Part shown: positions 1-64,000 of the stretch, piece by piece
How positions within the stretch are numbered: position 1 is the first letter of the stretch
How the letters are laid out: every line of letters starts with the position of its first letter
Source: a virus
DNA length: 64,000 nt
Strand: one strand, 5' to 3'
Virus record (IMG/VR): IMGVR_UViG_3300010370_000030
Span: 17,808 to 81,807 of that record
The notes under the pieces: model-generated
Told to the model about the DNA's origin: nothing
Seen by the model: only the letters and a program-made list of their open reading frames with translations
Database searches by the model: none
Made by a program: the position numbers and the translations under genes

Positions 1-465
1 CGCTCAAAAGAGTTCAAACTCGAAGAAGATAACGTAAAAATCCGTTTTCAACGGCTAAAAAAGGACAGTCCACACTATTTGCCCGAGGCAGACGAGCATA
101 ATTATGGTGTTCGCAACGAACGAGTAGCTGGTCCATTGGAAAAAATCCTCGATTCTTTCAAAGCTCCACTGGCAAGAGTCCGTTTTGCAGCAATGGCACC
201 CGGTTTCGAGATCAAACCGCATACAGATTACGACCCAACATACATTACTCGTTTCCATTTACCCATCGTTACTAACGAAAAATGCATGCTCTACGCCGAA
301 TATAAGGGCGTTTTAACAGAAAAACACATGCCAGCCGATGGAAACGTGTATTTTCTCAACACTGGAATCAAGCATTGGGCTGTCAATCATGGCGATACAT
401 GGCGAATTCACCTCCTTATCGACGTGAAAAATCAGGATGACCTTGTAAATCTGAGACCACTTTAA
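1..465 (+). CDS. Asp/Asn hydroxylase-like 2OG-Fe(II) oxygenase, 5' truncated
   Basis: The reading frame is open from the first base of the window, so the start lies upstream and only the C-terminal 154 residues are visible. Those residues carry the double-stranded beta-helix signature of the aspartyl/asparaginyl hydroxylase family: an HTD iron-binding motif, then RFHLPI, then KHWAVNHG with the distal His, and WRIHLLID with the Arg that would bind 2-oxoglutarate. Members use Fe(II) and 2-oxoglutarate to hydroxylate protein or small-molecule substrates; the substrate here is unknown. It is one of eight related genes in the window. About 70 bases separate it from the next gene. Confidence 0.75.
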   Translation, partial: RSKEFKLEEDNVKIRFQRLKKDSPHYLPEADEHNYGVRNERVAGPLEKILDSFKAPLARVRFAAMAPGFEIKPHTDYDPTYITRFHLPIVTNEKCMLYAEYKGVLTEKHMPADGNVYFLNTGIKHWAVNHGDTWRIHLLIDVKNQDDLVNLRPL

Positions 466-535
466 AAACCTTGTTGACGTTTTTGTAAAAAACACATAAG
501 ATGAGGCTTCCTTAACTGATCTAATGGAGTTAATT

Positions 536-1486
536 ATGGCACACATGGTTGAAACAATGGCTTATGCGGGTGAAGTTCCTTGGCACGGTCTTGGTGTTCA
601 GGTTCCAAATGACCTTTCCCCTGCTCAAATGCTGCAAAAAGCTGGTCTTGACTGGCAAGTTCAAAAAGTTCCGGCGTTTTCCAACATTAATGGAACGCCT
701 GTTAATGTTGGTTGGTCGGCTCTTGTTCGTAGCACTGACGATAAAGTCCTGTCTGTCGTATCCACCGACTGGAATCCTGTGCAAAACACAGAGGCTTTTG
801 AGTTTTTTCACGAGTATTGTGCGGCTGGTGACATGGAAATGCACACGGCTGGCTCACTTCGCGGTGGTCAGATCGTATGGGTTCTTGCAAAAATTAAGGA
901 GTCATTTGACCTTTTCAACGGCGATACGGTCGAATCCTTCTTGTTGTTCACAAATCCTCACAAGTTCGGTCAATCCATCGATATTCGCTTCACTCCAATC
1001 CGTGCTGTTTGCAATAACACGCTAACACTTGCACTCAGTCAACAAACGGACCGTATGGTCAAGAAGAGTCACCGTCGTGAATTCAACGCTGCAGAAGTAA
1101 AAGAGCAGCTTGGAATCGCAACTGACAAGCTCGCTAAGTATAAAGAGATGGCCGAGTTCCTTGGTTCGAAGCGTTACACGGGTGAATCTTTGAAAGAGTA
1201 CTTCAACAAGGTTTTCCCCGTCCTTGCATACGACAAGGAAAAAGGTCCTCAGCGTAAAGAGGTTTCAAAATCAGCAGCTCTTGCGCTTGAAGTTGTCGAG
1301 ACACAACCGGGTGCTCGTTTTGCTGAAGGTAGCTGGTGGCAAGCGTTTAACGCTGTCACGTACTTGACCGATCATAAGATTGGTAAGTCGGCTGATAATC
1401 GTTTGACTTCGGCTTGGTTCGGTCCTAACAAAAACCTCAAGGTGAAAGCTCTTGAGACTGCGGTCGAGTTTGCTGAAGCTGCTTGA
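536..1486 (+). CDS. DUF932 / TIGR03299 phage-plasmid protein
   Basis: The protein opens with MAHMVETMAYAGEVPWHGLG, a hallmark of the DUF932 (phage/plasmid-like TIGR03299) family, and is about 316 residues, normal for that family. The biochemical role is unknown; relatives occur in many phages and plasmids. The chosen ATG has a GGAG Shine-Dalgarno six bases upstream, which makes it preferable to an in-frame ATG 12 bases earlier. The stop is followed immediately by a GGAGGT sequence and a strong hairpin leading to the next gene. Confidence 0.85.
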   Translation: MAHMVETMAYAGEVPWHGLGVQVPNDLSPAQMLQKAGLDWQVQKVPAFSNINGTPVNVGWSALVRSTDDKVLSVVSTDWNPVQNTEAFEFFHEYCAAGDMEMHTAGSLRGGQIVWVLAKIKESFDLFNGDTVESFLLFTNPHKFGQSIDIRFTPIRAVCNNTLTLALSQQTDRMVKKSHRREFNAAEVKEQLGIATDKLAKYKEMAEFLGSKRYTGESLKEYFNKVFPVLAYDKEKGPQRKEVSKSAALALEVVETQPGARFAEGSWWQAFNAVTYLTDHKIGKSADNRLTSAWFGPNKNLKVKALETAVEFAEAA

Positions 1487-1487
1487 T

Positions 1488-1514
1488 GGAGGTGGGCCCT
1501 TCGGGGCCCTTTTC
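1488..1514 (+). promoter_or_regulatory. Shine-Dalgarno plus UUCG hairpin before the ketoacyl synthase gene
   Basis: GGAGGT (1488-1493) is a perfect Shine-Dalgarno. It is followed by a 6-bp GGGCCC/GGGCCC hairpin with a TTCG tetraloop (1494-1509), then TTTTC and the ATG at 1515. Unfolded, the SD lies 21 bases from the ATG, too far; folded, only about five bases separate them. Such looping out between SD and start is known for T4 gene 25. The hairpin plus TTTT could also act as an intrinsic terminator. Confidence 0.6.
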
Positions 1515-2471
1515 ATGATATACATTGAAAAATTTTGGTACGAGAATAATTTTAACATAACAGAATTTTTTTCTAAGTTCGAATCTGGTCATGACTATGA
1601 ACCGTCTTGGCCAGCTGTCCTTGTTTCATCGTCGCGAGCCAATTTTGATGCTCACGAAGCAATGATGAACAACTATCGTTCAGGAAAAACAAGGACCAAA
1701 CCATCATTGTGCCTTGCTGGAGGCCTTGAATCTGTTCATGCCGATATTTCTCGGATACTTGGTCTCTCGAACATGACATTCTCTGTCCTGTCAGCATGTA
1801 CTTCTTCAGCATATGCAATATATCAAGCAGGGCTTATCAGTACGCACCAGGGTACTCCTGTTATTGTTGCGTGTGCTGATATGTTCTCTCCTATCGATAT
1901 GCATTGGTTCAATTCACTTGGCGCTGTTTCGCCAGATACAGGTATACCTTTTGATAAAAAAAGTAAGGGTTTCAGACCTAGCAAAGCCCAAGCGATGTTT
2001 GTTGTGTCTGCAAAACCAATCAATCCTGTAGCGCAGATTGAGCAAATGATGTTCATGACTCAACCACAAGAAAAAACAGCCATTGGGGCGCTTGATGAAA
2101 TTGAGAAGATGTTTGATCTTGTTGCAATGAACAACGTTGAATGGTGGAATGCTCATTCACCGGGTACTCCTTTAGGTGACGCAACAGAGTTTGAACTATT
2201 CTCACGCTTCAAACGGGATATACCTATTTCTTCCTTGAAGGGTAGGTTTGGTCACGCCTTAGCAAGCTCTTACCTTCTCGAACTTGGCGGGGCTCTGGAG
2301 GCTGTAATGGCGGGAAAGGTCCCTCAGAACGAAGGAATAACGGAGAAGATTGTTGAGGATGATAGGATCATCACGGAACCGATAAGTATTGGATGGCGGA
2401 AGAGGTTTGTTAAAATGAATATGGGGTTTGGAGGCAAAAACGTCCTGTCTGTTATAAAGGTACTAGTTTAA
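1515..2471 (+). CDS. Beta-ketoacyl-ACP synthase-like (thiolase-fold condensing enzyme)
   Basis: 318-residue protein with the three catalytic elements of FabF/FabB-type condensing enzymes. These are a nucleophilic Cys in SACTSSAYA (Cys95), a first His in HSPGTPLGD (His214, the HGTGTPxGD motif), and Lys242/His247 in LKGRFGHALASS. A GFGGKN glycine motif lies near the C-terminus, and PFDKKSKGFRPSKAQAMFVV matches the family's conserved central block. Family members condense malonyl-ACP with acyl-ACP to extend fatty acids. It is shorter than FabF (about 410 residues). The start was chosen as the ATG just after the hairpin. It overlaps the desaturase by one base (TAATG), so the two are probably translated together. 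The acyl substrate is unknown; a role in membrane lipid remodelling is inferred. Confidence 0.8.
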   Translation: MIYIEKFWYENNFNITEFFSKFESGHDYEPSWPAVLVSSSRANFDAHEAMMNNYRSGKTRTKPSLCLAGGLESVHADISRILGLSNMTFSVLSACTSSAYAIYQAGLISTHQGTPVIVACADMFSPIDMHWFNSLGAVSPDTGIPFDKKSKGFRPSKAQAMFVVSAKPINPVAQIEQMMFMTQPQEKTAIGALDEIEKMFDLVAMNNVEWWNAHSPGTPLGDATEFELFSRFKRDIPISSLKGRFGHALASSYLLELGGALEAVMAGKVPQNEGITEKIVEDDRIITEPISIGWRKRFVKMNMGFGGKNVLSVIKVLV

Positions 2472-3256
2472 TGTTAGAGAAAATTAAAGGTTGGAATAAT
2501 TACTATGCTATCAAAGCAGCACAAGTGTCATGTCTCGTGCTGTTACCAGTTGCAATCACCCTCCTTGTCATCAACTTATCGTGGTTGTATTTGTTTGCAA
2601 CGCTGCTGACTGTTCTGTTGATTTCAAAGGTAGGACATTCAATAGGGCAACATAGGTATTTTAGCCACCGAAGTTTTAAGACGGACACAAAGCGTGAATG
2701 GTTAATGGCTTTTCTTGGTACACTTGGAACAACACATACAGCTGTTCACTATGCAGCACTACATCGGTACCATCATGCCAATAGTGATACCGATTTAGAT
2801 CCACATTGTCCGGAAAAGTTGGGTGTCGTAAAATCTTTCTTTGGATTTATTGATCGTGAAAAAGCAGATAAGATACCATTCCGCATTGTGAAGGATCTTC
2901 TCGCTAATAAGCCCGTGATGTTTTTTTATAATTGGTACTGGCCCACGCTCGTGTTTTACTGGATCGTGCTGATCGCCATCGATCCTTTGTTGTTTGTGTT
3001 CTGTTATGTTATTCCTTGCGGGTTTGTACAGTTCGTTGCAGGCGTACAGTTGAGCCTTGGACATCACAAAGGGTACGTAAACTTCAATACAAAGGACAAA
3101 AGCATAAATAGTAAGATATGGAACGTGTTGACATTAGGCGAAGGTCTGCATAATAATCATCACAACAAGCCTTACGAGTACAATTTTGCATACACACAAA
3201 AACCTGGTGAGTGGGATTTCTGTGGATGGCTTGTTACAAAGTTCCTGAAAGTATAA
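2471..3256 (+). CDS. Membrane fatty-acid desaturase (acyl-lipid/acyl-CoA delta-9 type)
   Basis: 261 residues with all three histidine boxes of membrane di-iron desaturases: HRYFSH (residues 61-66), HRYHH (98-102) followed by the usual DTDLDPH, and HNNHH near residues 227-231. Two hydrophobic stretches (about 20-55 and 150-190) give the expected membrane hairpins. The family inserts a double bond in acyl chains using O2 and an electron donor, typically raising membrane fluidity. It starts within the stop codon of the ketoacyl synthase gene, indicating translational coupling and a joint lipid role. The permuted tmRNA gene begins directly after its stop. No electron-donor domain is fused, so host ferredoxin or cytochrome b5-like donors would be needed (inference). 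Confidence 0.88.
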   Translation: MLEKIKGWNNYYAIKAAQVSCLVLLPVAITLLVINLSWLYLFATLLTVLLISKVGHSIGQHRYFSHRSFKTDTKREWLMAFLGTLGTTHTAVHYAALHRYHHANSDTDLDPHCPEKLGVVKSFFGFIDREKADKIPFRIVKDLLANKPVMFFYNWYWPTLVFYWIVLIAIDPLLFVFCYVIPCGFVQFVAGVQLSLGHHKGYVNFNTKDKSINSKIWNVLTLGEGLHNNHHNKPYEYNFAYTQKPGEWDFCGWLVTKFLKV

Positions 3257-3592
3257 TCGTATGAAGTTGACTGAAAGATGTCTCGGACGGCGGTTCGATT
3301 CCGCCCAGGTCCACCAGAAAACTCTTTGAGTAGCTACACTAGATAAACAGAAAAACTTGCTAAAGTCGACCAAAGCAAGGACCTGCTAGGAAGAAGGGCT
3401 ACCAAGATTTCAAGTATCGCAGAGAGTTTTCTAATGGGCCTGACCTGGTTTCGACGGGGCAATAAGTAGGAAGATGGACGATTCGGCAATGTGAAAGCCG
3501 TAGGGTTGGGACTTCCCGGCCGAAGAAGCAAACGAAGTAAACGCAAACGAAGAACGTTTCGCATTGGCTGCCTAAACACAGCCTAGGGTTTC
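3257..3592 (+). ncRNA. ssrA: Circularly permuted (two-piece) tmRNA gene
   Basis: The acceptor piece comes first. It has a T-arm (3289-3293 with 3301-3305, loop TTCGATT), the 3' acceptor strand CAGGTCC (3306-3312), discriminator A and CCA (3314-3316). The coding piece starts at 3436 with GGGCCTG, which pairs over 7 bp with that strand and places a G.U at the third pair, the alanyl-tRNA synthetase identity element. GGTTTCGACGGGG follows, as in other tmRNAs. The tag frame (3543-3572) encodes ANEERFALAA and ends at TAA 3573-3575, which sits in the loop of a GGCTG/CAGCC stem. The product rescues stalled ribosomes and marks nascent chains for proteolysis. The outer ends of both pieces are approximate. 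Confidence 0.9.
3317..3431 (+). other. Intervening segment of the permuted tmRNA precursor
   Basis: The segment separates the CCA end of the acceptor piece from the coding piece. It is bounded by perfect 9-base inverted repeats, GAAAACTCT (3317-3325) and AGAGTTTTC (3423-3431), which stack next to the acceptor stem. It would be removed during processing to leave the two-piece tmRNA. No open reading frame or tRNA is visible in it. Confidence 0.75.
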
Positions 3593-3623
3593 GGTGGGTT
3601 TCCTCGTAACAGAATAACCCACC
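3593..3623 (+). terminator. Hairpin at the end of the tmRNA gene
   Basis: GGTGGGTT (3593-3600) pairs perfectly with AACCCACC (3616-3623) and is followed by ATTTTAA. It may terminate transcription or mark the 3' end of the coding RNA piece. A closely similar hairpin lies at 3909-3932. Confidence 0.5.
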
Positions 3624-3657
3624 ATTTTAAACACACTCACACACAAAGGAGATAAAC

Positions 3658-3894
3658 ATGAGTGAATCAGCGTTTGGTATTAGACTTGAACTTCTTAAAA
3701 TGGCAAAAGAAATGCTTGAGCATGATTACTTTACCAGGAAAGAAGCGGAGAATCAATTGTGGCATTTCAAATGTGAAATGGCAAAGACAAAAGGTGAAGA
3801 GTTGCCTGAGTTAATGCATATTCCATACCCATCTACAGTAGACATTCTTGCGAAAGCAAAAGAACTTAATCGCTTTATTAGCGACAGGCAGTAA
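3658..3894 (+). CDS. Small conserved phage-type protein of unknown function
   Basis: 78 residues with a strong Shine-Dalgarno (AAAGGAG) eight bases before the ATG. The protein is charged and mostly helical (RLELLKMAKEMLEHDYF) with a C-terminal PYPSTVDILAKAKELNRF block. That layout resembles small helical proteins of T4-like marine phages, but I cannot assign a function. It stands alone between two related hairpins, so it may be a single-gene transcription unit. Confidence 0.6.
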   Translation: MSESAFGIRLELLKMAKEMLEHDYFTRKEAENQLWHFKCEMAKTKGEELPELMHIPYPSTVDILAKAKELNRFISDRQ

Positions 3895-3908
3895 GATATA
3901 AAGGTTTT

Positions 3909-3932
3909 GATGGGTTTCCTTAATAACCCATC
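3909..3932 (+). terminator. Intergenic hairpin, probable terminator
   Basis: GATGGGTT (3909-3916) pairs over 8 bp with AACCCATC (3925-3932), followed by a short T run. It lies between the 78-residue gene and the wall-hydrolase gene. Confidence 0.5.
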
Positions 3933-3950
3933 TTTAACAAAGGAGGAATC

Positions 3951-4502
3951 ATGAAAGCAATCCTTGCAGGATTTTTGCTTATCGCCTTTGTTCTACCGCT
4001 ACAAGCGACCATTCATGAATTACCCCTCTTAGTAAATTTTCATGACCTGAGTAAAGAGTCGCAAAAACAAGTTTCTTGTTTAGCAGAGAACATATTTTTT
4101 GAAGCTGCATCAGAATCGACAGCAGGTAAAGTAGCTGTTGCGTTCGTAACAATAAACAGAGTGTTGTCGGGTAGGTTTCCGAACACTCTTTGCGGTGTTG
4201 TCCAACAAAAAATACAAGGTGTGTGTCAGTTTAGTTGGTATTGTGATCCTACTAAGCTACATCGTAGACAAGCAATTAAACATACACCGCTCTACAATGA
4301 TATTCTTCGACTCTCAATCGAAGTGTTGATATATCATAAAGTATTTGAGGACATGACAAAAGGAGCTACATACTTCCATAACACCTCTACTAATCCGAGG
4401 TGGAGATTGCAAAGAACAGCTCAGATAGGGAATCACGTTTTTTATCGTCATGGAAAGGACCGACATGAAATATCAACTAGCAGACAACTTTTTATTCACT
4501 GA
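3951..4502 (+). CDS. SleB-type cell wall hydrolase with signal peptide
   Basis: 183 residues. The first 20 (MKAILAGFLLIAFVLPLQAT) form a signal peptide or signal anchor, so the enzyme can reach the periplasm without a holin. The rest matches the Hydrolase_2/SleB family: a conserved block around AENIFFEAASES with the likely catalytic Glu, TINRVLSGRFPNTLCGVV, VCQFSWYCD, and GATYFHN. Members cleave peptidoglycan as lytic transglycosylases. It is preceded by AAAGGAGG. It is a candidate endolysin for host lysis, distinct from the tail lysozyme at 14449-17262. Its 3' end overlaps the next gene by 38 bases. Confidence 0.8.
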   Translation: MKAILAGFLLIAFVLPLQATIHELPLLVNFHDLSKESQKQVSCLAENIFFEAASESTAGKVAVAFVTINRVLSGRFPNTLCGVVQQKIQGVCQFSWYCDPTKLHRRQAIKHTPLYNDILRLSIEVLIYHKVFEDMTKGATYFHNTSTNPRWRLQRTAQIGNHVFYRHGKDRHEISTSRQLFIH

Positions 4503-5094
4503 TTTTTTCAACACTTTCCGTGAGGGAATGGTTAAAGATTTTTTGGCGGTCTTTCCTAACTTTAGCGATAAGCAGCCGACACCAGAAGAACGGGAGTTGG
4601 ATCCAAAATACAACATGAAGACCGTTGGGCAGTGGAAGACGGCTGGTAATGCTGCAGCAGGTGATGCGTGGAAGGTAGAGGGATTGCGATACACAGATCC
4701 TGGTGTGAACACTCGATCTGCAACCAATCGCGACAAATACCCAACGGCGTGGCAACTAGTTGATCATTTCGATAATCTATATCCAGATGGTGTCGAAGGT
4801 GGTCAAATAGCATGTCCTATTGCTACGTATAGTATAATGGAAGCACATAGTCGTATTGGTAGACACACAGGAATTGAAAATAGGCGCAAGCAATATGTGA
4901 GATGTCATATTCCTTTAATTGTTCCGGAAGGTGATATCGTATTTGAGATCGAGCGCAAAGTGTTTATTACGTGGGACAACGTGTTTGCTTTCGACAATCA
5001 ATGCGAACACAGTGCTTGGAATAATTCCTCGTATAGACGGCTTGTTTTTCTAATCGACCTACATCGCTCAATTGTTAAGTGGCCACCAGCGTGA
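4465..5094 (+). CDS. Asp/Asn hydroxylase-like oxygenase
   Basis: About 209 residues. The C-terminal half has the family layout: RHTGIEN, RCHIPLIVPEGDIVFEIE, then EHSAWNNSSYRRLVFLIDL. The iron site reads H-T-G instead of H-x-D. That is seen in human AspH, which uses only two His ligands, so this copy may be a true AspH-type enzyme. The N-terminal half has no domain I recognise. The start at 4465 is preferred because AAAGGA lies five bases upstream; an alternative ATG is at 4450. It overlaps both neighbours, and the next gene starts inside its stop codon. Confidence 0.75.
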   Translation: MKYQLADNFLFTDFFNTFREGMVKDFLAVFPNFSDKQPTPEERELDPKYNMKTVGQWKTAGNAAAGDAWKVEGLRYTDPGVNTRSATNRDKYPTAWQLVDHFDNLYPDGVEGGQIACPIATYSIMEAHSRIGRHTGIENRRKQYVRCHIPLIVPEGDIVFEIERKVFITWDNVFAFDNQCEHSAWNNSSYRRLVFLIDLHRSIVKWPPA

Positions 5095-5648
5095 ACAGGT
5101 ATCACCACAGGATAAACGTTCCAGTACCATTTGTTTTTCCGAAGTATGAAGTGCCTGATCTTAGATTCCATCTTCATCGTCGGTTTGATAAAAAGGACAT
5201 GAATGTTGAGATCGTAACGTGGATACATTCGCTTGGTTTGTATATCGTTGCTGGTGAATATTTTTACACGCCACCCGGTAGAACGTTGGAACCACATTCG
5301 GATAGTCCGTCAATCAATGACGTCGTTAAACTTAACTGGATGAAGGGTGGCGAAGGGAGTGTAATGGAGTGGTTCAAGCTCAAGGATGGTGCTACACTCA
5401 AGACAAATACAACGGTGATTGGAACCCAATACTCGTTTGCACCTCGTGAGGACTTAATTAAAGTACACGCTGCTACGATAGGTACTCCAAGTCTCGTTAA
5501 TGTCGGTCAAATACACGCTATACAAAACAAAGACCGACCACGTTTCGTTGCATGTTTAGTAATAGCCAAGAATGCGACAAGGAGTAGGGTGACATGGGAC
5601 GAGGCGTTGGACATTTTTGGTCCCTATGTTGACTTTGATAGAAGTTAG
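5091..5648 (+). CDS. Divergent 2OG-Fe(II) oxygenase-like protein
   Basis: About 185 residues. I see a metal-site-like HSD in RTLEPHSDSPS, a distal His in NVGQIHAIQN and a downstream Arg in RPRFVACLVI. These sit in the order and spacing of the double-stranded beta-helix oxygenases. Similarity to the other copies is weak, so the call is tentative. The start is taken as GTG at 5091, where GTGA overlaps the preceding stop (translational coupling); an in-frame GTG at 5079 is possible. The next features downstream are tRNA genes. Confidence 0.55.
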   Translation: MNRYHHRINVPVPFVFPKYEVPDLRFHLHRRFDKKDMNVEIVTWIHSLGLYIVAGEYFYTPPGRTLEPHSDSPSINDVVKLNWMKGGEGSVMEWFKLKDGATLKTNTTVIGTQYSFAPREDLIKVHAATIGTPSLVNVGQIHAIQNKDRPRFVACLVIAKNATRSRVTWDEALDIFGPYVDFDRS

Positions 5649-5683
5649 ATAGATAGTTCCTTTGTTGTTGAAATGATTTATGT

Positions 5684-5760
5684 GCACGTGTGTCGCCGAA
5701 TGGTTAGGCTACGGATTGCAAATCCGTTTTATGCAGGTTCGATCCCTGTCACGTGCTCCA
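5684..5760 (+). tRNA. tRNA-Cys (GCA)
   Basis: Acceptor GCACGTG/CACGTGC, discriminator T and encoded CCA. The anticodon stem ACGGA/TCCGT carries loop TTGCAAA. Confidence 0.93.
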
Positions 5761-5762
5761 GC

Positions 5763-5856
5763 GGAGGTCTTGATGCTATGGCGTGTGCATCCCCGGACTG
5801 TAAATCCGGTCCCTCGTGGTAAACATTCGCGGTTCGAATCCGTGGACCTCCACCAC
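5763..5856 (+). tRNA. tRNA-Tyr (GTA)
   Basis: Acceptor GGAGGTC/GACCTCC, discriminator A and CCA. Anticodon loop CTGTAAA and a long variable arm, as expected for bacterial tRNA-Tyr. Confidence 0.93.
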
Positions 5857-5861
5857 TAATT

Positions 5862-6623
5862 TTGGAATTAAATGTGAAGATTGAGCAGATCGTTAGAGTA
5901 CCTTATACAACACGGCCTACGATGATCAGGAACAACGAAAGTGTCTATAACATAAGTCCTGATCCTGAGTATATCAGGCAGAAAAAACATCAGTTGCTAA
6001 TGTTTGATAATGCGTTGTATGGTGAAACGGAAGATGCAGTAAAGAACGATCTGGTTAGAAGGGCGGCGACATATCTTAGTGTACCAATTACAACAGACAT
6101 TGTTGAATTCTCTTTTAACTTTGAAGAAGATGTAGCGATTCTACATCAAGGTGTGTTGTCAGCAATTTGTTTTTGTTTTCCAAGCTCATGGACACCAGGT
6201 GCAGGGTTAGGTAAATCGCTTAGGGAGTTGCATGCGCCTGTTGCAGATGGTGAGCTGCTTGTAAAGGCTAGTGATAAGATTGCTTCAACAATCTCAGATT
6301 TTAGTCAAGGCAGTTTTAGACGATATGTTTGGACAATAACAAAAGTGCCTTCTGTAAGTAATTATGAGAAGATTACCGAACAGTACAAAGATGAAGATTT
6401 AGATATAAATACACTTTTCATGCGTATTGAAACACAAACAACATTGCCGTTGCCAAATGGTGCGATAGCGTTGTTCTTTGTAAAGGTTGATGTCTTACCG
6501 CTAAAAGACGTATGGTACAGATACAAAAATTTGTTGTTGCAAAGTTTAAGTAGTATGTCTGATAATATCATTCGATATAAAAATTTGGGAGAAATTAGAT
6601 CGTATTTACTCTCTGTGGCGTAA
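5862..6623 (+). CDS. DUF3445 family (haem-dependent oxidative N-demethylase-like)
   Basis: About 253 residues. Two blocks match the DUF3445 family: CFPSSWTPGAGLGKSLRELH plus APVADGELL (the W-x-P...G-x-x-L-x-x-[IL]-H-x-P-V region), and FMRIETQTTLPLPNGAIALF plus the following VLPL (the R-x-E-x-Q-T-L-x-R-L-P region). Characterised relatives are haem proteins that remove N-methyl groups oxidatively; whether this copy is active is unknown. The start is uncertain: a TTG just after tRNA-Tyr or a GTG a few codons on. Its last 15 bases overlap tRNA-Pro, so it looks like a gene inserted in the tRNA island. Confidence 0.7.
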   Translation: MELNVKIEQIVRVPYTTRPTMIRNNESVYNISPDPEYIRQKKHQLLMFDNALYGETEDAVKNDLVRRAATYLSVPITTDIVEFSFNFEEDVAILHQGVLSAICFCFPSSWTPGAGLGKSLRELHAPVADGELLVKASDKIASTISDFSQGSFRRYVWTITKVPSVSNYEKITEQYKDEDLDINTLFMRIETQTTLPLPNGAIALFFVKVDVLPLKDVWYRYKNLLLQSLSSMSDNIIRYKNLGEIRSYLLSVA

Positions 6624-6684
6624 CCTGGCAGCGTTCTACGTTTGGGGCGTAGAGGTCCTGGTTCAAATCCAGGCAGAGAGACCA
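6609..6684 (+). tRNA. tRNA-Pro (TGG)
   Basis: Acceptor CTCTCTG/CAGAGAG, anticodon stem CTACG/CGTAG with loop TTTGGGG, and CCA encoded. The first 15 bases lie inside the preceding coding sequence. Confidence 0.9.
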
Positions 6685-6690
6685 AAAAAA

Positions 6691-6765
6691 GGGCTGATAG
6701 TGATAAGGATAGCACACTGCGTTTGCACCGCAGAAGTCGGGGTTTGAATCCCCGTCGGTCCACCA
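6691..6765 (+). tRNA. tRNA-Ala (TGC)
   Basis: Acceptor GGGCTGA/TCGGTCC has the G3.U70 identity pair. Anticodon stem CTGCG/CGCAG with loop TTTGCAC; CCA encoded. Confidence 0.9.
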
Positions 6766-6771
6766 AGTTTT

Positions 6772-6845
6772 GCCCCTATAGTTAAATGGTATAACAGTTG
6801 ATTTGTAATCATCAATTCCTAGTTCGATTCCAGGTGGGGGCACCA
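6772..6845 (+). tRNA. tRNA-Thr (TGT)
   Basis: Acceptor GCCCCTA/TGGGGGC, D-arm GTTA/TAAC, anticodon loop TTTGTAA and CCA encoded. One mismatch each in the anticodon stem and T stem makes it slightly degenerate. Confidence 0.8.
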
Positions 6846-6939
6846 TATTGAAACACATTAGAATCTGTAAAAAGATTAGGGATGGTACACCGCATGCCTC
6901 TCATTGAAAGCATGTATAGACCTTAGTGTGTTTCAATAT
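6845..6939 (+). ncRNA. Structured RNA candidate between tRNA genes
   Basis: A 13-bp perfect outer helix joins 6845-6857 (ATATTGAAACACA) with 6927-6939 (TGTGTTTCAATAT). It encloses two small hairpins: AATCT/AGATT (6862-6866 with 6873-6877) and CATGC/GCATG (6893-6897 with 6910-6914). That gives a three-way junction. There is no T-arm or CCA, so it is not an intact tRNA, and there is no ORF. Function unknown. Confidence 0.5.
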
Positions 6940-6943
6940 AAAT

Positions 6944-7018
6944 TCCAGTGTAGCTCAGCGGTAGAGCAGTTGACTGTTAATCAATTGGTCGTTGGTTCGA
7001 TCCCAGCCACTGGAGCCA
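6944..7018 (+). tRNA. tRNA-Asn (GTT)
   Basis: Acceptor TCCAGTG/CACTGGA, discriminator G and CCA. Anticodon loop CTGTTAA. Confidence 0.92.
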
Positions 7019-7020
7019 AA

Positions 7021-7097
7021 GCCCTCTTATCCCAATTGGTAGAGGAGACGGTCTTAGAAGCCGTGAAGTCTCAGTTCGAATCTGAGAGAGGGCACCA
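7021..7097 (+). tRNA. tRNA with TAG anticodon (Leu, atypical class I)
   Basis: Acceptor GCCCTCT/AGAGGGC, T-arm CTCAG/CTGAG and CCA encoded. Anticodon stem ACGGT/GCCGT has loop CTTAGAA, so the anticodon is TAG and reads CUA. The variable loop is only five bases (GAAGT), whereas bacterial tRNA-Leu has a long variable arm, so the amino-acid identity is uncertain. Confidence 0.75.
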
Positions 7098-7103
7098 GAT
7101 TTT

Positions 7104-7179
7104 GCGGGTGAAGTGTTTACGGTTACACGTCAGTCTTCCAAACTGAAATAGACGAGTTCGAATCTCGCCTCCCGCTCCA
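7104..7179 (+). tRNA. tRNA-Gly (TCC)
   Basis: Acceptor GCGGGTG/CTCCCGC with one T-T mismatch. Anticodon loop CTTCCAA, T loop TTCGAAT, discriminator T and CCA. Confidence 0.88.
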
Positions 7180-7186
7180 GTTTAAC

Positions 7187-7264
<78 letters not shown>

Positions 7265-7266
7265 CT

Positions 7267-7797
7267 TTAAATAAATGATTTTTTTGAAAAGTTAAAGTTT
7301 AGATTTAGACGTAACGAGTCACATTTATTCCACGCTGTGTGCATTACAAAGGGACTAAAACAAAAAACTTTACCTCGCTCCCATTTGTATGTGGTTTGTT
7401 CAACGGTGATACCCAGATCTCCATCTGGAACGATTAACGGTAAATGTACACGAACATACTCCTCGCCTTCGTCGTATTTGTCAGTATGCCACTGTACAAT
7501 GCCGCCAGGAAGTATTGCGCTGAACCAAATACCTAACAAATGATTTGCTGGGAAGGACTCTATAAAAGGTATCAGGAACTCCGATCTTGCACGACATTTC
7601 TCGTCCCATTGAGGATTGCGTTTTCTGATAAATGAAAACGCACCGACCCACTCTGCAGAGGTACCTTTGTCTTGCTTAGGTGATTTAATGATGTTAAGAT
7701 CACCAACGCCACTATAAATTCTATAGAAATCATTTTCAATTGACACTGCAGCATCTTCAATTTTATTAGTATATAAAAAATTACTGCTGGTATACAT
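7267..7797 (-). CDS. Asp/Asn hydroxylase-like 2OG-Fe(II) oxygenase
   Basis: 176 residues. Clear family motifs: QWHTDKYDEG (HxD iron ligands), YVRVHLPLIVPDGDLGITVE, a GKVFCFSPFVMHTAWN block with the distal His, and LRLNLNFNF with the 2-oxoglutarate Arg. VHLPLIVPDGD closely mirrors CHIPLIVPEGD in the copy at 4465-5094, so these two are near relatives. It is on the minus strand, opposite to the surrounding tRNA genes, and sits six bases downstream of a second minus-strand oxygenase-like gene with which it probably forms an operon. Confidence 0.82.
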   Translation of the reverse strand: MYTSSNFLYTNKIEDAAVSIENDFYRIYSGVGDLNIIKSPKQDKGTSAEWVGAFSFIRKRNPQWDEKCRARSEFLIPFIESFPANHLLGIWFSAILPGGIVQWHTDKYDEGEEYVRVHLPLIVPDGDLGITVEQTTYKWERGKVFCFSPFVMHTAWNKCDSLRLNLNFNFSKKSFI

Positions 7798-7803
7798 TCC
7801 CTA

Positions 7804-8331
7804 TCAGCTCCTCAAACTAATAATAACTTCATCTGAATTCCCATGATTAATAATGTCATGGAAAGTTGTCGGATTAACAACGACAGGCTTGTTACATTGC
7901 ATGCTGAAAATAACATCAGCGTCATTTCTTGATAGACCAACAATATCAAATCCTGATGCAGATTTTATTGTCTTTGTTTGACGGTTCGATTTAGGTACGT
8001 ACCAGCTCATATAAACGTTGTCGCATTTTGTAATCGGTATGTTGATCGCGGCAGGAGTGAGAACACCTTTTGCATCACGGTCGATATGTATAGCCGACAT
8101 TTGCTTCGGTTTAAGGCAAGCAACGGTTACAAAATTTATGAGCACGTTATGAACATGATTGTTCTCATCTATATTTAATACTTTGAAGATTTGTTGGCGT
8201 TGCTCACGGTTGAATGTTGATATGGGGAATGTTTTGTCAAAAAGACGATCATAGTGTACAATATCTATAACTACCTTCTCAAGGAGAGGAGCATTATATG
8301 TTAAGTTGATCACATCGGCAAAATAAGTCAT
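7804..8331 (-). CDS. 2OG-Fe(II) oxygenase-like protein
   Basis: 175 residues. MSAIHIDRDAKG has an HxD motif followed by INIPITKCDN, the usual next strand. The C-terminus FHDIINHGNSDEVIISLRS has the His-x4-N...R pattern typical of the distal metal His and 2-oxoglutarate Arg. Similar arrangements occur in several short phage hydroxylase-like proteins. It is the first gene of a two-gene minus-strand unit. A GATAAATA box lies 27 bases upstream of its start, so it may be a late gene. Confidence 0.65.
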   Translation of the reverse strand: MTYFADVINLTYNAPLLEKVVIDIVHYDRLFDKTFPISTFNREQRQQIFKVLNIDENNHVHNVLINFVTVACLKPKQMSAIHIDRDAKGVLTPAAINIPITKCDNVYMSWYVPKSNRQTKTIKSASGFDIVGLSRNDADVIFSMQCNKPVVVNPTTFHDIINHGNSDEVIISLRS

Positions 8332-8357
8332 TGTAAATACAAGTATTGCAAAGAAAT

Positions 8358-8365
8358 TATTTATC
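8358..8365 (-). promoter_or_regulatory. Possible T4-type late promoter box (GATAAATA), minus strand
   Basis: Read on the minus strand, GATAAATA lies 27 bases before the start of the 7804-8331 gene. It differs from the T4 late consensus TATAAATA at one position and touches the first base of tRNA-Trp. Confidence 0.35.
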
Positions 8366-8439
8366 TCGGTGTAGTGTTAATGGCAGCACGTGGATCTCCA
8401 AAATCTAAAGATGCGGTTCGAGTCCGTACACCGAGGCCA
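8365..8439 (+). tRNA. tRNA-Trp (CCA)
   Basis: Acceptor CTCGGTG/CACCGAG, discriminator G and CCA. Anticodon stem TGGAT/ATCTA with loop CTCCAAA. Confidence 0.9.
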
Positions 8440-8453
8440 CAACGAGGAAGATT

Positions 8454-9083
8454 ATGTCTCATATTGATCATTTAAAAGCTGCGTCACGTACCAAGCACTT
8501 AAACGTTCGTCGCAATGAACAAGTTCCATATCAATCGCATTTTATAATCCCACGTGAGTTTGTTCGTTTGGATCCATGGGAAATTCAATATCTTTATGCG
8601 CTGAGTGAAAATGTATCAGAAGGCATTGTTGAGGTGGGTCGATATAAAGGTGGATCAACGCTGTTGTTCTCTCTAGCTAACACAAAAGTACCGATTCACA
8701 GTATTGATAATGCACCACAAGATGATGATTATTTGCGCACACTTATGCATACATTAGGCGTAGGTAAAAACGTTAACATTATTGTCGGTGACTCTCAAAA
8801 TACAAAATATAGCAGTATCGGTAATTACGATCTATTGTTTATAGATGGTGATCATTCGTATCAAGGATGTCTAAATGATTTGAATAACTGGTGGGAGCAA
8901 CTTTCACGCGGTGGACACCTCGTTTGCCACGATTGTTACTACCTTCCTGTTCAAAACGCTGTACATGATTTTATTAACTCTCCTCATGTTAAAGAAAGCG
9001 TTCTAATACACGTAACATACAAAGTCCCAGCAAAACACAAACTTATCCCGACAGGATCCCTATGTCATTTTCAAAAAATTTAG
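8454..9083 (+). CDS. Class I SAM-dependent methyltransferase (Methyltransf_24 type)
   Basis: 209 residues. SAM-binding motif I reads EVGRYKGGS (about residues 60-68), the ribose-binding acidic residue is in HSID, and LLFIDGDHSYQG (about 128-138) is the motif typical of the Methyltransf_24 group. GGHLVCHDCYY follows as the strand 5 to 6 region. Members methylate sugars, small molecules or proteins; the substrate is unknown. A GAGGA Shine-Dalgarno precedes the ATG. It is followed by the radical SAM gene in the same direction, suggesting a joint modification pathway. Confidence 0.8.
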   Translation: MSHIDHLKAASRTKHLNVRRNEQVPYQSHFIIPREFVRLDPWEIQYLYALSENVSEGIVEVGRYKGGSTLLFSLANTKVPIHSIDNAPQDDDYLRTLMHTLGVGKNVNIIVGDSQNTKYSSIGNYDLLFIDGDHSYQGCLNDLNNWWEQLSRGGHLVCHDCYYLPVQNAVHDFINSPHVKESVLIHVTYKVPAKHKLIPTGSLCHFQKI

Positions 9084-9134
9084 TCATCTTACCAGTATCA
9101 TTGATAATGACCAAAAATTATAAAGGAGTTGCTC

Positions 9135-9980
9135 GTGCCATTACCATTGGTAAAAATTAAGAATATTATTCATAATAGTGAAGGGGACCCACTTCTTGGA
9201 TTGACTGCTGTCGAGATTAATCCAACCGAATTATGCAACAGGACCTGTGCATTTTGTCCTCGTGTTGATCCGAACGTATATCCAAATCAAAACCTTCACA
9301 TAACACGAAATACTGTCTCAGCCGTTGTAGATGATCTATACAAAAACAATTATAAAGGTCGGCTTGTTTTCTCTGGTTTTGGTGAACCTACTCTAAACAA
9401 AGATATCCTCAATCTAATATCGATAGCAAAAGGTAGAATAGATGATATACAGCTATACACAAACGGCGATAAGATCTTAAATGATGATTGGTACACTCTA
9501 GATGAATTTTTTGCAGCTGGTGTATCAGGCATGTTTATTGACGTGTATGACGATGAAGTACAGATGAAGAAGTGGCAGAAAAAGATTGAGAGGTACAACT
9601 TTCCTATTCATCTTTCAGCCAAATATAAATTCCCCATCAATATTTTTACGAACCGAGCTGGTACCGTAAAGACAAAAGGTGTACCGCAAGATGTGTTTGC
9701 AGAGCGTTGCTTTCTGCCACATACAAAAGCGTTTGTTGATTGGGATGGAAGTATTTTGTTATGCTGTAACGATTGGGCGCGCGCCGCCGGCAGATTCGGT
9801 AACGTTAACGAGACCCCTTTTCATAAATTATGGCTGGCACCTGAGCTTAATGCTATAAGGAAGAGATTGATTGCAGGAAGTCGAGCAAACGCTGGCAGTC
9901 CATGCAATGTGTGTAATGCTGTTGGTAATCAGAAGCTCTCTGCCGAAGTACGTCAGGTTTGGCATAATGCGCTTAATTGA
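9135..9980 (+). CDS. Radical SAM enzyme with SPASM-like C-terminus
   Basis: About 281 residues. The radical SAM cluster motif C-x3-C-x2-C is at residues 34-41 (CNRTCAFC), followed by FSGFGEPTL, the GGE-equivalent motif. The C-terminal part has additional cysteines (ERCFLPHTKAF, ILLCCNDW, GSPCNVCN) in a SPASM arrangement that would bind auxiliary Fe-S clusters. Such enzymes make radical-based changes in peptides, sugars or cofactors. The start is taken as GTG at 9135, with AAAGGAG six bases upstream; a TTG at 9129 would touch the SD. The last 14 bases overlap the next oxygenase-like gene. Confidence 0.85.
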   Translation: MPLPLVKIKNIIHNSEGDPLLGLTAVEINPTELCNRTCAFCPRVDPNVYPNQNLHITRNTVSAVVDDLYKNNYKGRLVFSGFGEPTLNKDILNLISIAKGRIDDIQLYTNGDKILNDDWYTLDEFFAAGVSGMFIDVYDDEVQMKKWQKKIERYNFPIHLSAKYKFPINIFTNRAGTVKTKGVPQDVFAERCFLPHTKAFVDWDGSILLCCNDWARAAGRFGNVNETPFHKLWLAPELNAIRKRLIAGSRANAGSPCNVCNAVGNQKLSAEVRQVWHNALN

Positions 9981-10494
9981 AGTATTGTCAAAAAGAAACG
10001 ACATTACTCCTTTCATACAAGAGGTGCTTGCACCGCAGGTACAATCGTTATGGCAGAGCTATGGAAAATCTTTTTACGCGTTCCGTCACACAGAGTCCAT
10101 TCGGTTGTTGGGACCGTTTGAACAGGACGGTGCTGTTATAATGGAGAATGTACTTAGAAACAATACAGAGATCGTTGATTTGACCAATGGCCTTTTTCCA
10201 AAAACTGTTGACTGGCTTCAAACAAATTTTGTATCATTGCAAAGAGCTGCTTTAATAAAGCTGTACCCTTTTAAAGATGTTTCCCTTCATGTTGATCGAG
10301 GTGATTATTTTGATAAAACTAAACGTTTTCACTTATGCTTGAAAGGGTCGTACCGATATTTTGTCGGTGAAGAAAGTTTAGATGTTGTACCTGGAATGTT
10401 ATTTACATTTAGGAATGATGTAAAACACGGAACACAAAATTTGAACGGAGAAGATCGAATAACTCTTATGTTTGATGTTCTAAAGCCTCTGTAG
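9967..10494 (+). CDS. Asp/Asn hydroxylase-like 2OG-Fe(II) oxygenase
   Basis: About 175 residues. HVDRGDYFDKTKRFHLCLKG gives the HxD iron motif and the next strand, YFVGEESLDVVPGMLFTF is the central sheet, and KHGTQNLNGEDRITLMFDV supplies the distal His and the Arg. The ATG at 9967 overlaps the radical SAM stop region and gives a family-sized protein; an upstream in-frame ATG at 9871 would run 110 bases into the neighbour. Its last 10 bases overlap the following tRNA. Proximity to the radical SAM and methyltransferase genes suggests a shared substrate (inference). Confidence 0.8.
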   Translation: MRLIEVLSKRNDITPFIQEVLAPQVQSLWQSYGKSFYAFRHTESIRLLGPFEQDGAVIMENVLRNNTEIVDLTNGLFPKTVDWLQTNFVSLQRAALIKLYPFKDVSLHVDRGDYFDKTKRFHLCLKGSYRYFVGEESLDVVPGMLFTFRNDVKHGTQNLNGEDRITLMFDVLKPL

Positions 10495-10576
10495 CTCAGT
10501 GGTAGAGCAGCGGATTTATACCCCGTAGCGCCAGATAAGCGGCAGGTCGTTGGTTCGAATCCAACCAGAGGCACCA
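10485..10576 (+). tRNA. tRNA with TAT anticodon (Ile) and an enlarged variable arm
   Basis: Acceptor GCCTCTG/CAGAGGC, T-arm GTTGG-TTCGAAT-CCAAC and CCA are intact. The anticodon loop TTTATAC gives TAT (reads AUA). The variable region is about 22 bases and contains a GCC/GGC mini-stem, unlike normal tRNA-Ile, and there is an A-C mismatch at the top of the anticodon stem. The start overlaps the preceding coding sequence. Confidence 0.75.
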
Positions 10577-10580
10577 GTTA

Positions 10581-10657
10581 CTGACCGTAGCTCAGTTGGA
10601 TAGAGCAACGGATTTCTAATCCGTTGGTCGGGGGTTCGAATCCCTCCGGTCAGGCCA
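10581..10657 (+). tRNA. tRNA-Arg (TCT)
   Basis: Acceptor CTGACCG/CGGTCAG, anticodon stem ACGGA/TCCGT with loop TTTCTAA, discriminator G and CCA encoded. Confidence 0.92.
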
Positions 10658-10661
10658 GATT

Positions 10662-10749
10662 GCGGATGTGGCGAAATAGGTGAAACGCAGCAGACTTAAA
10701 ATCTGCCACATAAGAAACGATGCGGGTTCGAATCCCGCCATCCGCACCA
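10662..10749 (+). tRNA. tRNA-Leu (TAA)
   Basis: Acceptor GCGGATG/CATCCGC, anticodon loop CTTAAAA, a long class II variable arm and CCA encoded. Confidence 0.93.
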
Positions 10750-10775
10750 CCTAAATATTTTTATTTGAGACGTTA

Positions 10776-10943
10776 ATGAACCCTTCAGCAAACGTAACAA
10801 AAGAGCCTCTACACAAAGAAGAAGATAATGCTTGTGTGATGAAAAATGAATACTATGATATCTTATCAACTGAAGATTGTTTGATAGTAGTTGATGAACA
10901 AGAATTAGAGATTGGAGAGAATATCATTCTTGGTTATAACTAG
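10776..10943 (+). CDS. Small acidic hypothetical protein
   Basis: 55-residue frame from ATG 10776 to TAG 10941-10943, rich in Glu and Asp (for example STEDCLIVVDEQELEIGEN). It fills the otherwise empty gap between tRNA-Leu and the next gene. A CTAAATA box lies about 20 bases upstream. No family recognised and the Shine-Dalgarno is weak, so coding status is moderate. Confidence 0.5.
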   Translation: MNPSANVTKEPLHKEEDNACVMKNEYYDILSTEDCLIVVDEQELEIGENIILGYN

Positions 10944-10951
10944 GATTTGTT

Positions 10952-11419
10952 ATGAAGATGAATATTGATGAAGTAAAAAAGTTTATTCAAAAACAATCGG
11001 AATCAACAAAAATTTACATAGGTGCTGACTCCGTACGTTTCCAACATAAAAAGAAGTGGTACGCAGAATACACGCTGGCCGTTGTTATTCATATTGATGG
11101 TCAACATGGTTGTAAAGTATTTGGTGAAATACAAAACGAGCCCGACTTTGATCAGAAGAAAAATAAACCAGCTCTTAGACTTATGAATGAAGTATATAAA
11201 GTGTCAGAGCTATTTCAAAAACTATCCGATGTGCTTGCTGACCGTCACGTAGAAGTTCATCTTGATATTAATCCTGATGAGAAATATGGGTCGAGCTGTG
11301 TTGTACAACAAGCAATCGGTTACATTAAAGGCACGTGTAACATTATTCCCATGGTTAAACCAAATGCATTCGCTGCATCATATGCAGCAGATCGTTTGAG
11401 AGAGGTCATATCAGCATGA
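10952..11419 (+). CDS. DUF458 / YkuK-type RNase H-like protein
   Basis: 155 residues. The protein has IYIGADSVRF near the N-terminus (the IGxDS motif), RLMNEVYKVSELF in the middle, EVHLDINPDE (the HxD strand), and MVKPNAFAASYAADR at the C-terminus (the KPxAxAAxxxAD motif). This is the pattern of the DUF458 family, which adopts an RNase H-like fold and is implicated in nucleic acid metabolism; the activity is not well defined. Its stop overlaps the next start by four bases (ATGA). Confidence 0.75.
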   Translation: MKMNIDEVKKFIQKQSESTKIYIGADSVRFQHKKKWYAEYTLAVVIHIDGQHGCKVFGEIQNEPDFDQKKNKPALRLMNEVYKVSELFQKLSDVLADRHVEVHLDINPDEKYGSSCVVQQAIGYIKGTCNIIPMVKPNAFAASYAADRLREVISA

Positions 11420-12054
11420 ACATTCTTGCTGCAACAATTAATTTACCGTTGTTAGATAAAGAAAAGGCATTAGTAGAAACTCAATCGGTTGATGAACGTT
11501 ATTGGTTCTATGATACGTATCGTCACACTACCATGCTTCCTGTTATGACAATGGGTGGCGAAATGGGTGAGAAGGGGGCGTCAAATTTTAGAGAAAAGAA
11601 ATCTTTTCAATGGACTCCCTATGCTCCACAAACGCTTGTTGATTGGTTTGAACATAGTGTGTTCCCATGGATGGGAATGAGAACACGTATTAGTATACTT
11701 AAAACACACCCTGGTCAAAGAAATCACGAACACATTGATTGCTCACCTCAAGCGTTTGGTTCAAGACAACATAAATTTAGAGTCGTTCTCAAAGGTCGCA
11801 CAGACAGTCTTTACTTTGTATCAAAATTTTCACCTATAAGAATGTTTAATTGTGACACGCCCTTCATTATGGATGGTAGCTGGCCTCATGGAATGCATAA
11901 CTTCACCAACGAAGAAAAGTACACAGTAGCAGTTGGTGCTCCTTGGTCAGGTTTAGATAACTACAACAATCTTGGACCTCATATCATTCTACGTAATCCG
12001 ATCCTTCTGCCGGAAGATTTGAAGAGATATTATGATCAACGATACTTCAAATAA
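11416..12054 (+). CDS. 2OG-Fe(II) oxygenase-like protein
   Basis: 212 residues. ILKTHPGQRNHEHIDCSPQA contains an HxD motif in the expected strand, HKFRVVLKGRTDSLYFVSKF continues the sheet, and GSWPHGMHNFTNEEKY provides the distal His region. The order matches the Asp/Asn hydroxylase-type beta-helix fold, close in style to hydroxylase-like proteins common in T4-like marine phages. It is co-directional with the DUF458 gene (ATGA overlap), and its end overlaps the next gene by 23 bases. Confidence 0.65.
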   Translation: MNILAATINLPLLDKEKALVETQSVDERYWFYDTYRHTTMLPVMTMGGEMGEKGASNFREKKSFQWTPYAPQTLVDWFEHSVFPWMGMRTRISILKTHPGQRNHEHIDCSPQAFGSRQHKFRVVLKGRTDSLYFVSKFSPIRMFNCDTPFIMDGSWPHGMHNFTNEEKYTVAVGAPWSGLDNYNNLGPHIILRNPILLPEDLKRYYDQRYFK

Positions 12055-12655
12055 AGTTGAGTTTTTTGAAGCTGGTGGTGACAAATACAAGTTCACCATC
12101 ATAACAAATTTTGATGCTGATAATGTGAGCTTAATTCAATCTTTGTGGGAAAGTTATTCAGGGAACAGGCTTAAACAAAATTACACTCCTGAAGCACTAA
12201 AAAGGTTGCTCCGAGCTCAGCGTTTTGATCTGGGATTCTTTGTTGTTGAGCGAAGCGACTTGGTAGTTGCGTCGTTTGGCTTAACACTATATAATCGCTG
12301 GGCCGTAGGTACCCGTTACATAAAACACACAAAGAAAATAGAGCCAATAGCTGCAACAGTTATAGCACCTTTTTTAAAAAAGTTCCTCGATGGGAAAGTC
12401 GATGGAATGGCAGTAGCTTACAATAGTGAAGAAAGAAGAACACTTAGTGTGTTCAGTAAAAAAGCTGATCGTGTATTTGTTTATAAGAAATTAAACAATG
12501 ACGATTTGAAGCACCTTTATGAATTTAAGGAACTAGATTATGAAGTTTTCTACAGAAAAACTCGCCAACGAGTTTTTTATGCTCCATACAAAGAGGGAGC
12601 TAAACCGGTTTTTGAACGATATACAGGATCCAATGACAGAAATCAGTCCAGTTAA
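12032..12655 (+). CDS. Hypothetical protein, possibly GNAT-like
   Basis: 207 residues with no family I can name with certainty. The middle part (LGFFVVERSDLVVASFGLTL, then a Arg/Lys-containing loop and ATVIAPFLKKFLDGKVDGMA) has the strand-loop-helix rhythm of GNAT acyltransferases, but no clear acetyl-CoA pyrophosphate loop is seen. Overlaps on both sides place it in the same transcription unit as gp33, gp59 and gp32. Confidence 0.55.
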   Translation: MINDTSNKVEFFEAGGDKYKFTIITNFDADNVSLIQSLWESYSGNRLKQNYTPEALKRLLRAQRFDLGFFVVERSDLVVASFGLTLYNRWAVGTRYIKHTKKIEPIAATVIAPFLKKFLDGKVDGMAVAYNSEERRTLSVFSKKADRVFVYKKLNNDDLKHLYEFKELDYEVFYRKTRQRVFYAPYKEGAKPVFERYTGSNDRNQSS

Positions 12656-12869
12656 GTCCCTAAAAGATTTTCAACGAGATGTAGAGAGATTAGCTTTTGA
12701 AAAACGTATCGATTTCATGGAAGCCGTTCTGCTTTATTGTGAGCAGACAGGCATGGAAATTGAGACGGCTGGTAGTTTGATTAAGTCGAGTGCAAAAATG
12801 AAAGCTCGGATTCAAGATGAAGCCGAGGCACTCAACTACTTCCCTAAAACAACAAAGCTGCCTTTGTGA
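12633..12869 (+). CDS. 33: gp33, late transcription co-activator
   Basis: About 78 residues from the ATG at 12633, which has an AGGA Shine-Dalgarno; an in-frame ATG at 12540 would give 109. MTEISPVKSLKDFQRDVE and the C-terminal IQDEAEALNYFPKTTKLPL match T4-like gp33. In T4 this protein bridges RNA polymerase, the gp55 sigma factor and the gp45 sliding clamp to activate late promoters. The order 33-59-32 is the T4 order, which supports the call. Confidence 0.82.
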   Translation: MTEISPVKSLKDFQRDVERLAFEKRIDFMEAVLLYCEQTGMEIETAGSLIKSSAKMKARIQDEAEALNYFPKTTKLPL

Positions 12870-13471
12870 TGTTTGCGCTACGGATGGACGCGTTCGAAGC
12901 ATATAAACGCTACCTTGCTCTGAAAAGTCATTTTACCACCGATCGGTATGACTTCTTCAAGTACAACGGTGCAGTGAAGGCTCAACGTGATAAGTTTGAA
13001 ACACGTAACGACAAGTACTTTTTTCATAAACTATCAAAACACAAAGATCTAACTAACTTTTTAGTAGCTTTGTTTGTTTATGGTAAACATGATATGTGGA
13101 TTGGTGATGTCCTTCGTAATGAAGAATCAGATAAGATGTATCGTGAGTGGTTACGTGTAAAGGAATCATTGACATATGTTTTTAAAAATGATATTGAGAA
13201 GTTTAATGAGGATCTTATAAGCAGTTTTGTGGTGACCGACGGTCAACATCCCCACGCTCTTAAACTTTTACTGCGAAAAGAAATTCACATTGAAACATTT
13301 ATTATTATGAACGACATCCTTAGGTTCAGTCCTATGTGGAACCGCGAGATTAAAGAACAGGCTGTGTGGCCTGATGTGAGGAAGAAGTGTAAGAAGTATT
13401 TTCCTTTCATGCAATATGACAAAGACCAACTCAAAAAAGTTGTTGTTGACCGTTTTAATGTTAGTCTGTAA
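12869..13471 (+). CDS. 59: gp59, replicative helicase loader
   Basis: About 200 residues. DAFEAYKRYLALKSHFTTDR, YDFFKYNGAVKA, and DKYFFHKLSKHKD match the N-terminal domain of T4 gp59 closely. T4 gp59 loads the gp41 helicase onto forked DNA coated with gp32. The start overlaps the gp33 stop (TGATG). It is followed by gp32, its biochemical partner. Confidence 0.88.
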   Translation: MFALRMDAFEAYKRYLALKSHFTTDRYDFFKYNGAVKAQRDKFETRNDKYFFHKLSKHKDLTNFLVALFVYGKHDMWIGDVLRNEESDKMYREWLRVKESLTYVFKNDIEKFNEDLISSFVVTDGQHPHALKLLLRKEIHIETFIIMNDILRFSPMWNREIKEQAVWPDVRKKCKKYFPFMQYDKDQLKKVVVDRFNVSL

Positions 13472-13479
13472 GATAAATA
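13472..13479 (+). promoter_or_regulatory. GATAAATA late-type box upstream of gp32
   Basis: The box differs from TATAAATA at one position and lies about 65 bases before the gp32 ATG. The intervening leader could also carry gp32 translational control, as in T4. Confidence 0.35.
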
Positions 13480-13543
13480 TCTGTATCGTTATGATACTGT
13501 GGACACGCAAATACAAATCACACTTTTATACAAGGAAATATAC

Positions 13544-14452
13544 ATGACAATCGATTTCAAAGCCCTCAAAAAAGCTAGCGCCACCTCTCTGCAAACTGCT
13601 CAGAGCGCTGTTGAAAAGCTAGCAACTCCCTCAACCAAGCCTCAAGACGACGATCGTTTTTGGCGACCCACTGTGGACAAAGCTGGTAATGGTTACGCTG
13701 TTATTCGTTTCCTTCCTGCGCCTGCTGGTGAGGACGTTCCGTTTGTTCGACTGTTCGATCACGCGTTCCAAGGTCCTGGTGGTTGGTTGATTGATGGGTG
13801 TCTTACTACCATTAACGAGAAATGCCCTGTATGCGAGCATAACAGTGCTTTGTGGGCAACTGGTTCGAAAGAGAACCAAGACTCAGTACGTAAACAGAAG
13901 CGCAAGTTGTCGTTTATCAGCAACATCTATGTTGTGAAAGATCCTTCCAATCCCGAAAACGAAGGGCGTGTCTTCTTGTTTAAGTATGGCAAGAAGATCT
14001 TTGATAAACTTAATGCAGCAATGAATCCTGAATTTGAGGATGAAGATTCAGTTAATCCGTTTGATTTCTGGACGGGTGCTAACTTCAAGCTCAAAATTCG
14101 TAAAGTTGAAGGCTATCAGAATTACGACAAGTCTGAGTTTGATACTCCGGAGCCTCTTTTGTCTGATGATGATGAACTCGAGGCTATTTGGAAGCGTGAA
14201 TACTCTTTGCAGCCGTTCCTGGATAAGTCAAACTATAAGTCGTATGACGATATCAAGAATCGTCTGAATAAAGTATTGTCGCTTGCTATGGCACCTGCTG
14301 CTAAGTCTAATGCTTTTGAAGATGAAGCACCTGTTATGCGCGCAGCAGCTCCGAAACCTGCTCCTACGAAAGCTCCGAAGGCGGACTTGCCATGGGACGA
14401 GCAGGAAGATGAAGACATGCTCCTATTCCAGAAGCTGGCTAGTGACGACTAA
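13544..14452 (+). CDS. 32: gp32, single-stranded DNA-binding protein
   Basis: 302 residues. MTIDFKALKKAS is the typical basic N-terminal cooperativity region. FWRPTVDKAGNGYAVIRFLP opens the OB-fold core, and GCLTTINEKCPVCEH carries the zinc-binding Cys cluster. The C-terminus DLPWDEQEDEDMLLFQKLA is acidic, as in T4 gp32. The protein coats ssDNA in replication, recombination and repair. The ATG at 13544 has an AAGGA Shine-Dalgarno. The stop codon overlaps that of the convergent minus-strand tail gene, with no terminator between. Confidence 0.92.
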   Translation: MTIDFKALKKASATSLQTAQSAVEKLATPSTKPQDDDRFWRPTVDKAGNGYAVIRFLPAPAGEDVPFVRLFDHAFQGPGGWLIDGCLTTINEKCPVCEHNSALWATGSKENQDSVRKQKRKLSFISNIYVVKDPSNPENEGRVFLFKYGKKIFDKLNAAMNPEFEDEDSVNPFDFWTGANFKLKIRKVEGYQNYDKSEFDTPEPLLSDDDELEAIWKREYSLQPFLDKSNYKSYDDIKNRLNKVLSLAMAPAAKSNAFEDEAPVMRAAAPKPAPTKAPKADLPWDEQEDEDMLLFQKLASDD

Positions 14453-17262
14453 GCACCAACTGCACCTATAAACTCAGCGCGCCCTTGCGGTCCATTAGAG
14501 GCTGCAAGGGCTTGCGTTGTATTATGTGCAACGATAATTGTTGGTGAAACTGTTGGTTTTTGTTTTGCAGCGTTAACAGCTGTCGATGCTTGTGCAAGCT
14601 GTGTTCCGGTTTCATTGTGTCGAGGTACGATTGTGTTCATGCTCATATCCGTACCCGAACGAATCATACTAACAATAGTTGGGCCTCTGTTGCCTACTTG
14701 TTTGTACCACAAACTATCCTGTAGGTGTGCGGACGCCGTATCGAAATCACCAGCTTCGAGAGAACGCGTCGTATTAGGAAACTTGTTGTACCATGTGTTG
14801 CCCATATTAAAGGCTAGGTCTATCAAAGCGGCTTTGCCTGTTTGATTCGCTTTATCATAACCAGGACCTTGCTCTGCTCCCTGCTTGTGTTTAATGTAAT
14901 CTTTAGCGAACAGGGCATCAACTTCTTCCATTGTAAATCGTCTGTTCCATTCTGGTGGCAAACTTTTCCCATCACCAATAAGATGTCCTACACCAACAGT
15001 CCATAACCCAAGACTGTCTTTGTATGGTGATAGCCGCACACCTTCATGTTTTTTAATTAAAGCCATGATAGGCTTATCTTCAGGCGTTATTGTAGGCATA
15101 GACACGGGTTTTCGAATAGGAGTACCAGACCCGCGGCGAGGAATATTTTGAGTAGGTGTTTCGGGACGTGTAAACCATCCCCTTATAGATGGTATGATTC
15201 CCTTTCTTGGGGTAGCATCACTTTCATTCGGGACCGTAAGAGGGGTACCTTGCATTTCCGTCGCAGCTTTATCGTAATCCATCTCTGTGATATAGCTAGA
15301 CTTCAGTTCATTTTCAACTGCTTCTCTTACCGTGTCGTAGATGAACTTCCACCGTTCTGCTTTATCAGGAGCCGGGTCAGATTCTGGCCATTCACCGAAT
15401 TCCTCGTGGTAGATATCACGGGCCATGTTTGTTATAGTAGCTGGAATAGCTGTAACAAATGAACCAAATGTACCTACAACCTCCACACCAGCCCCGACGG
15501 CATCACCTATCACTATTCTATAAGCAATAGCAGCAACACCAAGGCCTAACCCTATAACAGGAATTGATTTGACGGCTGCCTTGGCAGCAGTAACCGCAAA
15601 TCTTTTTGCGACCGTTGCAACAATTTTTGGTTTATTTTTTACAACATCGGCTAGTATTGGTTTTGGTGTTACAGAGACGCTAGGTTTTTGTATAGGCTCT
15701 GGTGTAGGAGGTTTTGGAGGTTCAGGTGATGGTGTAGGCGTAGGCGTAGGCGTAGGAGGTTTTGGAGCTTCAGGTGCTGGCGTTATTCGTTTGCTTTCGG
15801 ATTCTCTGACTGCTTGAGCTAAAGCAAGACGTCTAGCTTCACTTGCATACTCTGCGTTTACTCGTTTGTAGTCCGCGTCGTTTGCAATCCTTGCTTTCTC
15901 AGCTTCAACCTTTGCTCGTTCCGCATTCACTCTCTCTGCTTCTGTTGCAGCAGCTTTAAGTCTTTCATTAGCGAGTTTTTCTTGACGTCTTAATTCTGCA
16001 GATCTCTCTACATAGCTCTTATCAAAAGTATCTCTAAGTTTCCCAAATTCTTGCCTTTGTTTCTCGAGCGCATCAATCTCAATTTTTAGTTGAGCAGCGC
16101 GAGCTTGATTGGCCGTTGCAGCAGCTTTACTTACCTGCTCGGCTTTTGCCGTATCTGCGTTTAGACGAGCTCGTTGTGTTTCCACATCGGCTTGGGCAGC
16201 TTGAACTCTTGCGCGTTCCGTTTCAATATTACGGCGGTCAGCATCGACAGCAGCTCTTTCTGTCTGTACCCTCTTTTGTTCTGCTTCAACTTTTTGTTGT
16301 TCTGTTTTTATTCTTTTTTGTTCTTCAGCCTGTTGAGCAGCAACTTTTTTTCGTTGTTCTTCAATTGCATTTGCACGTGCTTCTGCTTCAGCTCTAAGTT
16401 TTTTGTATCTTTCTTCAGCAGCTGCCTTCTCGGCGGATAGTTTTCTTTGCTCGGCTTGTAATTTTCTTTGCTCAGCATCTAAAGCCGCTTGCCTACGAGC
16501 AATTTCACGATTTATTGCAGCCTGTCTTGCTGCTTGTTGTGCGGAAGGACCCCTTCCAACCCCAGCTCTGCCGCGAGCTCTACTCTCTTGTAAAACTCTA
16601 TTTGATATTCTCCGTGCTTCTTGGGGCGAGGCACCATTCCTCAAAGCCCTGTTGTAGGCACGGCGCGCAGCAACTCGTGCTCGTCTCTCTGTTTGAGCAG
16701 GGGTTGGACCACGACGTTGACCGGGTGGTTTAGGAACCGGTCTTCCACCAGGAGGTCTACCAGGAGGTCTACCAGGAGGTCTGCGTGGTGTTCTTCTTGG
16801 TGTTCTGCGTGGTGTTCTTCTTGATCTTCCTCGACGACCAAACAGATCTAAAAAGTTATCAAAAAAGCCCCCAACATCATTATTGTCCTCTTCTAATTGT
16901 TGGTTAAGTTTTTTAACCGACGATGGACTAATTTTTATCTTTTTCTTTTTCTTACGAAGATTATCAATTTCTTTCAGAACTTTATCTGTCTCTTCTTGTA
17001 ACGTAACCTGTGCGCCCATTGCCTGAGCAAGGATCTGCACATTTCTCGATATAAGGATAAAGTGTTTTTCTATGTTTGATAAAGATGCGCGAGTTGTACG
17101 AAGCTGTGTTGTTACTTCCTCGATATACTCAACGCGTTTTTGTGTTCTTTCTGCGCGCTCTTTTTTTAAACGCGCTTCACGTAACACATCACCAAATGAA
17201 CCCAGTCCTTGTTCAAATTTTTCGCGGAGAACCTCTTTCATTACGCTAGTTACCATTATCAA
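14449..17262 (-). CDS. Coiled-coil tail protein with T4-type lysozyme domain
   Basis: 937 residues. N-terminal helices are followed by an Arg/Pro tandem region (RRTPRRTP..., RPPGRPPG; nt about 16740-16840), then about 250 residues of Glu/Ala/Arg-rich coiled coil (about 250-500), a Pro/Thr linker, and a hydrophobic stretch near residues 560-620. A GH24 lysozyme domain (about 732-870) has Glu740, Asp749 and Thr755 with the exact E11-D20-T26 spacing of T4 lysozyme. It is the last gene of the minus-strand tail operon. The lysozyme would open the wall during DNA entry. The long helix, size and position downstream of the gp26 chaperone-like gene suggest a tape-measure or central hub role (inference). 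Confidence 0.75.
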   Translation of the reverse strand: MIMVTSVMKEVLREKFEQGLGSFGDVLREARLKKERAERTQKRVEYIEEVTTQLRTTRASLSNIEKHFILISRNVQILAQAMGAQVTLQEETDKVLKEIDNLRKKKKKIKISPSSVKKLNQQLEEDNNDVGGFFDNFLDLFGRRGRSRRTPRRTPRRTPRRPPGRPPGRPPGGRPVPKPPGQRRGPTPAQTERRARVAARRAYNRALRNGASPQEARRISNRVLQESRARGRAGVGRGPSAQQAARQAAINREIARRQAALDAEQRKLQAEQRKLSAEKAAAEERYKKLRAEAEARANAIEEQRKKVAAQQAEEQKRIKTEQQKVEAEQKRVQTERAAVDADRRNIETERARVQAAQADVETQRARLNADTAKAEQVSKAAATANQARAAQLKIEIDALEKQRQEFGKLRDTFDKSYVERSAELRRQEKLANERLKAAATEAERVNAERAKVEAEKARIANDADYKRVNAEYASEARRLALAQAVRESESKRITPAPEAPKPPTPTPTPTPSPEPPKPPTPEPIQKPSVSVTPKPILADVVKNKPKIVATVAKRFAVTAAKAAVKSIPVIGLGLGVAAIAYRIVIGDAVGAGVEVVGTFGSFVTAIPATITNMARDIYHEEFGEWPESDPAPDKAERWKFIYDTVREAVENELKSSYITEMDYDKAATEMQGTPLTVPNESDATPRKGIIPSIRGWFTRPETPTQNIPRRGSGTPIRKPVSMPTITPEDKPIMALIKKHEGVRLSPYKDSLGLWTVGVGHLIGDGKSLPPEWNRRFTMEEVDALFAKDYIKHKQGAEQGPGYDKANQTGKAALIDLAFNMGNTWYNKFPNTTRSLEAGDFDTASAHLQDSLWYKQVGNRGPTIVSMIRSGTDMSMNTIVPRHNETGTQLAQASTAVNAAKQKPTVSPTIIVAHNTTQALAASNGPQGRAEFIGAVGA

Positions 17263-18860
17263 CCCACCATCATACTGCTTGGAGCAGAATCAAAGGTTGT
17301 CCCTTCATCGAGCGATCCTCTGTTGGCTATTGGTGAGGGAATGGGTGCTGAATCACGTTGTTCATTCAATACCGATGCGTCAGATGACTGAATAACTTGC
17401 GGGGTTGGTACATCAGTACGTACCGCGTTCACAATATTATTCAACATCATTGTCATATTTGAGATAGTCGAACCAGTGTCAATGTTTTGAGGCTGTATTT
17501 GATTTACAGCTTGATTAAACATATTTTGAAAAAACGGAGGTGCTTCTGATGGAGCACTTATGGGTTCTCCTGAACCAAATAAGCCAGACAAATTAGATGG
17601 TATTTGTGATGTGTTTTCTTTAAAATCACGTCGATCCGATGTTGTTGACGATTCGCTCATCAAATTTTCGACTGGATTTGAGGCCGAGCTAGACAACATA
17701 GGTTGTCGTTCCGGTTTTACTTCAGATGACTGATTGAGAGCGTTATTTGCCTCTGGTAATGGCTGAGTTTGTTCCGACATGACAGGCGTAGCACCACCAA
17801 CATTACTAGGTGGGCTCGGCTGAGTCTGTAATGTATCAGGTGTATCCGTAAATGCTCGATTACTGAACGTGTTGTTTCTTATCGGTTCAGGAGTACTTAC
17901 GGGCTGTGGTGAAGGAGGTGTTGGTTGCTCACCATATGTGGAAGGAGTGGCTGTTACAGCAACAGGAGGAGGGGTCGAAACAAGTGTTGGAGCAGGCGGT
18001 GGAGCGGATGGTATTTCAACAGGTTGTGGTCCAGGAGCTGTGCCTTGCAAGTCTGTCGCGGCTTGACCTAGATCAACAGTACCTTCTTGAGGTTCTAATG
18101 TTGGTGGAGGCGGCGGCTCGATTACTGGTGGAGATGGTGGAGTACCCATCATGTCCGTCGCTACATCACCATAGTCTATTGATCTACTGTCATCTTCTTC
18201 AACGTCATCGCTCTCGTCTGCATCATTTTGTTCTATGTTACCTGGCACCAAGTAGTCCGGTGCATCTTGTTCATTAGCAGCTAACATAGCAGGTGTGAGA
18301 GCGGCTATAGTAGCTACAGTAGCACCACCCATGATAGCCGGACCAAGCAAGAGCTTACCAAGGTTAGCTAGACCGCTCTTTATTAACGAACGTGTTTTGG
18401 TTGTAGCTCTTAGTAATGAACCAAGAATACCACCCTTGGTGTCATCAGTACCTGTATCGGTGCCTCCGGCAGACGCTTTTTTAACTACCTCAGCTTCAAC
18501 GGCTTTTTCTTCGTTCTCTTCTTCTTCGACAGCCGCTTTTTCCTTTGAGAGTCTTTCTTTTTGGAACTTGAGTGTGTCTTCCATGCGTGCTACGTGCTTC
18601 GACCACACAGCAGCTATGTTGAAAATATTATCAGATATGTTAACAACAACGGGCTCTATTCTAACAATCGTTGTGTTTATATTGGTTTGAACGTTTTGTT
18701 GCTCGGCTAAAGCGGAAGAAACAGGATCGTCTTCTTCTTTTTTAAGAACCCGCTTTGATATAGCTTGACCTATAGTACCTGAACCAAAAAATCCTGTTAT
18801 GATTTTTTGCTTAGCGACTTTCTTTAGTTCAGCAGATATTTCTGACGCATACGAAGCCAT
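17259..18860 (-). CDS. Tail core protein, coiled coil plus Pro-rich disordered region
   Basis: 533 residues with no family I can name. Residues 1-160 are helical with heptad-like Lys/Glu stretches (KFQKERLSKEKAAVEEEENE). A Gly/Ala-rich hydrophobic segment near 190-210 could be membrane-active (LLLGPAIMGGATVATIAALT). Residues about 230-480 are Pro/Gln/Ser-rich and probably disordered. The same helix, hydrophobic segment and Pro-rich linker layout recurs in the next gene, which it overlaps by four bases. It starts at the stop of the gp26 frameshift extension (TAATG). Position right after the gp26 chaperone-like pair is where tape-measure genes lie in other tailed phages (inference). Confidence 0.6.
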   Translation of the reverse strand: MASYASEISAELKKVAKQKIITGFFGSGTIGQAISKRVLKKEEDDPVSSALAEQQNVQTNINTTIVRIEPVVVNISDNIFNIAAVWSKHVARMEDTLKFQKERLSKEKAAVEEEENEEKAVEAEVVKKASAGGTDTGTDDTKGGILGSLLRATTKTRSLIKSGLANLGKLLLGPAIMGGATVATIAALTPAMLAANEQDAPDYLVPGNIEQNDADESDDVEEDDSRSIDYGDVATDMMGTPPSPPVIEPPPPPTLEPQEGTVDLGQAATDLQGTAPGPQPVEIPSAPPPAPTLVSTPPPVAVTATPSTYGEQPTPPSPQPVSTPEPIRNNTFSNRAFTDTPDTLQTQPSPPSNVGGATPVMSEQTQPLPEANNALNQSSEVKPERQPMLSSSASNPVENLMSESSTTSDRRDFKENTSQIPSNLSGLFGSGEPISAPSEAPPFFQNMFNQAVNQIQPQNIDTGSTISNMTMMLNNIVNAVRTDVPTPQVIQSSDASVLNEQRDSAPIPSPIANRGSLDEGTTFDSAPSSMMVG

Positions 18861-19039
18861 TATTGTTGCTGGAGCCTTTGTTGTTCATTTTTCAGATGTT
18901 CTTTGAGCATATCACCATAAAGATCACGTTCAAATGGATAAAGGTTTTCAAGCTCGATTATCGAATATTTATGATGCTGAACCATCGCGAACATAAACTG
19001 GTAGTAGTTCGCTATGCTGTTGTGGCTCAGCCCAACGTG
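18860..19039 (-). CDS. C-terminal extension of gp26 reached by -1 frameshift
   Basis: After the slippery T TTT TTC (19039-19045, minus strand), the -1 frame stays open for 59 codons to TAA at 18862-18860. It encodes HVGLSHNSIANYYQFMFAM followed by VQHHKYSIIELENLYPFERD and a charged tail. From memory, SHN-x-x-x-NYYQ and HHKYS-x-x-ELE-x-x-PFERD resemble conserved C-terminal blocks of gp26/gp51-type proteins in marine T4-like phages. No good start codon precedes SHNSIANYYQ, so independent translation would only give a shorter product from Met at 18994. Confidence 0.65.
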   Translation of the reverse strand, partial: HVGLSHNSIANYYQFMFAMVQHHKYSIIELENLYPFERDLYGDMLKEHLKNEQQRLQQQ

Positions 19040-19737
19040 AAAAAATCAGTTAGTGTCCTGAGCACAATCTTAACAACCCTACCCTTAGAGTTTGTGTACT
19101 GAATTTCGTGTTGTATACGCGGCATTGCATCAATAAATTCTTGTATCTGCTGGTATGCATTGACGGGTAACGATTCAACAAACTCGAATAATTCTTCTTT
19201 TGAGTAAGTACGAGGATCGTGTTCAACACCCTCAGCACAAATCTTATCAATGCATGATTGGATGATAAAGAAATTAAAATCAACACCTTCGCTGATACTT
19301 TCTGCATCGTTAATCAGGTTCACCCTTGGATGACGAATTTTCAAAGACACCTGGTCGCTGATACTAATCTCGTTGCTAACCTCTTTTGGGTATGTTACTT
19401 CTACGCTTTCAAGATCAACTTCGATATCATAAAGCTGCTCATCTTCATTGTCACGGTACGTTAATTTTATAACGTTCTGGACTGATTTTGATCTTAGTTT
19501 AATAAAGAAGTACTCAAGATCATATGTTGTAAAATCATCAATATTGATACCTAAGCTCAATATACAGTTGGCAACCACCTGCTTCACTGCACGTAAAATA
19601 TCGGTTTGCTCACCACTTGCTTGAGCAATGAGAAGGATCTTTTCTTCTTTAACTAAAAAAGGTCTGTATTGTACGATCTGCTTTGTTGAAGGCAAAGTCA
19701 GCGTAAACGTTGGGTGCTGTATCACCGGTAAGCCCAT
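19027..19737 (-). CDS. 26: gp26, baseplate hub / tail assembly protein
   Basis: About 236 residues. MGLPVIQHPTFTLTLPSTKQ and YRPFLVKEEKILLIAQAS are diagnostic of T4-like gp26. It is needed for assembly of the central hub of the baseplate. The ATG at 19737 has an AGGAG Shine-Dalgarno six bases upstream. Near the 3' end, GAT TTT TTC forms a classical U UUU UUC slippery site, eight to nine bases before the in-frame TGA. A short hairpin (GTTGGGC...GCC-A-CAAC) overlaps the stop. A fraction of ribosomes probably continues in the -1 frame to give a protein about 60 residues longer. Confidence 0.82.
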   Translation of the reverse strand: MGLPVIQHPTFTLTLPSTKQIVQYRPFLVKEEKILLIAQASGEQTDILRAVKQVVANCILSLGINIDDFTTYDLEYFFIKLRSKSVQNVIKLTYRDNEDEQLYDIEVDLESVEVTYPKEVSNEISISDQVSLKIRHPRVNLINDAESISEGVDFNFFIIQSCIDKICAEGVEHDPRTYSKEELFEFVESLPVNAYQQIQEFIDAMPRIQHEIQYTNSKGRVVKIVLRTLTDFFTLG

Positions 19738-19753
19738 AATCAACTCCTATTAT

Positions 19754-20602
19754 TTAACGAAATATACCAGATGCATTACTCAGCGTAGTTGAAGAAGCAA
19801 GAGCATCCTGAATGCTGCGTGGCTTGCGAATTGTTCTAAGCGCTTGCACAGCTGTTGTAAGTTTAACCAGCTTTTGCAGTGTGCTGAGTTTGCCGATGTT
19901 TGTATTACTACTACCTTGAAATGGCTGTTTAACGTTGAGTAGCTCGGCGTGCATAAAACAAAATGTAATCCCAAATTGCATGTAACCGTCGGTATCCTTC
20001 CATGATAGTGATACATCGGGAACAATCTTAGGGAATGCGTTGTAAAGTCTGTACTCTAAAATCTTATCGTTCTGCTCGTTGTATGTTGTTATATCGATAT
20101 CAGATTTATAATTTTCTTTAAACTCAACTTCATATGGTGCAAGACCAGTTGCACTAGATTGACGTGATGAATTTATTTGACCATCGCCGTTAACAATCCC
20201 GTGCATCCATCCATAGAAAAACTTGTAGATCTCACCAGCACCATCACCGATGAAGTTGAGTGTAATGTCATTGAACTGCATTGAGTATGGGATGTTTTCT
20301 GTTGGTCCGACACCAAATCTCTTTATACTATCGTCTGTTTGGATGCTGATAGCTGGTAGCTGAGCACCTTCTGCAAATAGAGAAATCTTTTGAACAGTGG
20401 CCGTTGACTTCTCATCCCCTTGCATTATTTTTGGAAAGGGGATCATTACATCAAAAAGATTTGTTCGGCTGACAGACGAGTTACGAATCTCAGTAAGGAA
20501 GCTGTTATATCGCCCCGTAGGCCCGGACTTCTTTTTTCCAAAGAGTGACTTTAACGTTGCGAATGTACCAAGCGCGTTTAACCCTGTATTCAGTAAACCC
20601 AT
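19754..20602 (-). CDS. gp54-like baseplate tail-tube initiator
   Basis: 282 residues. The N-terminus has a hydrophobic/basic segment, then SRTNLFDVMIPFPKIM and the beta-rich pattern of tail-tube-fold proteins (LPAISIQTDDSIKRFGVGPT, MQFNDITLNFIGDGAGEIYK, YNAFPKIVPDVSLSWKDTDG, ITFCFMH). That fold covers T4 gp54 and gp19. The position among hub genes and the absence of gp18/gp19 nearby favour gp54, which initiates tube polymerisation on gp48. It starts at the stop of the preceding gene. Identity within the tube family is inferred. Confidence 0.6.
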   Translation of the reverse strand: MGLLNTGLNALGTFATLKSLFGKKKSGPTGRYNSFLTEIRNSSVSRTNLFDVMIPFPKIMQGDEKSTATVQKISLFAEGAQLPAISIQTDDSIKRFGVGPTENIPYSMQFNDITLNFIGDGAGEIYKFFYGWMHGIVNGDGQINSSRQSSATGLAPYEVEFKENYKSDIDITTYNEQNDKILEYRLYNAFPKIVPDVSLSWKDTDGYMQFGITFCFMHAELLNVKQPFQGSSNTNIGKLSTLQKLVKLTTAVQALRTIRKPRSIQDALASSTTLSNASGIFR

Positions 20603-21177
20603 TATTTTACCATATCCCTTGAATTGCGCCAGACAGTCTCTTTTCTACGTTTTTGGAATCTTTCAAGTGGTAGAAACAGAGCAGTGTTCCATTGTTCAGC
20701 AGGAATCCACAGGAATCTGCTTTTTACATGGCTATTTAGATAGTGTTTGACGCATGGTTCAAAGTATTTGAACTTCGAAGACGAGCTTAGTATTTGATAT
20801 GATATTTTTAGTTTAGTTGTGTCGTCATAGACCTTATTGTTTGCAAGATCGAGAAGACTATCCATTAAACGTGCTCTTAAAATATGTGGTAGGTAGTGTA
20901 AGTTGATTCCATAAAAACCACCATCTACTCGTTGGAACGGAAAAATTAGAGGAAACCTATCATAGTACGGTAGCTGATCCTTTGTTTTTGGATCATAGTG
21001 AAATAAGTACATTCGACCAATGGCTATTCTTGAAACAAGACGCTTATTACCATCGATCAGTTGTCTGGGATTACGAACGTTGGCAGCCTGTTCTTGCAAC
21101 CAGTTCTGTGCATTTTGTTGCGTCTGTGCCGCGTTAGTGTTCCCTTGAAGAACACCATAAAATGTATTGGTTGCCAT
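20602..21177 (-). CDS. Conserved structural protein next to gp4
   Basis: 191 residues; I do not recognise a T4 counterpart by name. Distinctive blocks are GRMYLFHYDPKTKDQLPYYD, FPLIFPFQRVDGGFYGINLH and YLPHILRARLMDSLLDL, followed by CVKHYLNSHVKSRFLWIPAE. I recall similar proteins as virion or tail components in marine T4-like phages. It overlaps both neighbours by one base (TAATG junctions), so it is co-translated with gp4 and the gp54-like protein. Confidence 0.6.
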   Translation of the reverse strand: MATNTFYGVLQGNTNAAQTQQNAQNWLQEQAANVRNPRQLIDGNKRLVSRIAIGRMYLFHYDPKTKDQLPYYDRFPLIFPFQRVDGGFYGINLHYLPHILRARLMDSLLDLANNKVYDDTTKLKISYQILSSSSKFKYFEPCVKHYLNSHVKSRFLWIPAEQWNTALFLPLERFQKRRKETVWRNSRDMVK

Positions 21178-21620
21178 TATATCTGCTTAATTCCTAATTC
21201 GTGTTCCGTTAAGATCATAAACTTCCATTTTCTGTCTTCACAATATGATGTAGCAGCTTGCCATTTAGCACTGTTTACACCCCACGTATACACCTCTCTT
21301 AAATATTGTTTGGTCTTTTTTTGTTGTGGAATAGGAGGCTTCACCTCCTTTGCAGGCTTTATTTCAACAACGATAGTTTCATGATGACCGTCTTTGTTCT
21401 TCTTTTTAATTTTAAAGTCAGGAAAGTATCTATGAATTTTATTATCAATAGGAGAGCGGTAAGGTATTATTAACTCCTCACTGGACCATTCAATTATGTC
21501 CTTGTGAGCGTCTAAATACCTCATAAACTTTAACTCCCAACTACTTCGATAGATGATGTTAGAGGGATCGCCCCTGTATTTAGTGGGGTCAGTTGGTTTG
21601 AAAAGACCTTTATAGCTCAT
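21177..21620 (-). CDS. 4: gp4, head completion protein
   Basis: 147 residues. MSYKGLFKPTDPTKYRGDPS followed by IIYRSSWELKFMRYLD matches the N-terminus of T4 gp4, and VVEIKPAKEVKPPIPQQKK, YTWGVNSAKWQAA, and FMILTEHEL match the rest. T4 gp4 closes and stabilises the filled head before tail joining. It is the first gene of the minus-strand tail operon. A TATAAATA box ends only about five bases upstream of the ATG. Confidence 0.88.
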   Translation of the reverse strand: MSYKGLFKPTDPTKYRGDPSNIIYRSSWELKFMRYLDAHKDIIEWSSEELIIPYRSPIDNKIHRYFPDFKIKKKNKDGHHETIVVEIKPAKEVKPPIPQQKKTKQYLREVYTWGVNSAKWQAATSYCEDRKWKFMILTEHELGIKQI

Positions 21621-21625
21621 AGGAC

Positions 21626-21633
21626 TATTTATA
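21626..21633 (-). promoter_or_regulatory. Late promoter TATAAATA for the minus-strand tail operon
   Basis: Perfect T4 late consensus read on the minus strand. The gp4 start codon lies six bases downstream, so transcription would start at or very near the ATG. The first base of the divergent gp48 start codon coincides with the end of the box. Confidence 0.7.
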
Positions 21634-22715
21634 TGTTAGATTCAATATCCAGCGGGTTAAGCAGTGCCGGCTCGGCTTTGCAAGGAGGCGTTCAATCAGC
21701 TTTTAGCTCTGCGTCGTCGCTAGCAGAAAAAGTTGGCGTGAAGGACATCGCAGGTGGTATCAAGGATGGGTTTGGAAAAGCATCGGATGCAATAGGTGGC
21801 ATATTTAAAAAAGCACCATCTGTTAAAGCCGATACCTCATTTCCATCGTCTACGCTACCTCGTGCTACAGCGCGTAAAGAAGAAACACCACAGTTTGTAG
21901 CACCTGTCCCTGGTACGCCACTTATATATCCGGTGGATATGAAGTACTTTACAAAATTCACGTTTTATCAGTATAAGCGTCTCATTGCTACAGAAACACC
22001 AAAACAATTACCTACGGCTACGATCGTGTTGCCGATGCCTTCTAATCTCAGCGAAGCGTTCACTGTTGGTTATGATACCCCAGCACTAGGAACGCTGGCC
22101 GGTGTAGGGAGCGAGGGTTTAATGAAGGCTTTGGAGGGTGCGAAGTTAGGTAACGACGCCGTGTCAATGGTGAAAGGTGCTTTAGGAGGTGCTACGGAAG
22201 GAGGGACGGTTAAAGGTATGGCATCAGCGGCCACATTAGCAGCGGCGATGAATTTCATGAAGAATAATAAAGGGACCATAGGTCAAGATCTCATAAGAAA
22301 AACCACGGGAATGGTACCAAACCCCTTTTTGGCTGTGCTGTTTAGAAATGTGGATATGCGTACCCACCAATTCAGTTACCGTTTTGCGCCTAATAATTTA
22401 AAAGAATTGCAGACTGTAAAATCTATCATTAAACAATTAAAAATAAGAATGTTGCCTGGTCTTCTTGAGGGTAGTTTAGACGCGGCGTTCACTTTTCCAG
22501 ACACCTGTCTAATTTCTTTTGGTCCTGTTGAAAATCCACCGTATAAAATAAAGAGATGCGTACTTGAAAATATGAGTGTCAACTACTCACCTAATGGGCC
22601 TGCTTTCTTCAAAACAGGTGATCCTGTAATTGTTGATGTTTCACTTTCTTTTAAAGAAATAGAAATATACACAAGAAGAGATGAATTAGGTCCTCGTTCA
22701 ACAAGTCCGATTTAA
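21633..22715 (+). CDS. 48: gp48, baseplate tail-tube cap
   Basis: 360 residues. A Ser/Ala/Gly-rich N-terminus leads to YPVDMKYFTKFTFYQYKR and TIVLPMPSNLSEAFTVGYD. An Ala/Gly-rich insert follows, and the C-terminal half has the tube-family blocks NPFLAVLFRNVDMRTHQFSY, FAPNNLKELQTVKSIIKQLK and the C-terminal VSLSFKEIEIYTRRD. In T4, gp48 crowns the baseplate and nucleates the tail tube with gp54. The start is divergent from gp4 with only 12 bases between, and no clear Shine-Dalgarno is visible. Confidence 0.78.
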   Translation: MLDSISSGLSSAGSALQGGVQSAFSSASSLAEKVGVKDIAGGIKDGFGKASDAIGGIFKKAPSVKADTSFPSSTLPRATARKEETPQFVAPVPGTPLIYPVDMKYFTKFTFYQYKRLIATETPKQLPTATIVLPMPSNLSEAFTVGYDTPALGTLAGVGSEGLMKALEGAKLGNDAVSMVKGALGGATEGGTVKGMASAATLAAAMNFMKNNKGTIGQDLIRKTTGMVPNPFLAVLFRNVDMRTHQFSYRFAPNNLKELQTVKSIIKQLKIRMLPGLLEGSLDAAFTFPDTCLISFGPVENPPYKIKRCVLENMSVNYSPNGPAFFKTGDPVIVDVSLSFKEIEIYTRRDELGPRSTSPI

Positions 22716-22727
22716 ACAGGTACATCA

Positions 22728-23573
22728 ATGGCGTCATATTTTAAATATTTCCCTAGTTTATTACATAGTAACACTGTTGCTACAAATATCATAACACGTA
22801 TTCGGTTTGAGGAAAGTGTTAGAAAGAACGTTGTTGCTTTTTTCCCACATGTCGTTGAAGAAGGCCAACGCCCAGATCAGATAGCTGAGGGATATTATGG
22901 GGATCCTTCTTATGACTGGGTTGTGTACCTCACAAATAATATTATTGATCCATTCCACCAATGGCCAAAAACGCAACAAATCTTTGATGACTTCATTGTG
23001 TCGAAGTATGGATCGAGTGAAATCGCTCAGCAACAAACAGCCTTTTACAGAGTAAATTATGATAATGATGATAGGGTCCTCTCGCCGTCCGCCTATGCAG
23101 CTTTGAGCTCGATTCAAAAACAATATTGGACGCCGATATTGAATCAAAACAACATTATCATCAACTATCAAAGAAAAGAAATAGAAGACGCTATTGAAAC
23201 GAATAAAGTTGTATCGCTTGTTGGTACCTTTGGTAGTGTTGCGGAAGGTACGATAATAAAACAATCGTCGTCTGTTAAAGGCACCGTAAGTTTTGCAAAC
23301 AGCACAAACATAGTGATTAAGCACGTGTCGGGTACATGGGCGGCAAACACACCTATCACAACAGTGCTAACAAACACATCGGTAACAGCAAACATCACTT
23401 CTGTATCTACTATTGCGTCTAGTTTAGATGCGGACGAGGTAAGTTATTGGTCACCTGTAAGTGTGTTTGATGTTGAGTTTGAGACGAACGAGTCTTTACG
23501 TCACATTGAGTTGGTTATACCATCGTACATAGATGTCATTGAAAAAGATATGCGAGGGTTACTCAAGTCATGA
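22728..23573 (+). CDS. 53: gp53, baseplate wedge protein
   Basis: 281 residues. YFKYFPSLLHSNTVATNIIT, then QIAEGYYGDPSYDWVVYLTN and NIIDPFHQWPKTQQIFDDFI match the gp53 wedge family. T4 gp53 (196 residues) completes the wedge and allows wedges to join around the hub. The extra length comes from an inserted beta-rich segment around residues 160-240 (GTFGSVAEGTIIKQSSSVKG) that resembles modules in the other baseplate proteins of this phage. It overlaps gp27 by four bases. Confidence 0.82.
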   Translation: MASYFKYFPSLLHSNTVATNIITRIRFEESVRKNVVAFFPHVVEEGQRPDQIAEGYYGDPSYDWVVYLTNNIIDPFHQWPKTQQIFDDFIVSKYGSSEIAQQQTAFYRVNYDNDDRVLSPSAYAALSSIQKQYWTPILNQNNIIINYQRKEIEDAIETNKVVSLVGTFGSVAEGTIIKQSSSVKGTVSFANSTNIVIKHVSGTWAANTPITTVLTNTSVTANITSVSTIASSLDADEVSYWSPVSVFDVEFETNESLRHIELVIPSYIDVIEKDMRGLLKS

Positions 23574-24814
23574 ACCGAGCCCCATATGAAGTAGGTGATT
23601 TCCGTTTAAAATCACTGTCGATATCAACAAACGATGGTAAGGGTGTTGTTGTTAGTGTTGATCAGGTTGCCGCAATTGACATCTATGAAGATTTAACGAA
23701 ACCAACAGTGTATGCTGAATTAGTTTTATTAGATTCAATCGGTTTAATTGAAAAGTTACCAATCATTGGTGAGGAGAAGGTTGAGATTGAGGTAGAGACG
23801 CCAGGTATAAGCTCGTCAGCAACATTCAAGTTCCGCTGCTTCAAGGTCTCTAATATACATCCACTTGACACAAGCAAGGGAGTAACTTACTTTCTTCATT
23901 GTGTGAGTGAAGAGCATTTACGTAACAGCCATGTTAAAAGAGATTTCATGACCGGTCTTGTAAGTGACATGGTTGAGCGGATTGTTACGAGAGATCTGGC
24001 TACAGAAAAACCTTTCTTTTTTGATGCCACGAAAGGGATAGAAAGACTCGTGTTCCCTAATTTGAAACCTCTGGCATCGATCGATTTTCTGCGACAAAGA
24101 GCTGTTGGTGCTGAAGACCCAGAATCTCCATATGTTTTCTTTGAGAACCAGTACGGTTTCAACTTTTCGACCCTGAAGGGTCTCTTTAAAAAAGGTTTAC
24201 CAAAAGTTGAGTCGGAGAACAGAGTATTTAATTATCAACAGAATCCAATGTCGTCGCCTGAACAGCAAGCTGCTTCGTTCAGAACTTTGCTTAGTTATCA
24301 AACAGTATACAGTGGTGAAACAGCTAGGAATTTATCAAAAGGTGTTTATAAAAACGTAACCGGTGTCTTCGACATTGCAACAAAGAAGTTTGAAACACAA
24401 GAATTCATCCTTCAAGATAAGTTTGGTTCATTGGCTGCTGATACGACAAAAACAATACCTAATACGTCTGAGTGGATTGATACCTTTGGCTCAGAAGTAC
24501 AGCGACGTTTCTTAAGCGTCAAAGATGGGTCGAAACCACAAGTTTTCTTTAACAATATCATAGGGGCTAAAAACTCTTTCGTGCTATTAATGAACAGTGA
24601 CATAACGCGTGTGAAGGTACCGGGCGATACGGGACTTGCTGTTGGCCAAGTAGTGAAACTTGAAATGCCAATTTTAGAGGGTACAACGGGTCGTAAAAAT
24701 TTCGACGAAGTAACAACTGGATCATATTTAATCTTACGCCTCAGACATATGTTTACTTTAACAGAAAAGCTGAAACACTTCATCGTATTCGACTGTGCGC
24801 AGATAGGAAGATAA
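23570..24814 (+). CDS. 27: gp27, baseplate hub
   Basis: 414 residues. The N-terminal LTKPTVYAELVLLDSIGLIE and EEKVEIEVETPG strands, FLHCVSEEHLRNSHVKRDFM, ASIDFLRQRA and YVFFENQYGFNF blocks follow the T4 gp27 (gpD-like) fold. The trimeric hub holds the gp5 spike and links it to the tube. The gp5 spike gene starts immediately after its stop. Confidence 0.85.
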   Translation: MNRAPYEVGDFRLKSLSISTNDGKGVVVSVDQVAAIDIYEDLTKPTVYAELVLLDSIGLIEKLPIIGEEKVEIEVETPGISSSATFKFRCFKVSNIHPLDTSKGVTYFLHCVSEEHLRNSHVKRDFMTGLVSDMVERIVTRDLATEKPFFFDATKGIERLVFPNLKPLASIDFLRQRAVGAEDPESPYVFFENQYGFNFSTLKGLFKKGLPKVESENRVFNYQQNPMSSPEQQAASFRTLLSYQTVYSGETARNLSKGVYKNVTGVFDIATKKFETQEFILQDKFGSLAADTTKTIPNTSEWIDTFGSEVQRRFLSVKDGSKPQVFFNNIIGAKNSFVLLMNSDITRVKVPGDTGLAVGQVVKLEMPILEGTTGRKNFDEVTTGSYLILRLRHMFTLTEKLKHFIVFDCAQIGR

Positions 24815-25597
24815 ATGACTACAAGATTTTTAGGCGAAGAAGGATTTCAGTGGTTTATTGGTGTCGTTGAGGACAGAGAGGATCCTGAAAAACGAGGGCG
24901 AGTAAAAGTTCGTGTTCATGGATTGCATGATGAGAACAAGGCGCGCCTACCAACGTCAGGCTTACCTTGGGCCACGGTTGTACTACCAGCTATCAGTGCA
25001 AGCCTTAAACAAGTTGGTATATCTGCTACAGGTCTACAAGTAGGATCCACAGTGCTTGGTTTTTTCTTAGACGGGAAAGAAGCAAATGTACCAGTTATTT
25101 TTGGATCAATACCAGGTATAGGTGATATACCACAGCTTGCAGCCGACAAACCTTTGATAAACAAACAACCACTTGGGCCTGAGCCTGTCTCTGCTTTCGC
25201 AGCAAAACATCCCTATAACAAAGTCGTTGTAACAGAATCTGGTCACGTATTTGAAGTTGATGACACACCCAACGCACAAAGGCTACATAATTATCACAGG
25301 TCTGGTACCTATGAGGAAGTGGATGTATCGGGTCGGCGCGTAAATAAAGTGGTGGGAGACGACTACGAGATCGTTGCTAAAAATAAAACGATATACATCC
25401 AAGGTGATTGGAACATAGAAGTAAAAGGCAACTTCACATTAAATGTGCAAGGGAACATTGTAATTAATGGTAAGAGTATAAACCTCAATCGAGGAACAAA
25501 AGGCGCGGCTAGAAGCGGTGATACCGTGCCTGATTCAGAATCCGACGGCACACAAGGGATTGGTGCTGGATCTTCAACAGTGTTTATAGGGAATTAA
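24815..25597 (+). CDS. 5: gp5, central spike without lysozyme domain
   Basis: 260 residues versus 575 in T4. Residues about 10-110 form the OB-fold of gp5/VgrG (FIGVVEDREDPEKRGRVKVR, LPWATVVLPA, VGSTVLGFFLDG, NVPVIFGSIPG). The C-terminal part (VFEVDDTPN, YHRSGTYEEVD, then short V-x-G-x strands such as GDWNIEVKGNFTLNVQGNIV) is the trimeric beta-helix needle. There is no lysozyme domain between them. The wall-degrading activity appears instead in the tail protein at 14449-17262. Confidence 0.85.
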   Translation: MTTRFLGEEGFQWFIGVVEDREDPEKRGRVKVRVHGLHDENKARLPTSGLPWATVVLPAISASLKQVGISATGLQVGSTVLGFFLDGKEANVPVIFGSIPGIGDIPQLAADKPLINKQPLGPEPVSAFAAKHPYNKVVVTESGHVFEVDDTPNAQRLHNYHRSGTYEEVDVSGRRVNKVVGDDYEIVAKNKTIYIQGDWNIEVKGNFTLNVQGNIVINGKSINLNRGTKGAARSGDTVPDSESDGTQGIGAGSSTVFIGN

Positions 25598-25598
25598 A

Positions 25599-26027
25599 AT
25601 GGCACTGGTTACAAGAGTAAAAACATCAACGCCCATCCGCCGAAAGCAAGAACTTTATTCTGATTTTTTTACTGACCTGCTTAGTTTAGATGTAACGCGC
25701 GATATCGCTAAGGCTGTGAATGAAGATGCTGTTAAGCAGTCGATTCGTAATCTCCTACTGACAAACAGAGGTGATCGACTGTTTAATAATACGCTAGGAA
25801 GCGACATATACTCGTTACTATTTGAGAACAGTAGCCCAGCTTTGGAACAAACACTATCCGATTACATCAAAACAACGATAGAAAATTATGAACCACGTGC
25901 AGAATTAATCGATGTCGTTGTTGATAGCGAAGCAGATGAACATGAAGTGTTGGTTGTCATAAATTTTCGTGTTCTAAATAAGACTGAACCTGTTTCTCTC
26001 GAGCTAGTTTTAAATAGGATCCGATAA
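25599..26027 (+). CDS. 25: gp25, baseplate wedge (lysozyme-like fold)
   Basis: 142 residues. DVTRDIAKAVNEDAVKQSIR, NLLLTNRGDRLFNNTLGSDI and YSLLFENS match the GPW/gp25 family. gp25 is part of the inner wedge core and helps initiate sheath assembly. It is placed between gp5 and gp6, the order common in contractile tails. Confidence 0.92.
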   Translation: MALVTRVKTSTPIRRKQELYSDFFTDLLSLDVTRDIAKAVNEDAVKQSIRNLLLTNRGDRLFNNTLGSDIYSLLFENSSPALEQTLSDYIKTTIENYEPRAELIDVVVDSEADEHEVLVVINFRVLNKTEPVSLELVLNRIR

Positions 26028-27815
26028 ATGGCCAATACCAATATTGACTTGGTTGGTTTAGATTTTACAAGTCTAAAAAACAATCTAAAAACATTCTTAA
26101 AGAATAACACGTCCTTCAAAGATCTGGATTACGAAGGATCTAATATCAATGTGCTGCTTGATGTGCTTGCCTACAACAGCTACTTGAATGCGTTTTATAC
26201 GAACATGGTAGCGAGTGAGATGTTTTTAGATAGCGCACAATTACGTGATAGCATTGTTTCACATGCAAAAGAGTTAAATTATGTCCCACGGTCCTTTGTG
26301 TCAGCGAAAGCAACCATCGATGTAACGATTACCCCTTCAGGCAGTACATCATCGGTATTCATTCCTAGAAACACATCGTTTACGTCTCGAGTTGGCTCAA
26401 ATACATTTACTTTTGTCACGAACGACTCATATGTTACAGCAGCCAATGGTGCTAGCTTTGTACAGAGGTTGGATTTATATGAAGGGTCTATCAAGACCGA
26501 GTCGTTTGTCATTAACTATTCAAATACATCGCAACGATTTGTACTCTCTAATCCTACAATAGACACGGCTTCCTTAGAGGTTGTGGTATATGAGGATAAT
26601 GGACAGACAGCATTAGTGTATACGCGTGCAGCGACTCTCTTTAATCTAAGCGAAACGTCAAGAGTGTTCTTTATACAAGCTGCGCAAAATCAACAGTATG
26701 AAATTATTTTTGGTGATGGAGTGTTTGGTCGTAAACCAAAGGATGGTTCAACATTTGTTGCCAAATACAGGGCCTGTTCGGGCGAGTTACCAAACGGGGC
26801 ACGCGTATTTGATGTAGATGGTCCAATCGATGGGCATAGTAATGTAGTAGTTACAACGGTTGATGAGGCCTCAGGAGGAGCAGTTGCTGAATCTATTGAA
26901 TCGATAAGATTCAATGCGCCGCGCTCATTCCAAGCTCAGAATAGAGCCGTTACTGCAACTGATTATGAGACGTTACTCAAATCTCAATTTTCTGACATAC
27001 AATCAATAAGTGTGTATGGTGGTGAAGACAGTGACCCACCTCAGTATGGAAAAGTATTTGTATCAGTCGACGTTGCACAGGCGGATGGTGCGCCCGAGTT
27101 GCGTAAAAAAGCATACTTTGATTTCATTAAAGATAAAACACCACTTAGTATGCAGGTGAATTTTATTGATCCGTTGTTTCTTTATGCTTCGGTTGAAACA
27201 ACTGTTCAGTTTGATGTTAACATGACAACAAAGACAACAAACGACATTGAAACGCTGGTGAAAGCAGCGATTAGCAATTATAACATTACAAAGCTGTCTA
27301 GTTTTAAGAAAATTTTATACTACTCACAATTGGTCAATGCTATTGACAAAGCTGATCCAAGTATAGTTTCAAATGATACTGTTGTTAAAATGATAGCACA
27401 TGTTACACCATCAACGAACGTACCATACCCATTTAGTGTATCGATTAACAATCAAGTTGTTGCTGAAGAGGGAAAAAAGCTAGAGGTAGATGAAACTCAT
27501 TATGGACATGGACTAACAAGTTCCTTTTTTACATATCAAGGTAGTAGATGTTCTCTTGTCGATGATTCGCTCGGAAATGTTCATATAGCTTTGCAAGAGG
27601 GCGAAACGATTCGCATCATTAAAAAAGTAGGAACAATTGATTACACCAAAGGCCGAGTCGTTGTTGAGGAGACGTTTGAAGTCAGTGCCTATGAAGGGAA
27701 TTTTCTTGAGTTAATCTTTAAAACCGTTTCAAAAAATCTCGAAACAAAAAATAATGCCATTCTCAGTATTGACAATCTGGACGTTAACGTAACAGCTGTT
27801 GGTGTCAAGCAATGA
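26028..27815 (+). CDS. 6: gp6, baseplate wedge ring protein (baseplate J-like)
   Basis: 595 residues. ITNIDL-like N-terminus (NTNIDLVGLDFTSLKNNLKT), NINVLLDVLAYNSYLNAFYT, NMVASEMFLDSAQLRDSIVS and HAKELNYVPRSFVSAKATID are diagnostic of gp6/baseplate J. AVTATDYETLLKSQFSDIQS and VYGGEDSDPPQYGKVFVSVD are the conserved middle. gp6 dimers form the ring that rearranges when the sheath contracts. Overlaps the next gene by four bases. Confidence 0.93.
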   Translation: MANTNIDLVGLDFTSLKNNLKTFLKNNTSFKDLDYEGSNINVLLDVLAYNSYLNAFYTNMVASEMFLDSAQLRDSIVSHAKELNYVPRSFVSAKATIDVTITPSGSTSSVFIPRNTSFTSRVGSNTFTFVTNDSYVTAANGASFVQRLDLYEGSIKTESFVINYSNTSQRFVLSNPTIDTASLEVVVYEDNGQTALVYTRAATLFNLSETSRVFFIQAAQNQQYEIIFGDGVFGRKPKDGSTFVAKYRACSGELPNGARVFDVDGPIDGHSNVVVTTVDEASGGAVAESIESIRFNAPRSFQAQNRAVTATDYETLLKSQFSDIQSISVYGGEDSDPPQYGKVFVSVDVAQADGAPELRKKAYFDFIKDKTPLSMQVNFIDPLFLYASVETTVQFDVNMTTKTTNDIETLVKAAISNYNITKLSSFKKILYYSQLVNAIDKADPSIVSNDTVVKMIAHVTPSTNVPYPFSVSINNQVVAEEGKKLEVDETHYGHGLTSSFFTYQGSRCSLVDDSLGNVHIALQEGETIRIIKKVGTIDYTKGRVVVEETFEVSAYEGNFLELIFKTVSKNLETKNNAILSIDNLDVNVTAVGVKQ

Positions 27816-30800
27816 GACAGATTGAAGAGTTAATATTCCCGCTTGTTAAAGCTCAATTCCCCGATTTCTATCAGGACGAAGGTCCTCGCTTTGTTTCTTT
27901 TGTTAAAGAATATTACAGGTGGATGGAGACTGAGGGGGAAGCATTAAACGCTTCGCGTAACTTACTTGATTACCGAAATATCGATAGCACGTCAAGTGAT
28001 TTTATAAAATATTTCAAGAACAAATACCTGTCTGGTGTGCCTCTTTCAACAGAAGCAAACACACAACTTGTTATTAAACACGCTCTTGATATCTATAAAT
28101 CCAAGGGAACAGAACGTGGTGTGCAGCTATTGATTCAAGGGCTTTTTAATGAAGAATCAAGAGTTGTTTTTCCCGGTCAGGATATTTTCAAAACATCTGA
28201 CGGCGTATGGATTAAGCCAACGTATCTTGAATTGACGGTTAAAGAAAGAACACAAAGTTTTGTTGGTCAAGAAATCGTAGGTTCGCGGAGTGGTGCTAAG
28301 GCATTTTTAGAAAGTCTCGTAACCAAACGACTTTCGGGCAAGTATCAACAAGTTGCTTATCTGAGTAGTGTCAGGGGTAATTTTGAAACCGGCGAGCTCA
28401 TAACGACGTCGTCAAACACATCTTTTGAAAACGCGCCGACTGTAATAGGGTCAATGACTTCGCTTACAGTGGCCGATGGCGGTGCTAATTTTGCCGTTGG
28501 GGATATTTTTGAAGTAACATCCACAAACGGTAAGCAAGGCAAAGCACGTGTAACCGAGGTTTCAAATGAAACCGGACGTGTCACTTTCATATATGTCGAT
28601 GCATTTACAAGTGGTGGTTGGGGATATAGCATTGACCATGCAAACGTTATCGTATCGGATAAAGTCCTAACTCTCACAAACATTGTTAACGCCAATGGGT
28701 TAATTACTGACTTCAGTCAATTTGAAACTGTTACACAACCTCTAGCTAATATTGGATATAGTACCGCAAGAGGGAACAATTATTATTTTAATGTCGGTAA
28801 CATTATAGAGAACTATAATTCTAATGGTGATGTTGTTGCTAACGCTGTTATAGCGGTTACGAGCAAAACAACAAACACTGTTGGATGGATTATAGTGGTA
28901 CCTAATGTTGGTAACATAGCATCCCAAGACACAACCTTTGCTGTACGTTCACAAGATCCTGATGAATCATCATTCAATCCGTCGTCGATCGGATTTGCTG
29001 AAAATACGTACACGTCTGTTTACAGCAAGACATACTCGAATTTGTTTACAGGTAACTTTTCTCGGTTATTCACTGCCACATATACGTCAGGATATGTGGG
29101 TGTATATGGTAGCACATACAGTTCTGTTTACACACAAGAATATTCCAGTACGTACAGTAGAGTATTTACTTCAGATTCTTATTCAGGTAATTTCGTTGGT
29201 GCTTTCACTAGCGGCGTCTACACGGGTACATATAGTCGAGTATTTACAACAGCTGGAGAAACAGGCTTTACTGGATCGTATTTACAGTACTTCATTGTCA
29301 CCTCACCCTACACAGGCTCTGCATATACATCGGCATTTACGGGTACATATACATCAGCAGGGTTCACAGGAGTATATAACCGTGTTTATACAGGCGACTA
29401 TAATACAGTATTTTCAAGCGCCTATACGGGTACGTTAGTACCAGGGGTTTATACAGGATCGTATGCTGGCTCCTATCTTGGAACATATGAAGGATCTTTC
29501 TCTGGCTCACGACCAAATCCGTTTGCTGGTGGAACATATGGTGGTTCGTATGTGGGACAATTTACTCGTGTATTTGTTGGATCGTATCAGGGCGTATATC
29601 AATCGTCTTATCAAAATCCATACAGCGGTGCAACATTCGCAATAGGAGTTAACTCCTATAATGTACCCAGTTATATTGGTAATTTTACAAAAGCATACAC
29701 AGGTGGATATATTGCATACCCTGTTTATACGGGTCTGAAAGCACTACCATATGGAGGTGTACCAGGAGTTACACAAAGTTATATAGGTGCTGGTTACACA
29801 GGATCTTATCTAGAATCATTCACGGCTAATTACAGTGGTGCATATGGTGGTGATTCATTTTCAAGAATTTTTACAGGATCATATCAGCTCGGTTCATTCA
29901 CAGGAAACTTCACATCTCAGTTTACTGGTAATTTTACTGGTTTGTACGGAGCAGCATACACGGGCACCTACAGTGATGTGTTCACAAACGAGTATGTGGG
30001 CAGTTTTTCACAAACATTCCAGGGCAACTTTACAACAATCTATACAAAAAATTACACAGGATTGTATAATGTCTTTTCCGGTGCCTACACGAGCACGTAC
30101 TCACAAGCATTTACTGCATTTACAGGGCAATATACAGGATTTACAGGGAATTACAGCTTAGCTTTCAGTGGTAACTATAATGCTTTCTCTGGGCAATACC
30201 TTACTTTTTCATTGTCGTTTGGTGGATACAGTTCAGCTTTTAGCGGCGTATATAACAATTCATTCACCAGCGGGTATGGTGGGTATACTGGCATCTTTAC
30301 AAGAACTTACACCAGCACCCAAGGAACAGCAAACGGTGTTATAGCTCAGTATTTTAGCAAAGCATATACAGGGTTATATGCGGGATCGGATTATACAAGC
30401 GCCTTTAATGGTTACACGAGAACATTTACAGTAACGCTTGATGGTGCGTTTACGAGTTCATATAGTGGCCAATTTACAGGCGCTTACGTAGGATACACAG
30501 GAACGTATCTAGCTCGAACATACACGGGCGTTTATGGTGCTTACAGTGGTGTATATCAAGATTCGCTGTTTACAGGTAATTATGGTTTCTTCACAGGTGC
30601 TTTTGGATCAGCCTACACAGGTCTCTTTGTAGGAGGTGGTAGTGCTCGAATAAACACATTAACAGCACATGAATTTAGTAACAACGATCTAGTACGCTAT
30701 CATGTTATGCCCGGTAACACATACATTCCTGAGTTGTCGATAGGAGCAGCATATTATGTTGTGAATGCGGTATCGGGATCAACGAGTTTGTGTTTATCTC

Positions 30801-33256
30801 ATACGCCTAGTGGCACACCTATAGCCCTTACGATTGGATCAAATGAAACAGGTCACAAACTAATTCGTACGTTAGGCACAGCTGTAATCACCTCATATGG
30901 GGATCGAACAGCTACAGGTAATGTCAGTGGATCGAATACAACATCACTTATATACTCTTTCAACGCGCAGACATCCGTATCAAGCGCTGGCGACACAATA
31001 ACAATACCGAGCCATCAGCTTGAAAATAATTACGTCATTTCTTACAGCGTTAATGCAGGTAACACACAGCTTGATGGACTGATTAATAACACAAAGTACT
31101 ACGTTGTTAACACAACAGCATCCACTATCCAACTATCTGCTACCAGAGGTGGATCGCCTCTAGGTATATCAGCGAGTAATAGAAGCGAAAATGGGCATTT
31201 CATAACACACACGACTGGATATGTTGGTGTTGTAGATATATCTGTGAATGGATTCGTTGCATCGGCCCAAACCTACATTCGCGGGTCGACGAGTAACACA
31301 ACAGCCTCAGTAGCGAACGTTAGTACAGGATCAGGAGCTGGTTTTAGTATCGGCCTTTTGACGGATACAGAGAATGTTCTACTATCACCTGACTTTATTA
31401 ATGGGAAAAATACAGGTAATGTGAAGTTTAGCGAAATAAAACTTAACGGTATTGGTTCCAATGTTACCGCTGGTGGATATGGAACGGCAGCTACATTTAA
31501 TGGTAATACTGATATTACAGAAGGAGCAAATGGTACTGGTGTCCTGCTGCCATCACGTATTGAGTTTAATGCTTTGTCAGGTGTTAACAACACAACAAAT
31601 ATTATTACCATCAGCTCACCAGCTAAGCACATCTTTAGTAACAACGAGCAGGTAAAATATCTTGTTACACCAGGTAACACAGCTGTTACAGGTTTAGCAA
31701 ACAACACCAACTATTATGTTGTTAATGCAGTCGCAGGATCGACAACATTACAGCTATCGCTTACTTCTGGTGGTTCACCAATTGATATAACAGCTACCGC
31801 CAATGAGGTTGGGCACTCGCTTACACGACAAGCCACGACCGGATCAAACAACAGTATAGCCTTAAGCACAGCAGTTAATTATTTACCAAATAGTGCTGTG
31901 CATTATAGTCTAAGTGCTGCGAACACGTCTATTAATGGTCTTACACCCAACACCGTGTATTATGTTGATCAGTCAAACGCTACGCATATAACGTTAAAAG
32001 ATTCACCGACAGGTCTACGTATCAATATCCTTAAAGGACCAACCGAATCGGGGCATACGTTATTTGGTCCTCTGAGAATAATCACTGGTGCAAATTCAAC
32101 ATATGATAACGTTGGTTCAGGCGAAGAAATATTCCGTGGTCTTGGTTTTATTAAATTCCCTGGAACGAATCTCGATACAATTCTCCTTGACGCTCTTCGT
32201 TTTGACAGTACCACTATAGGATCTATAGCTTCACTAGTTTCTATTAACCCAGGATCTGATTACAATGTTGATCCGTTTGTAACCGTTGTTGATACGTATG
32301 TTGTTGGATATGACAACCGTGATTATGTCATGCAAATTAACACTACAGTTGGTGCATTTGTTGTTGGTGAGCAGATACAACAATCATATAGCAATGTAGC
32401 AACACAACTAACCGTTACAGGATTCACAGGTACGGCTGCGAACGGTGTTGGAACTTCGACATTTATCATAAATGAGTTTGTTTATCAAAGCAATTCAACA
32501 GCAAACGTAGCAGCATCTGGATATGTAGTTGAAGCTGCGATAAGTGCTGGCGCTGGAACATTAAAAGTTAAAAATGTAACCGGTACGTTTGTTAATAATG
32601 CGCCGTCTTACCCTCTAAAAGGATTATCGTCAGGATCAACATCTAATGTTACACTAGTAACGGCAACAACACTTGCCACTACTGCTAGAGCACTTGTTAA
32701 ATCAGCGAACTCATCAGTACTTAAATTAAAGCGTATCAATTTAGAAAACACCTTCCTCGATGGTAATCCAATTATAGGTCGTTCGTCTGGTGCAACAGCA
32801 AATGTTGTTGGTGTTGTTGAGGATGCAAACGCTGTACCAGTTGGTTTAAATGCATCAATAGAAGCCAATGTTCAAACAGCTAACAATGTTGTGAAAAAAC
32901 TTGCTGTTGCTGATTCGGGTTTTGGATATCTTGATCGTGAACCAGTTACTTTGACGATGTCCAACTCCGCGTTCAGCGTGACTGCTGTTGTTGAGCTTGG
33001 TAAACAAGGCGTTGGCCAAGGATATTATGGTTCGACGAGAGGATTTTTAAGTAATGATAAGAAACTGCAGGATAGCGAATTTTATCAAGAGTACAGTTAT
33101 GAAGTACAAACAAAGGTACCGTTTGATAGATATTTCGATGTCTTGAAAAGAGTTACACACGTAGCTGGGACAAGAGCATTTGGTAGAGTTATTTCTCTTT
33201 CGCTGGCAAACTTAGAAATGACTGCTATAAATACTATCGAAACCTCGAACACGTAA
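27812..33256 (+). CDS. Giant baseplate-associated protein with tetrapeptide array
   Basis: 1,814 residues at the gp7 position of the wedge order. The N-terminus (PLVKAQFPDFYQDEGPRFVS, FVKEYYRWME, LDIYKSKGTERGVQLLIQGL) is a conserved opening of structural proteins of T4-like marine phages. Residues about 398-943 are an array of [YF]-x-G-x tetrapeptides. It is followed by four copies of a module of about 75 residues (HxFSNN-x-V-x-Y, GNT, YYVVNA, GGSPI, ExGH) and a C-terminal region ending in YEVQTKVPFDRYFDVLKRVT. A wedge or wedge-attached fibre function is inferred from position. Confidence 0.75.
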   Translation: MRQIEELIFPLVKAQFPDFYQDEGPRFVSFVKEYYRWMETEGEALNASRNLLDYRNIDSTSSDFIKYFKNKYLSGVPLSTEANTQLVIKHALDIYKSKGTERGVQLLIQGLFNEESRVVFPGQDIFKTSDGVWIKPTYLELTVKERTQSFVGQEIVGSRSGAKAFLESLVTKRLSGKYQQVAYLSSVRGNFETGELITTSSNTSFENAPTVIGSMTSLTVADGGANFAVGDIFEVTSTNGKQGKARVTEVSNETGRVTFIYVDAFTSGGWGYSIDHANVIVSDKVLTLTNIVNANGLITDFSQFETVTQPLANIGYSTARGNNYYFNVGNIIENYNSNGDVVANAVIAVTSKTTNTVGWIIVVPNVGNIASQDTTFAVRSQDPDESSFNPSSIGFAENTYTSVYSKTYSNLFTGNFSRLFTATYTSGYVGVYGSTYSSVYTQEYSSTYSRVFTSDSYSGNFVGAFTSGVYTGTYSRVFTTAGETGFTGSYLQYFIVTSPYTGSAYTSAFTGTYTSAGFTGVYNRVYTGDYNTVFSSAYTGTLVPGVYTGSYAGSYLGTYEGSFSGSRPNPFAGGTYGGSYVGQFTRVFVGSYQGVYQSSYQNPYSGATFAIGVNSYNVPSYIGNFTKAYTGGYIAYPVYTGLKALPYGGVPGVTQSYIGAGYTGSYLESFTANYSGAYGGDSFSRIFTGSYQLGSFTGNFTSQFTGNFTGLYGAAYTGTYSDVFTNEYVGSFSQTFQGNFTTIYTKNYTGLYNVFSGAYTSTYSQAFTAFTGQYTGFTGNYSLAFSGNYNAFSGQYLTFSLSFGGYSSAFSGVYNNSFTSGYGGYTGIFTRTYTSTQGTANGVIAQYFSKAYTGLYAGSDYTSAFNGYTRTFTVTLDGAFTSSYSGQFTGAYVGYTGTYLARTYTGVYGAYSGVYQDSLFTGNYGFFTGAFGSAYTGLFVGGGSARINTLTAHEFSNNDLVRYHVMPGNTYIPELSIGAAYYVVNAVSGSTSLCLSHTPSGTPIALTIGSNETGHKLIRTLGTAVITSYGDRTATGNVSGSNTTSLIYSFNAQTSVSSAGDTITIPSHQLENNYVISYSVNAGNTQLDGLINNTKYYVVNTTASTIQLSATRGGSPLGISASNRSENGHFITHTTGYVGVVDISVNGFVASAQTYIRGSTSNTTASVANVSTGSGAGFSIGLLTDTENVLLSPDFINGKNTGNVKFSEIKLNGIGSNVTAGGYGTAATFNGNTDITEGANGTGVLLPSRIEFNALSGVNNTTNIITISSPAKHIFSNNEQVKYLVTPGNTAVTGLANNTNYYVVNAVAGSTTLQLSLTSGGSPIDITATANEVGHSLTRQATTGSNNSIALSTAVNYLPNSAVHYSLSAANTSINGLTPNTVYYVDQSNATHITLKDSPTGLRINILKGPTESGHTLFGPLRIITGANSTYDNVGSGEEIFRGLGFIKFPGTNLDTILLDALRFDSTTIGSIASLVSINPGSDYNVDPFVTVVDTYVVGYDNRDYVMQINTTVGAFVVGEQIQQSYSNVATQLTVTGFTGTAANGVGTSTFIINEFVYQSNSTANVAASGYVVEAAISAGAGTLKVKNVTGTFVNNAPSYPLKGLSSGSTSNVTLVTATTLATTARALVKSANSSVLKLKRINLENTFLDGNPIIGRSSGATANVVGVVEDANAVPVGLNASIEANVQTANNVVKKLAVADSGFGYLDREPVTLTMSNSAFSVTAVVELGKQGVGQGYYGSTRGFLSNDKKLQDSEFYQEYSYEVQTKVPFDRYFDVLKRVTHVAGTRAFGRVISLSLANLEMTAINTIETSNT
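29005..30640 (+). repeat. Tetrapeptide-coding repeat array ([YF]-x-G-x), first copy
   Basis: In-frame 12-base periodicity encoding units such as YTGT, FTGN and YAGS within the giant baseplate-associated protein. Units are diverged and use mixed codons. Confidence 0.8.
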
Positions 33257-33264
33257 CAATAAAG

Positions 33265-35028
33265 ATGACAACACAACTTATCACCAATTATTTTCGTCTC
33301 CATAATGTTAATCAATTTAAAGAGTCGATAAACGAAACAGCAAACAGCGTATACTATGTGTTTGCGGCTCGACATACACCATACGCAAGTGGAGATGGTA
33401 CTGTTGCTAGCATTACCAATAGCGTCGAAGAAACGATGACCAATCCTTATGAAGAAATGGTCTTTGGCAAAAGAGTCTCTGCAAATGATGTCGCTGTAAT
33501 GATACCTAGGTATGTGTGGACATCCAATACACAGTATTCTGCATACCGAAGTAATGAAGATCTCAACGATAAACAGTTCTTTGTATATGTCGATGAAGGG
33601 TCCTCATATAGTGTGTTCAAATGTTTGGACAACAACGGTAATGCCTACTCGACATATGCGCCTTCTATTAGTGAAACTTCGCCCGATGATGAGTACTATG
33701 CAACGAACGATGGGTATCAGTGGAAGTTCATGTATTCAATTACTCCTACACAGTTTGACAAATTTGCAACTTCAGATTTGATACCTGTATTTGCAAACAC
33801 CCAAGTTGTAGGCAATGCAGTCTCTGGTGCTATTGAAGTTATAGGTGTTACTTTCAAAGGATCCAATTACAACACAACGTTGAGTGGTATATTTGAGTCG
33901 GACGATGTTCGTATTGGTGGTGACTCCACGCTTTATTACATAGCTAACAGTGCATCATCAGCAAATAATTTTTATACAGGCAGTTATATTTACTTAACTG
34001 CTGGTACAGGAGCTGGACAAGGTCGACGCATAGTCGATTACTCCGTCATTGGTGGTTCAAAAACCATTACATTAAGTGAACCGTTTACAGTTAACCCTGT
34101 CGGTGGTACTGAGTATGAAATTACTCCAGCTGTTGTTATAGAAGGGGATGGAAATGACGCTGAAGCTCGAGCTATTGTTAACACAACTTCTTCCAATTCA
34201 ATATCACGAGTAGAAATTATCAACCGGGGTAGTGGTTATACATGGGCTTCAGCAACTGTCACAGGTAATACAGGGGGCATATCGAATAATGCAACTCTCC
34301 GTGTTGATAGGGGACCTAAAGGTGGTCATGGTTCAAATCCTGAATACGAACTTATAGGTACGGCTTTAGGAGTAAGTGTTACGTTTGCCAACAATGAAGT
34401 CGGTACAATACCGACAGAAAATGATTATAGAACTTTTGGTTTAATAAAAGATCCATTATATGCAAACGTTGTCTGTACGCTTACGTCACCAAATGGTTCT
34501 TTCACGGTCGGTGAGCTCGTAACACAAAATGTTTCGAATGCGTCTGGCTATGTTACAGAGTGGGATACTATTAGTACTTTGTCCTTGACGAATGTTAGCG
34601 GGGTTTTCGTTACTTCGCAAGTTGTAACTGGTGCTACTTCGGATGCTGAAGGCACAGTAAGTACGTATCAAATAAACGGACAAGCAAAGAATTTCAATAC
34701 ATTCGATCAGCGTTATCGTTATACCTTTCTACCAATCAGCGGTACCTTTCAACAAGATGAAGTTGTATATCAAACAGATCTACAACTTGCAAATGCCATT
34801 TTCCACAGCAACACGTCAACAAATCTATATGTAACACACGTCAAAGGTGTGCTAAATACAGGTAACACTTTGATAGGGATCAATTCAACAGCAACGGCAA
34901 ACTTACTATTTGCTTATGCGCCTGATCTAGTTAAACATTCTGGTGAAGTAGTGTATGTAGAAAATGAGACACCAATCACGCGATCCAATTCTCAATCAGA
35001 AACCATCAAGCTAATTTTGCAGTTTTGA
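33265..35028 (+). CDS. 8: gp8, baseplate wedge protein
   Basis: 587 residues versus 334 in T4. The first about 230 residues match gp8 (YYVFAARHTPYASGDGTVAS, MIPRYVWTSNTQYSAYRSNE, FVYVDEGSSYSVFKCLDNNG, DGYQWKFMYSITPTQFDKF). The C-terminal extension holds beta-rich modules with the GSFTVGELVTQNVSNASGYV type of sequence seen in neighbouring proteins. gp8 dimers connect the wedge to peripheral fibre components. Confidence 0.85.
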   Translation: MTTQLITNYFRLHNVNQFKESINETANSVYYVFAARHTPYASGDGTVASITNSVEETMTNPYEEMVFGKRVSANDVAVMIPRYVWTSNTQYSAYRSNEDLNDKQFFVYVDEGSSYSVFKCLDNNGNAYSTYAPSISETSPDDEYYATNDGYQWKFMYSITPTQFDKFATSDLIPVFANTQVVGNAVSGAIEVIGVTFKGSNYNTTLSGIFESDDVRIGGDSTLYYIANSASSANNFYTGSYIYLTAGTGAGQGRRIVDYSVIGGSKTITLSEPFTVNPVGGTEYEITPAVVIEGDGNDAEARAIVNTTSSNSISRVEIINRGSGYTWASATVTGNTGGISNNATLRVDRGPKGGHGSNPEYELIGTALGVSVTFANNEVGTIPTENDYRTFGLIKDPLYANVVCTLTSPNGSFTVGELVTQNVSNASGYVTEWDTISTLSLTNVSGVFVTSQVVTGATSDAEGTVSTYQINGQAKNFNTFDQRYRYTFLPISGTFQQDEVVYQTDLQLANAIFHSNTSTNLYVTHVKGVLNTGNTLIGINSTATANLLFAYAPDLVKHSGEVVYVENETPITRSNSQSETIKLILQF

Positions 35029-35038
35029 GAGATAACAC

Positions 35039-38000
35039 ATGCCATTAGAAAAATCCCTTAATGTAAGTCCTTATTACGATGATTTTAATGAAGAGAAGGA
35101 CTTTTACAGAATATTATTCAAGCCTGGTGTTGCTGTTCAGACTCGAGAACTGAATCAACTTCAAGCGCTTTTACAAAATCAAGTTGAACGTTTTGGTAGT
35201 CACGTATTTAAATCTGGCACGATATTAAGTGGCGTAAATTTTAATTATCTAACAGCATACCCTTATGCAAAGATACTAGATGTGCAAACGGATGGTCAGC
35301 CTTCATTACCAGCAGGATATGTTAACTATTTTGTTAAGTCAAGTTTAAATCTAACAGCACGTGTTGTTGATTACAAAGATGGTCTAGAAGCAAGCAATCC
35401 TGATCTTAAAACAATCTATCTTAGATACACGAATAGTTCAGATCCAGATCCCGCCGCTTCAAGTATCATATACTCAGCATTTCAACCTAATGAACAGCTA
35501 ACTGTTTTTGGTGAGGATTATCCATTATTCAAAATTAATGTTATTAGTGGTGGTGTTGGTTTTTCTAACTCGGATACAATTGTAGTTCAAAGTGCTCTAC
35601 AACTAGCTAACGTGACGGGAACGTTCACAAATGGTGAAGTCATTACACAATCGACGACGCTTGCTAAAGGTGTTATTAAGGCAATAAACACAACAGCCAT
35701 AGCATGCACGACTATTCTTAGTATCGCACCTCTCACGGCTGATTTAACCAATACTAGCGTTAATTCGGCGGCATGGACCTTCACAGCACCATATACCGTG
35801 GTCGGAAACACTTCAGGTGCAACTGCTAATGTATCTGGCTTAATAGGTTCGGGTGCTACAGCTCTAATGACCACGGATACAAGTGGTATCATTCAATCTA
35901 TATCACTAAGTAACGTAGGTGAAGATTATACCTACTTACCTTGGGTGACAGTAAAGACTTCTAATACCACTGCTACCGTTGCAAGTTTGGATCTTGTCGC
36001 GCAAAATTACAAGGCCAAAATTACTGTAGCAAACACTACTGTAAACGCTGTTGGCACAGGATATGCATTTGGTGTATCAGAAGGTATTATCTACCAAAAA
36101 GGACACTTTCTTCGAGTTGAAAAACAGTCTATTATTATAGACAAGTACACAACAACACCAAACAACATTGTTGTTGGTTTTAAGACTACTGAAGAATATG
36201 TTGATAGTAATGAGGACGAAACACTTCTCGATAACGCATCGGGAGCGCCTAACTATACGGCACCGGGGGCAGATAGACTGCTGTTGACACCGGTTCTGAC
36301 AACCTTGACGTCGGAACAAGCTGCAGCAAATATTGACTTTTTTGCTTTAGCAGAGTGGAAATCGGGTCTACCATTTAAAGAGAACCGTACAACAGTATAC
36401 ACAACAATAGGCGATGAACTAGCTCGTAGGACGTATGAAACGCATGGTAATTACATCATAGATCGTTTCAACGTCACAACAAAAGAAAAGGCAACAACAA
36501 ACACGACACATTTTGATGTTGTTGTTGATCCAGGTACAGCCTATATTGAAGGGTACAGAATAGCGACGAAATACAACAACTATATCAATGTTGCTCGCTC
36601 TTCAACAACAACGGACTTATCATCTCAATCTATAACAGTTAATTATGGCAATTACACAATTGTAAAAGAGCTTGTTGGGGTTTTTAACTTTAAGGCTGGA
36701 GCATCTGTTTCATTATACGATACAGCAAAACAGCTAATAACCAATAGCACGAATACCACGTTGACTGTTACAAATGGAACAATTACGCCAGCTGGTAATT
36801 CTATAGGAACAGCAAGACTTCGTTCCTTGGTTCTTGATACAGGCGATCCTGGAACAGCCGAAGCAACGTATAGGATGTATCTCTTTGATATTGACATGGA
36901 CTCGGGATATTCATTCCGTGACGTCAAGAGCATTTATTCTAACGATGGACAAGACGGTATTGCAGATGTAGTACGAGTTCAGGATGCTACAATCAATGCG
37001 AACGTTGCACAGCTGTATGATGTTTCACGAAATCAATTAGTGTTTCCAATTGAAGCCGGGGCTGTTGAGTCATTAGAAAACATTTCGTACATTTATAGAA
37101 CTGTTTCAGACAACGATCGGCTAGTAACAACATCAGGCACAGTACAAATAGGACCACTGAACGCGGGATTCACATTTCCATACAGCGGAACGCTATCAGC
37201 AACACAAGAAAAAGATTTTGTTGTGATACCAACAGAGCCTTTTCAAGCCGCTGCGAATATTACAGGCACAAGCATAAGTGTGTATGCAAACGGGTTGATC
37301 GAAGGAACAGGTACTACATTCATAGCCGATCTTGCACCAGGTGATTTTATCAAGTGTGCCAATTCAACAGCTGCTGCTTATTTTCAGATTAAATCAATTG
37401 CAAACAACACTCAAGCGCAGCTAACAACAGCAGCAACAGCAATGACTGCTGGTAATACATACCTATATTTCCCTGCGCTATATCCTATATCACTATCACG
37501 TACATCACGAAGTATTAGTATCAATGGTGGCGCCAACACTGCGACGATTAGTCTAGGCGTTTCAGCAAACGTTGAAGCAAATGCGATCGTCGTCTATAAC
37601 GTAAAGAGAACAAACGTTTCACCGGTGTCAAAAACGATTAATCGTGACGTGCTTGTTAAAATTCATACAGCAAATAATGATGGTAGTAATACAGGACCGT
37701 GGTCATTAGGATTACCAGGTGTTGTTCGTCTAAAAAATGTATACCTTGGTAACTCAACCAATGTAGGAACAACAACTAATACGACAGTATCTGATGTTAC
37801 AAAATATTTTGTTATAGATCCTGTTGAAGATGAGAACGCTTATAGATTGTCTCAGCTTAAATTAAAAAACGTACCCTCTACGCTAGCTGTCAACACAAAT
37901 CAGTTCATACTTGCGAAAGTTGATGTATTGACGCAGGCGTCTCGAGGTCTTGTTGCTATCGGTTCTTACGATATAGATGATACAGCTAACCTTGCTAGTT

Positions 38001-39052
38001 CTTCAAGTACGATTAACACGTTAGAGATACCTGAACTCTATACGACTCAAGGTAAATATGTTGACCTACGTAATGCCTTTGATTTTCGTCCATATGCTAC
38101 AAACACTGCTGTTGTTACGGCAACATTGGGTTCAGCAAATACAAACCCATCAGGCGCATTCACTTTAAGTAGTGCAGAATTGTATATCCCAGCACCTGAT
38201 TCCACCATAACGTTCGATGCCACGTATTATAATAAACGTAAAGACCGTGTTGTTGTAACAAGTAACGGATCCTTTGTTGTTCTACAAGGTACGCCTGATC
38301 TTAATAATCCAAAAGCTCCAGAACAACCAGATCATTCGGTTACAATAGGCGTGCTAAGTATTCCTGCATATCCCTCGTTGCCTTCAGTTTTAAACTCTCA
38401 GACAACAGAGTTTGCCGGTAAAGAACTTGTTTCACAAGATACGCTTTTAACTGAAAGACTTAGTAGCTCACTAGTGACGGTTGATTCAGTAAAAAATATT
38501 AATGATGCCCAACACCGCGTTTACACGATGAAAGATATTGGTTTACTTGATCGTCGTTTAAACACAATTGAAAGCACCGTGAGTTTATCAGCTATTGAGC
38601 AAAAAATAAAAGAACTAACAATTCCAAGTAGCATAACAATAACAACAAACAGATTTAAGAACGCATTCTTTGTCGATCAGTTTAGTGATTACACTAAATC
38701 TGATTCAACTCATCGTGAATTCAGAGCAGGTATATCGCCTGAACGTGGAGTTTTACAACCAAAGATCAATCAACTAAATATTGAGTCTGAGTTTGATTTA
38801 ACGCATTCTAACACAGCCGCTTGTGTTACGAATGGATTTGCTATGTTACCGTATACGTCGGAAACACTGATCAATCAAAACATAAAGAATATTGTTCTTA
38901 ACGGTGATGGACAAGAAGTAAGGTTTATAGGGTCAGGATCAATTTCACCTCCATCTTTCTCTGTGAAATTGCGTGGTGAACGTATTATTCAAGAAGATGC
39001 TCCACCACCACCGCCGCCTCCACCAAGTAGGCCGTGGTGGAAATTCTGGTAA
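35039..39052 (+). CDS. DUF4815 virion structural protein
   Basis: 1,337 residues. The N-terminal region (YYDDFNEEKDFYRILFKPGV, AVQTRELNQLQALLQNQVER, FGSHVFKSGTILSG) is the start of DUF4815, a domain of T4-like phage tails. Later blocks include FLRVEKQSIIIDKYTTTPNN and a DLRNAFDFRP region. The C-terminal domain ends in a Pro-rich tail (PPPPPPPSRPWWKFW). It lies downstream of gp8 where T4 has gp9/gp10, so a wedge-peripheral fibre-holding role is inferred. Confidence 0.78.
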   Translation: MPLEKSLNVSPYYDDFNEEKDFYRILFKPGVAVQTRELNQLQALLQNQVERFGSHVFKSGTILSGVNFNYLTAYPYAKILDVQTDGQPSLPAGYVNYFVKSSLNLTARVVDYKDGLEASNPDLKTIYLRYTNSSDPDPAASSIIYSAFQPNEQLTVFGEDYPLFKINVISGGVGFSNSDTIVVQSALQLANVTGTFTNGEVITQSTTLAKGVIKAINTTAIACTTILSIAPLTADLTNTSVNSAAWTFTAPYTVVGNTSGATANVSGLIGSGATALMTTDTSGIIQSISLSNVGEDYTYLPWVTVKTSNTTATVASLDLVAQNYKAKITVANTTVNAVGTGYAFGVSEGIIYQKGHFLRVEKQSIIIDKYTTTPNNIVVGFKTTEEYVDSNEDETLLDNASGAPNYTAPGADRLLLTPVLTTLTSEQAAANIDFFALAEWKSGLPFKENRTTVYTTIGDELARRTYETHGNYIIDRFNVTTKEKATTNTTHFDVVVDPGTAYIEGYRIATKYNNYINVARSSTTTDLSSQSITVNYGNYTIVKELVGVFNFKAGASVSLYDTAKQLITNSTNTTLTVTNGTITPAGNSIGTARLRSLVLDTGDPGTAEATYRMYLFDIDMDSGYSFRDVKSIYSNDGQDGIADVVRVQDATINANVAQLYDVSRNQLVFPIEAGAVESLENISYIYRTVSDNDRLVTTSGTVQIGPLNAGFTFPYSGTLSATQEKDFVVIPTEPFQAAANITGTSISVYANGLIEGTGTTFIADLAPGDFIKCANSTAAAYFQIKSIANNTQAQLTTAATAMTAGNTYLYFPALYPISLSRTSRSISINGGANTATISLGVSANVEANAIVVYNVKRTNVSPVSKTINRDVLVKIHTANNDGSNTGPWSLGLPGVVRLKNVYLGNSTNVGTTTNTTVSDVTKYFVIDPVEDENAYRLSQLKLKNVPSTLAVNTNQFILAKVDVLTQASRGLVAIGSYDIDDTANLASSSSTINTLEIPELYTTQGKYVDLRNAFDFRPYATNTAVVTATLGSANTNPSGAFTLSSAELYIPAPDSTITFDATYYNKRKDRVVVTSNGSFVVLQGTPDLNNPKAPEQPDHSVTIGVLSIPAYPSLPSVLNSQTTEFAGKELVSQDTLLTERLSSSLVTVDSVKNINDAQHRVYTMKDIGLLDRRLNTIESTVSLSAIEQKIKELTIPSSITITTNRFKNAFFVDQFSDYTKSDSTHREFRAGISPERGVLQPKINQLNIESEFDLTHSNTAACVTNGFAMLPYTSETLINQNIKNIVLNGDGQEVRFIGSGSISPPSFSVKLRGERIIQEDAPPPPPPPPSRPWWKFW

Positions 39053-39065
39053 GGATAAGTGTTAA

Positions 39066-39545
39066 ATGGCAATACAAACAAATTTATTTTTTACGACACG
39101 CGACCAGGTTTTTACGGTAACAGTCTATGGGCTGAGACCTTTAACAAGACATTATTGTTTTTTTGAACGCAAACTTGTTCCGACAACTCAAATAAAACCT
39201 TTAAATGGAAATTTAGGTGAGTCAATTATTACCGATGAAAACGGATCTGTAACATTTGACTTCTATTATCAAAGTGGAGCTTCTCTCGCTGCGACAACTG
39301 TTGCGGAAGCTCAACGGTTTGCTGCATCTATTGCAGGTACGAAGGAAATTATTGTTAGCAACATCGGTTCGTCTACGTTAGATGCAGGATACGAAAATAC
39401 ATCGGATTCTTTCTTTACAACACAAATCCAAATTTCTGTTTTTATTCCGTCAGATAATGAGTTTGAGACTATAAACAAACCCTATGTACCGCCGCCTCCT
39501 CCTCCTATTACAGACGCGGGATACGATCAACCTCAAGGATGGTAA
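39066..39545 (+). CDS. Small virion protein of unknown function
   Basis: 159 residues with a beta-rich pattern (ERKLVPTTQIKPLNG, SVTFDFYYQSGASLAATTVA) and a Pro-rich C-terminus (PYVPPPPPPITDAGYDQPQG) like the end of the preceding protein. LFFTTRDQVFTVTVYGLRPL resembles an Ig-like beta domain. Its place between two large structural genes suggests a virion component. Function unknown. Confidence 0.55.
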   Translation: MAIQTNLFFTTRDQVFTVTVYGLRPLTRHYCFFERKLVPTTQIKPLNGNLGESIITDENGSVTFDFYYQSGASLAATTVAEAQRFAASIAGTKEIIVSNIGSSTLDAGYENTSDSFFTTQIQISVFIPSDNEFETINKPYVPPPPPPITDAGYDQPQGW

Positions 39546-39565
39546 TTAATAATAAAAGGTAATAA

Positions 39566-41602
39566 ATGAGCTACGATTTAGGACAAACATTTTATGTAGA
39601 CAAAGCGGCAGTTCAAAATGCTGAGATGTGTTTTGTTACCTCTGTTGGTTTGTTTTTCAAATCAAAACCTGTCCAAGGCAAAACAGTAAGTGGTTTAGAA
39701 TCACCAGGTGTCACCGTTGCTTTGTGTAGTGTTAAAGAAGATGGGACACCTAATATAGGTAGTTCACCGATAGATATAGCCCGTAAAGAATACGCCGATA
39801 TATCTGTAAGTGCTACGGGTTCTACAGAAACGACTTTTATATTTGCTAAGCCGATATGTATCGATACTAATCGAACATATTGTTTCCTTATAGCTTTTGA
39901 CGGTAATGATACGGATTATGAAATATTTGCAAATAAAGCCGGCAAACTAGCTGTTTCATCGACGTCGATTTCACAGGTCTCATCAGGCATTGTTGATGGT
40001 AATGCCTACAAAATAACAAATGGTAACGTTCTTACTCCTCTGACCGATACAGATATCACATTTAAAGTTAAAGTAGCTAAATTCACCGAGCTCACACAAA
40101 CGATAAAGATTAACAATCGTCCCTATGAGTTTTTAACCGTTTCTGGTGTTACTGGAACATTTAAAGGTGGTGAAGAAGTTTATGGCTACGGAACAGGTGT
40201 AGGGAACGTCACTATCACACAAACGACATCTCTTGTTGGTGACGGTACAAATTTTACTGCACAGTTATCCGTGGGAGATAAAATCAAGATAGAAAGCGCT
40301 AACGGTGATTTGGTTAATATTCGCGTTGTAAACTCTATTACTAACACAACACATTTGGTAATGGATCGCCCAGGAAGTTTTATTGATAGTGAGGCAACGT
40401 GTAATACCGCACCAACAGGTATTCTTTATGAATATGATCCAATAAATGATTTAATGGTGATACAAGATTCAGACTCAATATCTGACAACTACAGAAACTG
40501 GGGTGATTCAGGTATCATCATAGGTGTGGATTCTAGAGCTTCGGCAGATATAACTAGTGTAGCGAATACCCGTGTTAACAACATTATACCCAACTATACG
40601 GCTACAACACCTCCACAAACATCACTGTCGCTTACGGCTAATTTTGCTAACACGAGTGGAGGAGTGAGCTCCACGAGGAAAGTAACAGCAAAGCTCGGTA
40701 AGCGAGTGTTCATCAATACGTATGACGCAATGCTGGCTTCTAGGACCCGTGAAGTCAAGGCAGCTACGCCTTTCAAATCGTTTGAAGGTGAACTCGTATT
40801 GACAACATCCAATCCTTACTCTAGTCCCTTTGTACGTGAAAATGATTTGGATTTATTTGTAGAAAGATATAGCGTTAACAATAATACAGCAAGCGAATCA
40901 TCAAACAGAGGGTCTGCTTCAGCTCGTTACATTGGAAATCAAGTAACGTTAACAAATAATCAATTTGCTGAAGATATGAAAATCTATCTCAAAGCATTTA
41001 AGCCTTCAAACACTGATATTAAAGTGTATGTTAAATTTTATAACACGACAGATATTGAATCATTTGACATGAAGAGTTGGACAGAACTATCGTTAAATTC
41101 AACTTCGGTAAGTGTAACATCAAACCCTTCAAACATTGATGATTTTAAAGATTTAGGGTTTGATGTACCGTTTTATCCACCTGGTACGCAAATCACAGGT
41201 AATTTTGCTGTCAACGCGAATGGTTTAATCGAAGGGTCATCGGGTACAGTAAGTAGTAACGTAGCTGTGGGGGATGTTGTTCGGGTTTATCATCCAGCTA
41301 ATGCTAGCATATACGTTGTAGATTCTGTGGTCGCAACTAATTCTTCTTCTTTAACCTTGTCGAGAGGGATTTCAAATACAACCATTACAAACCTACAATC
41401 GGGATTTTATGTAGACAAGACTACAGACAAAGAGGTTGCTTTCCTGGATAAACAAAATTTTAACACATTAACATATTTTAATAGTTCATTATCTAAGTTC
41501 AAGACATACAACGCTTTTGCTGTGAAGATTGTGTTATTGTCTTCGGATAATACAAATATACCATTTGTTGATGATCTACAGGCTGTGGCGGTGTCAGCGT
41601 GA
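39566..41602 (+). CDS. Virion structural protein, wedge/fibre region
   Basis: 678 residues. The N-terminus (DLGQTFYVDKAAVQNAEMCF, VTSVGLFFKSKPVQG, SPGVTVALCSVKEDGTPN) has the layout of long structural proteins that pair with DUF4815 proteins in T4-like phages. The middle carries a TGTFKGGEEVYGYGTG module and the C-terminal third (DMKIYLKAFKPSNTDIKVYV, FDVPFYPPGTQITGNF) is beta-rich. Preceded by AAAGGTAATAA. The exact role is not known; its stop overlaps the next start. Confidence 0.65.
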   Translation: MSYDLGQTFYVDKAAVQNAEMCFVTSVGLFFKSKPVQGKTVSGLESPGVTVALCSVKEDGTPNIGSSPIDIARKEYADISVSATGSTETTFIFAKPICIDTNRTYCFLIAFDGNDTDYEIFANKAGKLAVSSTSISQVSSGIVDGNAYKITNGNVLTPLTDTDITFKVKVAKFTELTQTIKINNRPYEFLTVSGVTGTFKGGEEVYGYGTGVGNVTITQTTSLVGDGTNFTAQLSVGDKIKIESANGDLVNIRVVNSITNTTHLVMDRPGSFIDSEATCNTAPTGILYEYDPINDLMVIQDSDSISDNYRNWGDSGIIIGVDSRASADITSVANTRVNNIIPNYTATTPPQTSLSLTANFANTSGGVSSTRKVTAKLGKRVFINTYDAMLASRTREVKAATPFKSFEGELVLTTSNPYSSPFVRENDLDLFVERYSVNNNTASESSNRGSASARYIGNQVTLTNNQFAEDMKIYLKAFKPSNTDIKVYVKFYNTTDIESFDMKSWTELSLNSTSVSVTSNPSNIDDFKDLGFDVPFYPPGTQITGNFAVNANGLIEGSSGTVSSNVAVGDVVRVYHPANASIYVVDSVVATNSSSLTLSRGISNTTITNLQSGFYVDKTTDKEVAFLDKQNFNTLTYFNSSLSKFKTYNAFAVKIVLLSSDNTNIPFVDDLQAVAVSA

Positions 41603-41832
41603 ATTATCGTCCAGATACAAGCGACTCTAATTATATTCGAGATCCTCTGTCCAAAGCTGTTCTAAATATTGATATGGCAGGATATGAACGGTTCAAAACG
41701 GAACGAGACTTCATACTAAGGCAGCAACAACTTGAAAATAGTGTGCATGATCTTAAAAAAGACTTGAATGAATTCAAAGACTTGATTAAACAGTTAATTA
41801 ACGGAAACACAAATGGCAAGACCAATAGCTAA
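41599..41832 (+). CDS. Short coiled-coil protein
   Basis: 77 residues. The C-terminal half (FILRQQQLENSVHDLKKDLN) is a predicted coiled coil. It overlaps the preceding gene by four bases and the next fibre gene by 20 bases, so translation is coupled. A fibre trimerisation or assembly role is possible but unproven. Confidence 0.6.
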   Translation: MNYRPDTSDSNYIRDPLSKAVLNIDMAGYERFKTERDFILRQQQLENSVHDLKKDLNEFKDLIKQLINGNTNGKTNS

Positions 41833-43885
41833 TGTTGTTATATCTACGGATTCATTTGCAACGTGGATTGGTATTACTAATCGGATAGCGGACACTATTA
41901 CGACGCAGGCCTTAACAGCAAACAATACCGCTAATGGGGCTAATGTTTCTGGTAATTCACAACTGATAGGTATTTTTGCTGCAAACACTATAGCTGCTGG
42001 CACAACCCTACGTGGTGGTACAGTTAACGCATCGGCTAATTTAAATGTAACATCAAATGCTTACTTTACAGGAAGTAATACGGCATTTGCTAGCAACGTT
42101 GCCATCTACAATTCGACAGGATATTTTTATTCAAACACACAAACGTTTTACGTAGCTGGTACACTTGCCAATGTAACCGCAAACAGCTACTTTAATTCCA
42201 ACTTCTTCATTGCAAACACGGTTATAAACCGTGTACAAGGTGGTGGATTTCAAGTAACTTCAAACACACTACTTTCTTCAGCTAATGTGTTTGTTAACGC
42301 AACGGCAACAACAATACAAAACGGCCAGGCGACAATAACATCTAACGTCTCTATTGAGAATACAAATACCAATATTAATGCAACAGCTTTTGGTGTTCAA
42401 GGTGTTAGCACTATAACAGGTAACACTACATTAAAAGGTAATACATCTACTAATAGTATTCAGCTCACTGGCAATTCGACTGTAACAGCTTTATCGGTAA
42501 GTGTCAACAGCGCTTCTGTTGTGGGTAATTTGGCTGTGACAAATGCTACTTCGTTATCCAATACGTTATCTATTAGTGGCAACACAACGATATCAAACAC
42601 GTTAGTTGTTACTGGTAATGTAACGTTCTCAAATACCCTATCAGTTGTTGGTGCAGCTACACTGTCGAATACATTAGCCGTGACAAATGCAGTAACTTTG
42701 TCAAACACGTTGTTGACGGTAGGTAATGTAACGTTTTCGAATACATTAGCTGTAACCGGTGCTGTCACAATGTCTAATACGCTAGCCGTGACAAATGCAG
42801 CTACGTTTTCAAATACAGTATCCGTTACTGGTAATGCTACGTTTTCAAACACAATATCTGTTACGGGCGCTGCAACACTTTCAAATACACTGGCAGTGAC
42901 AAATGCGGCAACATTATCTAACACGCTGTCTGTTACTGGTAATGTTGCGTTTTCAAACACATTATCCGTTACAGGTAATACTACATTATCAAACACATTA
43001 GCTGTAACTGGTGCTGTAACGTTATCAAATACATTAGCCGTTACAGGTACTGGGACGGTGAACGGTGCATTCACCGTTAACAATACAGCTTCTGTAGGCA
43101 ACACAACAATAACAGGATTTGTTAACGTATCATCAACGGCAAATGTTGGTGGTAATGTAAATTTAAGAGGCACTCTCACTGTTAACGGTGCTGTGACAGT
43201 ACCTAATACATTAGCTGTAGGAAATACTAGTGTTACTGGTTTTGTGTCTGTGACACAAACATTGGGTGTAACTAACGCTGTTACTTTCTCCAACACACTA
43301 GCGGTCACGGGTAATGTAACGTTTTCTAATACGTTAGCGGTTACAGGTGCAACGACTTTATCTAATACGTTAGCTGTTATAGGTAATGCGACGTTCTCAA
43401 ATACAATATCCGTCACTGGTAACGCAACATTCTCAAATACGATATCTGTAACCGGTAATACTACGCTATCAAATACATTAGCCGTAACAGGTGCTACGAC
43501 TCTATCGAACACACTCAGTGTTGCTGGTAATACAACACTCCAAACAGATCTTGAATTGTGCGTTGTATCGACTACACTTAATACAGTCACTGTAACTCCA
43601 CAAGATGTGTTGGTGTTAACAAAGCCTGTAGGATATAGAGCTGCAAAAATAACTGCAGCAGTGACAAGTCAAAGTGGTGCCAATGTATCAACACAGGAAA
43701 TGATCCTCGCACATTCAGCTTCTGCTAATGATGTAACATTGACAATTTATGGTACAGTAGCTGCTCCAGCAACAGCTAATCTGGGTAGTTTTTCTGCTGC
43801 TATAAATACAACAGCACTAGCGCTAAAGTTTCAACAAAACGGTGCTAGCTCGCTTGTAAAAATGTTCATTCAGTTTATCAAATAA
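41813..43885 (+). CDS. Repeat-rich tail fibre protein (SNTLAVTGN type)
   Basis: 690 residues. After a conserved short head (MARPIANVVISTDSFATWIG), residues about 240-580 are tandem units of about 12 residues with the pattern SNTLAVTGNVTF. They end in a C-terminal beta-domain (DLELCVVSTTLNTVTVTPQD, LGSFSAAINTTALALKFQQN). Thr/Asn/Val-rich regular repeats suggest a trimeric beta-fibre shaft. GNTTITGFVNVSSTANVGG-type units also occur in the next protein and in the fibre at 58829-60754. Confidence 0.75.
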   Translation: MARPIANVVISTDSFATWIGITNRIADTITTQALTANNTANGANVSGNSQLIGIFAANTIAAGTTLRGGTVNASANLNVTSNAYFTGSNTAFASNVAIYNSTGYFYSNTQTFYVAGTLANVTANSYFNSNFFIANTVINRVQGGGFQVTSNTLLSSANVFVNATATTIQNGQATITSNVSIENTNTNINATAFGVQGVSTITGNTTLKGNTSTNSIQLTGNSTVTALSVSVNSASVVGNLAVTNATSLSNTLSISGNTTISNTLVVTGNVTFSNTLSVVGAATLSNTLAVTNAVTLSNTLLTVGNVTFSNTLAVTGAVTMSNTLAVTNAATFSNTVSVTGNATFSNTISVTGAATLSNTLAVTNAATLSNTLSVTGNVAFSNTLSVTGNTTLSNTLAVTGAVTLSNTLAVTGTGTVNGAFTVNNTASVGNTTITGFVNVSSTANVGGNVNLRGTLTVNGAVTVPNTLAVGNTSVTGFVSVTQTLGVTNAVTFSNTLAVTGNVTFSNTLAVTGATTLSNTLAVIGNATFSNTISVTGNATFSNTISVTGNTTLSNTLAVTGATTLSNTLSVAGNTTLQTDLELCVVSTTLNTVTVTPQDVLVLTKPVGYRAAKITAAVTSQSGANVSTQEMILAHSASANDVTLTIYGTVAAPATANLGSFSAAINTTALALKFQQNGASSLVKMFIQFIK
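42540..43545 (+). repeat. SNTLAVTGN tandem repeats, fibre 1
   Basis: 36-base periodic coding repeats (unit near TTATCAAATACATTAGCC). Copies vary in synonymous positions. Confidence 0.75.
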
Positions 43886-43893
43886 GGTAAGTA

Positions 43894-45687
43894 ATGGCTG
43901 ATACGTCAAGCAATGTTCAATTTAAGGTTGAAAATGGTCTCCTTGTTTTAGGTACCGCTAACGTTGCTGGACCAGTGGTGTTCAATGGCAACGTTGACAT
44001 TAACGGGTCATATCTTTCTGTTACGGCAAACCTTCAAAGTAGCCTGATCCCATTAAATAACACCTATTCACTTGGTAACGCAACGTCGCGCTGGGCATTG
44101 AGTGCAATGGGTGGTAGCTTCGTTGAAAGTGTTTCAGTTACCAACACCTTATCAACAGGTAATACAACAATAACCGGCTTTGTGAACGTATCTTCCACAG
44201 CAAACATTGGTGGTGCAACAACACTAAGAGATACGTTGACTGTTGACGGTGCTGTAACGATCGCCAATACCCTAGCTACAGGTAATACGTCCATAACTGG
44301 TACATTGGCAGCCAACGATACAACTATAACAGGGTTTGTTAATGTATCTTCAACAGCCAATGTCGGTGGCGCCACGTCGTTACGAAGTACACTGGTTGTA
44401 AACGGTGCTGTAACAATAGCCAATACGTTAGGTACAGGTAACACATCTATAACAGGGTTCGCAACAGTATCCACAACCCTCACAGTTACTGGAGCAACGA
44501 CACTTTCTAATACGCTCTCTGTAACAGGAAACACTACTCTTTCAAACACGCTAGCTGTCACTGGTAATACATCTCTTTCTAATAGTTTAATCGTAACTGG
44601 TAACACAACCTTATCCAATACGCTGGCTGTAACTGGTAACGTCGTTCTATCGAACACGATAGCTGTTACTGGTAACGTGACGTTTTCTAATACGTTAGCG
44701 GTTACAGGTAATGCTACTTTTTCAAACACTATTAATATTGCAGGTATCGCGACCTTACGTAGTGCTGCCAATGTGGTTGGAGCAGCTGCAGCCTTCAATG
44801 CATTGACAGGGGTTGCAAACACGACGGAGTTCATCACCACAACAGCAGCACATGGCTTTAGTAATGGTGATCTGGTTCAGTACATTGTATCGACTGGCAA
44901 TACAGCTGTGACAGGTCTTGCAAATGGAACAAGCTACTACGTGGTTGAGGCAAATTCAACCGCATTTAAGTTATCCACGTCGTATGGTGGATCAGCCATA
45001 AATCTAACCGCCAGTGCTAGTGAAGTTGGACACACTCTTACGCCCCAACGAATTGTTCTATCAACGAATGGTAATATTGACAGTTCGTTAGGATTAGCTA
45101 ACGTTGGCTCTTTACGTGTATTAGGGACCGCTGTTGTAAACGGTGCAGTAACGCTAGCTAGTACGTTAGGTGTTAATGGAGCAGCAACATTTTCAAACAC
45201 ATTATCCGTAACAGGTAATGCGACCCTGTCAAACACGCTTGCTGTTACTGGTGCAACGACGCTATCAAATACACTTGTTGTTTCGGGTGACGCAACATTT
45301 GACACAGATTTGCTTTTCATTGATGCAGTAAACAATAGGATTGGATTTAAGAACACATCACCAAGTTCAACCGATCTAATAACTATATCTGGTAACACAG
45401 TACTTACTGGTTTAAGTGCAGCTATTCGTTTCCTATCGTCAAACGCAACACATAATGCGTCTATTACAATAGCCGGTAACGCAACAAATACACGTACGAC
45501 GTTTACTACATACGAAGCGAACGCAACAGCAAGTGACGGTGGTTTTATTTTCCAGGCAGCAAACGGAACAACAACCACATCTGTTCTAGCTTTTAATCAA
45601 ACTGAGCTAAAGTATAAAACTGGTAATGTTGCACATGCAGGAAATTTTGGGATTTACGATGTGAACGGTACGCGGCTAGGACCATGA
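43894..45687 (+). CDS. Repeat-rich tail fibre protein with tip module
   Basis: 597 residues. Blocks of the GNTTITGFVNVSSTANIGG type and SNTLAVTGN units form the shaft (about 75-285). They are followed by one module of the HGFSNGD...GNTAVTGL...SYYVVEA type (about 310-385) also found four times in the protein at 27812-33256. A C-terminal domain is led by DTDLLFIDAVNNRIGFKNTS, a common opening of phage fibre tip or intramolecular domains. RBS and spacing are normal. The receptor specificity is unknown. Confidence 0.75.
   Translation: MADTSSNVQFKVENGLLVLGTANVAGPVVFNGNVDINGSYLSVTANLQSSLIPLNNTYSLGNATSRWALSAMGGSFVESVSVTNTLSTGNTTITGFVNVSSTANIGGATTLRDTLTVDGAVTIANTLATGNTSITGTLAANDTTITGFVNVSSTANVGGATSLRSTLVVNGAVTIANTLGTGNTSITGFATVSTTLTVTGATTLSNTLSVTGNTTLSNTLAVTGNTSLSNSLIVTGNTTLSNTLAVTGNVVLSNTIAVTGNVTFSNTLAVTGNATFSNTINIAGIATLRSAANVVGAAAAFNALTGVANTTEFITTTAAHGFSNGDLVQYIVSTGNTAVTGLANGTSYYVVEANSTAFKLSTSYGGSAINLTASASEVGHTLTPQRIVLSTNGNIDSSLGLANVGSLRVLGTAVVNGAVTLASTLGVNGAATFSNTLSVTGNATLSNTLAVTGATTLSNTLVVSGDATFDTDLLFIDAVNNRIGFKNTSPSSTDLITISGNTVLTGLSAAIRFLSSNATHNASITIAGNATNTRTTFTTYEANATASDGGFIFQAANGTTTTSVLAFNQTELKYKTGNVAHAGNFGIYDVNGTRLGP
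44470..44745 (+). repeat. SNTLAVTGN tandem repeats, fibre 2
   Basis: 36-base coding repeats like those in fibre 1; a further short block lies near 45170-45300. Confidence 0.7.
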
Positions 45688-45688
45688 A

Positions 45689-48600
45689 ATGGCAAGACCA
45701 CTTAGAGCAAGATATGTTACAGCAAGTACAAGTGATGGTGTTCAGGAGATGTCGGATAGTGACATCAATGACCTTGTTATTCCTAGGATAACCAACTTAT
45801 TTTACGCTGCATCGAATACATCCGGCTACGGTAACAAACTCGAACTAAGAACTACACCACCAACTTGGAATTATGTTACTGGTGGGACTGTTCTTGATGT
45901 GTTTCCAACAGCTTTACCACCCATCGGGACACATCCAGTAACTTCTTCGTCAACAACATACACGTTGTACCAAAATCTTGACACTGCATTGACAACAAAC
46001 TTTGATCTTATAACCAAACCTGTTAAAACAGAGGCAAGTGGCGGTGTTCAAAAAATCCAGCAATTCTCAAACAATGATATTAGAGACGATATTCACAGCA
46101 AAGTTATTGCCGAAATATCTGCTGGAGCACAGGGAGCTTACTGGCTTGGAACTTCGCCACCAGGAACAGGCACGTGGATTATCGTATCTTCGATAAACGA
46201 CACGTTTGTCAACTCAACAAGCAACAGCACGCAAACAACTACATACAATTTATATCAGCGTTCTACAAATAGTGGGTATGGTACTAAGAGACCTCTAAAA
46301 GGTACAGCGAACGCTCTTACAGAAATGTCTGATGCTGAAATCGACACTATGGCAGCGGCTATACGTGATTGTATTGCGGCTGGGATTGGAAGGTATCAGA
46401 TATCCGCAACAACACCGACACCAGGAACGTGGGTAGCCCGTGGTTCTTTCACAGATACACAGAATGGTATTGTTGATACACCGTATGCAGGTAGTTACTT
46501 AGGAGTATTCACTGGAGCATTTACTGGAGAATATAGCCGGGCCTTCAGTGGAAATTATGCTGGATCATATAATCAAGCGTTTACTGGTAACTTCATTGAT
46601 ACCTCACGGTTTACCGGGACGTATCAGGGAACGTATCAGAATACGTTCACAGGCGTGTATTCAAGAGCGTTCTCAAGAGAAACAACAACAGGATTTACCG
46701 GAATTTACCAAAACACATACTCGGGTACATACTCGGGTGTATATACAGGAGCCTACACCAGAGCATACGCTGGTACATATTCCGGGCTATATCAAGGCGC
46801 TTCATTTGCAGGATCATATGATAACACGTTCGCAGGTTCATATGACCGCGCATTTACAGGATCTTTTGATAGAGTATATGCAGGTTCATATGACCGCGCA
46901 TTTACAGGATCTTTTGATAGAGCATATGCAGGTTCATATGATCGCGTGTTTGCAGGATCATATGACCGTACGTTTACCTTTGAATGGAGTGGTTCTTACA
47001 GTGGCGCAGCGTTTGCAGGGTCATACGACCGTGCGTTTGCAGGGTCATACGACCGTGCGTTTTCGGGCAATTACACCAGAACATACACGGGATGGTATAC
47101 AACACAATGGACAAGAAATTATGCAGGCGGCTATGCTGGCCCAGCCTGGACTTTATCATACACAGGAACAAGGGAATATTCCTTTTCTCGAGTGTTTCAG
47201 ACATTGGTTCCGGTAGGAGTCAATGGGCCGGTTTATACAAGAAATTTCTTTGCGACAGAATTTACTAAAGGAACAACAGGAATCTTTACACAAGATCTCC
47301 AGTATTATAGAACTGGTTATTTTACCAGTGAAGTAAATCGAACGTTTACCGGTGATTACACAGGAAATTTCACAGTCGATTACACCGGTACATACTCACG
47401 TAATTTTTCAGGTACACGTGAAGGAATAACTTATGGGAGCACGTTTTCAGGCGTGTATGCTTTATTTAATTATACCGGGGACTTCACAAAAACAGCTCAA
47501 TTCTCAGGCATTGCCTACACGAGGAAATTTACTAGAAGTTATCAAGCGATCTTCGCAACTCAATACACAAGGACGTTTACAGGTTCTAGGGATAAATCTT
47601 ATTTAAACCCTTATAATAGCACATACTACTCAGGATCGTACGCCGGATCATATGCAGGTTCTGAAGCGTATGGAGGAGCTCCTTATTACACGGGGCTTCG
47701 CGATAGCGCTAGCTACTCAAGAGCCTTCACGGCAACATGGAGTGGTTTGAATGATGGTGAGGTGTACGCGCGTGCGTTCACAATCCTTGAAAGCTATTGG
47801 TTCTTTACCGCTACAAACTATACAAAAACATGGGCCGGTACATATACAGGGGCATTCAGTGGATTCTCATACGCACGTGTTTTCCAAAGGATATTTTCTG
47901 GTGCATATTCAAGACCATATGCAACAACTTATTCACGAGTTTTTACAAGATTTGTTCCAATATATTGGACGGCTATCTATTCAAGAGTCTTCAGTGGCGA
48001 TTATACGGCCACATACACAAGGGATTTAACGGCTACATATACCGCAACTTGGTCAAGAATTTTTGCAGGCGATTATACAAGTCCATACCCTTCATATCAA
48101 GCTACATTCACAGGGTCGTATACAAAGAACGAAACCTTTGCCTCGCCAATATTCCAAGGATTTTCGGGATCCTATGATCGCGTGTGGTCGGGCGATTATA
48201 CCCGAGCGTTTTCTGGTGATTATACTCGTGCGTTTTCTGGTAATTATACGCGAAATTACACTGGTGCATATACAGGCGATTACACACGCGCGTTTTCAGG
48301 AGATTATACCCGAGCGTTCTCAGGAGATTATACCCGAGCGTTCTCAGGAGATTATACTCGCGCATTTTCAGGCGATTATACCCGAGCGTTCTCAGGAGAT
48401 TATACCCGAGCGTTCTCTGGCAACTACACACGTGCGTTCTCAGGTAGCTATACGAGAACATACACGGGTAATTGGACCGGAGAATTCAACTCCACGTTTT
48501 CTGGGCCATATGTAGGATCCTTTATAGGTAGTTACATTGGATATTGGACGGGTGTTTATTCGCGGATATTCACCGGAGCATATACAGGAGAGTTTACAGG

Positions 48601-48829
48601 TGGGTTTATCGGTAATTTCACAGGTGGTTATGTAGGAACATACTCACGCATATTCACAGGTGCATACACAGGTCAATTCACTGGCATCTATACCGGGGCA
48701 TTTACAGGCGCATTCAGTGGTAATTATGCAAATAATTTTACACGTTTATTCACAGGGGCATACTCAGGCTTAACGGTCACCGGCACTACGACGACGACTA
48801 CATACACATTATGGGTTAGAACAGCTTGA
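45689..48829 (+). CDS. Fibre protein: three-copy module plus tetrapeptide array
   Basis: 1,046 residues. The first about 265 residues contain three copies of a module with (R/K)PL...EMSDxDI, a central GTW and a closing TTYTLYQ strand. The third copy lacks its last strand, which reappears as TTTYTLWVRTA at the very C-terminus. Between them lies an array of [YF]-x-G-x and [YF]-S-R-x units (about 265-1027), including near-identical GDYTRAFS octapeptides. This indicates a long extended loop emerging from a compact base. No enzyme motif seen. Probably a virion appendage; function inferred from position. Confidence 0.75.
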   Translation: MARPLRARYVTASTSDGVQEMSDSDINDLVIPRITNLFYAASNTSGYGNKLELRTTPPTWNYVTGGTVLDVFPTALPPIGTHPVTSSSTTYTLYQNLDTALTTNFDLITKPVKTEASGGVQKIQQFSNNDIRDDIHSKVIAEISAGAQGAYWLGTSPPGTGTWIIVSSINDTFVNSTSNSTQTTTYNLYQRSTNSGYGTKRPLKGTANALTEMSDAEIDTMAAAIRDCIAAGIGRYQISATTPTPGTWVARGSFTDTQNGIVDTPYAGSYLGVFTGAFTGEYSRAFSGNYAGSYNQAFTGNFIDTSRFTGTYQGTYQNTFTGVYSRAFSRETTTGFTGIYQNTYSGTYSGVYTGAYTRAYAGTYSGLYQGASFAGSYDNTFAGSYDRAFTGSFDRVYAGSYDRAFTGSFDRAYAGSYDRVFAGSYDRTFTFEWSGSYSGAAFAGSYDRAFAGSYDRAFSGNYTRTYTGWYTTQWTRNYAGGYAGPAWTLSYTGTREYSFSRVFQTLVPVGVNGPVYTRNFFATEFTKGTTGIFTQDLQYYRTGYFTSEVNRTFTGDYTGNFTVDYTGTYSRNFSGTREGITYGSTFSGVYALFNYTGDFTKTAQFSGIAYTRKFTRSYQAIFATQYTRTFTGSRDKSYLNPYNSTYYSGSYAGSYAGSEAYGGAPYYTGLRDSASYSRAFTATWSGLNDGEVYARAFTILESYWFFTATNYTKTWAGTYTGAFSGFSYARVFQRIFSGAYSRPYATTYSRVFTRFVPIYWTAIYSRVFSGDYTATYTRDLTATYTATWSRIFAGDYTSPYPSYQATFTGSYTKNETFASPIFQGFSGSYDRVWSGDYTRAFSGDYTRAFSGNYTRNYTGAYTGDYTRAFSGDYTRAFSGDYTRAFSGDYTRAFSGDYTRAFSGDYTRAFSGNYTRAFSGSYTRTYTGNWTGEFNSTFSGPYVGSFIGSYIGYWTGVYSRIFTGAYTGEFTGGFIGNFTGGYVGTYSRIFTGAYTGQFTGIYTGAFTGAFSGNYANNFTRLFTGAYSGLTVTGTTTTTTYTLWVRTA
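46483..48770 (+). repeat. Tetrapeptide-coding repeat array, second copy
   Basis: Encodes Arg-containing variants such as YDRAFAGS and YTRAFSGD as well as FTGA and YTGE. Contains local near-perfect tandem blocks near 46830-47060 and 48190-48420. Confidence 0.85.
48190..48440 (+). repeat. 24-base near-identical tandem repeats
   Basis: At least six successive units encode GDYTRAFS, most reading TTCTCAGGAGATTATACCCG or with one or two changes. The low divergence indicates recent slippage or recombination inside the larger array. Confidence 0.85.
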
Positions 48830-48835
48830 GAGAAA

Positions 48836-51800
48836 ATGTCACTTCGTCCACTCTACTATAGCACATCGTTATCTGGTTTACAGGAGATGTCCAACACGGA
48901 CATTGATGGTTATATTGTAAACGTGATTGGTACCGATTTTGCTTCAACGGAAGATATTGGATCTCTTATAGTTCAAGATCCAGGTGACCCGGTTCCCGCT
49001 AATTCTACTTCTATTGGTACATGGGCCGATACACACTATGATCAACAAATAGGTGATCATCCTGTTTCCGAAGCAAACCTCGTCTATTCAAACACGACCA
49101 TTTATCAAAGAATGAGTGGTGGGCCTTTGGCTGATCCATTTATGGTGCGTCCTATTTGCTGGAATGATACACTAAATGGATTACAGCAGATGGCGAACGC
49201 TGATTTAGACACGACCATTATTGCAAGAGCTGTTTCGTATATTGTCAATGGAGGTGTGGGGTCATATGTTTTGCAACCTTCAGCACCAGCAAGTGGCACG
49301 TGGGTTGCGCGAGGACGTCTTAAAAATACAGAGCGTCCATATTATGCTAATGAAACGTTTCTATGGCAAAAAACGTCTGAAAGTCCAAGTGGTTCTGTAA
49401 AGCCTTTGAAATGGAATGTTGGTGCTGTGCAAGAAATGTCGAACAATGACATTAAAACATTAACACACCGAGCAAGGAATTACATTGCTTCAACAGGAAT
49501 AGGGACATATCAGTTATCAACAAGTACTCCTACTTCCGGTGGTACGTGGGTTGAGGCAGGTAGCGGATTTGCTGACACGCGTCAAGAAATAAGACCACAA
49601 ACTTACAATGCTCAAGTGTACACAGCAACTTTTTCTGGTGCATACACGGGAGCATTTACAGGCCAATATCAAGGCAATTTTACTGGGACGTATGGCATTC
49701 CGTACACCCGTGATTTTACAGGTTCATTTGTTGATACGTTCACAGGCGTATTCAACCAACAATTTACTGGTGCTTTTACTGGTGGATATGCTACGGCTTA
49801 TACTGGTTCATTTAATCAAGAGTTCACCGGCCAATTCACAGGCACATATACAGGTGGTTACACCGGTACTTTTATCGGATCGTACACGGGTGATTATATA
49901 GGGCAATTTACAGGAGCTTATTCCTCACCGTATGTTGGGAGCTTCACTGGTACATATGCTGGAAAGTTTAACCAGGAATTCACGGGAGCATTCAGTGGAT
50001 TTTACCAAGGTACGTACAATCAAAATTTTACGGGCGATTTTGTTGGTGGGTTTACGGGTGAGTTCTCAGGTAAGTATGCCCAGGAATTCACAGGGTCTTA
50101 TAGCTCTAACTTTACAGCAGCTTATAGTGGTGCGTTTACGGGTCAGTTTACAGGATTATATGCAAACACATTTACAGGCGAGTTCGTAGGCAAGTATGTA
50201 GGATTTTTCACTGGCGTATACTCAACCACGTATGCTAATACTTTTACCGGTAGTTACACGGGCATATACACCGGTGCCTACAGTCTGGCTTTTACTGGAG
50301 ACTTCACTGGATTATTTAATCAAGTATTTGTAGGAAACTACGCTGGTAAGTATGCAGGAACTTTCGACTATCCGTTCTCAGGTACGTTTGTTGGTACATA
50401 CAGCAATGTATTCTCTGCAGTATATACGGGTAATTACACAGGCATTTATAATCAACAATTCACTGGTGCGTTCACAGGTATTTTCAATCAGATCTTTACG
50501 GGCGAGTTCGTTGGTAAGTATTCGGGAGATTATAACCAAACATTTACGGGAGATTTCGCTGGAACATATAGTAGATTGTTTACCGGAAGCTATACGGGTA
50601 ACTATACAGGTGTATACAATCAGGTCTTCACAGGCTCTTTTGCCGGTAAATATGCAGGATCTTTCACAGGTGCGTTTGCTGGTGGATACACGGGATCATT
50701 TACTGGATCCTATACAGGTGCTTATACAGGGTTGTATTCAGGTGCATATGCAGGAAGTTATCAAGGTAATTTCACAGGTGATTATACAACCGCAGCCGTA
50801 ACAAATTTACTAGCATATTCCGATAGCCTCGATGGTGGTGCCTGGCAAGGATATTGTGCAGCTAATATGAACAACGTCACGTACAAGACGACAGACATCC
50901 TTGCACCGGACGGTACATACAATGCCTTGAAAGTTGTTATGGATGGAAGCACAACGTGTGGTGGTGGCGGTACATGGGGTATGTTGTACGGAGCTTCGCA
51001 GATCTTTACATCAGGGCAACCATATACAGTAAGTATTTGGGCGCGATGTGCCACAGGTACAACAGGTATGCAATTAGGTTTGAACGACTATTACAGTACG
51101 GGTGTTACACTAACTACATCGTGGCAGCGTTTTTCTTTTACAGCGACACCGACAGGACCAGGGGCACCATTAGATCGAGGTCTTCAATTTGTGCGTCATG
51201 ATTCAACACCCGGTGTTACAATTTACGTATGGGGTGCTCAGCTTGAGACCGGTAGCACAATGTCGCGGTACGTACAAACAAGCACTACATCAGCCACATC
51301 ACCGGCAGGAACATATGTCGGGACTTTCACTGGGCCTTATTCGGGTAGTTATACGAGGGCCTTTACCGGAGCATACACTGGCATATATGCAGGTGGCTAT
51401 GTAGGATACTTCACAGGTGGTTATACTGGTGGTTATGTTGGCTCGTTCACAGGAATTTACTCTGGTGGATACACGAGAGCCTTCTCAGGAATTTACACGG
51501 GTTCTTACACAGGAACGTATGCCGGAACATACACAGGATTATACTCTGGTGGATATGTTGGTTCGTTTACTGGGATATACTCTGGTGGGTATGTTGGTTC
51601 ATTTACTGGGATATACTCTGGTGGGTATAGCAGGCTGTTCACTGGAGTTTATACTGGTTCCTACACAGGAACATATGCCGGAACATACACGGGAATATAT
51701 TCCGGTGGTTATGTTGGATATTTTACAGGTGATTATGCAGGTGGGTATGTTGGATATTTTACAGGTGGTTATGCAGGTGGGTATGTTGGATATTTTACAG

Positions 51801-54800
51801 GTGGTTATGCAGGTGGTTATAGTGGGCTATTTACTGGAGTTTATACAGGATCATACACAGGAGCGTATGCTGGTACATACACTGGTATCTATGCAGGTGG
51901 GTATGTAGGGTATTTTACTGGGATTTATGGCGGTACGTATAGTAGACTGTTTACAGGTATCTACTCAGGAAGTTATCAAGGCAATTTTTCTGGAACATAC
52001 GCTGGCACATATAGCCGATTATTTACAGGTATCTACTCAGGAAGTTATCAAGGTAATTTTACCGGAAGTTTTGCCGGAACTTATAGTAGATTGTTTACTG
52101 GTCTTTACTCAGGAAATTACCAAGGTAACTTCACTGGAGTATATGCTGGTACATATAGTAGATTGTTTACTGGAGCCTACGCGGGATCATATTCACGAGG
52201 ATTCACAAGGGTATTTATTGGTACTTATTCAAGAGTATTTAACAACACGTTCGCTGGAAATTATGTAGGTGTTTTTACGCCTACGTTTGCAGGGACGTAT
52301 ACAAGAGGGTTCACCGGTTCTTATGCAGGGTCTTATCAAAATCCCTTCAGTGGTGTAGTTTATGTAGGGTATTATGCAGGAACATACAACAGGGCATTCT
52401 CTGGAACGTATCAGGGAGCTTTCACGCGTATATTCACTGGATCTTATTCGAGATTGTTTCAGGATCCATATTCGGGCGTAACCTATAGCGGGTCATATGC
52501 AGGAAATTACGTTGGAATATATGGAGCCTCATGGTCACGTATATTTACTGGATCATATGCAGGGTTTTTCACAGGTGAATTTACCGGTCCGTATGCATCT
52601 ACCTACACCGCAACATGGTCAGGATTATTCTCAGGAAGTTATCAAGGTAACTTTAGTGGAAGTTTTGCCGGAACTTATAGTAGATTGTTTACTGGTTTTT
52701 ACTCAGGAAATTACCAAGGTAATTTTACCGGAAGTTTTGCCGGAACTTATAGCAGATTGTTTACAGGCGATTACTCTGGAAATTATCAAGGTAACTTTTC
52801 CGGAATCTTTGGTGGTACATATAGCAGATTGTTTACAGGCGATTACTCTGGAAATTATCAAGGTAACTTTTCCGGAACATATGCTGGTACTTATGCCCAA
52901 ACATTTACCGGAGCTTATGCGGGTGGTTACACAGGATATTATTCAGGAGCGTATGCAGGCTCATATTCAGGATCCTATAACAACACCTTTACTGGAGCGT
53001 TTGCTGGTACTTATGCCCAAACATTTACCGGAGCTTATGCGGGTGGTTACACAGGATATTACTCGGGAGCATATGCAGGATCATATTCAGGATCTTACAA
53101 CAATACTTTTACCGGCATATATTCTGGGGCTTACGCCCAAACGTTTACCGGTATATACTCGGGTGCTTACGCTCAAACATTCACCGGTATATATTCTGGG
53201 GCTTACGCCCAAACGTTTACCGGAGCTTATTCGGGTGGTTACACAGGATATTATTCAGGAGCGTATGCAGGTTCCTACTCAGGATCTTATAACCAAACGT
53301 TTACAGGCGCTTTTGCAGGCACGTATCAGCAAACGTTTACTGGCGGGTACTCGGGAACATATCAACAAACGTTCACTGGAACTTATTCGGGTGGTTACAC
53401 AGGATATTACTCGGGAGCATATGCAGGATCATATTCGGGTTCATATAACCAAACGTTTACAGGCGCTTTTGCAGGCACGTATCAACAAACGTTCACAGGT
53501 ATTTACTCGGGAACGTATCAACAAACGTTTACAGGTGGGTACTCAGGAACGTACTCGGGATCATACAATCAAGCCTTTACGGGCACTTTTTTAGGTAGCT
53601 ACCAAAGTTCTTTTACAGGATTTTACTCGGGCACATATAGCCGCGCATTTTCAGGAAGTTATACGGGTGCATATGCGGGAGTCTATGCAGGCGCATATGC
53701 TGGAACCTTCAATCAAGTGTTCACTGGTTCGTTTGTTGGAGTTTACACAGGCGTATTCACGGGAAATTATTCCGGAGGCTATACCGGTGCGTTTACAGGA
53801 ATATACGCTGGTGCATATGCAGGTAACTACCAAGGTAGTTTTACTGGAAATTATTCAGGCGGGTACACTCGAGCATTTACGGGAACATATACAGGAATTT
53901 ATGTTGGTAAGTATACCGGATCATTTACGGGTGTATATTCGACAACTTTCACAGGTGCGTTCACAGGCATCTACGCAGGCGGGTACGGAGGAAGTTTTGT
54001 GGGGGATTTCACCGGAGCGTTTGTGGGTAAGTATACGGGGTCGTTCACAGGTGTTTACACAGGTAACTATGCGGGCAATTACACAGGAACATTTGCTGGT
54101 GTTTACTCAAGTCCATTTACAGGAACTTTTGCTGGGGGATATGCTGGAGCATATGTCGGTTCATATTTAGGCTTTTTCACGGGTAATTTTACGGCTGAAT
54201 ACGCAGACATATATGCAGGTTTTTATACCGGTGTGTATAGCGGATCGTTCAGTGGTTCGTACAATCAATCGTTTACACGAAACTTTACGTTCGACTATAC
54301 AGGAACGTTTTCGGGTCCATACGTAGGGTTTTTTACAGGAAGCTATTCGCGAATATTCAGTAGATTCTTTACCGGTGCATACACAGGCCAATTCACTGGT
54401 GCTTATTCTGGCGCCTATAGTCAGGCATTTACAGGGTTCTTCTCAGGCACATACACAGGCGTCTACAGCCAAGCGTTCACTGGTACCTACACGGGAATTT
54501 TCAATCAGGCGTTCTCAGGTAAGTATGTAGGCCTTTTTAATCAAGTGTTCACAGGTATGTTTGTTGGTTCATACAACCAACAATTCACAGGCGCATTTAG
54601 TGGAGATTATACTGCTGTATACAGTGGGGCATATAGTCAAGCGTTTACAGGTGCGTTTAGTGGTAAGTACACAGGTCAATTTTCTGGTGCCTATACAGGA
54701 GCGTTTGGTTCGTTGTTTACGGGAGTGTATTCTTCATTGTTCACTGGAACATATTCAAGTTTATTTACGGGTTCATTTAATCAAACACCTATCTACACGA

Positions 54801-55105
54801 GCGTATACTCGAGACCATATGCCGGTGTGTATGGGCAAACATTTAGCAGTGCAGTCTACTCTGGTGCAACATATGCACAAGCGTATACAGGAGAATATAC
54901 TGGGTCTTACACGGGGACTTCTATTTTCGGTTTTGTAGGGCAGTTTACAAAAGCATTTACTGGTTTATTGGGTTCTTTTTCGTCTTTATTTACAGGACTA
55001 TATACTAACATAACAGGGCAGTATTTAGCAGCTTGGTCGGGTTTGACAATCATATCAACACCTGAAACAATTCAAACACTTAAACTTTGGGTACGAACAG
55101 CATGA
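48836..55105 (+). CDS. Giant tetrapeptide-array fibre protein with embedded beta-sandwich
   Basis: 2,089 residues. The N-terminal about 260 residues hold three copies of the RPL...LQEMSNxDI module shared with the preceding protein. The final strand of the third copy is again displaced to the C-terminus (LKLWVRTA). Two arrays of [YF]-x-G-x units (about 261-651 and 825-2061, roughly 400 units by length) flank an island (about 652-820). The island has the carbohydrate-binding-like phage beta-sandwich pattern: NLLAYSDSLDGGAW, YTVSIWARCATGTTG, SWQRFSFT, VYVWGAQLETGS-like. It ends with ATGA overlapping the next gene. Probably a host-contacting appendage (inference). Confidence 0.78.
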   Translation: MSLRPLYYSTSLSGLQEMSNTDIDGYIVNVIGTDFASTEDIGSLIVQDPGDPVPANSTSIGTWADTHYDQQIGDHPVSEANLVYSNTTIYQRMSGGPLADPFMVRPICWNDTLNGLQQMANADLDTTIIARAVSYIVNGGVGSYVLQPSAPASGTWVARGRLKNTERPYYANETFLWQKTSESPSGSVKPLKWNVGAVQEMSNNDIKTLTHRARNYIASTGIGTYQLSTSTPTSGGTWVEAGSGFADTRQEIRPQTYNAQVYTATFSGAYTGAFTGQYQGNFTGTYGIPYTRDFTGSFVDTFTGVFNQQFTGAFTGGYATAYTGSFNQEFTGQFTGTYTGGYTGTFIGSYTGDYIGQFTGAYSSPYVGSFTGTYAGKFNQEFTGAFSGFYQGTYNQNFTGDFVGGFTGEFSGKYAQEFTGSYSSNFTAAYSGAFTGQFTGLYANTFTGEFVGKYVGFFTGVYSTTYANTFTGSYTGIYTGAYSLAFTGDFTGLFNQVFVGNYAGKYAGTFDYPFSGTFVGTYSNVFSAVYTGNYTGIYNQQFTGAFTGIFNQIFTGEFVGKYSGDYNQTFTGDFAGTYSRLFTGSYTGNYTGVYNQVFTGSFAGKYAGSFTGAFAGGYTGSFTGSYTGAYTGLYSGAYAGSYQGNFTGDYTTAAVTNLLAYSDSLDGGAWQGYCAANMNNVTYKTTDILAPDGTYNALKVVMDGSTTCGGGGTWGMLYGASQIFTSGQPYTVSIWARCATGTTGMQLGLNDYYSTGVTLTTSWQRFSFTATPTGPGAPLDRGLQFVRHDSTPGVTIYVWGAQLETGSTMSRYVQTSTTSATSPAGTYVGTFTGPYSGSYTRAFTGAYTGIYAGGYVGYFTGGYTGGYVGSFTGIYSGGYTRAFSGIYTGSYTGTYAGTYTGLYSGGYVGSFTGIYSGGYVGSFTGIYSGGYSRLFTGVYTGSYTGTYAGTYTGIYSGGYVGYFTGDYAGGYVGYFTGGYAGGYVGYFTGGYAGGYSGLFTGVYTGSYTGAYAGTYTGIYAGGYVGYFTGIYGGTYSRLFTGIYSGSYQGNFSGTYAGTYSRLFTGIYSGSYQGNFTGSFAGTYSRLFTGLYSGNYQGNFTGVYAGTYSRLFTGAYAGSYSRGFTRVFIGTYSRVFNNTFAGNYVGVFTPTFAGTYTRGFTGSYAGSYQNPFSGVVYVGYYAGTYNRAFSGTYQGAFTRIFTGSYSRLFQDPYSGVTYSGSYAGNYVGIYGASWSRIFTGSYAGFFTGEFTGPYASTYTATWSGLFSGSYQGNFSGSFAGTYSRLFTGFYSGNYQGNFTGSFAGTYSRLFTGDYSGNYQGNFSGIFGGTYSRLFTGDYSGNYQGNFSGTYAGTYAQTFTGAYAGGYTGYYSGAYAGSYSGSYNNTFTGAFAGTYAQTFTGAYAGGYTGYYSGAYAGSYSGSYNNTFTGIYSGAYAQTFTGIYSGAYAQTFTGIYSGAYAQTFTGAYSGGYTGYYSGAYAGSYSGSYNQTFTGAFAGTYQQTFTGGYSGTYQQTFTGTYSGGYTGYYSGAYAGSYSGSYNQTFTGAFAGTYQQTFTGIYSGTYQQTFTGGYSGTYSGSYNQAFTGTFLGSYQSSFTGFYSGTYSRAFSGSYTGAYAGVYAGAYAGTFNQVFTGSFVGVYTGVFTGNYSGGYTGAFTGIYAGAYAGNYQGSFTGNYSGGYTRAFTGTYTGIYVGKYTGSFTGVYSTTFTGAFTGIYAGGYGGSFVGDFTGAFVGKYTGSFTGVYTGNYAGNYTGTFAGVYSSPFTGTFAGGYAGAYVGSYLGFFTGNFTAEYADIYAGFYTGVYSGSFSGSYNQSFTRNFTFDYTGTFSGPYVGFFTGSYSRIFSRFFTGAYTGQFTGAYSGAYSQAFTGFFSGTYTGVYSQAFTGTYTGIFNQAFSGKYVGLFNQVFTGMFVGSYNQQFTGAFSGDYTAVYSGAYSQAFTGAFSGKYTGQFSGAYTGAFGSLFTGVYSSLFTGTYSSLFTGSFNQTPIYTSVYSRPYAGVYGQTFSSAVYSGATYAQAYTGEYTGSYTGTSIFGFVGQFTKAFTGLLGSFSSLFTGLYTNITGQYLAAWSGLTIISTPETIQTLKLWVRTA
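49619..50790 (+). repeat. Tetrapeptide-coding repeat array, third copy (a)
   Basis: Encodes YTGA, FTGQ, YTGS, FNQE and related units before the embedded beta-sandwich domain. Confidence 0.85.
51310..55020 (+). repeat. Tetrapeptide-coding repeat array, third copy (b)
   Basis: Long array after the beta-sandwich. Higher-order duplications of roughly 100 bases or more, containing TATGCGGGTGGTTACACAGG, recur between about 52900 and 53450. Confidence 0.85.
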
Positions 55106-55545
55106 AACGAACTATTGTAAATCCGCATTGGGTAAACAATGCAAGAACGGTCATCTCTGCTGAATTTCATTATGATGATGGTAGAGTAGCGCAGGCAACT
55201 ATTTCGGAATCGGATGTAACAAATCCTGATCTCGTTGAAATTAAAACTAAGTTCACGAACGAACAGCTTGAAGCTAATACACGTAAAAAAATTCAAGAAA
55301 TAAATGCTGAGCGTGAGCGTAAGCACCAAGAAGAGCTTGCAAAACAGCAACGTAAACAACAGGAAGAACTTTTTGCTGCTAAATTAGAAATTTTTGAAAT
55401 TGAAGCAATTAAGAATTCGGATAACAGAGCTCTAAAAACAAAAATTCGAAAATCTAAGAGTGGCGTTGAAGCTATGGCTTGGGCGTCAGCTTTACTTCTT
55501 GATGTTGCACAGAAGGAAATGTCTGCTAATTCAACAACGGAGTAA
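55102..55545 (+). CDS. Small coiled-coil protein after the giant fibre gene
   Basis: About 147 residues from ATG 55102, which overlaps the preceding stop (ATGA). The N-terminus (VNPHWVNNARTVISAEFHYD, DGRVAQATISESD) is beta-rich. The rest (ANTRKKIQEINAERERKHQE) is a charged helix. It may be a fibre assembly or tail-attachment factor given its coupling to the giant gene, but no family is recognised. Confidence 0.55.
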   Translation: MKRTIVNPHWVNNARTVISAEFHYDDGRVAQATISESDVTNPDLVEIKTKFTNEQLEANTRKKIQEINAERERKHQEELAKQQRKQQEELFAAKLEIFEIEAIKNSDNRALKTKIRKSKSGVEAMAWASALLLDVAQKEMSANSTTE

Positions 55546-55547
55546 GA

Positions 55548-56282
55548 ATGAATATTCGTAATGGTTTTTTGATAGTCGCTTCGCAGCTCAAAGAATATTT
55601 GGATTCGGCTAATTATCTAGCCAACAGTATCAAAGATTATTATCCTGATGCTCATATAACGCTCTTCGTAACACCAAACTTGGAGCGCTATGCTGACCGT
55701 AGCGTTTTTGACATCGTAATGTCTGAAGATGTACCTAATCACGTACGTACTAAATTGTATGCTCTTTCTAGAACTCCATATACTGAACTTACTGTTTATG
55801 TTGATGCCGACATGGAATGTATGCACACTGATGTATCAAAGGTATGGGATCAAATGCCCGAAGATTGTGATATCCTTATTACAAGGATACGTCCATACAA
55901 CGGAAAGGAAGATCGTTGGCCCGGTGGTAAAACTATTCCCAAAGGTCGTATGGTTTATCATGGTGGGTTTTTCATGTATAGATCGAATCCACAAACACTT
56001 GAATTTATGCGTAGGTGGTGGGAAGATTATCGACTCCAAAGAAGTGAGCCATGGCCATACCCCGAAGAAGAATGCCGCCAATCTTTTGCTCAATGGGACC
56101 AATTTACATTTTGGAAGCTGATGGCAGTAGATAATTTGCCCGTCAAAGTGGATGTATTCAAAGATGATGCGCGGTGGAATTTTGTTAACGGATATTTTCC
56201 TAATGAGACAAAGGAACCTATCATATTCTGGCATCATACAATCCCATCCAAACATGAGAACATAGGACTTACAAAGAAATGA
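55548..56282 (+). CDS. Glycosyltransferase-like protein (GT-A fold)
   Basis: 244 residues. GFLIVASQLKEYLDSANYLA and AHITLFVTP form the nucleotide-sugar binding start, and LTVYVDADMEC (Asp86-x-Asp88) is the metal-binding DxD of GT-A enzymes. VYHGGFFMYRSNPQTLEFMR and the closing IIFWHHTIPSKHE fit the acceptor side. It would transfer a sugar from a nucleotide donor. Location next to giant Thr/Ser-rich fibres makes fibre glycosylation an attractive inference. Overlaps the next gene by four bases. Confidence 0.72.
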   Translation: MNIRNGFLIVASQLKEYLDSANYLANSIKDYYPDAHITLFVTPNLERYADRSVFDIVMSEDVPNHVRTKLYALSRTPYTELTVYVDADMECMHTDVSKVWDQMPEDCDILITRIRPYNGKEDRWPGGKTIPKGRMVYHGGFFMYRSNPQTLEFMRRWWEDYRLQRSEPWPYPEEECRQSFAQWDQFTFWKLMAVDNLPVKVDVFKDDARWNFVNGYFPNETKEPIIFWHHTIPSKHENIGLTKK

Positions 56283-56911
56283 AAGAAATTCCGATTAACA
56301 ATGCTGAACTTAAATCTATCCTCGACAGGTGGTTGAATGTCCTGCTAAAAGTAGATAGATCAAAATATCCTTACAACGTAGGTGTTGGTAAAGATGGTCC
56401 TTTTACACCGGAATATGCATGTGGTATGGAGTATTTGAATCACATGCAAAGTAAAAAAGTGGATGGGTTTCCAGAGTCGACTTTAGGTGTTGACCTAATG
56501 AAATTCAATCCACCACATCGGTCACTTTCTGAAGCGTTGTTTAAGCTCGATCATGAATTATTGAACTGGTCAGGTTCTAGGAACAATGCGGTGAAAATGT
56601 TATATCCAAAAGGTGGATATATGGGGTGGCATCACAATGCTAATGCACCTGGTTATAATATCCTTCTATCCTGGTCTGAAAAAGGAACGGGGTTTTTTAG
56701 GTATCAGGATCCAATTACAAAAGAAATCATAACAATGCATGATACGCCGGGATGGACTTGTAAAGTCGGATATTACGGTCCGTGGCATGAACCGAACCGG
56801 ATCTATTGGCACTGTGCAAGTGCACATGAGGAGGAAAGAGTAACGCTTGGGTATATTATTCCGCACGAGGGAATGTGGAATAATATGTGCGAAGATATTC
56901 AATATGGGTGA
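56279..56911 (+). CDS. 2OG-Fe(II) oxygenase-like protein
   Basis: 210 residues. KMLYPKGGYMGWHHNANAPG has the His-x-Asn-type iron motif seen in phage hydroxylase-like proteins. YNILLSWSEKGTGFFRYQDP is the next strand pair, and CASAHEEERVTLGYII the Arg-bearing strand. It starts in the stop region of the glycosyltransferase-like gene (ATGA), implying a joint role. The 3' end overlaps the convergent minus-strand gene by 13 bases. Confidence 0.72.
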   Translation: MKEIPINNAELKSILDRWLNVLLKVDRSKYPYNVGVGKDGPFTPEYACGMEYLNHMQSKKVDGFPESTLGVDLMKFNPPHRSLSEALFKLDHELLNWSGSRNNAVKMLYPKGGYMGWHHNANAPGYNILLSWSEKGTGFFRYQDPITKEIITMHDTPGWTCKVGYYGPWHEPNRIYWHCASAHEEERVTLGYIIPHEGMWNNMCEDIQYG

Positions 56912-57636
56912 TGTTTATTGAAAATTGTGTCGTAATGGTGCTGCTGGATTGGTCCGTTAAAAAGAACCACGGGTATTCTCTTCGCTGTTTCTATAAATTT
57001 ACTCTCCCGGTAAGCACCATTAACATCGTAAAGATAATTCTCCGCATTATCAACGCCATAAAGATACGAATAAAATTTTCTCGTCGGAAAATATCCAATA
57101 CCAATACCTATATTGTCTTTTTCGTAAAATAAAAATGAATCCATACCCCATCGGTATTTTGTCATAAAAAATTCAGGATCTTTTATCACATAATCCCAAA
57201 TTTTTTGCGTTTTATCATTTTTCCATGTCATGCAGCTACTGTTGAAGGGATGGTGAAAGACAGGAAAACCATAGTCCCATTTGCGTCTCCATTCAGCTTC
57301 AATCAGAGTCAACTCATTATTATTACACAACACGATATCGTTAATGTTATGTTTAATGACAACATCGAGGTCAAAGAAAACGCGGTTACCACGAGGTAGA
57401 ATGCTATTGATGTGGTCACTGAATAAAAATAGCTTGTTGTAGACAACTATATCGAATTCGTTTTCCACGTACTCGATTATGTTGATGTTGCTATTGATAC
57501 CCTCGGGATTGTCCGTGTAACAAAACATATTAAACGGTGTTGTTATATGCTTACTACACATCCTAAATAAATTATTAACCATGTAGCTGGGGTACTTTGT
57601 GCCAACTTTAACACATAAAATTGTGAGTGTTTCCAT
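56899..57636 (-). CDS. Glycosyltransferase-like protein (GT-A fold), minus strand
   Basis: 245 residues. LTILCVKVGTKYPSYMVNNL and FNMFCYTDNPEGI are a typical GT-A start. RVFFDLDVVIKHNI contains the DxD motif (Asp89-x-Asp91). The C-terminal VVLFNGPIQQHHYD closes the catalytic region. It is oriented against the fibre genes; its ATG overlaps the start of the divergent methyltransferase gene at a CCATGG palindrome. The substrate is unknown. Confidence 0.7.
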   Translation of the reverse strand: METLTILCVKVGTKYPSYMVNNLFRMCSKHITTPFNMFCYTDNPEGINSNINIIEYVENEFDIVVYNKLFLFSDHINSILPRGNRVFFDLDVVIKHNINDIVLCNNNELTLIEAEWRRKWDYGFPVFHHPFNSSCMTWKNDKTQKIWDYVIKDPEFFMTKYRWGMDSFLFYEKDNIGIGIGYFPTRKFYSYLYGVDNAENYLYDVNGAYRESKFIETAKRIPVVLFNGPIQQHHYDTIFNKHHPY

Positions 57637-58237
57637 GGATATTGAATACTTGACAAAAATTTCAGATGTTTTAAGAAAAGGTGTATCAACAGGGTTGAAT
57701 GTGTTTGATTTTGCTAATTCATTTAGTCAAACGCAACTTGAATCAAAAAAGTGGCTGGTTGAAGAGTTAGGTAAGGTATCGTTTAAAAAACAACCCACTA
57801 TACTTATATTAGGTGGATGGTATGGGAGTTACCTTGTCCCACTACTAAGACAACACATAAAACCCGATCACATATACTTCAACGATATCAACAGAGCGTG
57901 TTTAGATGTTGCAAAAGATTTGCACCTCCGATACGAAGAGGATAGAAGCATAAGTTTCCACCACTTCGATGCTACAACAATGTTTCATCACTTTAATGCT
58001 GATATCGTTATAAACACTTCATGTGAACATATGGAGCAGTATGGGGAGATGTTAAAAGAGGGTAAGGATACATTATTTGCACTTCAATCGTGTGATGAAG
58101 AAAGTGACCCGGGCCACGTAAACGTTTCCAAAACAACACAAGAATTCTTACATAAAGTCGGGCTAACACGTGTATACACACAGTCGAGAAAGAACCTTGG
58201 ACATAAAAACAGGTTTTTGATTATAGGTAAACAATAG
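57635..58237 (+). CDS. SAM-dependent methyltransferase-like protein
   Basis: About 200 residues. TILILGGWYGSYLVPLLRQH is a class I SAM motif region, HIYFNDINRACLDVA the acidic ribose-binding strand, and ADIVINTSCEHMEQYGEML the motif IV region. Upstream in-frame GTG/TTG starts (57623, 57599) are possible; ATG 57635 gives the cleanest N-terminus. The acceptor is unknown. It may act with the neighbouring glycosyltransferase-like proteins on a sugar. Confidence 0.68.
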   Translation: MDIEYLTKISDVLRKGVSTGLNVFDFANSFSQTQLESKKWLVEELGKVSFKKQPTILILGGWYGSYLVPLLRQHIKPDHIYFNDINRACLDVAKDLHLRYEEDRSISFHHFDATTMFHHFNADIVINTSCEHMEQYGEMLKEGKDTLFALQSCDEESDPGHVNVSKTTQEFLHKVGLTRVYTQSRKNLGHKNRFLIIGKQ

Positions 58238-58249
58238 CATAAGCGTTTT

Positions 58250-58257
58250 TATAAATA
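58250..58257 (+). promoter_or_regulatory. Late promoter TATAAATA before the second fibre cluster
   Basis: Perfect T4 late consensus, 23 bases before the ATG of the 58281 gene, in the gap after the modification island. Confidence 0.7.
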
Positions 58258-58280
58258 CACAAAAACAGAGAAATCTACAC

Positions 58281-58607
58281 ATGGCCATAAAAGCAAATTT
58301 GATAATTGATCAAGGGACAGATTATCAAACAGATATAACACTTACGGACCTTGATGATAATGTTGTCAACTTGTCCGGGTATACAGCTAATGCTCAGATA
58401 AGAAAGTCGTACACTTCGTCAAACGCTGTTAGTTTTTCTGTGACGCTTGGTGAAAATACTGGTATTGTGACGTTATCGTTAACCGACACACAAACAGCCA
58501 ATATCACACCTGGAAGGTATTTGTATGATGTTCTCTTAACATCGAATAATATAACATCGAGAATTGTAGAAGGTATAGTTACCGTAACGCCAGGAGTAAC
58601 GAGATGA
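58281..58607 (+). CDS. Small beta-domain tail protein (BppU-like)
   Basis: 108 residues. DQGTDYQTDITLTDLDDNVV and a closing ITSRIVEGIVTVTPGVTR give an Ig-like beta-sandwich seen at the start of phage receptor-binding or baseplate-upper proteins. Probably a structural component of the tail appendages. ATGA overlap with the next gene. Confidence 0.65.
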   Translation: MAIKANLIIDQGTDYQTDITLTDLDDNVVNLSGYTANAQIRKSYTSSNAVSFSVTLGENTGIVTLSLTDTQTANITPGRYLYDVLLTSNNITSRIVEGIVTVTPGVTR

Positions 58608-58828
58608 GTGCAGGGATAAAAGTGCGACTTTCGGGTGGTGCTATTAATCCTGCTGGCACTGTAACAATTAAGAATACAATTCAATCTGAAGTAAATAGAA
58701 GAATAGACCAGCTGTTAGACGTGGTGGCTGATACTGCAAACACTGCTGCAGGAAGCACTCTTGTTTATGATCCTTTAACAGACAAATATGTCGTAAAATT
58801 ATTAGACTTAGACGGGGGTAGTTTCTAA
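58604..58828 (+). CDS. Small tail fibre-associated protein ending in LDGGSF
   Basis: 74 residues. A helix around NTIQSEVNRRIDQLLDVVAD is followed by STLVYDPLTDKYVVKLLDLD and the C-terminal GGSF. The same LDGGSF tail ends the next protein, suggesting a shared binding or assembly signal. Fills the gap exactly between two structural genes. Confidence 0.6.
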   Translation: MSAGIKVRLSGGAINPAGTVTIKNTIQSEVNRRIDQLLDVVADTANTAAGSTLVYDPLTDKYVVKLLDLDGGSF

Positions 58829-60754
58829 ATGGCAAATTTAATTCAAATCAAACGAAGTGAAACGACAGCAATACCAGCTTCACTGGAAGACGGCGAGTTA
58901 GCCTATACCAGTAATGGTGAAGTACTATTTATTGGTAGCAATGGTGTCGTTATTCCTATTGGTGGTCAACGGGTTCCTGGTATTTTAACAGCTAACCAAG
59001 CTCTTGTTGTTAACTCTTCAAGTTCTATTGACTCTATCAAAGTCGCAAACCTTGTACCGACAAAGATATATGCAAATGGTTCCCACGGTAGTGTAGGTCA
59101 AGTACTTGTATCTGATGGTGCCAATGTTTTCTGGGGTACGGGTACCGCTGGTAGTAATACAACTATTCAGTTTAACGATTCTGGTACAGCAAACGGTGTC
59201 ACTGCGTTTACGGTTAATAAAGATACGAACACGATGTTCGTTTCTGGTGCTGTTACAGTTGGCTCAAATGTCATCACAAATACTTCTACTATTAGTATTG
59301 GTAATAGTACAGTCAACACAACCGCTAATTCGTCTGAACTTCGTGTAAATGGTACTATAGTTAATAGTTCTATTGTCCAGGTTGCTGGACAATTCCGAGG
59401 CTATACAGCTAACGTCAGTACAAGTATTGAGGTTGGTTCGAATGTATTTGTTAACACATCAACTATATCTGTTGGCAATTCAACAGTCAACACACAGATA
59501 ACCGGTTCAACTATTCTGGTCGGTGGTGACGATGATAGTTCCAACGTCACATCGGGCGCTGTGGTTATTGATGGTGGTTTAGGTGTCGGTAAAAGAATAA
59601 ACACAAAAGAATTAGCCGTTGGTAACACAACTGTTTATTCGTCTGCAAATGGCACGACAATTGTAACACAGGATGTTCTTGCAACGGGTACAGTTAATGC
59701 CACAACATTAAGTATTGGTGCTTGGGTTGTTGCAAATAACAGTGGTGTGTTTACATCAGGTGTTGTTAATGGTGACATCGTTCAGGTTGGTGCCAACTTT
59801 AGAGCTAATACAACACAAACATCCGTTGGAACGTTCTTAACTGTTGCTGGTAATGCGGTTGTCAATGGGCAACTTACTGTTAACAATACTGCCGCTCTTG
59901 GTAACACAACTATTACTGGTTTTGCCAATGTTTCAACGTCGTTGAATGTAACAGGAGCAGCCACAGTCAATGGTGCCCTGACTGTTAACAATACAGCTGC
60001 TGTAGGTAACACAACAATTACGGGTTCATTAGGCACGACTGGTGCTGCTACTGTAAATGGTGCGTTCACCGTAAACAATACAGCTAGTGTTGGTAATACA
60101 ACAATAACTGGCTTTGCTAATGTCACAGGCCACCTGCAAGCTAATTCGTTAAGTGTTGGTGACACGACTATAAGCGGTAACCTAACTGTTACAGGTACGT
60201 TAACAACAGTCAGTGCAAACAACATTACCATTACAGATTCGATGATCCAGCTAGCATCGAACAATACATCATCGGATGTGCTTGATATTGGTTTGTTCGG
60301 TAGCTATGAGGCAGGAGACGCTGGTGCTCACGAACACACAGGTTTCTTCAGAGATGCGAGTGACTCTGGTGTTTGGAAACTATTCCAGGGACTAGAAGTA
60401 TCGCCAACTACGACTGTTGATACGGGTAATAATACTTTTGAATTTGCCACGTTGCAAACATTCTTGAAAACGGGTGGTGCAGGTTTAACAGGTTTAATAG
60501 CAAACTCAACTACCATCGCTTTAACTGCAAATAGTACATTGAATGTTGCAATTGTTGCTAATACACTAACATTATCGACACCATTAGCTGGTACTTCGGG
60601 CGGTACAGGTCTTGCAAGTTACGCGGCCGAGGATATCCTGGTTGCAAACAGCACGAACGGCTTCAGAAAACTTAGTTTAGGTACGGCTGGTCAAATATTG
60701 CAAAGCAATGGTACCGCATTAATTTACTCGACGTTGGATGGTGGATCTTTCTAA
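58829..60754 (+). CDS. Tail fibre protein with TVNGAxTVNNT repeats
   Basis: 641 residues. The N-terminus (IQIKRSETTAIPASLEDGEL, AYTSNGEVLFIGSNG) is the conserved head of many phage tail fibres. The shaft contains NSTVNT and TVNGALTVNNTAAVGNTTIT-type repeats (about 350-450). The C-terminal third has DSMIQLASNNTSSDVLDIGL and SYEAGDAGAHEHTGFFRDAS, typical of fibre tips, and ends in LDGGSF. Related in repeat style to the fibres at 41813-45687. Confidence 0.78.
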   Translation: MANLIQIKRSETTAIPASLEDGELAYTSNGEVLFIGSNGVVIPIGGQRVPGILTANQALVVNSSSSIDSIKVANLVPTKIYANGSHGSVGQVLVSDGANVFWGTGTAGSNTTIQFNDSGTANGVTAFTVNKDTNTMFVSGAVTVGSNVITNTSTISIGNSTVNTTANSSELRVNGTIVNSSIVQVAGQFRGYTANVSTSIEVGSNVFVNTSTISVGNSTVNTQITGSTILVGGDDDSSNVTSGAVVIDGGLGVGKRINTKELAVGNTTVYSSANGTTIVTQDVLATGTVNATTLSIGAWVVANNSGVFTSGVVNGDIVQVGANFRANTTQTSVGTFLTVAGNAVVNGQLTVNNTAALGNTTITGFANVSTSLNVTGAATVNGALTVNNTAAVGNTTITGSLGTTGAATVNGAFTVNNTASVGNTTITGFANVTGHLQANSLSVGDTTISGNLTVTGTLTTVSANNITITDSMIQLASNNTSSDVLDIGLFGSYEAGDAGAHEHTGFFRDASDSGVWKLFQGLEVSPTTTVDTGNNTFEFATLQTFLKTGGAGLTGLIANSTTIALTANSTLNVAIVANTLTLSTPLAGTSGGTGLASYAAEDILVANSTNGFRKLSLGTAGQILQSNGTALIYSTLDGGSF

Positions 60755-60770
60755 ATGAAAAAGGGTTGTT

Positions 60771-61211
60771 ATGGAAACAGACTTGATAAATGCGTTTGTT
60801 GAGAAGCAGCGTGATACGATAAATGAATTTATAGCGAAAAATGTAATGTTGGAGGCACGGCTTGCTGTAGCAGAAAAAAAACTACAGCAAGCCGCTGTTC
60901 TAGAGGAAAGACTCCAGGAAAGTGATAACAGGATTAAATCTCTTAGCGAACAAAATTCGGCAATGAATATCATTATAGATAAATTGAAGCAACAAGAAAG
61001 TGAGATGAAGGAACAGATCACGACACTTCAAAACAATATTGAAAAGATCACAAAAGAAAGTAAAGCCGCACAGCTAGTTGTAGGCGAGCTTCGTGAAAAA
61101 AATAACGAACAACAACGTTCAGTAGATCAGCTAACAAAAGATAAAGAAATATTAAGCCGAAAAGTCGATCTGCTTCGTAAAAAAACCGAAGAACTAATGC
61201 ATACAAACTAA
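60771..61211 (+). CDS. Coiled-coil protein between fibre genes
   Basis: 146 residues, almost entirely predicted coiled coil (ERLQESDNRIKSLSEQNSAM, IDKLKQQESEMKEQI, KDKEILSRKVDLLRKKTEEL). No catalytic motif. It may act as a fibre-assembly chaperone or as a structural strut; this is inferred from position only. Confidence 0.6.
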   Translation: METDLINAFVEKQRDTINEFIAKNVMLEARLAVAEKKLQQAAVLEERLQESDNRIKSLSEQNSAMNIIIDKLKQQESEMKEQITTLQNNIEKITKESKAAQLVVGELREKNNEQQRSVDQLTKDKEILSRKVDLLRKKTEELMHTN

Positions 61212-61220
61212 AAGTAAAAT

Positions 61221-62246
61221 ATGTCACAAATCATTCAAGTTAAGCGAACAGACGTTGCCGGTCGTACACCAAATACAACAAATGTAGCTAATGATCAGTA
61301 CATTTATCCTGGTGAGTTAGCGTTAAACCTTGCAGACCAAAAGTTGTTTTCATCCAATGGTACTACTCTTATTGAGTTTGGTACAGGAACACCGGTTTAT
61401 GATGCTAATGGTGCACAAATTACAGCATTGTATATTCCAATCAATTCATTGTCCGCTTTGGCAACGAATCTAGTACCAATAACCAACGCTGCTTATACTG
61501 TCGGACAAGCATCTTATAGGTTTACACAGGGATTCTTTTCAACGTCTGTTGACGTTGGTAACTCATCAGTTAACACTACTATTACCCCAGCCTCAATTAC
61601 TACAGGTGGCGTTGTTGGTGCAGGTAATACGACAGTCACTGGATTTCTCAATGTCAGTTCATATGGAACTTTTGGTGGAACAGTAAACACAACAGCTTTA
61701 AATATTGGCGCAAACGTTTACCTAACCTCTTCTGATGTAAACGTCGGAAACTCATCGGTTAATACGCAGCTTACATCAAACACCTTGAAACTTAACGGCA
61801 AACAGGCAATCAATGGTCCTGCGTTTGCAGCGTATGCAGACAACACTGCACAAAATATAACATCTGGCAGTCAACAGAAAATATTGTTTCAGGTTGAGGA
61901 ATTTGACACCAACAATAACTTTGCTAATTCACGTTTCACACCAACAGTTGCAGGATATTATCAACTAAACGCAGAAGTTCGTTTTGACGGTAGTTTTGGC
62001 ACAGGTGAAACGATGATAGTAGTTTGGAAAAATGGATCGGAGTACAAACGTGGGTGGAATGCGAGTGGTGTCAACTGGGCGACGAATTTCGGAGCAATGA
62101 CAGTCAGTACGTTGGTATATGCGAACGGTACAACAGACTATTTTGAAATATATGCCCAACAAACCAGTGGTTCTACAATGACTGTTACAGCCGTCAATAG
62201 TCAAAATATTACATGGTTTAACGGAGCAATGGTCAGAGGGGCATAA
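61221..62246 (+). CDS. Tail fibre protein with C1q-like tip
   Basis: 341 residues. The head matches the other fibres (QIIQVKRTDVAGRTPN, YIYPGELALNLADQKLF), a short shaft of NSSVNT-type units follows, and the last about 140 residues have the C1q/TNF jelly-roll pattern: GPAFAAYADN, QKILFQVEEFD, SRFTPTVAGYYQLNAEVRFD, YFEIYAQQTSG. Such jelly-rolls form trimeric tips that bind surface ligands, so it is a candidate receptor-binding protein. Confidence 0.8.
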   Translation: MSQIIQVKRTDVAGRTPNTTNVANDQYIYPGELALNLADQKLFSSNGTTLIEFGTGTPVYDANGAQITALYIPINSLSALATNLVPITNAAYTVGQASYRFTQGFFSTSVDVGNSSVNTTITPASITTGGVVGAGNTTVTGFLNVSSYGTFGGTVNTTALNIGANVYLTSSDVNVGNSSVNTQLTSNTLKLNGKQAINGPAFAAYADNTAQNITSGSQQKILFQVEEFDTNNNFANSRFTPTVAGYYQLNAEVRFDGSFGTGETMIVVWKNGSEYKRGWNASGVNWATNFGAMTVSTLVYANGTTDYFEIYAQQTSGSTMTVTAVNSQNITWFNGAMVRGA

Positions 62247-62259
62247 CATTCTCCTGATG

Positions 62260-62267
62260 TATAAATA
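62260..62267 (+). promoter_or_regulatory. Late promoter TATAAATA before gp13
   Basis: Perfect T4 late consensus, 19 bases before the gp13 ATG; AAAGGAAA Shine-Dalgarno follows. Confidence 0.75.
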
Positions 62268-62285
62268 ATAACAAAAGGAAATAAT

Positions 62286-63029
62286 ATGGCCGTTCCAACA
62301 ACTAGAGCTCAATTTAAAGAATATTGCCTTCGTGCTTTAGGAAAACCCGTTATTGAGATTAACGTTGATGACGATCAAGTAGAGGATCGTATTGATGAAT
62401 CACTTCGTTATTATTGGGATTACCATTTCGATGGTACGGAAAAGGTTTACTATAAGCACGCCATAACCGCTCAAGATAAAGAAAACAAATACATCACATT
62501 GCCTGAAAATATTATAGGTGCTGTACGTGTGTTCCCTATTGGGGATCCATCAATTCGTTCAGATGACCTATTCAATATAAGATATCAAATTGCTCTTAAT
62601 GATTTGTATACACTAACAGCGTATTCGATGATTCCATATTATATGGCCATGCAACATTTAGCCTTAATTTCGGAGTTCTTAGTTGGACAACAACCGATCA
62701 GATACAGCCGCCACCGTGATCGTCTACACGTTGATACTAAGTGGGATAATTATAATGTTGGAGATTATCTTCTAGTTGAAGCGTATGAGGTTTTGGATCC
62801 AGACACATTCTCAGAGGTTTGGTCCGATAGATGGTTACAGAATTACTGCACGCAGAAGATCAAGTATCAGTGGGGTGCCAATCTAACTAAATTCATTGGA
62901 ATGCAACTGCCAGGTGGCTTACAATTCAATGGTGAAAAGATTATGAACGATGCAAAAGACGAGATAGAAAAGATGGAAAAGGATATGATCCTTAATTATT
63001 CTCTGCCTGTTGCGGACATGATCGGATAA
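62286..63029 (+). CDS. 13: gp13, neck protein
   Basis: 247 residues. TRAQFKEYCLRALGKPVIEI, NVDDDQVEDRIDESLRYYWD and YHFDGTEKVYYKHAIT are diagnostic of T4-like gp13. It forms part of the neck that connects the head portal to the tail, together with gp14. It is followed by gp14 with one base between. Confidence 0.93.
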   Translation: MAVPTTRAQFKEYCLRALGKPVIEINVDDDQVEDRIDESLRYYWDYHFDGTEKVYYKHAITAQDKENKYITLPENIIGAVRVFPIGDPSIRSDDLFNIRYQIALNDLYTLTAYSMIPYYMAMQHLALISEFLVGQQPIRYSRHRDRLHVDTKWDNYNVGDYLLVEAYEVLDPDTFSEVWSDRWLQNYCTQKIKYQWGANLTKFIGMQLPGGLQFNGEKIMNDAKDEIEKMEKDMILNYSLPVADMIG

Positions 63030-63030
63030 C

Positions 63031-63777
63031 ATGGCAACAAACTTCTTCTTCAATAATTTTACAAGTAGCCAGGAACAAACGTTACTTGAAGATTTAATTA
63101 TTGAATCGATAAAGATTCACGGTGTTGATGTAATTTATATACCTCGTAGCACAGGTACTGTTGATGCTGTTTTCAATGAAGATACAACACGTAGTTATGT
63201 CGTTGCTGTACCCATTGAAATGTATGTGAAGAATGTTGAGGGATTTGCAGGGGACGGAGATTTTCTTTCCAAGTTTAATTTAGAAATACGCGATCAGATA
63301 ACGTTCACGGTTGCATTTCGTACATTTGCCAACGAAGTAATTGCTGCGGATACGACGACAGGGGATGCTACGAGAGACAGACCGTTGGAAGGCGATCTGA
63401 TTTATTTTCCATTCAATAAAAAAATATTTGAGATACGTTTTGTTGAACACGAATCAGTGTTCTACCAATTGGGTTCCTTACAGATGTATGATCTCAAGTG
63501 CGAGTTATTCGAATATAACAACGAGTACTTTGGCACGGGTGTGCCCGATGTTGATCGGTTGATGGACAACTACTCGCTTGGTTCGGAACTGTACGGGATC
63601 AAGACAGAGAATAGCTATCTCATCACAACAGAGGATGGGTATCCGTTACTACAAGAGGAATTTGACAGTAACGATCAAGAAAACGATCCCTTATCCCAGA
63701 ACGAGGAAATTGAAACAGTGGCTGATGGTATCATCGACTTTACAGAACGTGATCCTTTCAGTGAGGGTACATACTAA
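63031..63777 (+). CDS. 14: gp14, neck protein
   Basis: 248 residues. FFFNNFTSSQEQTLLEDLII, GVDVIYIPRSTGTVDAVFNE and KIFEIRFVEHESVFYQLG match T4-like gp14. It joins gp13 in the neck and is required for head-tail joining. The stop overlaps the gp15 start (TAATG). Confidence 0.92.
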   Translation: MATNFFFNNFTSSQEQTLLEDLIIESIKIHGVDVIYIPRSTGTVDAVFNEDTTRSYVVAVPIEMYVKNVEGFAGDGDFLSKFNLEIRDQITFTVAFRTFANEVIAADTTTGDATRDRPLEGDLIYFPFNKKIFEIRFVEHESVFYQLGSLQMYDLKCELFEYNNEYFGTGVPDVDRLMDNYSLGSELYGIKTENSYLITTEDGYPLLQEEFDSNDQENDPLSQNEEIETVADGIIDFTERDPFSEGTY

Positions 63778-64000
63778 TGTTTGGTCATGTTTATTACCAT
63801 AGCTTGATACGGAAATATGTGGCCGTGTTCGGTACGTTGTTTAACGACGTGTACCTGAATCGTTACGACGCCGACTCAGATATGAGAACATCCATTAAAG
63901 TACCTATCACATATGGACCACGTGAAAAGGTGCTTGCACGGGCATTGGCTGATCCAGATTTGAATAGAATGCCTTCTATAACATTACCACGAATGACGTT
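63777..64000 (+). CDS. 15: gp15, tail completion / sheath terminator, 3' truncated by the window
   Basis: The first 74 residues are visible (MFGHVYYHSLIRKYVAVFGT, LFNDVYLNRYDADSDMRTSI, KVPITYGPREKVLARAL) and match the N-terminus of T4 gp15, which caps the tail tube and sheath. The reading frame runs off the end of the window. Confidence 0.88.
   Translation, partial: MFGHVYYHSLIRKYVAVFGTLFNDVYLNRYDADSDMRTSIKVPITYGPREKVLARALADPDLNRMPSITLPRMT

Follow-up and report, generated by a model that had tools for sequence, protein, structure and literature searches.

A complete circularly permuted tmRNA gene of betaproteobacterial type in a T4-like phage lineage

The stretch of DNA analysed here (the window, 64,000 nucleotides) comprises bases 17808-81807 of an 81,807-base (81.8-kb) virus record. 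Its proteins are T4-like, with baseplate, head-closure, single-strand-DNA-binding and helicase-loader proteins, and it also carries 13 tRNA genes. Between genes for a fatty acid desaturase and a cell wall hydrolase, window positions 3255-3623 (plus strand) hold a complete circularly permuted tmRNA gene (Table 1). The Rfam model RF04321 (tmRNA_permuted) matches window 3255-3575 (+) with 122.7 bits (E 1.8e-23, cut-off 47), and RF01850 (beta_tmRNA) matches 3203-3629 with 106.5 bits (cut-off 84). Independently of Rfam, ARAGORN places a permuted tmRNA at window 3224-3666 and reads its tag as ANEERFALAA. A preliminary description, made from the letters alone, had proposed a permuted two-piece phage tmRNA here. 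With both covariance models above their cut-offs and ARAGORN in agreement, that identity is borne out, and the gene is of betaproteobacterial type. The anatomy it had listed (a CCA end, a 7-bp acceptor stem with G3-U, the motif GGTTTCGACGGGG, a tag with its stop, and an inverted repeat) was found in full in the sequence. Its placement of the locus also holds, but its limits of 3257-3592 are too narrow, as P2a begins at 3255 and the 3' hairpin runs to 3623.

In the gene the acceptor piece precedes the coding piece, and the acceptor stem, with G3438-U3310 as its G3-U70 pair, is formed only across the spacer, between the two pieces. The spacer is bounded by a 9-base inverted repeat, AGAAAACTC (3316-3324) and GAGTTTTCT (3424-3432), which RNAfold draws as a stem of 12-13 bp stacked onto the acceptor stem. 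The acceptor stem with its loop (3306-3442) folds at -44.8 kcal/mol (z -5.2), and 0 of 200 shuffles folded as well. Within the coding piece the resume codon lies at 3543, and the tag (3543-3572) has a hydrophobic AA-COOH tail and a stop (3573-3575) inside the P5 loop, the stem of which is GGCUG/CAGCC (3566-3570/3579-3583). The extra hairpin of the PK1 region is present in about one third of the phage alleles and makes the coding piece some 22 nt longer. The 3' hairpin (GGTGGGTTTCCTCGTAACAGAATAACCCACC, 3593-3623) resembles a hairpin past the next small ORF (GATGGGTTTCCTTAATAACCCATC, approximately 3907-3932), a likeness that may reflect a shared terminator or a duplicated element.

Table 1. Features of the permuted tmRNA gene and its neighbours, in window coordinates
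Feature	Position	Strand	Basis and remarks
Fatty acid desaturase gene	2471..3256	+	Pfam; stop codon overlaps tmRNA start
Acceptor (3' tRNA-like) piece, CCA-ended	3255..3316	+	Rfam, ARAGORN; length fixed across relatives; exact 5' end inferred
T arm GGCGG-TTCGATT-CCGCC	3289..3305	+	Stem paired in 115/115 cells, 18 double changes
Acceptor stem, 3' strand CAGGUCC	3306..3312	+	Pairs with 3436-3442; 161/161 cells paired, 11 double changes
CCA terminus of acceptor piece	3314-3316	+	Sequence
Spacer (intervening segment), 119 nt	3317..3435	+	Closed by 12-bp stem 3317-3328/3420-3431; fold, cassette behaviour
Coding piece (5' tRNA-like and mRNA-like)	3436..3623	+	Rfam, sequence; 3' end inferred from last conserved hairpin
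Acceptor stem, 5' strand GGGCCUG	3436-3442	+	7 bp with 3306-3312
P2c, 3' strand	3456..3460	+	Partner 3280-3284 in acceptor piece; 115/115 cells paired, 7 double changes
P2a, 3' strand	3478..3483	+	Partner 3255-3260 in acceptor piece; 138/138 cells paired, 29 double changes
Extra 8-bp hairpin, PK1 region, GGUUGGGA-CU-UCCCGGCC	3504..3521	+	92% of cells paired in the 8 alleles having it, 4 double changes
Tag frame ANEERFALAA and stop	3543..3575	+	ARAGORN; pN/pS 0.067, 12 distinct tag sequences
3' hairpin GGUGGGUU ... AACCCACC	3593..3623	+	84% of cells paired, 10 double changes
Cell wall hydrolase gene (PF07486), conserved neighbour	3951..4502	+	Pfam

Relatives were sought by scanning viral contigs for baseplate relatives and, separately, for the tag, and were checked with ARAGORN and, for 15 loci, with Rfam. 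More than 40 further viral contigs were found to carry permuted tmRNAs of the window's type. A viral pattern scan (CCACCA, 115-145 nt, GGTTTCGAC) returned mostly chance matches; of the loci inspected among the matches listed, L086, L097, L109, L128 and L163 were accepted as genuine permuted tmRNAs. For covariation, 23 distinct phage sequences from the window's clade were aligned; as they are related to one another, the counts are of cells and not of events. The acceptor stem, T stem, P2a and P2c are fully paired in these sequences despite many double changes; when the partners were slid by 1-3 columns as a control, pairing fell to 14-68%. The alanine identity pair G3-U70 is invariant. Three of these helices (the acceptor stem, P2a and P2c) each draw one strand from either piece, and their pairing thus gives direct evidence of joint function. 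The P5 stem is paired in 64% of cells, with 14 double changes. P2b, the middle helix, is not supported in the form drawn by Rfam, with 53% of its cells paired, though two of its pairs covary. As to the tag, 12 distinct DNA sequences encode only ANDERFALAA, ANEERFALAA or ANEDRFALAA, with a pN/pS of 0.067 that is biased downwards because the pattern fetching most of the contigs fixed part of the tag, although it left silent positions open. The tag peptide is under purifying selection.

The distinct sequences group in a single clade made up of phage tmRNAs only (98/97 in one analysis; 95/85 in another, which included 47 permuted tmRNAs from bacteria and 8 of the one-piece form), and this clade sits beside the betaproteobacterial permuted tmRNAs. 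No nesting of the window's sequence among the 47 bacterial permuted tmRNAs was found, and the true host may be unsampled; in the Bordetella order (Burkholderiales) only 16 of 399 sampled genomes have a permuted tmRNA. Wherever a relative of the hydrolase gene is detectable in contigs of the clade, it lies downstream of the tmRNA on the same strand, often within less than 200 bp, and the helicase-loader and single-strand-DNA-binding genes, where found, come after it. The preliminary description had supposed acquisition from a host of a group with permuted tmRNAs, and this goes further than the phage-only clade and the conserved place in a T4-like genome allow; because of these two features, any capture from a host would be old. 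We regard the tmRNA as an old resident of a T4-like phage group, as judged from phylogeny and synteny, and any capture would have been an old event that could have run in either direction.

The tag was tried as a marker of the host and rejected. An exact 20-mer matched no bacterial genome, and a degenerate ANEERF pattern led to nine contigs, from Burkholderiales where named to that level; ARAGORN reads the ANEERFALAA tmRNAs of these contigs as one-piece, and the tag therefore does not name the host.

On the other side of the tmRNA, the desaturase is shared with one relative, L209, in which a viral homologue (68% identical) adjoins the tmRNA. Ketoacyl-synthase-like and fatty acid desaturase genes lie adjacent at window 1452-3256, just upstream of the tmRNA, and are also seen in L209/L291; they may possibly constitute a lipid-modifying module. 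A pattern search for a viral relative of the ketosynthase gene found none. Window positions 4450-10494 contain, among tRNA genes, several Asp/Arg beta-hydroxylase-like genes (PF05118) as well as genes for a HODM_asu-like protein, a radical SAM/SPASM protein and a methyltransferase.

These data bear upon the possibility that the gene is a passenger, a copy of a host ssrA taken up through imprecise excision or remaining from an attachment site, and with no phage function. Genes for tmRNA are common integration sites of islands and prophages (PMC11915505, PMC9004378), and some of the viral contigs studied here do carry host-like one-piece tmRNAs. Against a relic stand the complete structure with its many compensatory changes, the purifying selection on the tag, the phage-only clade and the conserved position in T4-like genomes, and we hold this explanation to be very improbable. 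The gene is maintained.

Phage-encoded permuted tmRNAs are a known kind. Two-piece tmRNAs of methylophage Melnitz and of many aquatic phages were reported by Buchholz et al. (2022), who counted 53 two-piece forms among 133 unique phage tmRNAs (PMC9004378). A 2025 paper on a tmRNA database lists 79 bacteriophage sequences and also mentions isolated cases of odd spacers, one with a tRNA-Ala gene and one with a repeat (PMC11915505). Given these 53 of 133, the more than 40 contigs found here and the cases in gammaproteobacterial phages, the statement in the preliminary description that phage tmRNAs are rare was too strong. The Melnitz tmRNA (from a methylophage of OM43) is likewise a complete permuted gene in a T4-like myophage without SmpB, and is common but not universal in its group. 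It is, however, alphaproteobacterial (SAR11-like), and its authors connected it with a glutamine riboswitch (PMC9004378), whereas the tmRNA of the window is of betaproteobacterial type, has the hydrolase gene as its neighbour and shows no match to a riboswitch in Rfam. The betaproteobacterial permuted tmRNAs (RF01850; Cupriavidus and others) have the same gene order, two-piece tRNA-like domain and tag type, AN[DE]ERFALAA, and their spacer is also closed by a stem. The tmRNAs of the mycobacteriophages (Bxz1 and Wildcat group) and Bacillus phage G are phage-borne and complete, as here, but differ in being one-piece, with standard gene order and no spacer (PMC4131195). Neither the fixation of a beta-type lineage in T4-like phages nor an exchange of spacers was found described in the literature searched, which was thin on subscription papers. 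What the present analysis adds is the phage-only clade at a conserved place, unannotated permuted tmRNAs in isolated phages, and the cassette behaviour of the spacer.

In many relatives the acceptor piece is immediately preceded by a near-perfect sigma-70 promoter (12/12 in L260 and L282; 11/12 in L225, L226, L246 and L280), which points to transcription by the host polymerase. In the window and in the desaturase-linked L209 the promoter before the acceptor piece reaches only 8/12, and since a close promoter is absent, read-through from the desaturase operon is probable in these two. A promoter-like site of 11/12 at 3128-3157 is weak evidence, three sites having been found against 2.0 expected. 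No SmpB gene was found in five partial phage records, and host SmpB is therefore assumed.

We propose that one precursor RNA would be transcribed during infection, that host RNase P would cut it at G3436, that host RNase III and/or nucleases acting on tRNA 3' ends would cut at the spacer stem, and that this host processing would remove 3317-3435 to give two base-paired pieces. The tmRNA would then be charged with alanine and, using host SmpB and EF-Tu, would free ribosomes stalled on broken mRNAs in infection, and proteins given the ANEERFALAA tag would be degraded by host proteases of the ClpXP type. The proposal of the preliminary description, that host ribosomes are rescued or redirected, is plausible. 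Of the possible roles, rescue of ribosomes in the infected cell, aided by the SmpB of the host, is the most likely, and we consider it highly probable that the window encodes a functional permuted tmRNA which belongs stably to a T4-like phage lineage and rescues ribosomes via host factors. The host may already carry a working tmRNA, which counts against this explanation, as do the lack of an SmpB gene in the five partial records, the lack of a close promoter in the window and the unsupported form of P2b. As suggested for Melnitz, the RNA could instead redirect the host system, either as a decoy for host tmRNA or by selective tagging and recycling of host proteins. Its anatomy is the same as that of a working tmRNA, and inhibition of host tmRNA has been reported for a phage RNA of the DS6A type, which is tmRNA-like but consists of the TLD only (PMC4131195, PMC11915505). 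A decoy needs no conserved degradation tag, yet both tag and stop are conserved here, and selective tagging of host proteins is without a known mechanism; redirection is thus unlikely.

The phage tmRNAs differ from the betaproteobacterial ones in forming their own clade, in having the PK1 hairpin in some members, and in their longer, exchangeable spacers: 39-194 nt in the window's clade against 24-76 nt in sampled bacterial permuted tmRNAs, a few odd or element-borne cases being set aside. Spacers of the further tmRNAs examined, whether phage or phage-like, measure 4-132 nt. Between the window and L282, identity is 94% in the body and 38% in the spacer, and L246, L230 and L241 combine bodies 97-98% identical with unrelated spacers. 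Conversely, near-identical spacers (98%) occur between bodies only 73-80% identical, as in the window and L231 (98% and 73%). Body identity in these comparisons counts gaps and is lowered by the extra PK1 hairpin. A 24-base spacer probe matched 13 viral contigs. Twelve of these contain the whole spacer, with 115-117 of 119 positions identical to that of the window; their acceptor pieces are identical at 56-62 of 66 positions and the starts of their coding pieces at 39-48 of 49, and farther upstream they are unrelated. The tags among these contigs include ANEERFALAA, ANDEQFALAA and ANESVFDVALAA. In such comparisons the spacer behaves as an exchangeable cassette, for which homologous recombination at the conserved tRNA-like ends is the simplest account. 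Because the spacer would be discarded and no ligation would be needed, changes in it would be tolerated; it would be free to vary, and phages could swap it by recombination between the flanking ends. Intervening sequences of bacterial 23S rRNA are hairpin-closed, excised without religation, variable, exchanged and sometimes furnished with a small ORF, and the phage tmRNA spacer may be likened to them, in a different RNA.

Open reading frames were found in the spacers of L230 (67 aa), L086 (39 aa) and L128 (35 aa), the last two ending at the conserved TGA that precedes G1. All three are longer than in shuffles (p <0.04, uncorrected over 29 spacers), and none has a significant match to a Pfam or PHROG family. 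Most of the 29 spacers, that of the window included, have no ORF beyond chance, and the window's spacer matched neither an Rfam family nor anything in the phage collection. The spacer might itself be functional, either by forming a stable small RNA or by housing tiny genes, the permuted form being kept since maturation releases it. Such a function would fit the three ORFs, the fold of the window's spacer alone (better than shuffles, z -2.5) and the 97-98% spacer identity over alleles with three tags, in several of which the flanking pieces differ more. Spacers are nevertheless mostly unrelated and without a recognised family, and recent recombination at conserved flanks gives high identity without function, which leaves a functional spacer improbable. 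A broader version, in which the spacer is a niche for hairpin RNAs and tiny genes that are swapped between phages and released at tmRNA maturation, would have the permuted form favoured in phages as one transcript yielding two products, and in that case the betaproteobacterial form may owe its spread, or even its origin, to phages; we offer this only as a speculation, itself rather doubtful. The exchangeable spacer does make it testable why two pieces are kept and whether maturation releases a second useful RNA.

Permuted tmRNAs above the Rfam cut-off were also found in the isolated Stenotrophomonas phages DLP_6 and BUCTxx99, Xanthomonas phages X1 and Rb1, and Pseudomonas aeruginosa phage SM1, and in the records inspected no annotated feature lies under them. 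Stenotrophomonas, Xanthomonas and Pseudomonas hosts carry a one-piece tmRNA. The permuted tmRNA is here a gene that a broad lineage of T4-like phages keeps stably and under selection, and together with these gammaproteobacterial-phage cases it suggests that phages favour the permuted form whatever the form of the host. In DLP_6, BUCTxx99, X1, Rb1 and SM1, phage trans-translation is open to test at the bench.

Both forms were also met within bacterial genomes. Genome G461, from Burkholderiales, combines a one-piece tmRNA of its own with a permuted one that has the tag ANDAHFKVAAHA and a 131-nt spacer (L363 8232-8689); the latter sits in an array of 43 tRNAs in which a GOLLD RNA is also found, and this array is probably a phage or other mobile element. 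In G828 a one-piece and a permuted tmRNA lie side by side (L367 5747-6116 and 6399-6730), with the tags ANDEKYALAA and ANDENFAMAA, and G213 is a further bacterial genome with both. A permuted call in G308 (L365 8311-8671, minus strand) has a spacer of 5 nt and a 29-residue tag, GNQPSNLQVMQQFDVPTPANGDQYLNVA, and a normal one-piece tmRNA is present elsewhere in that genome.
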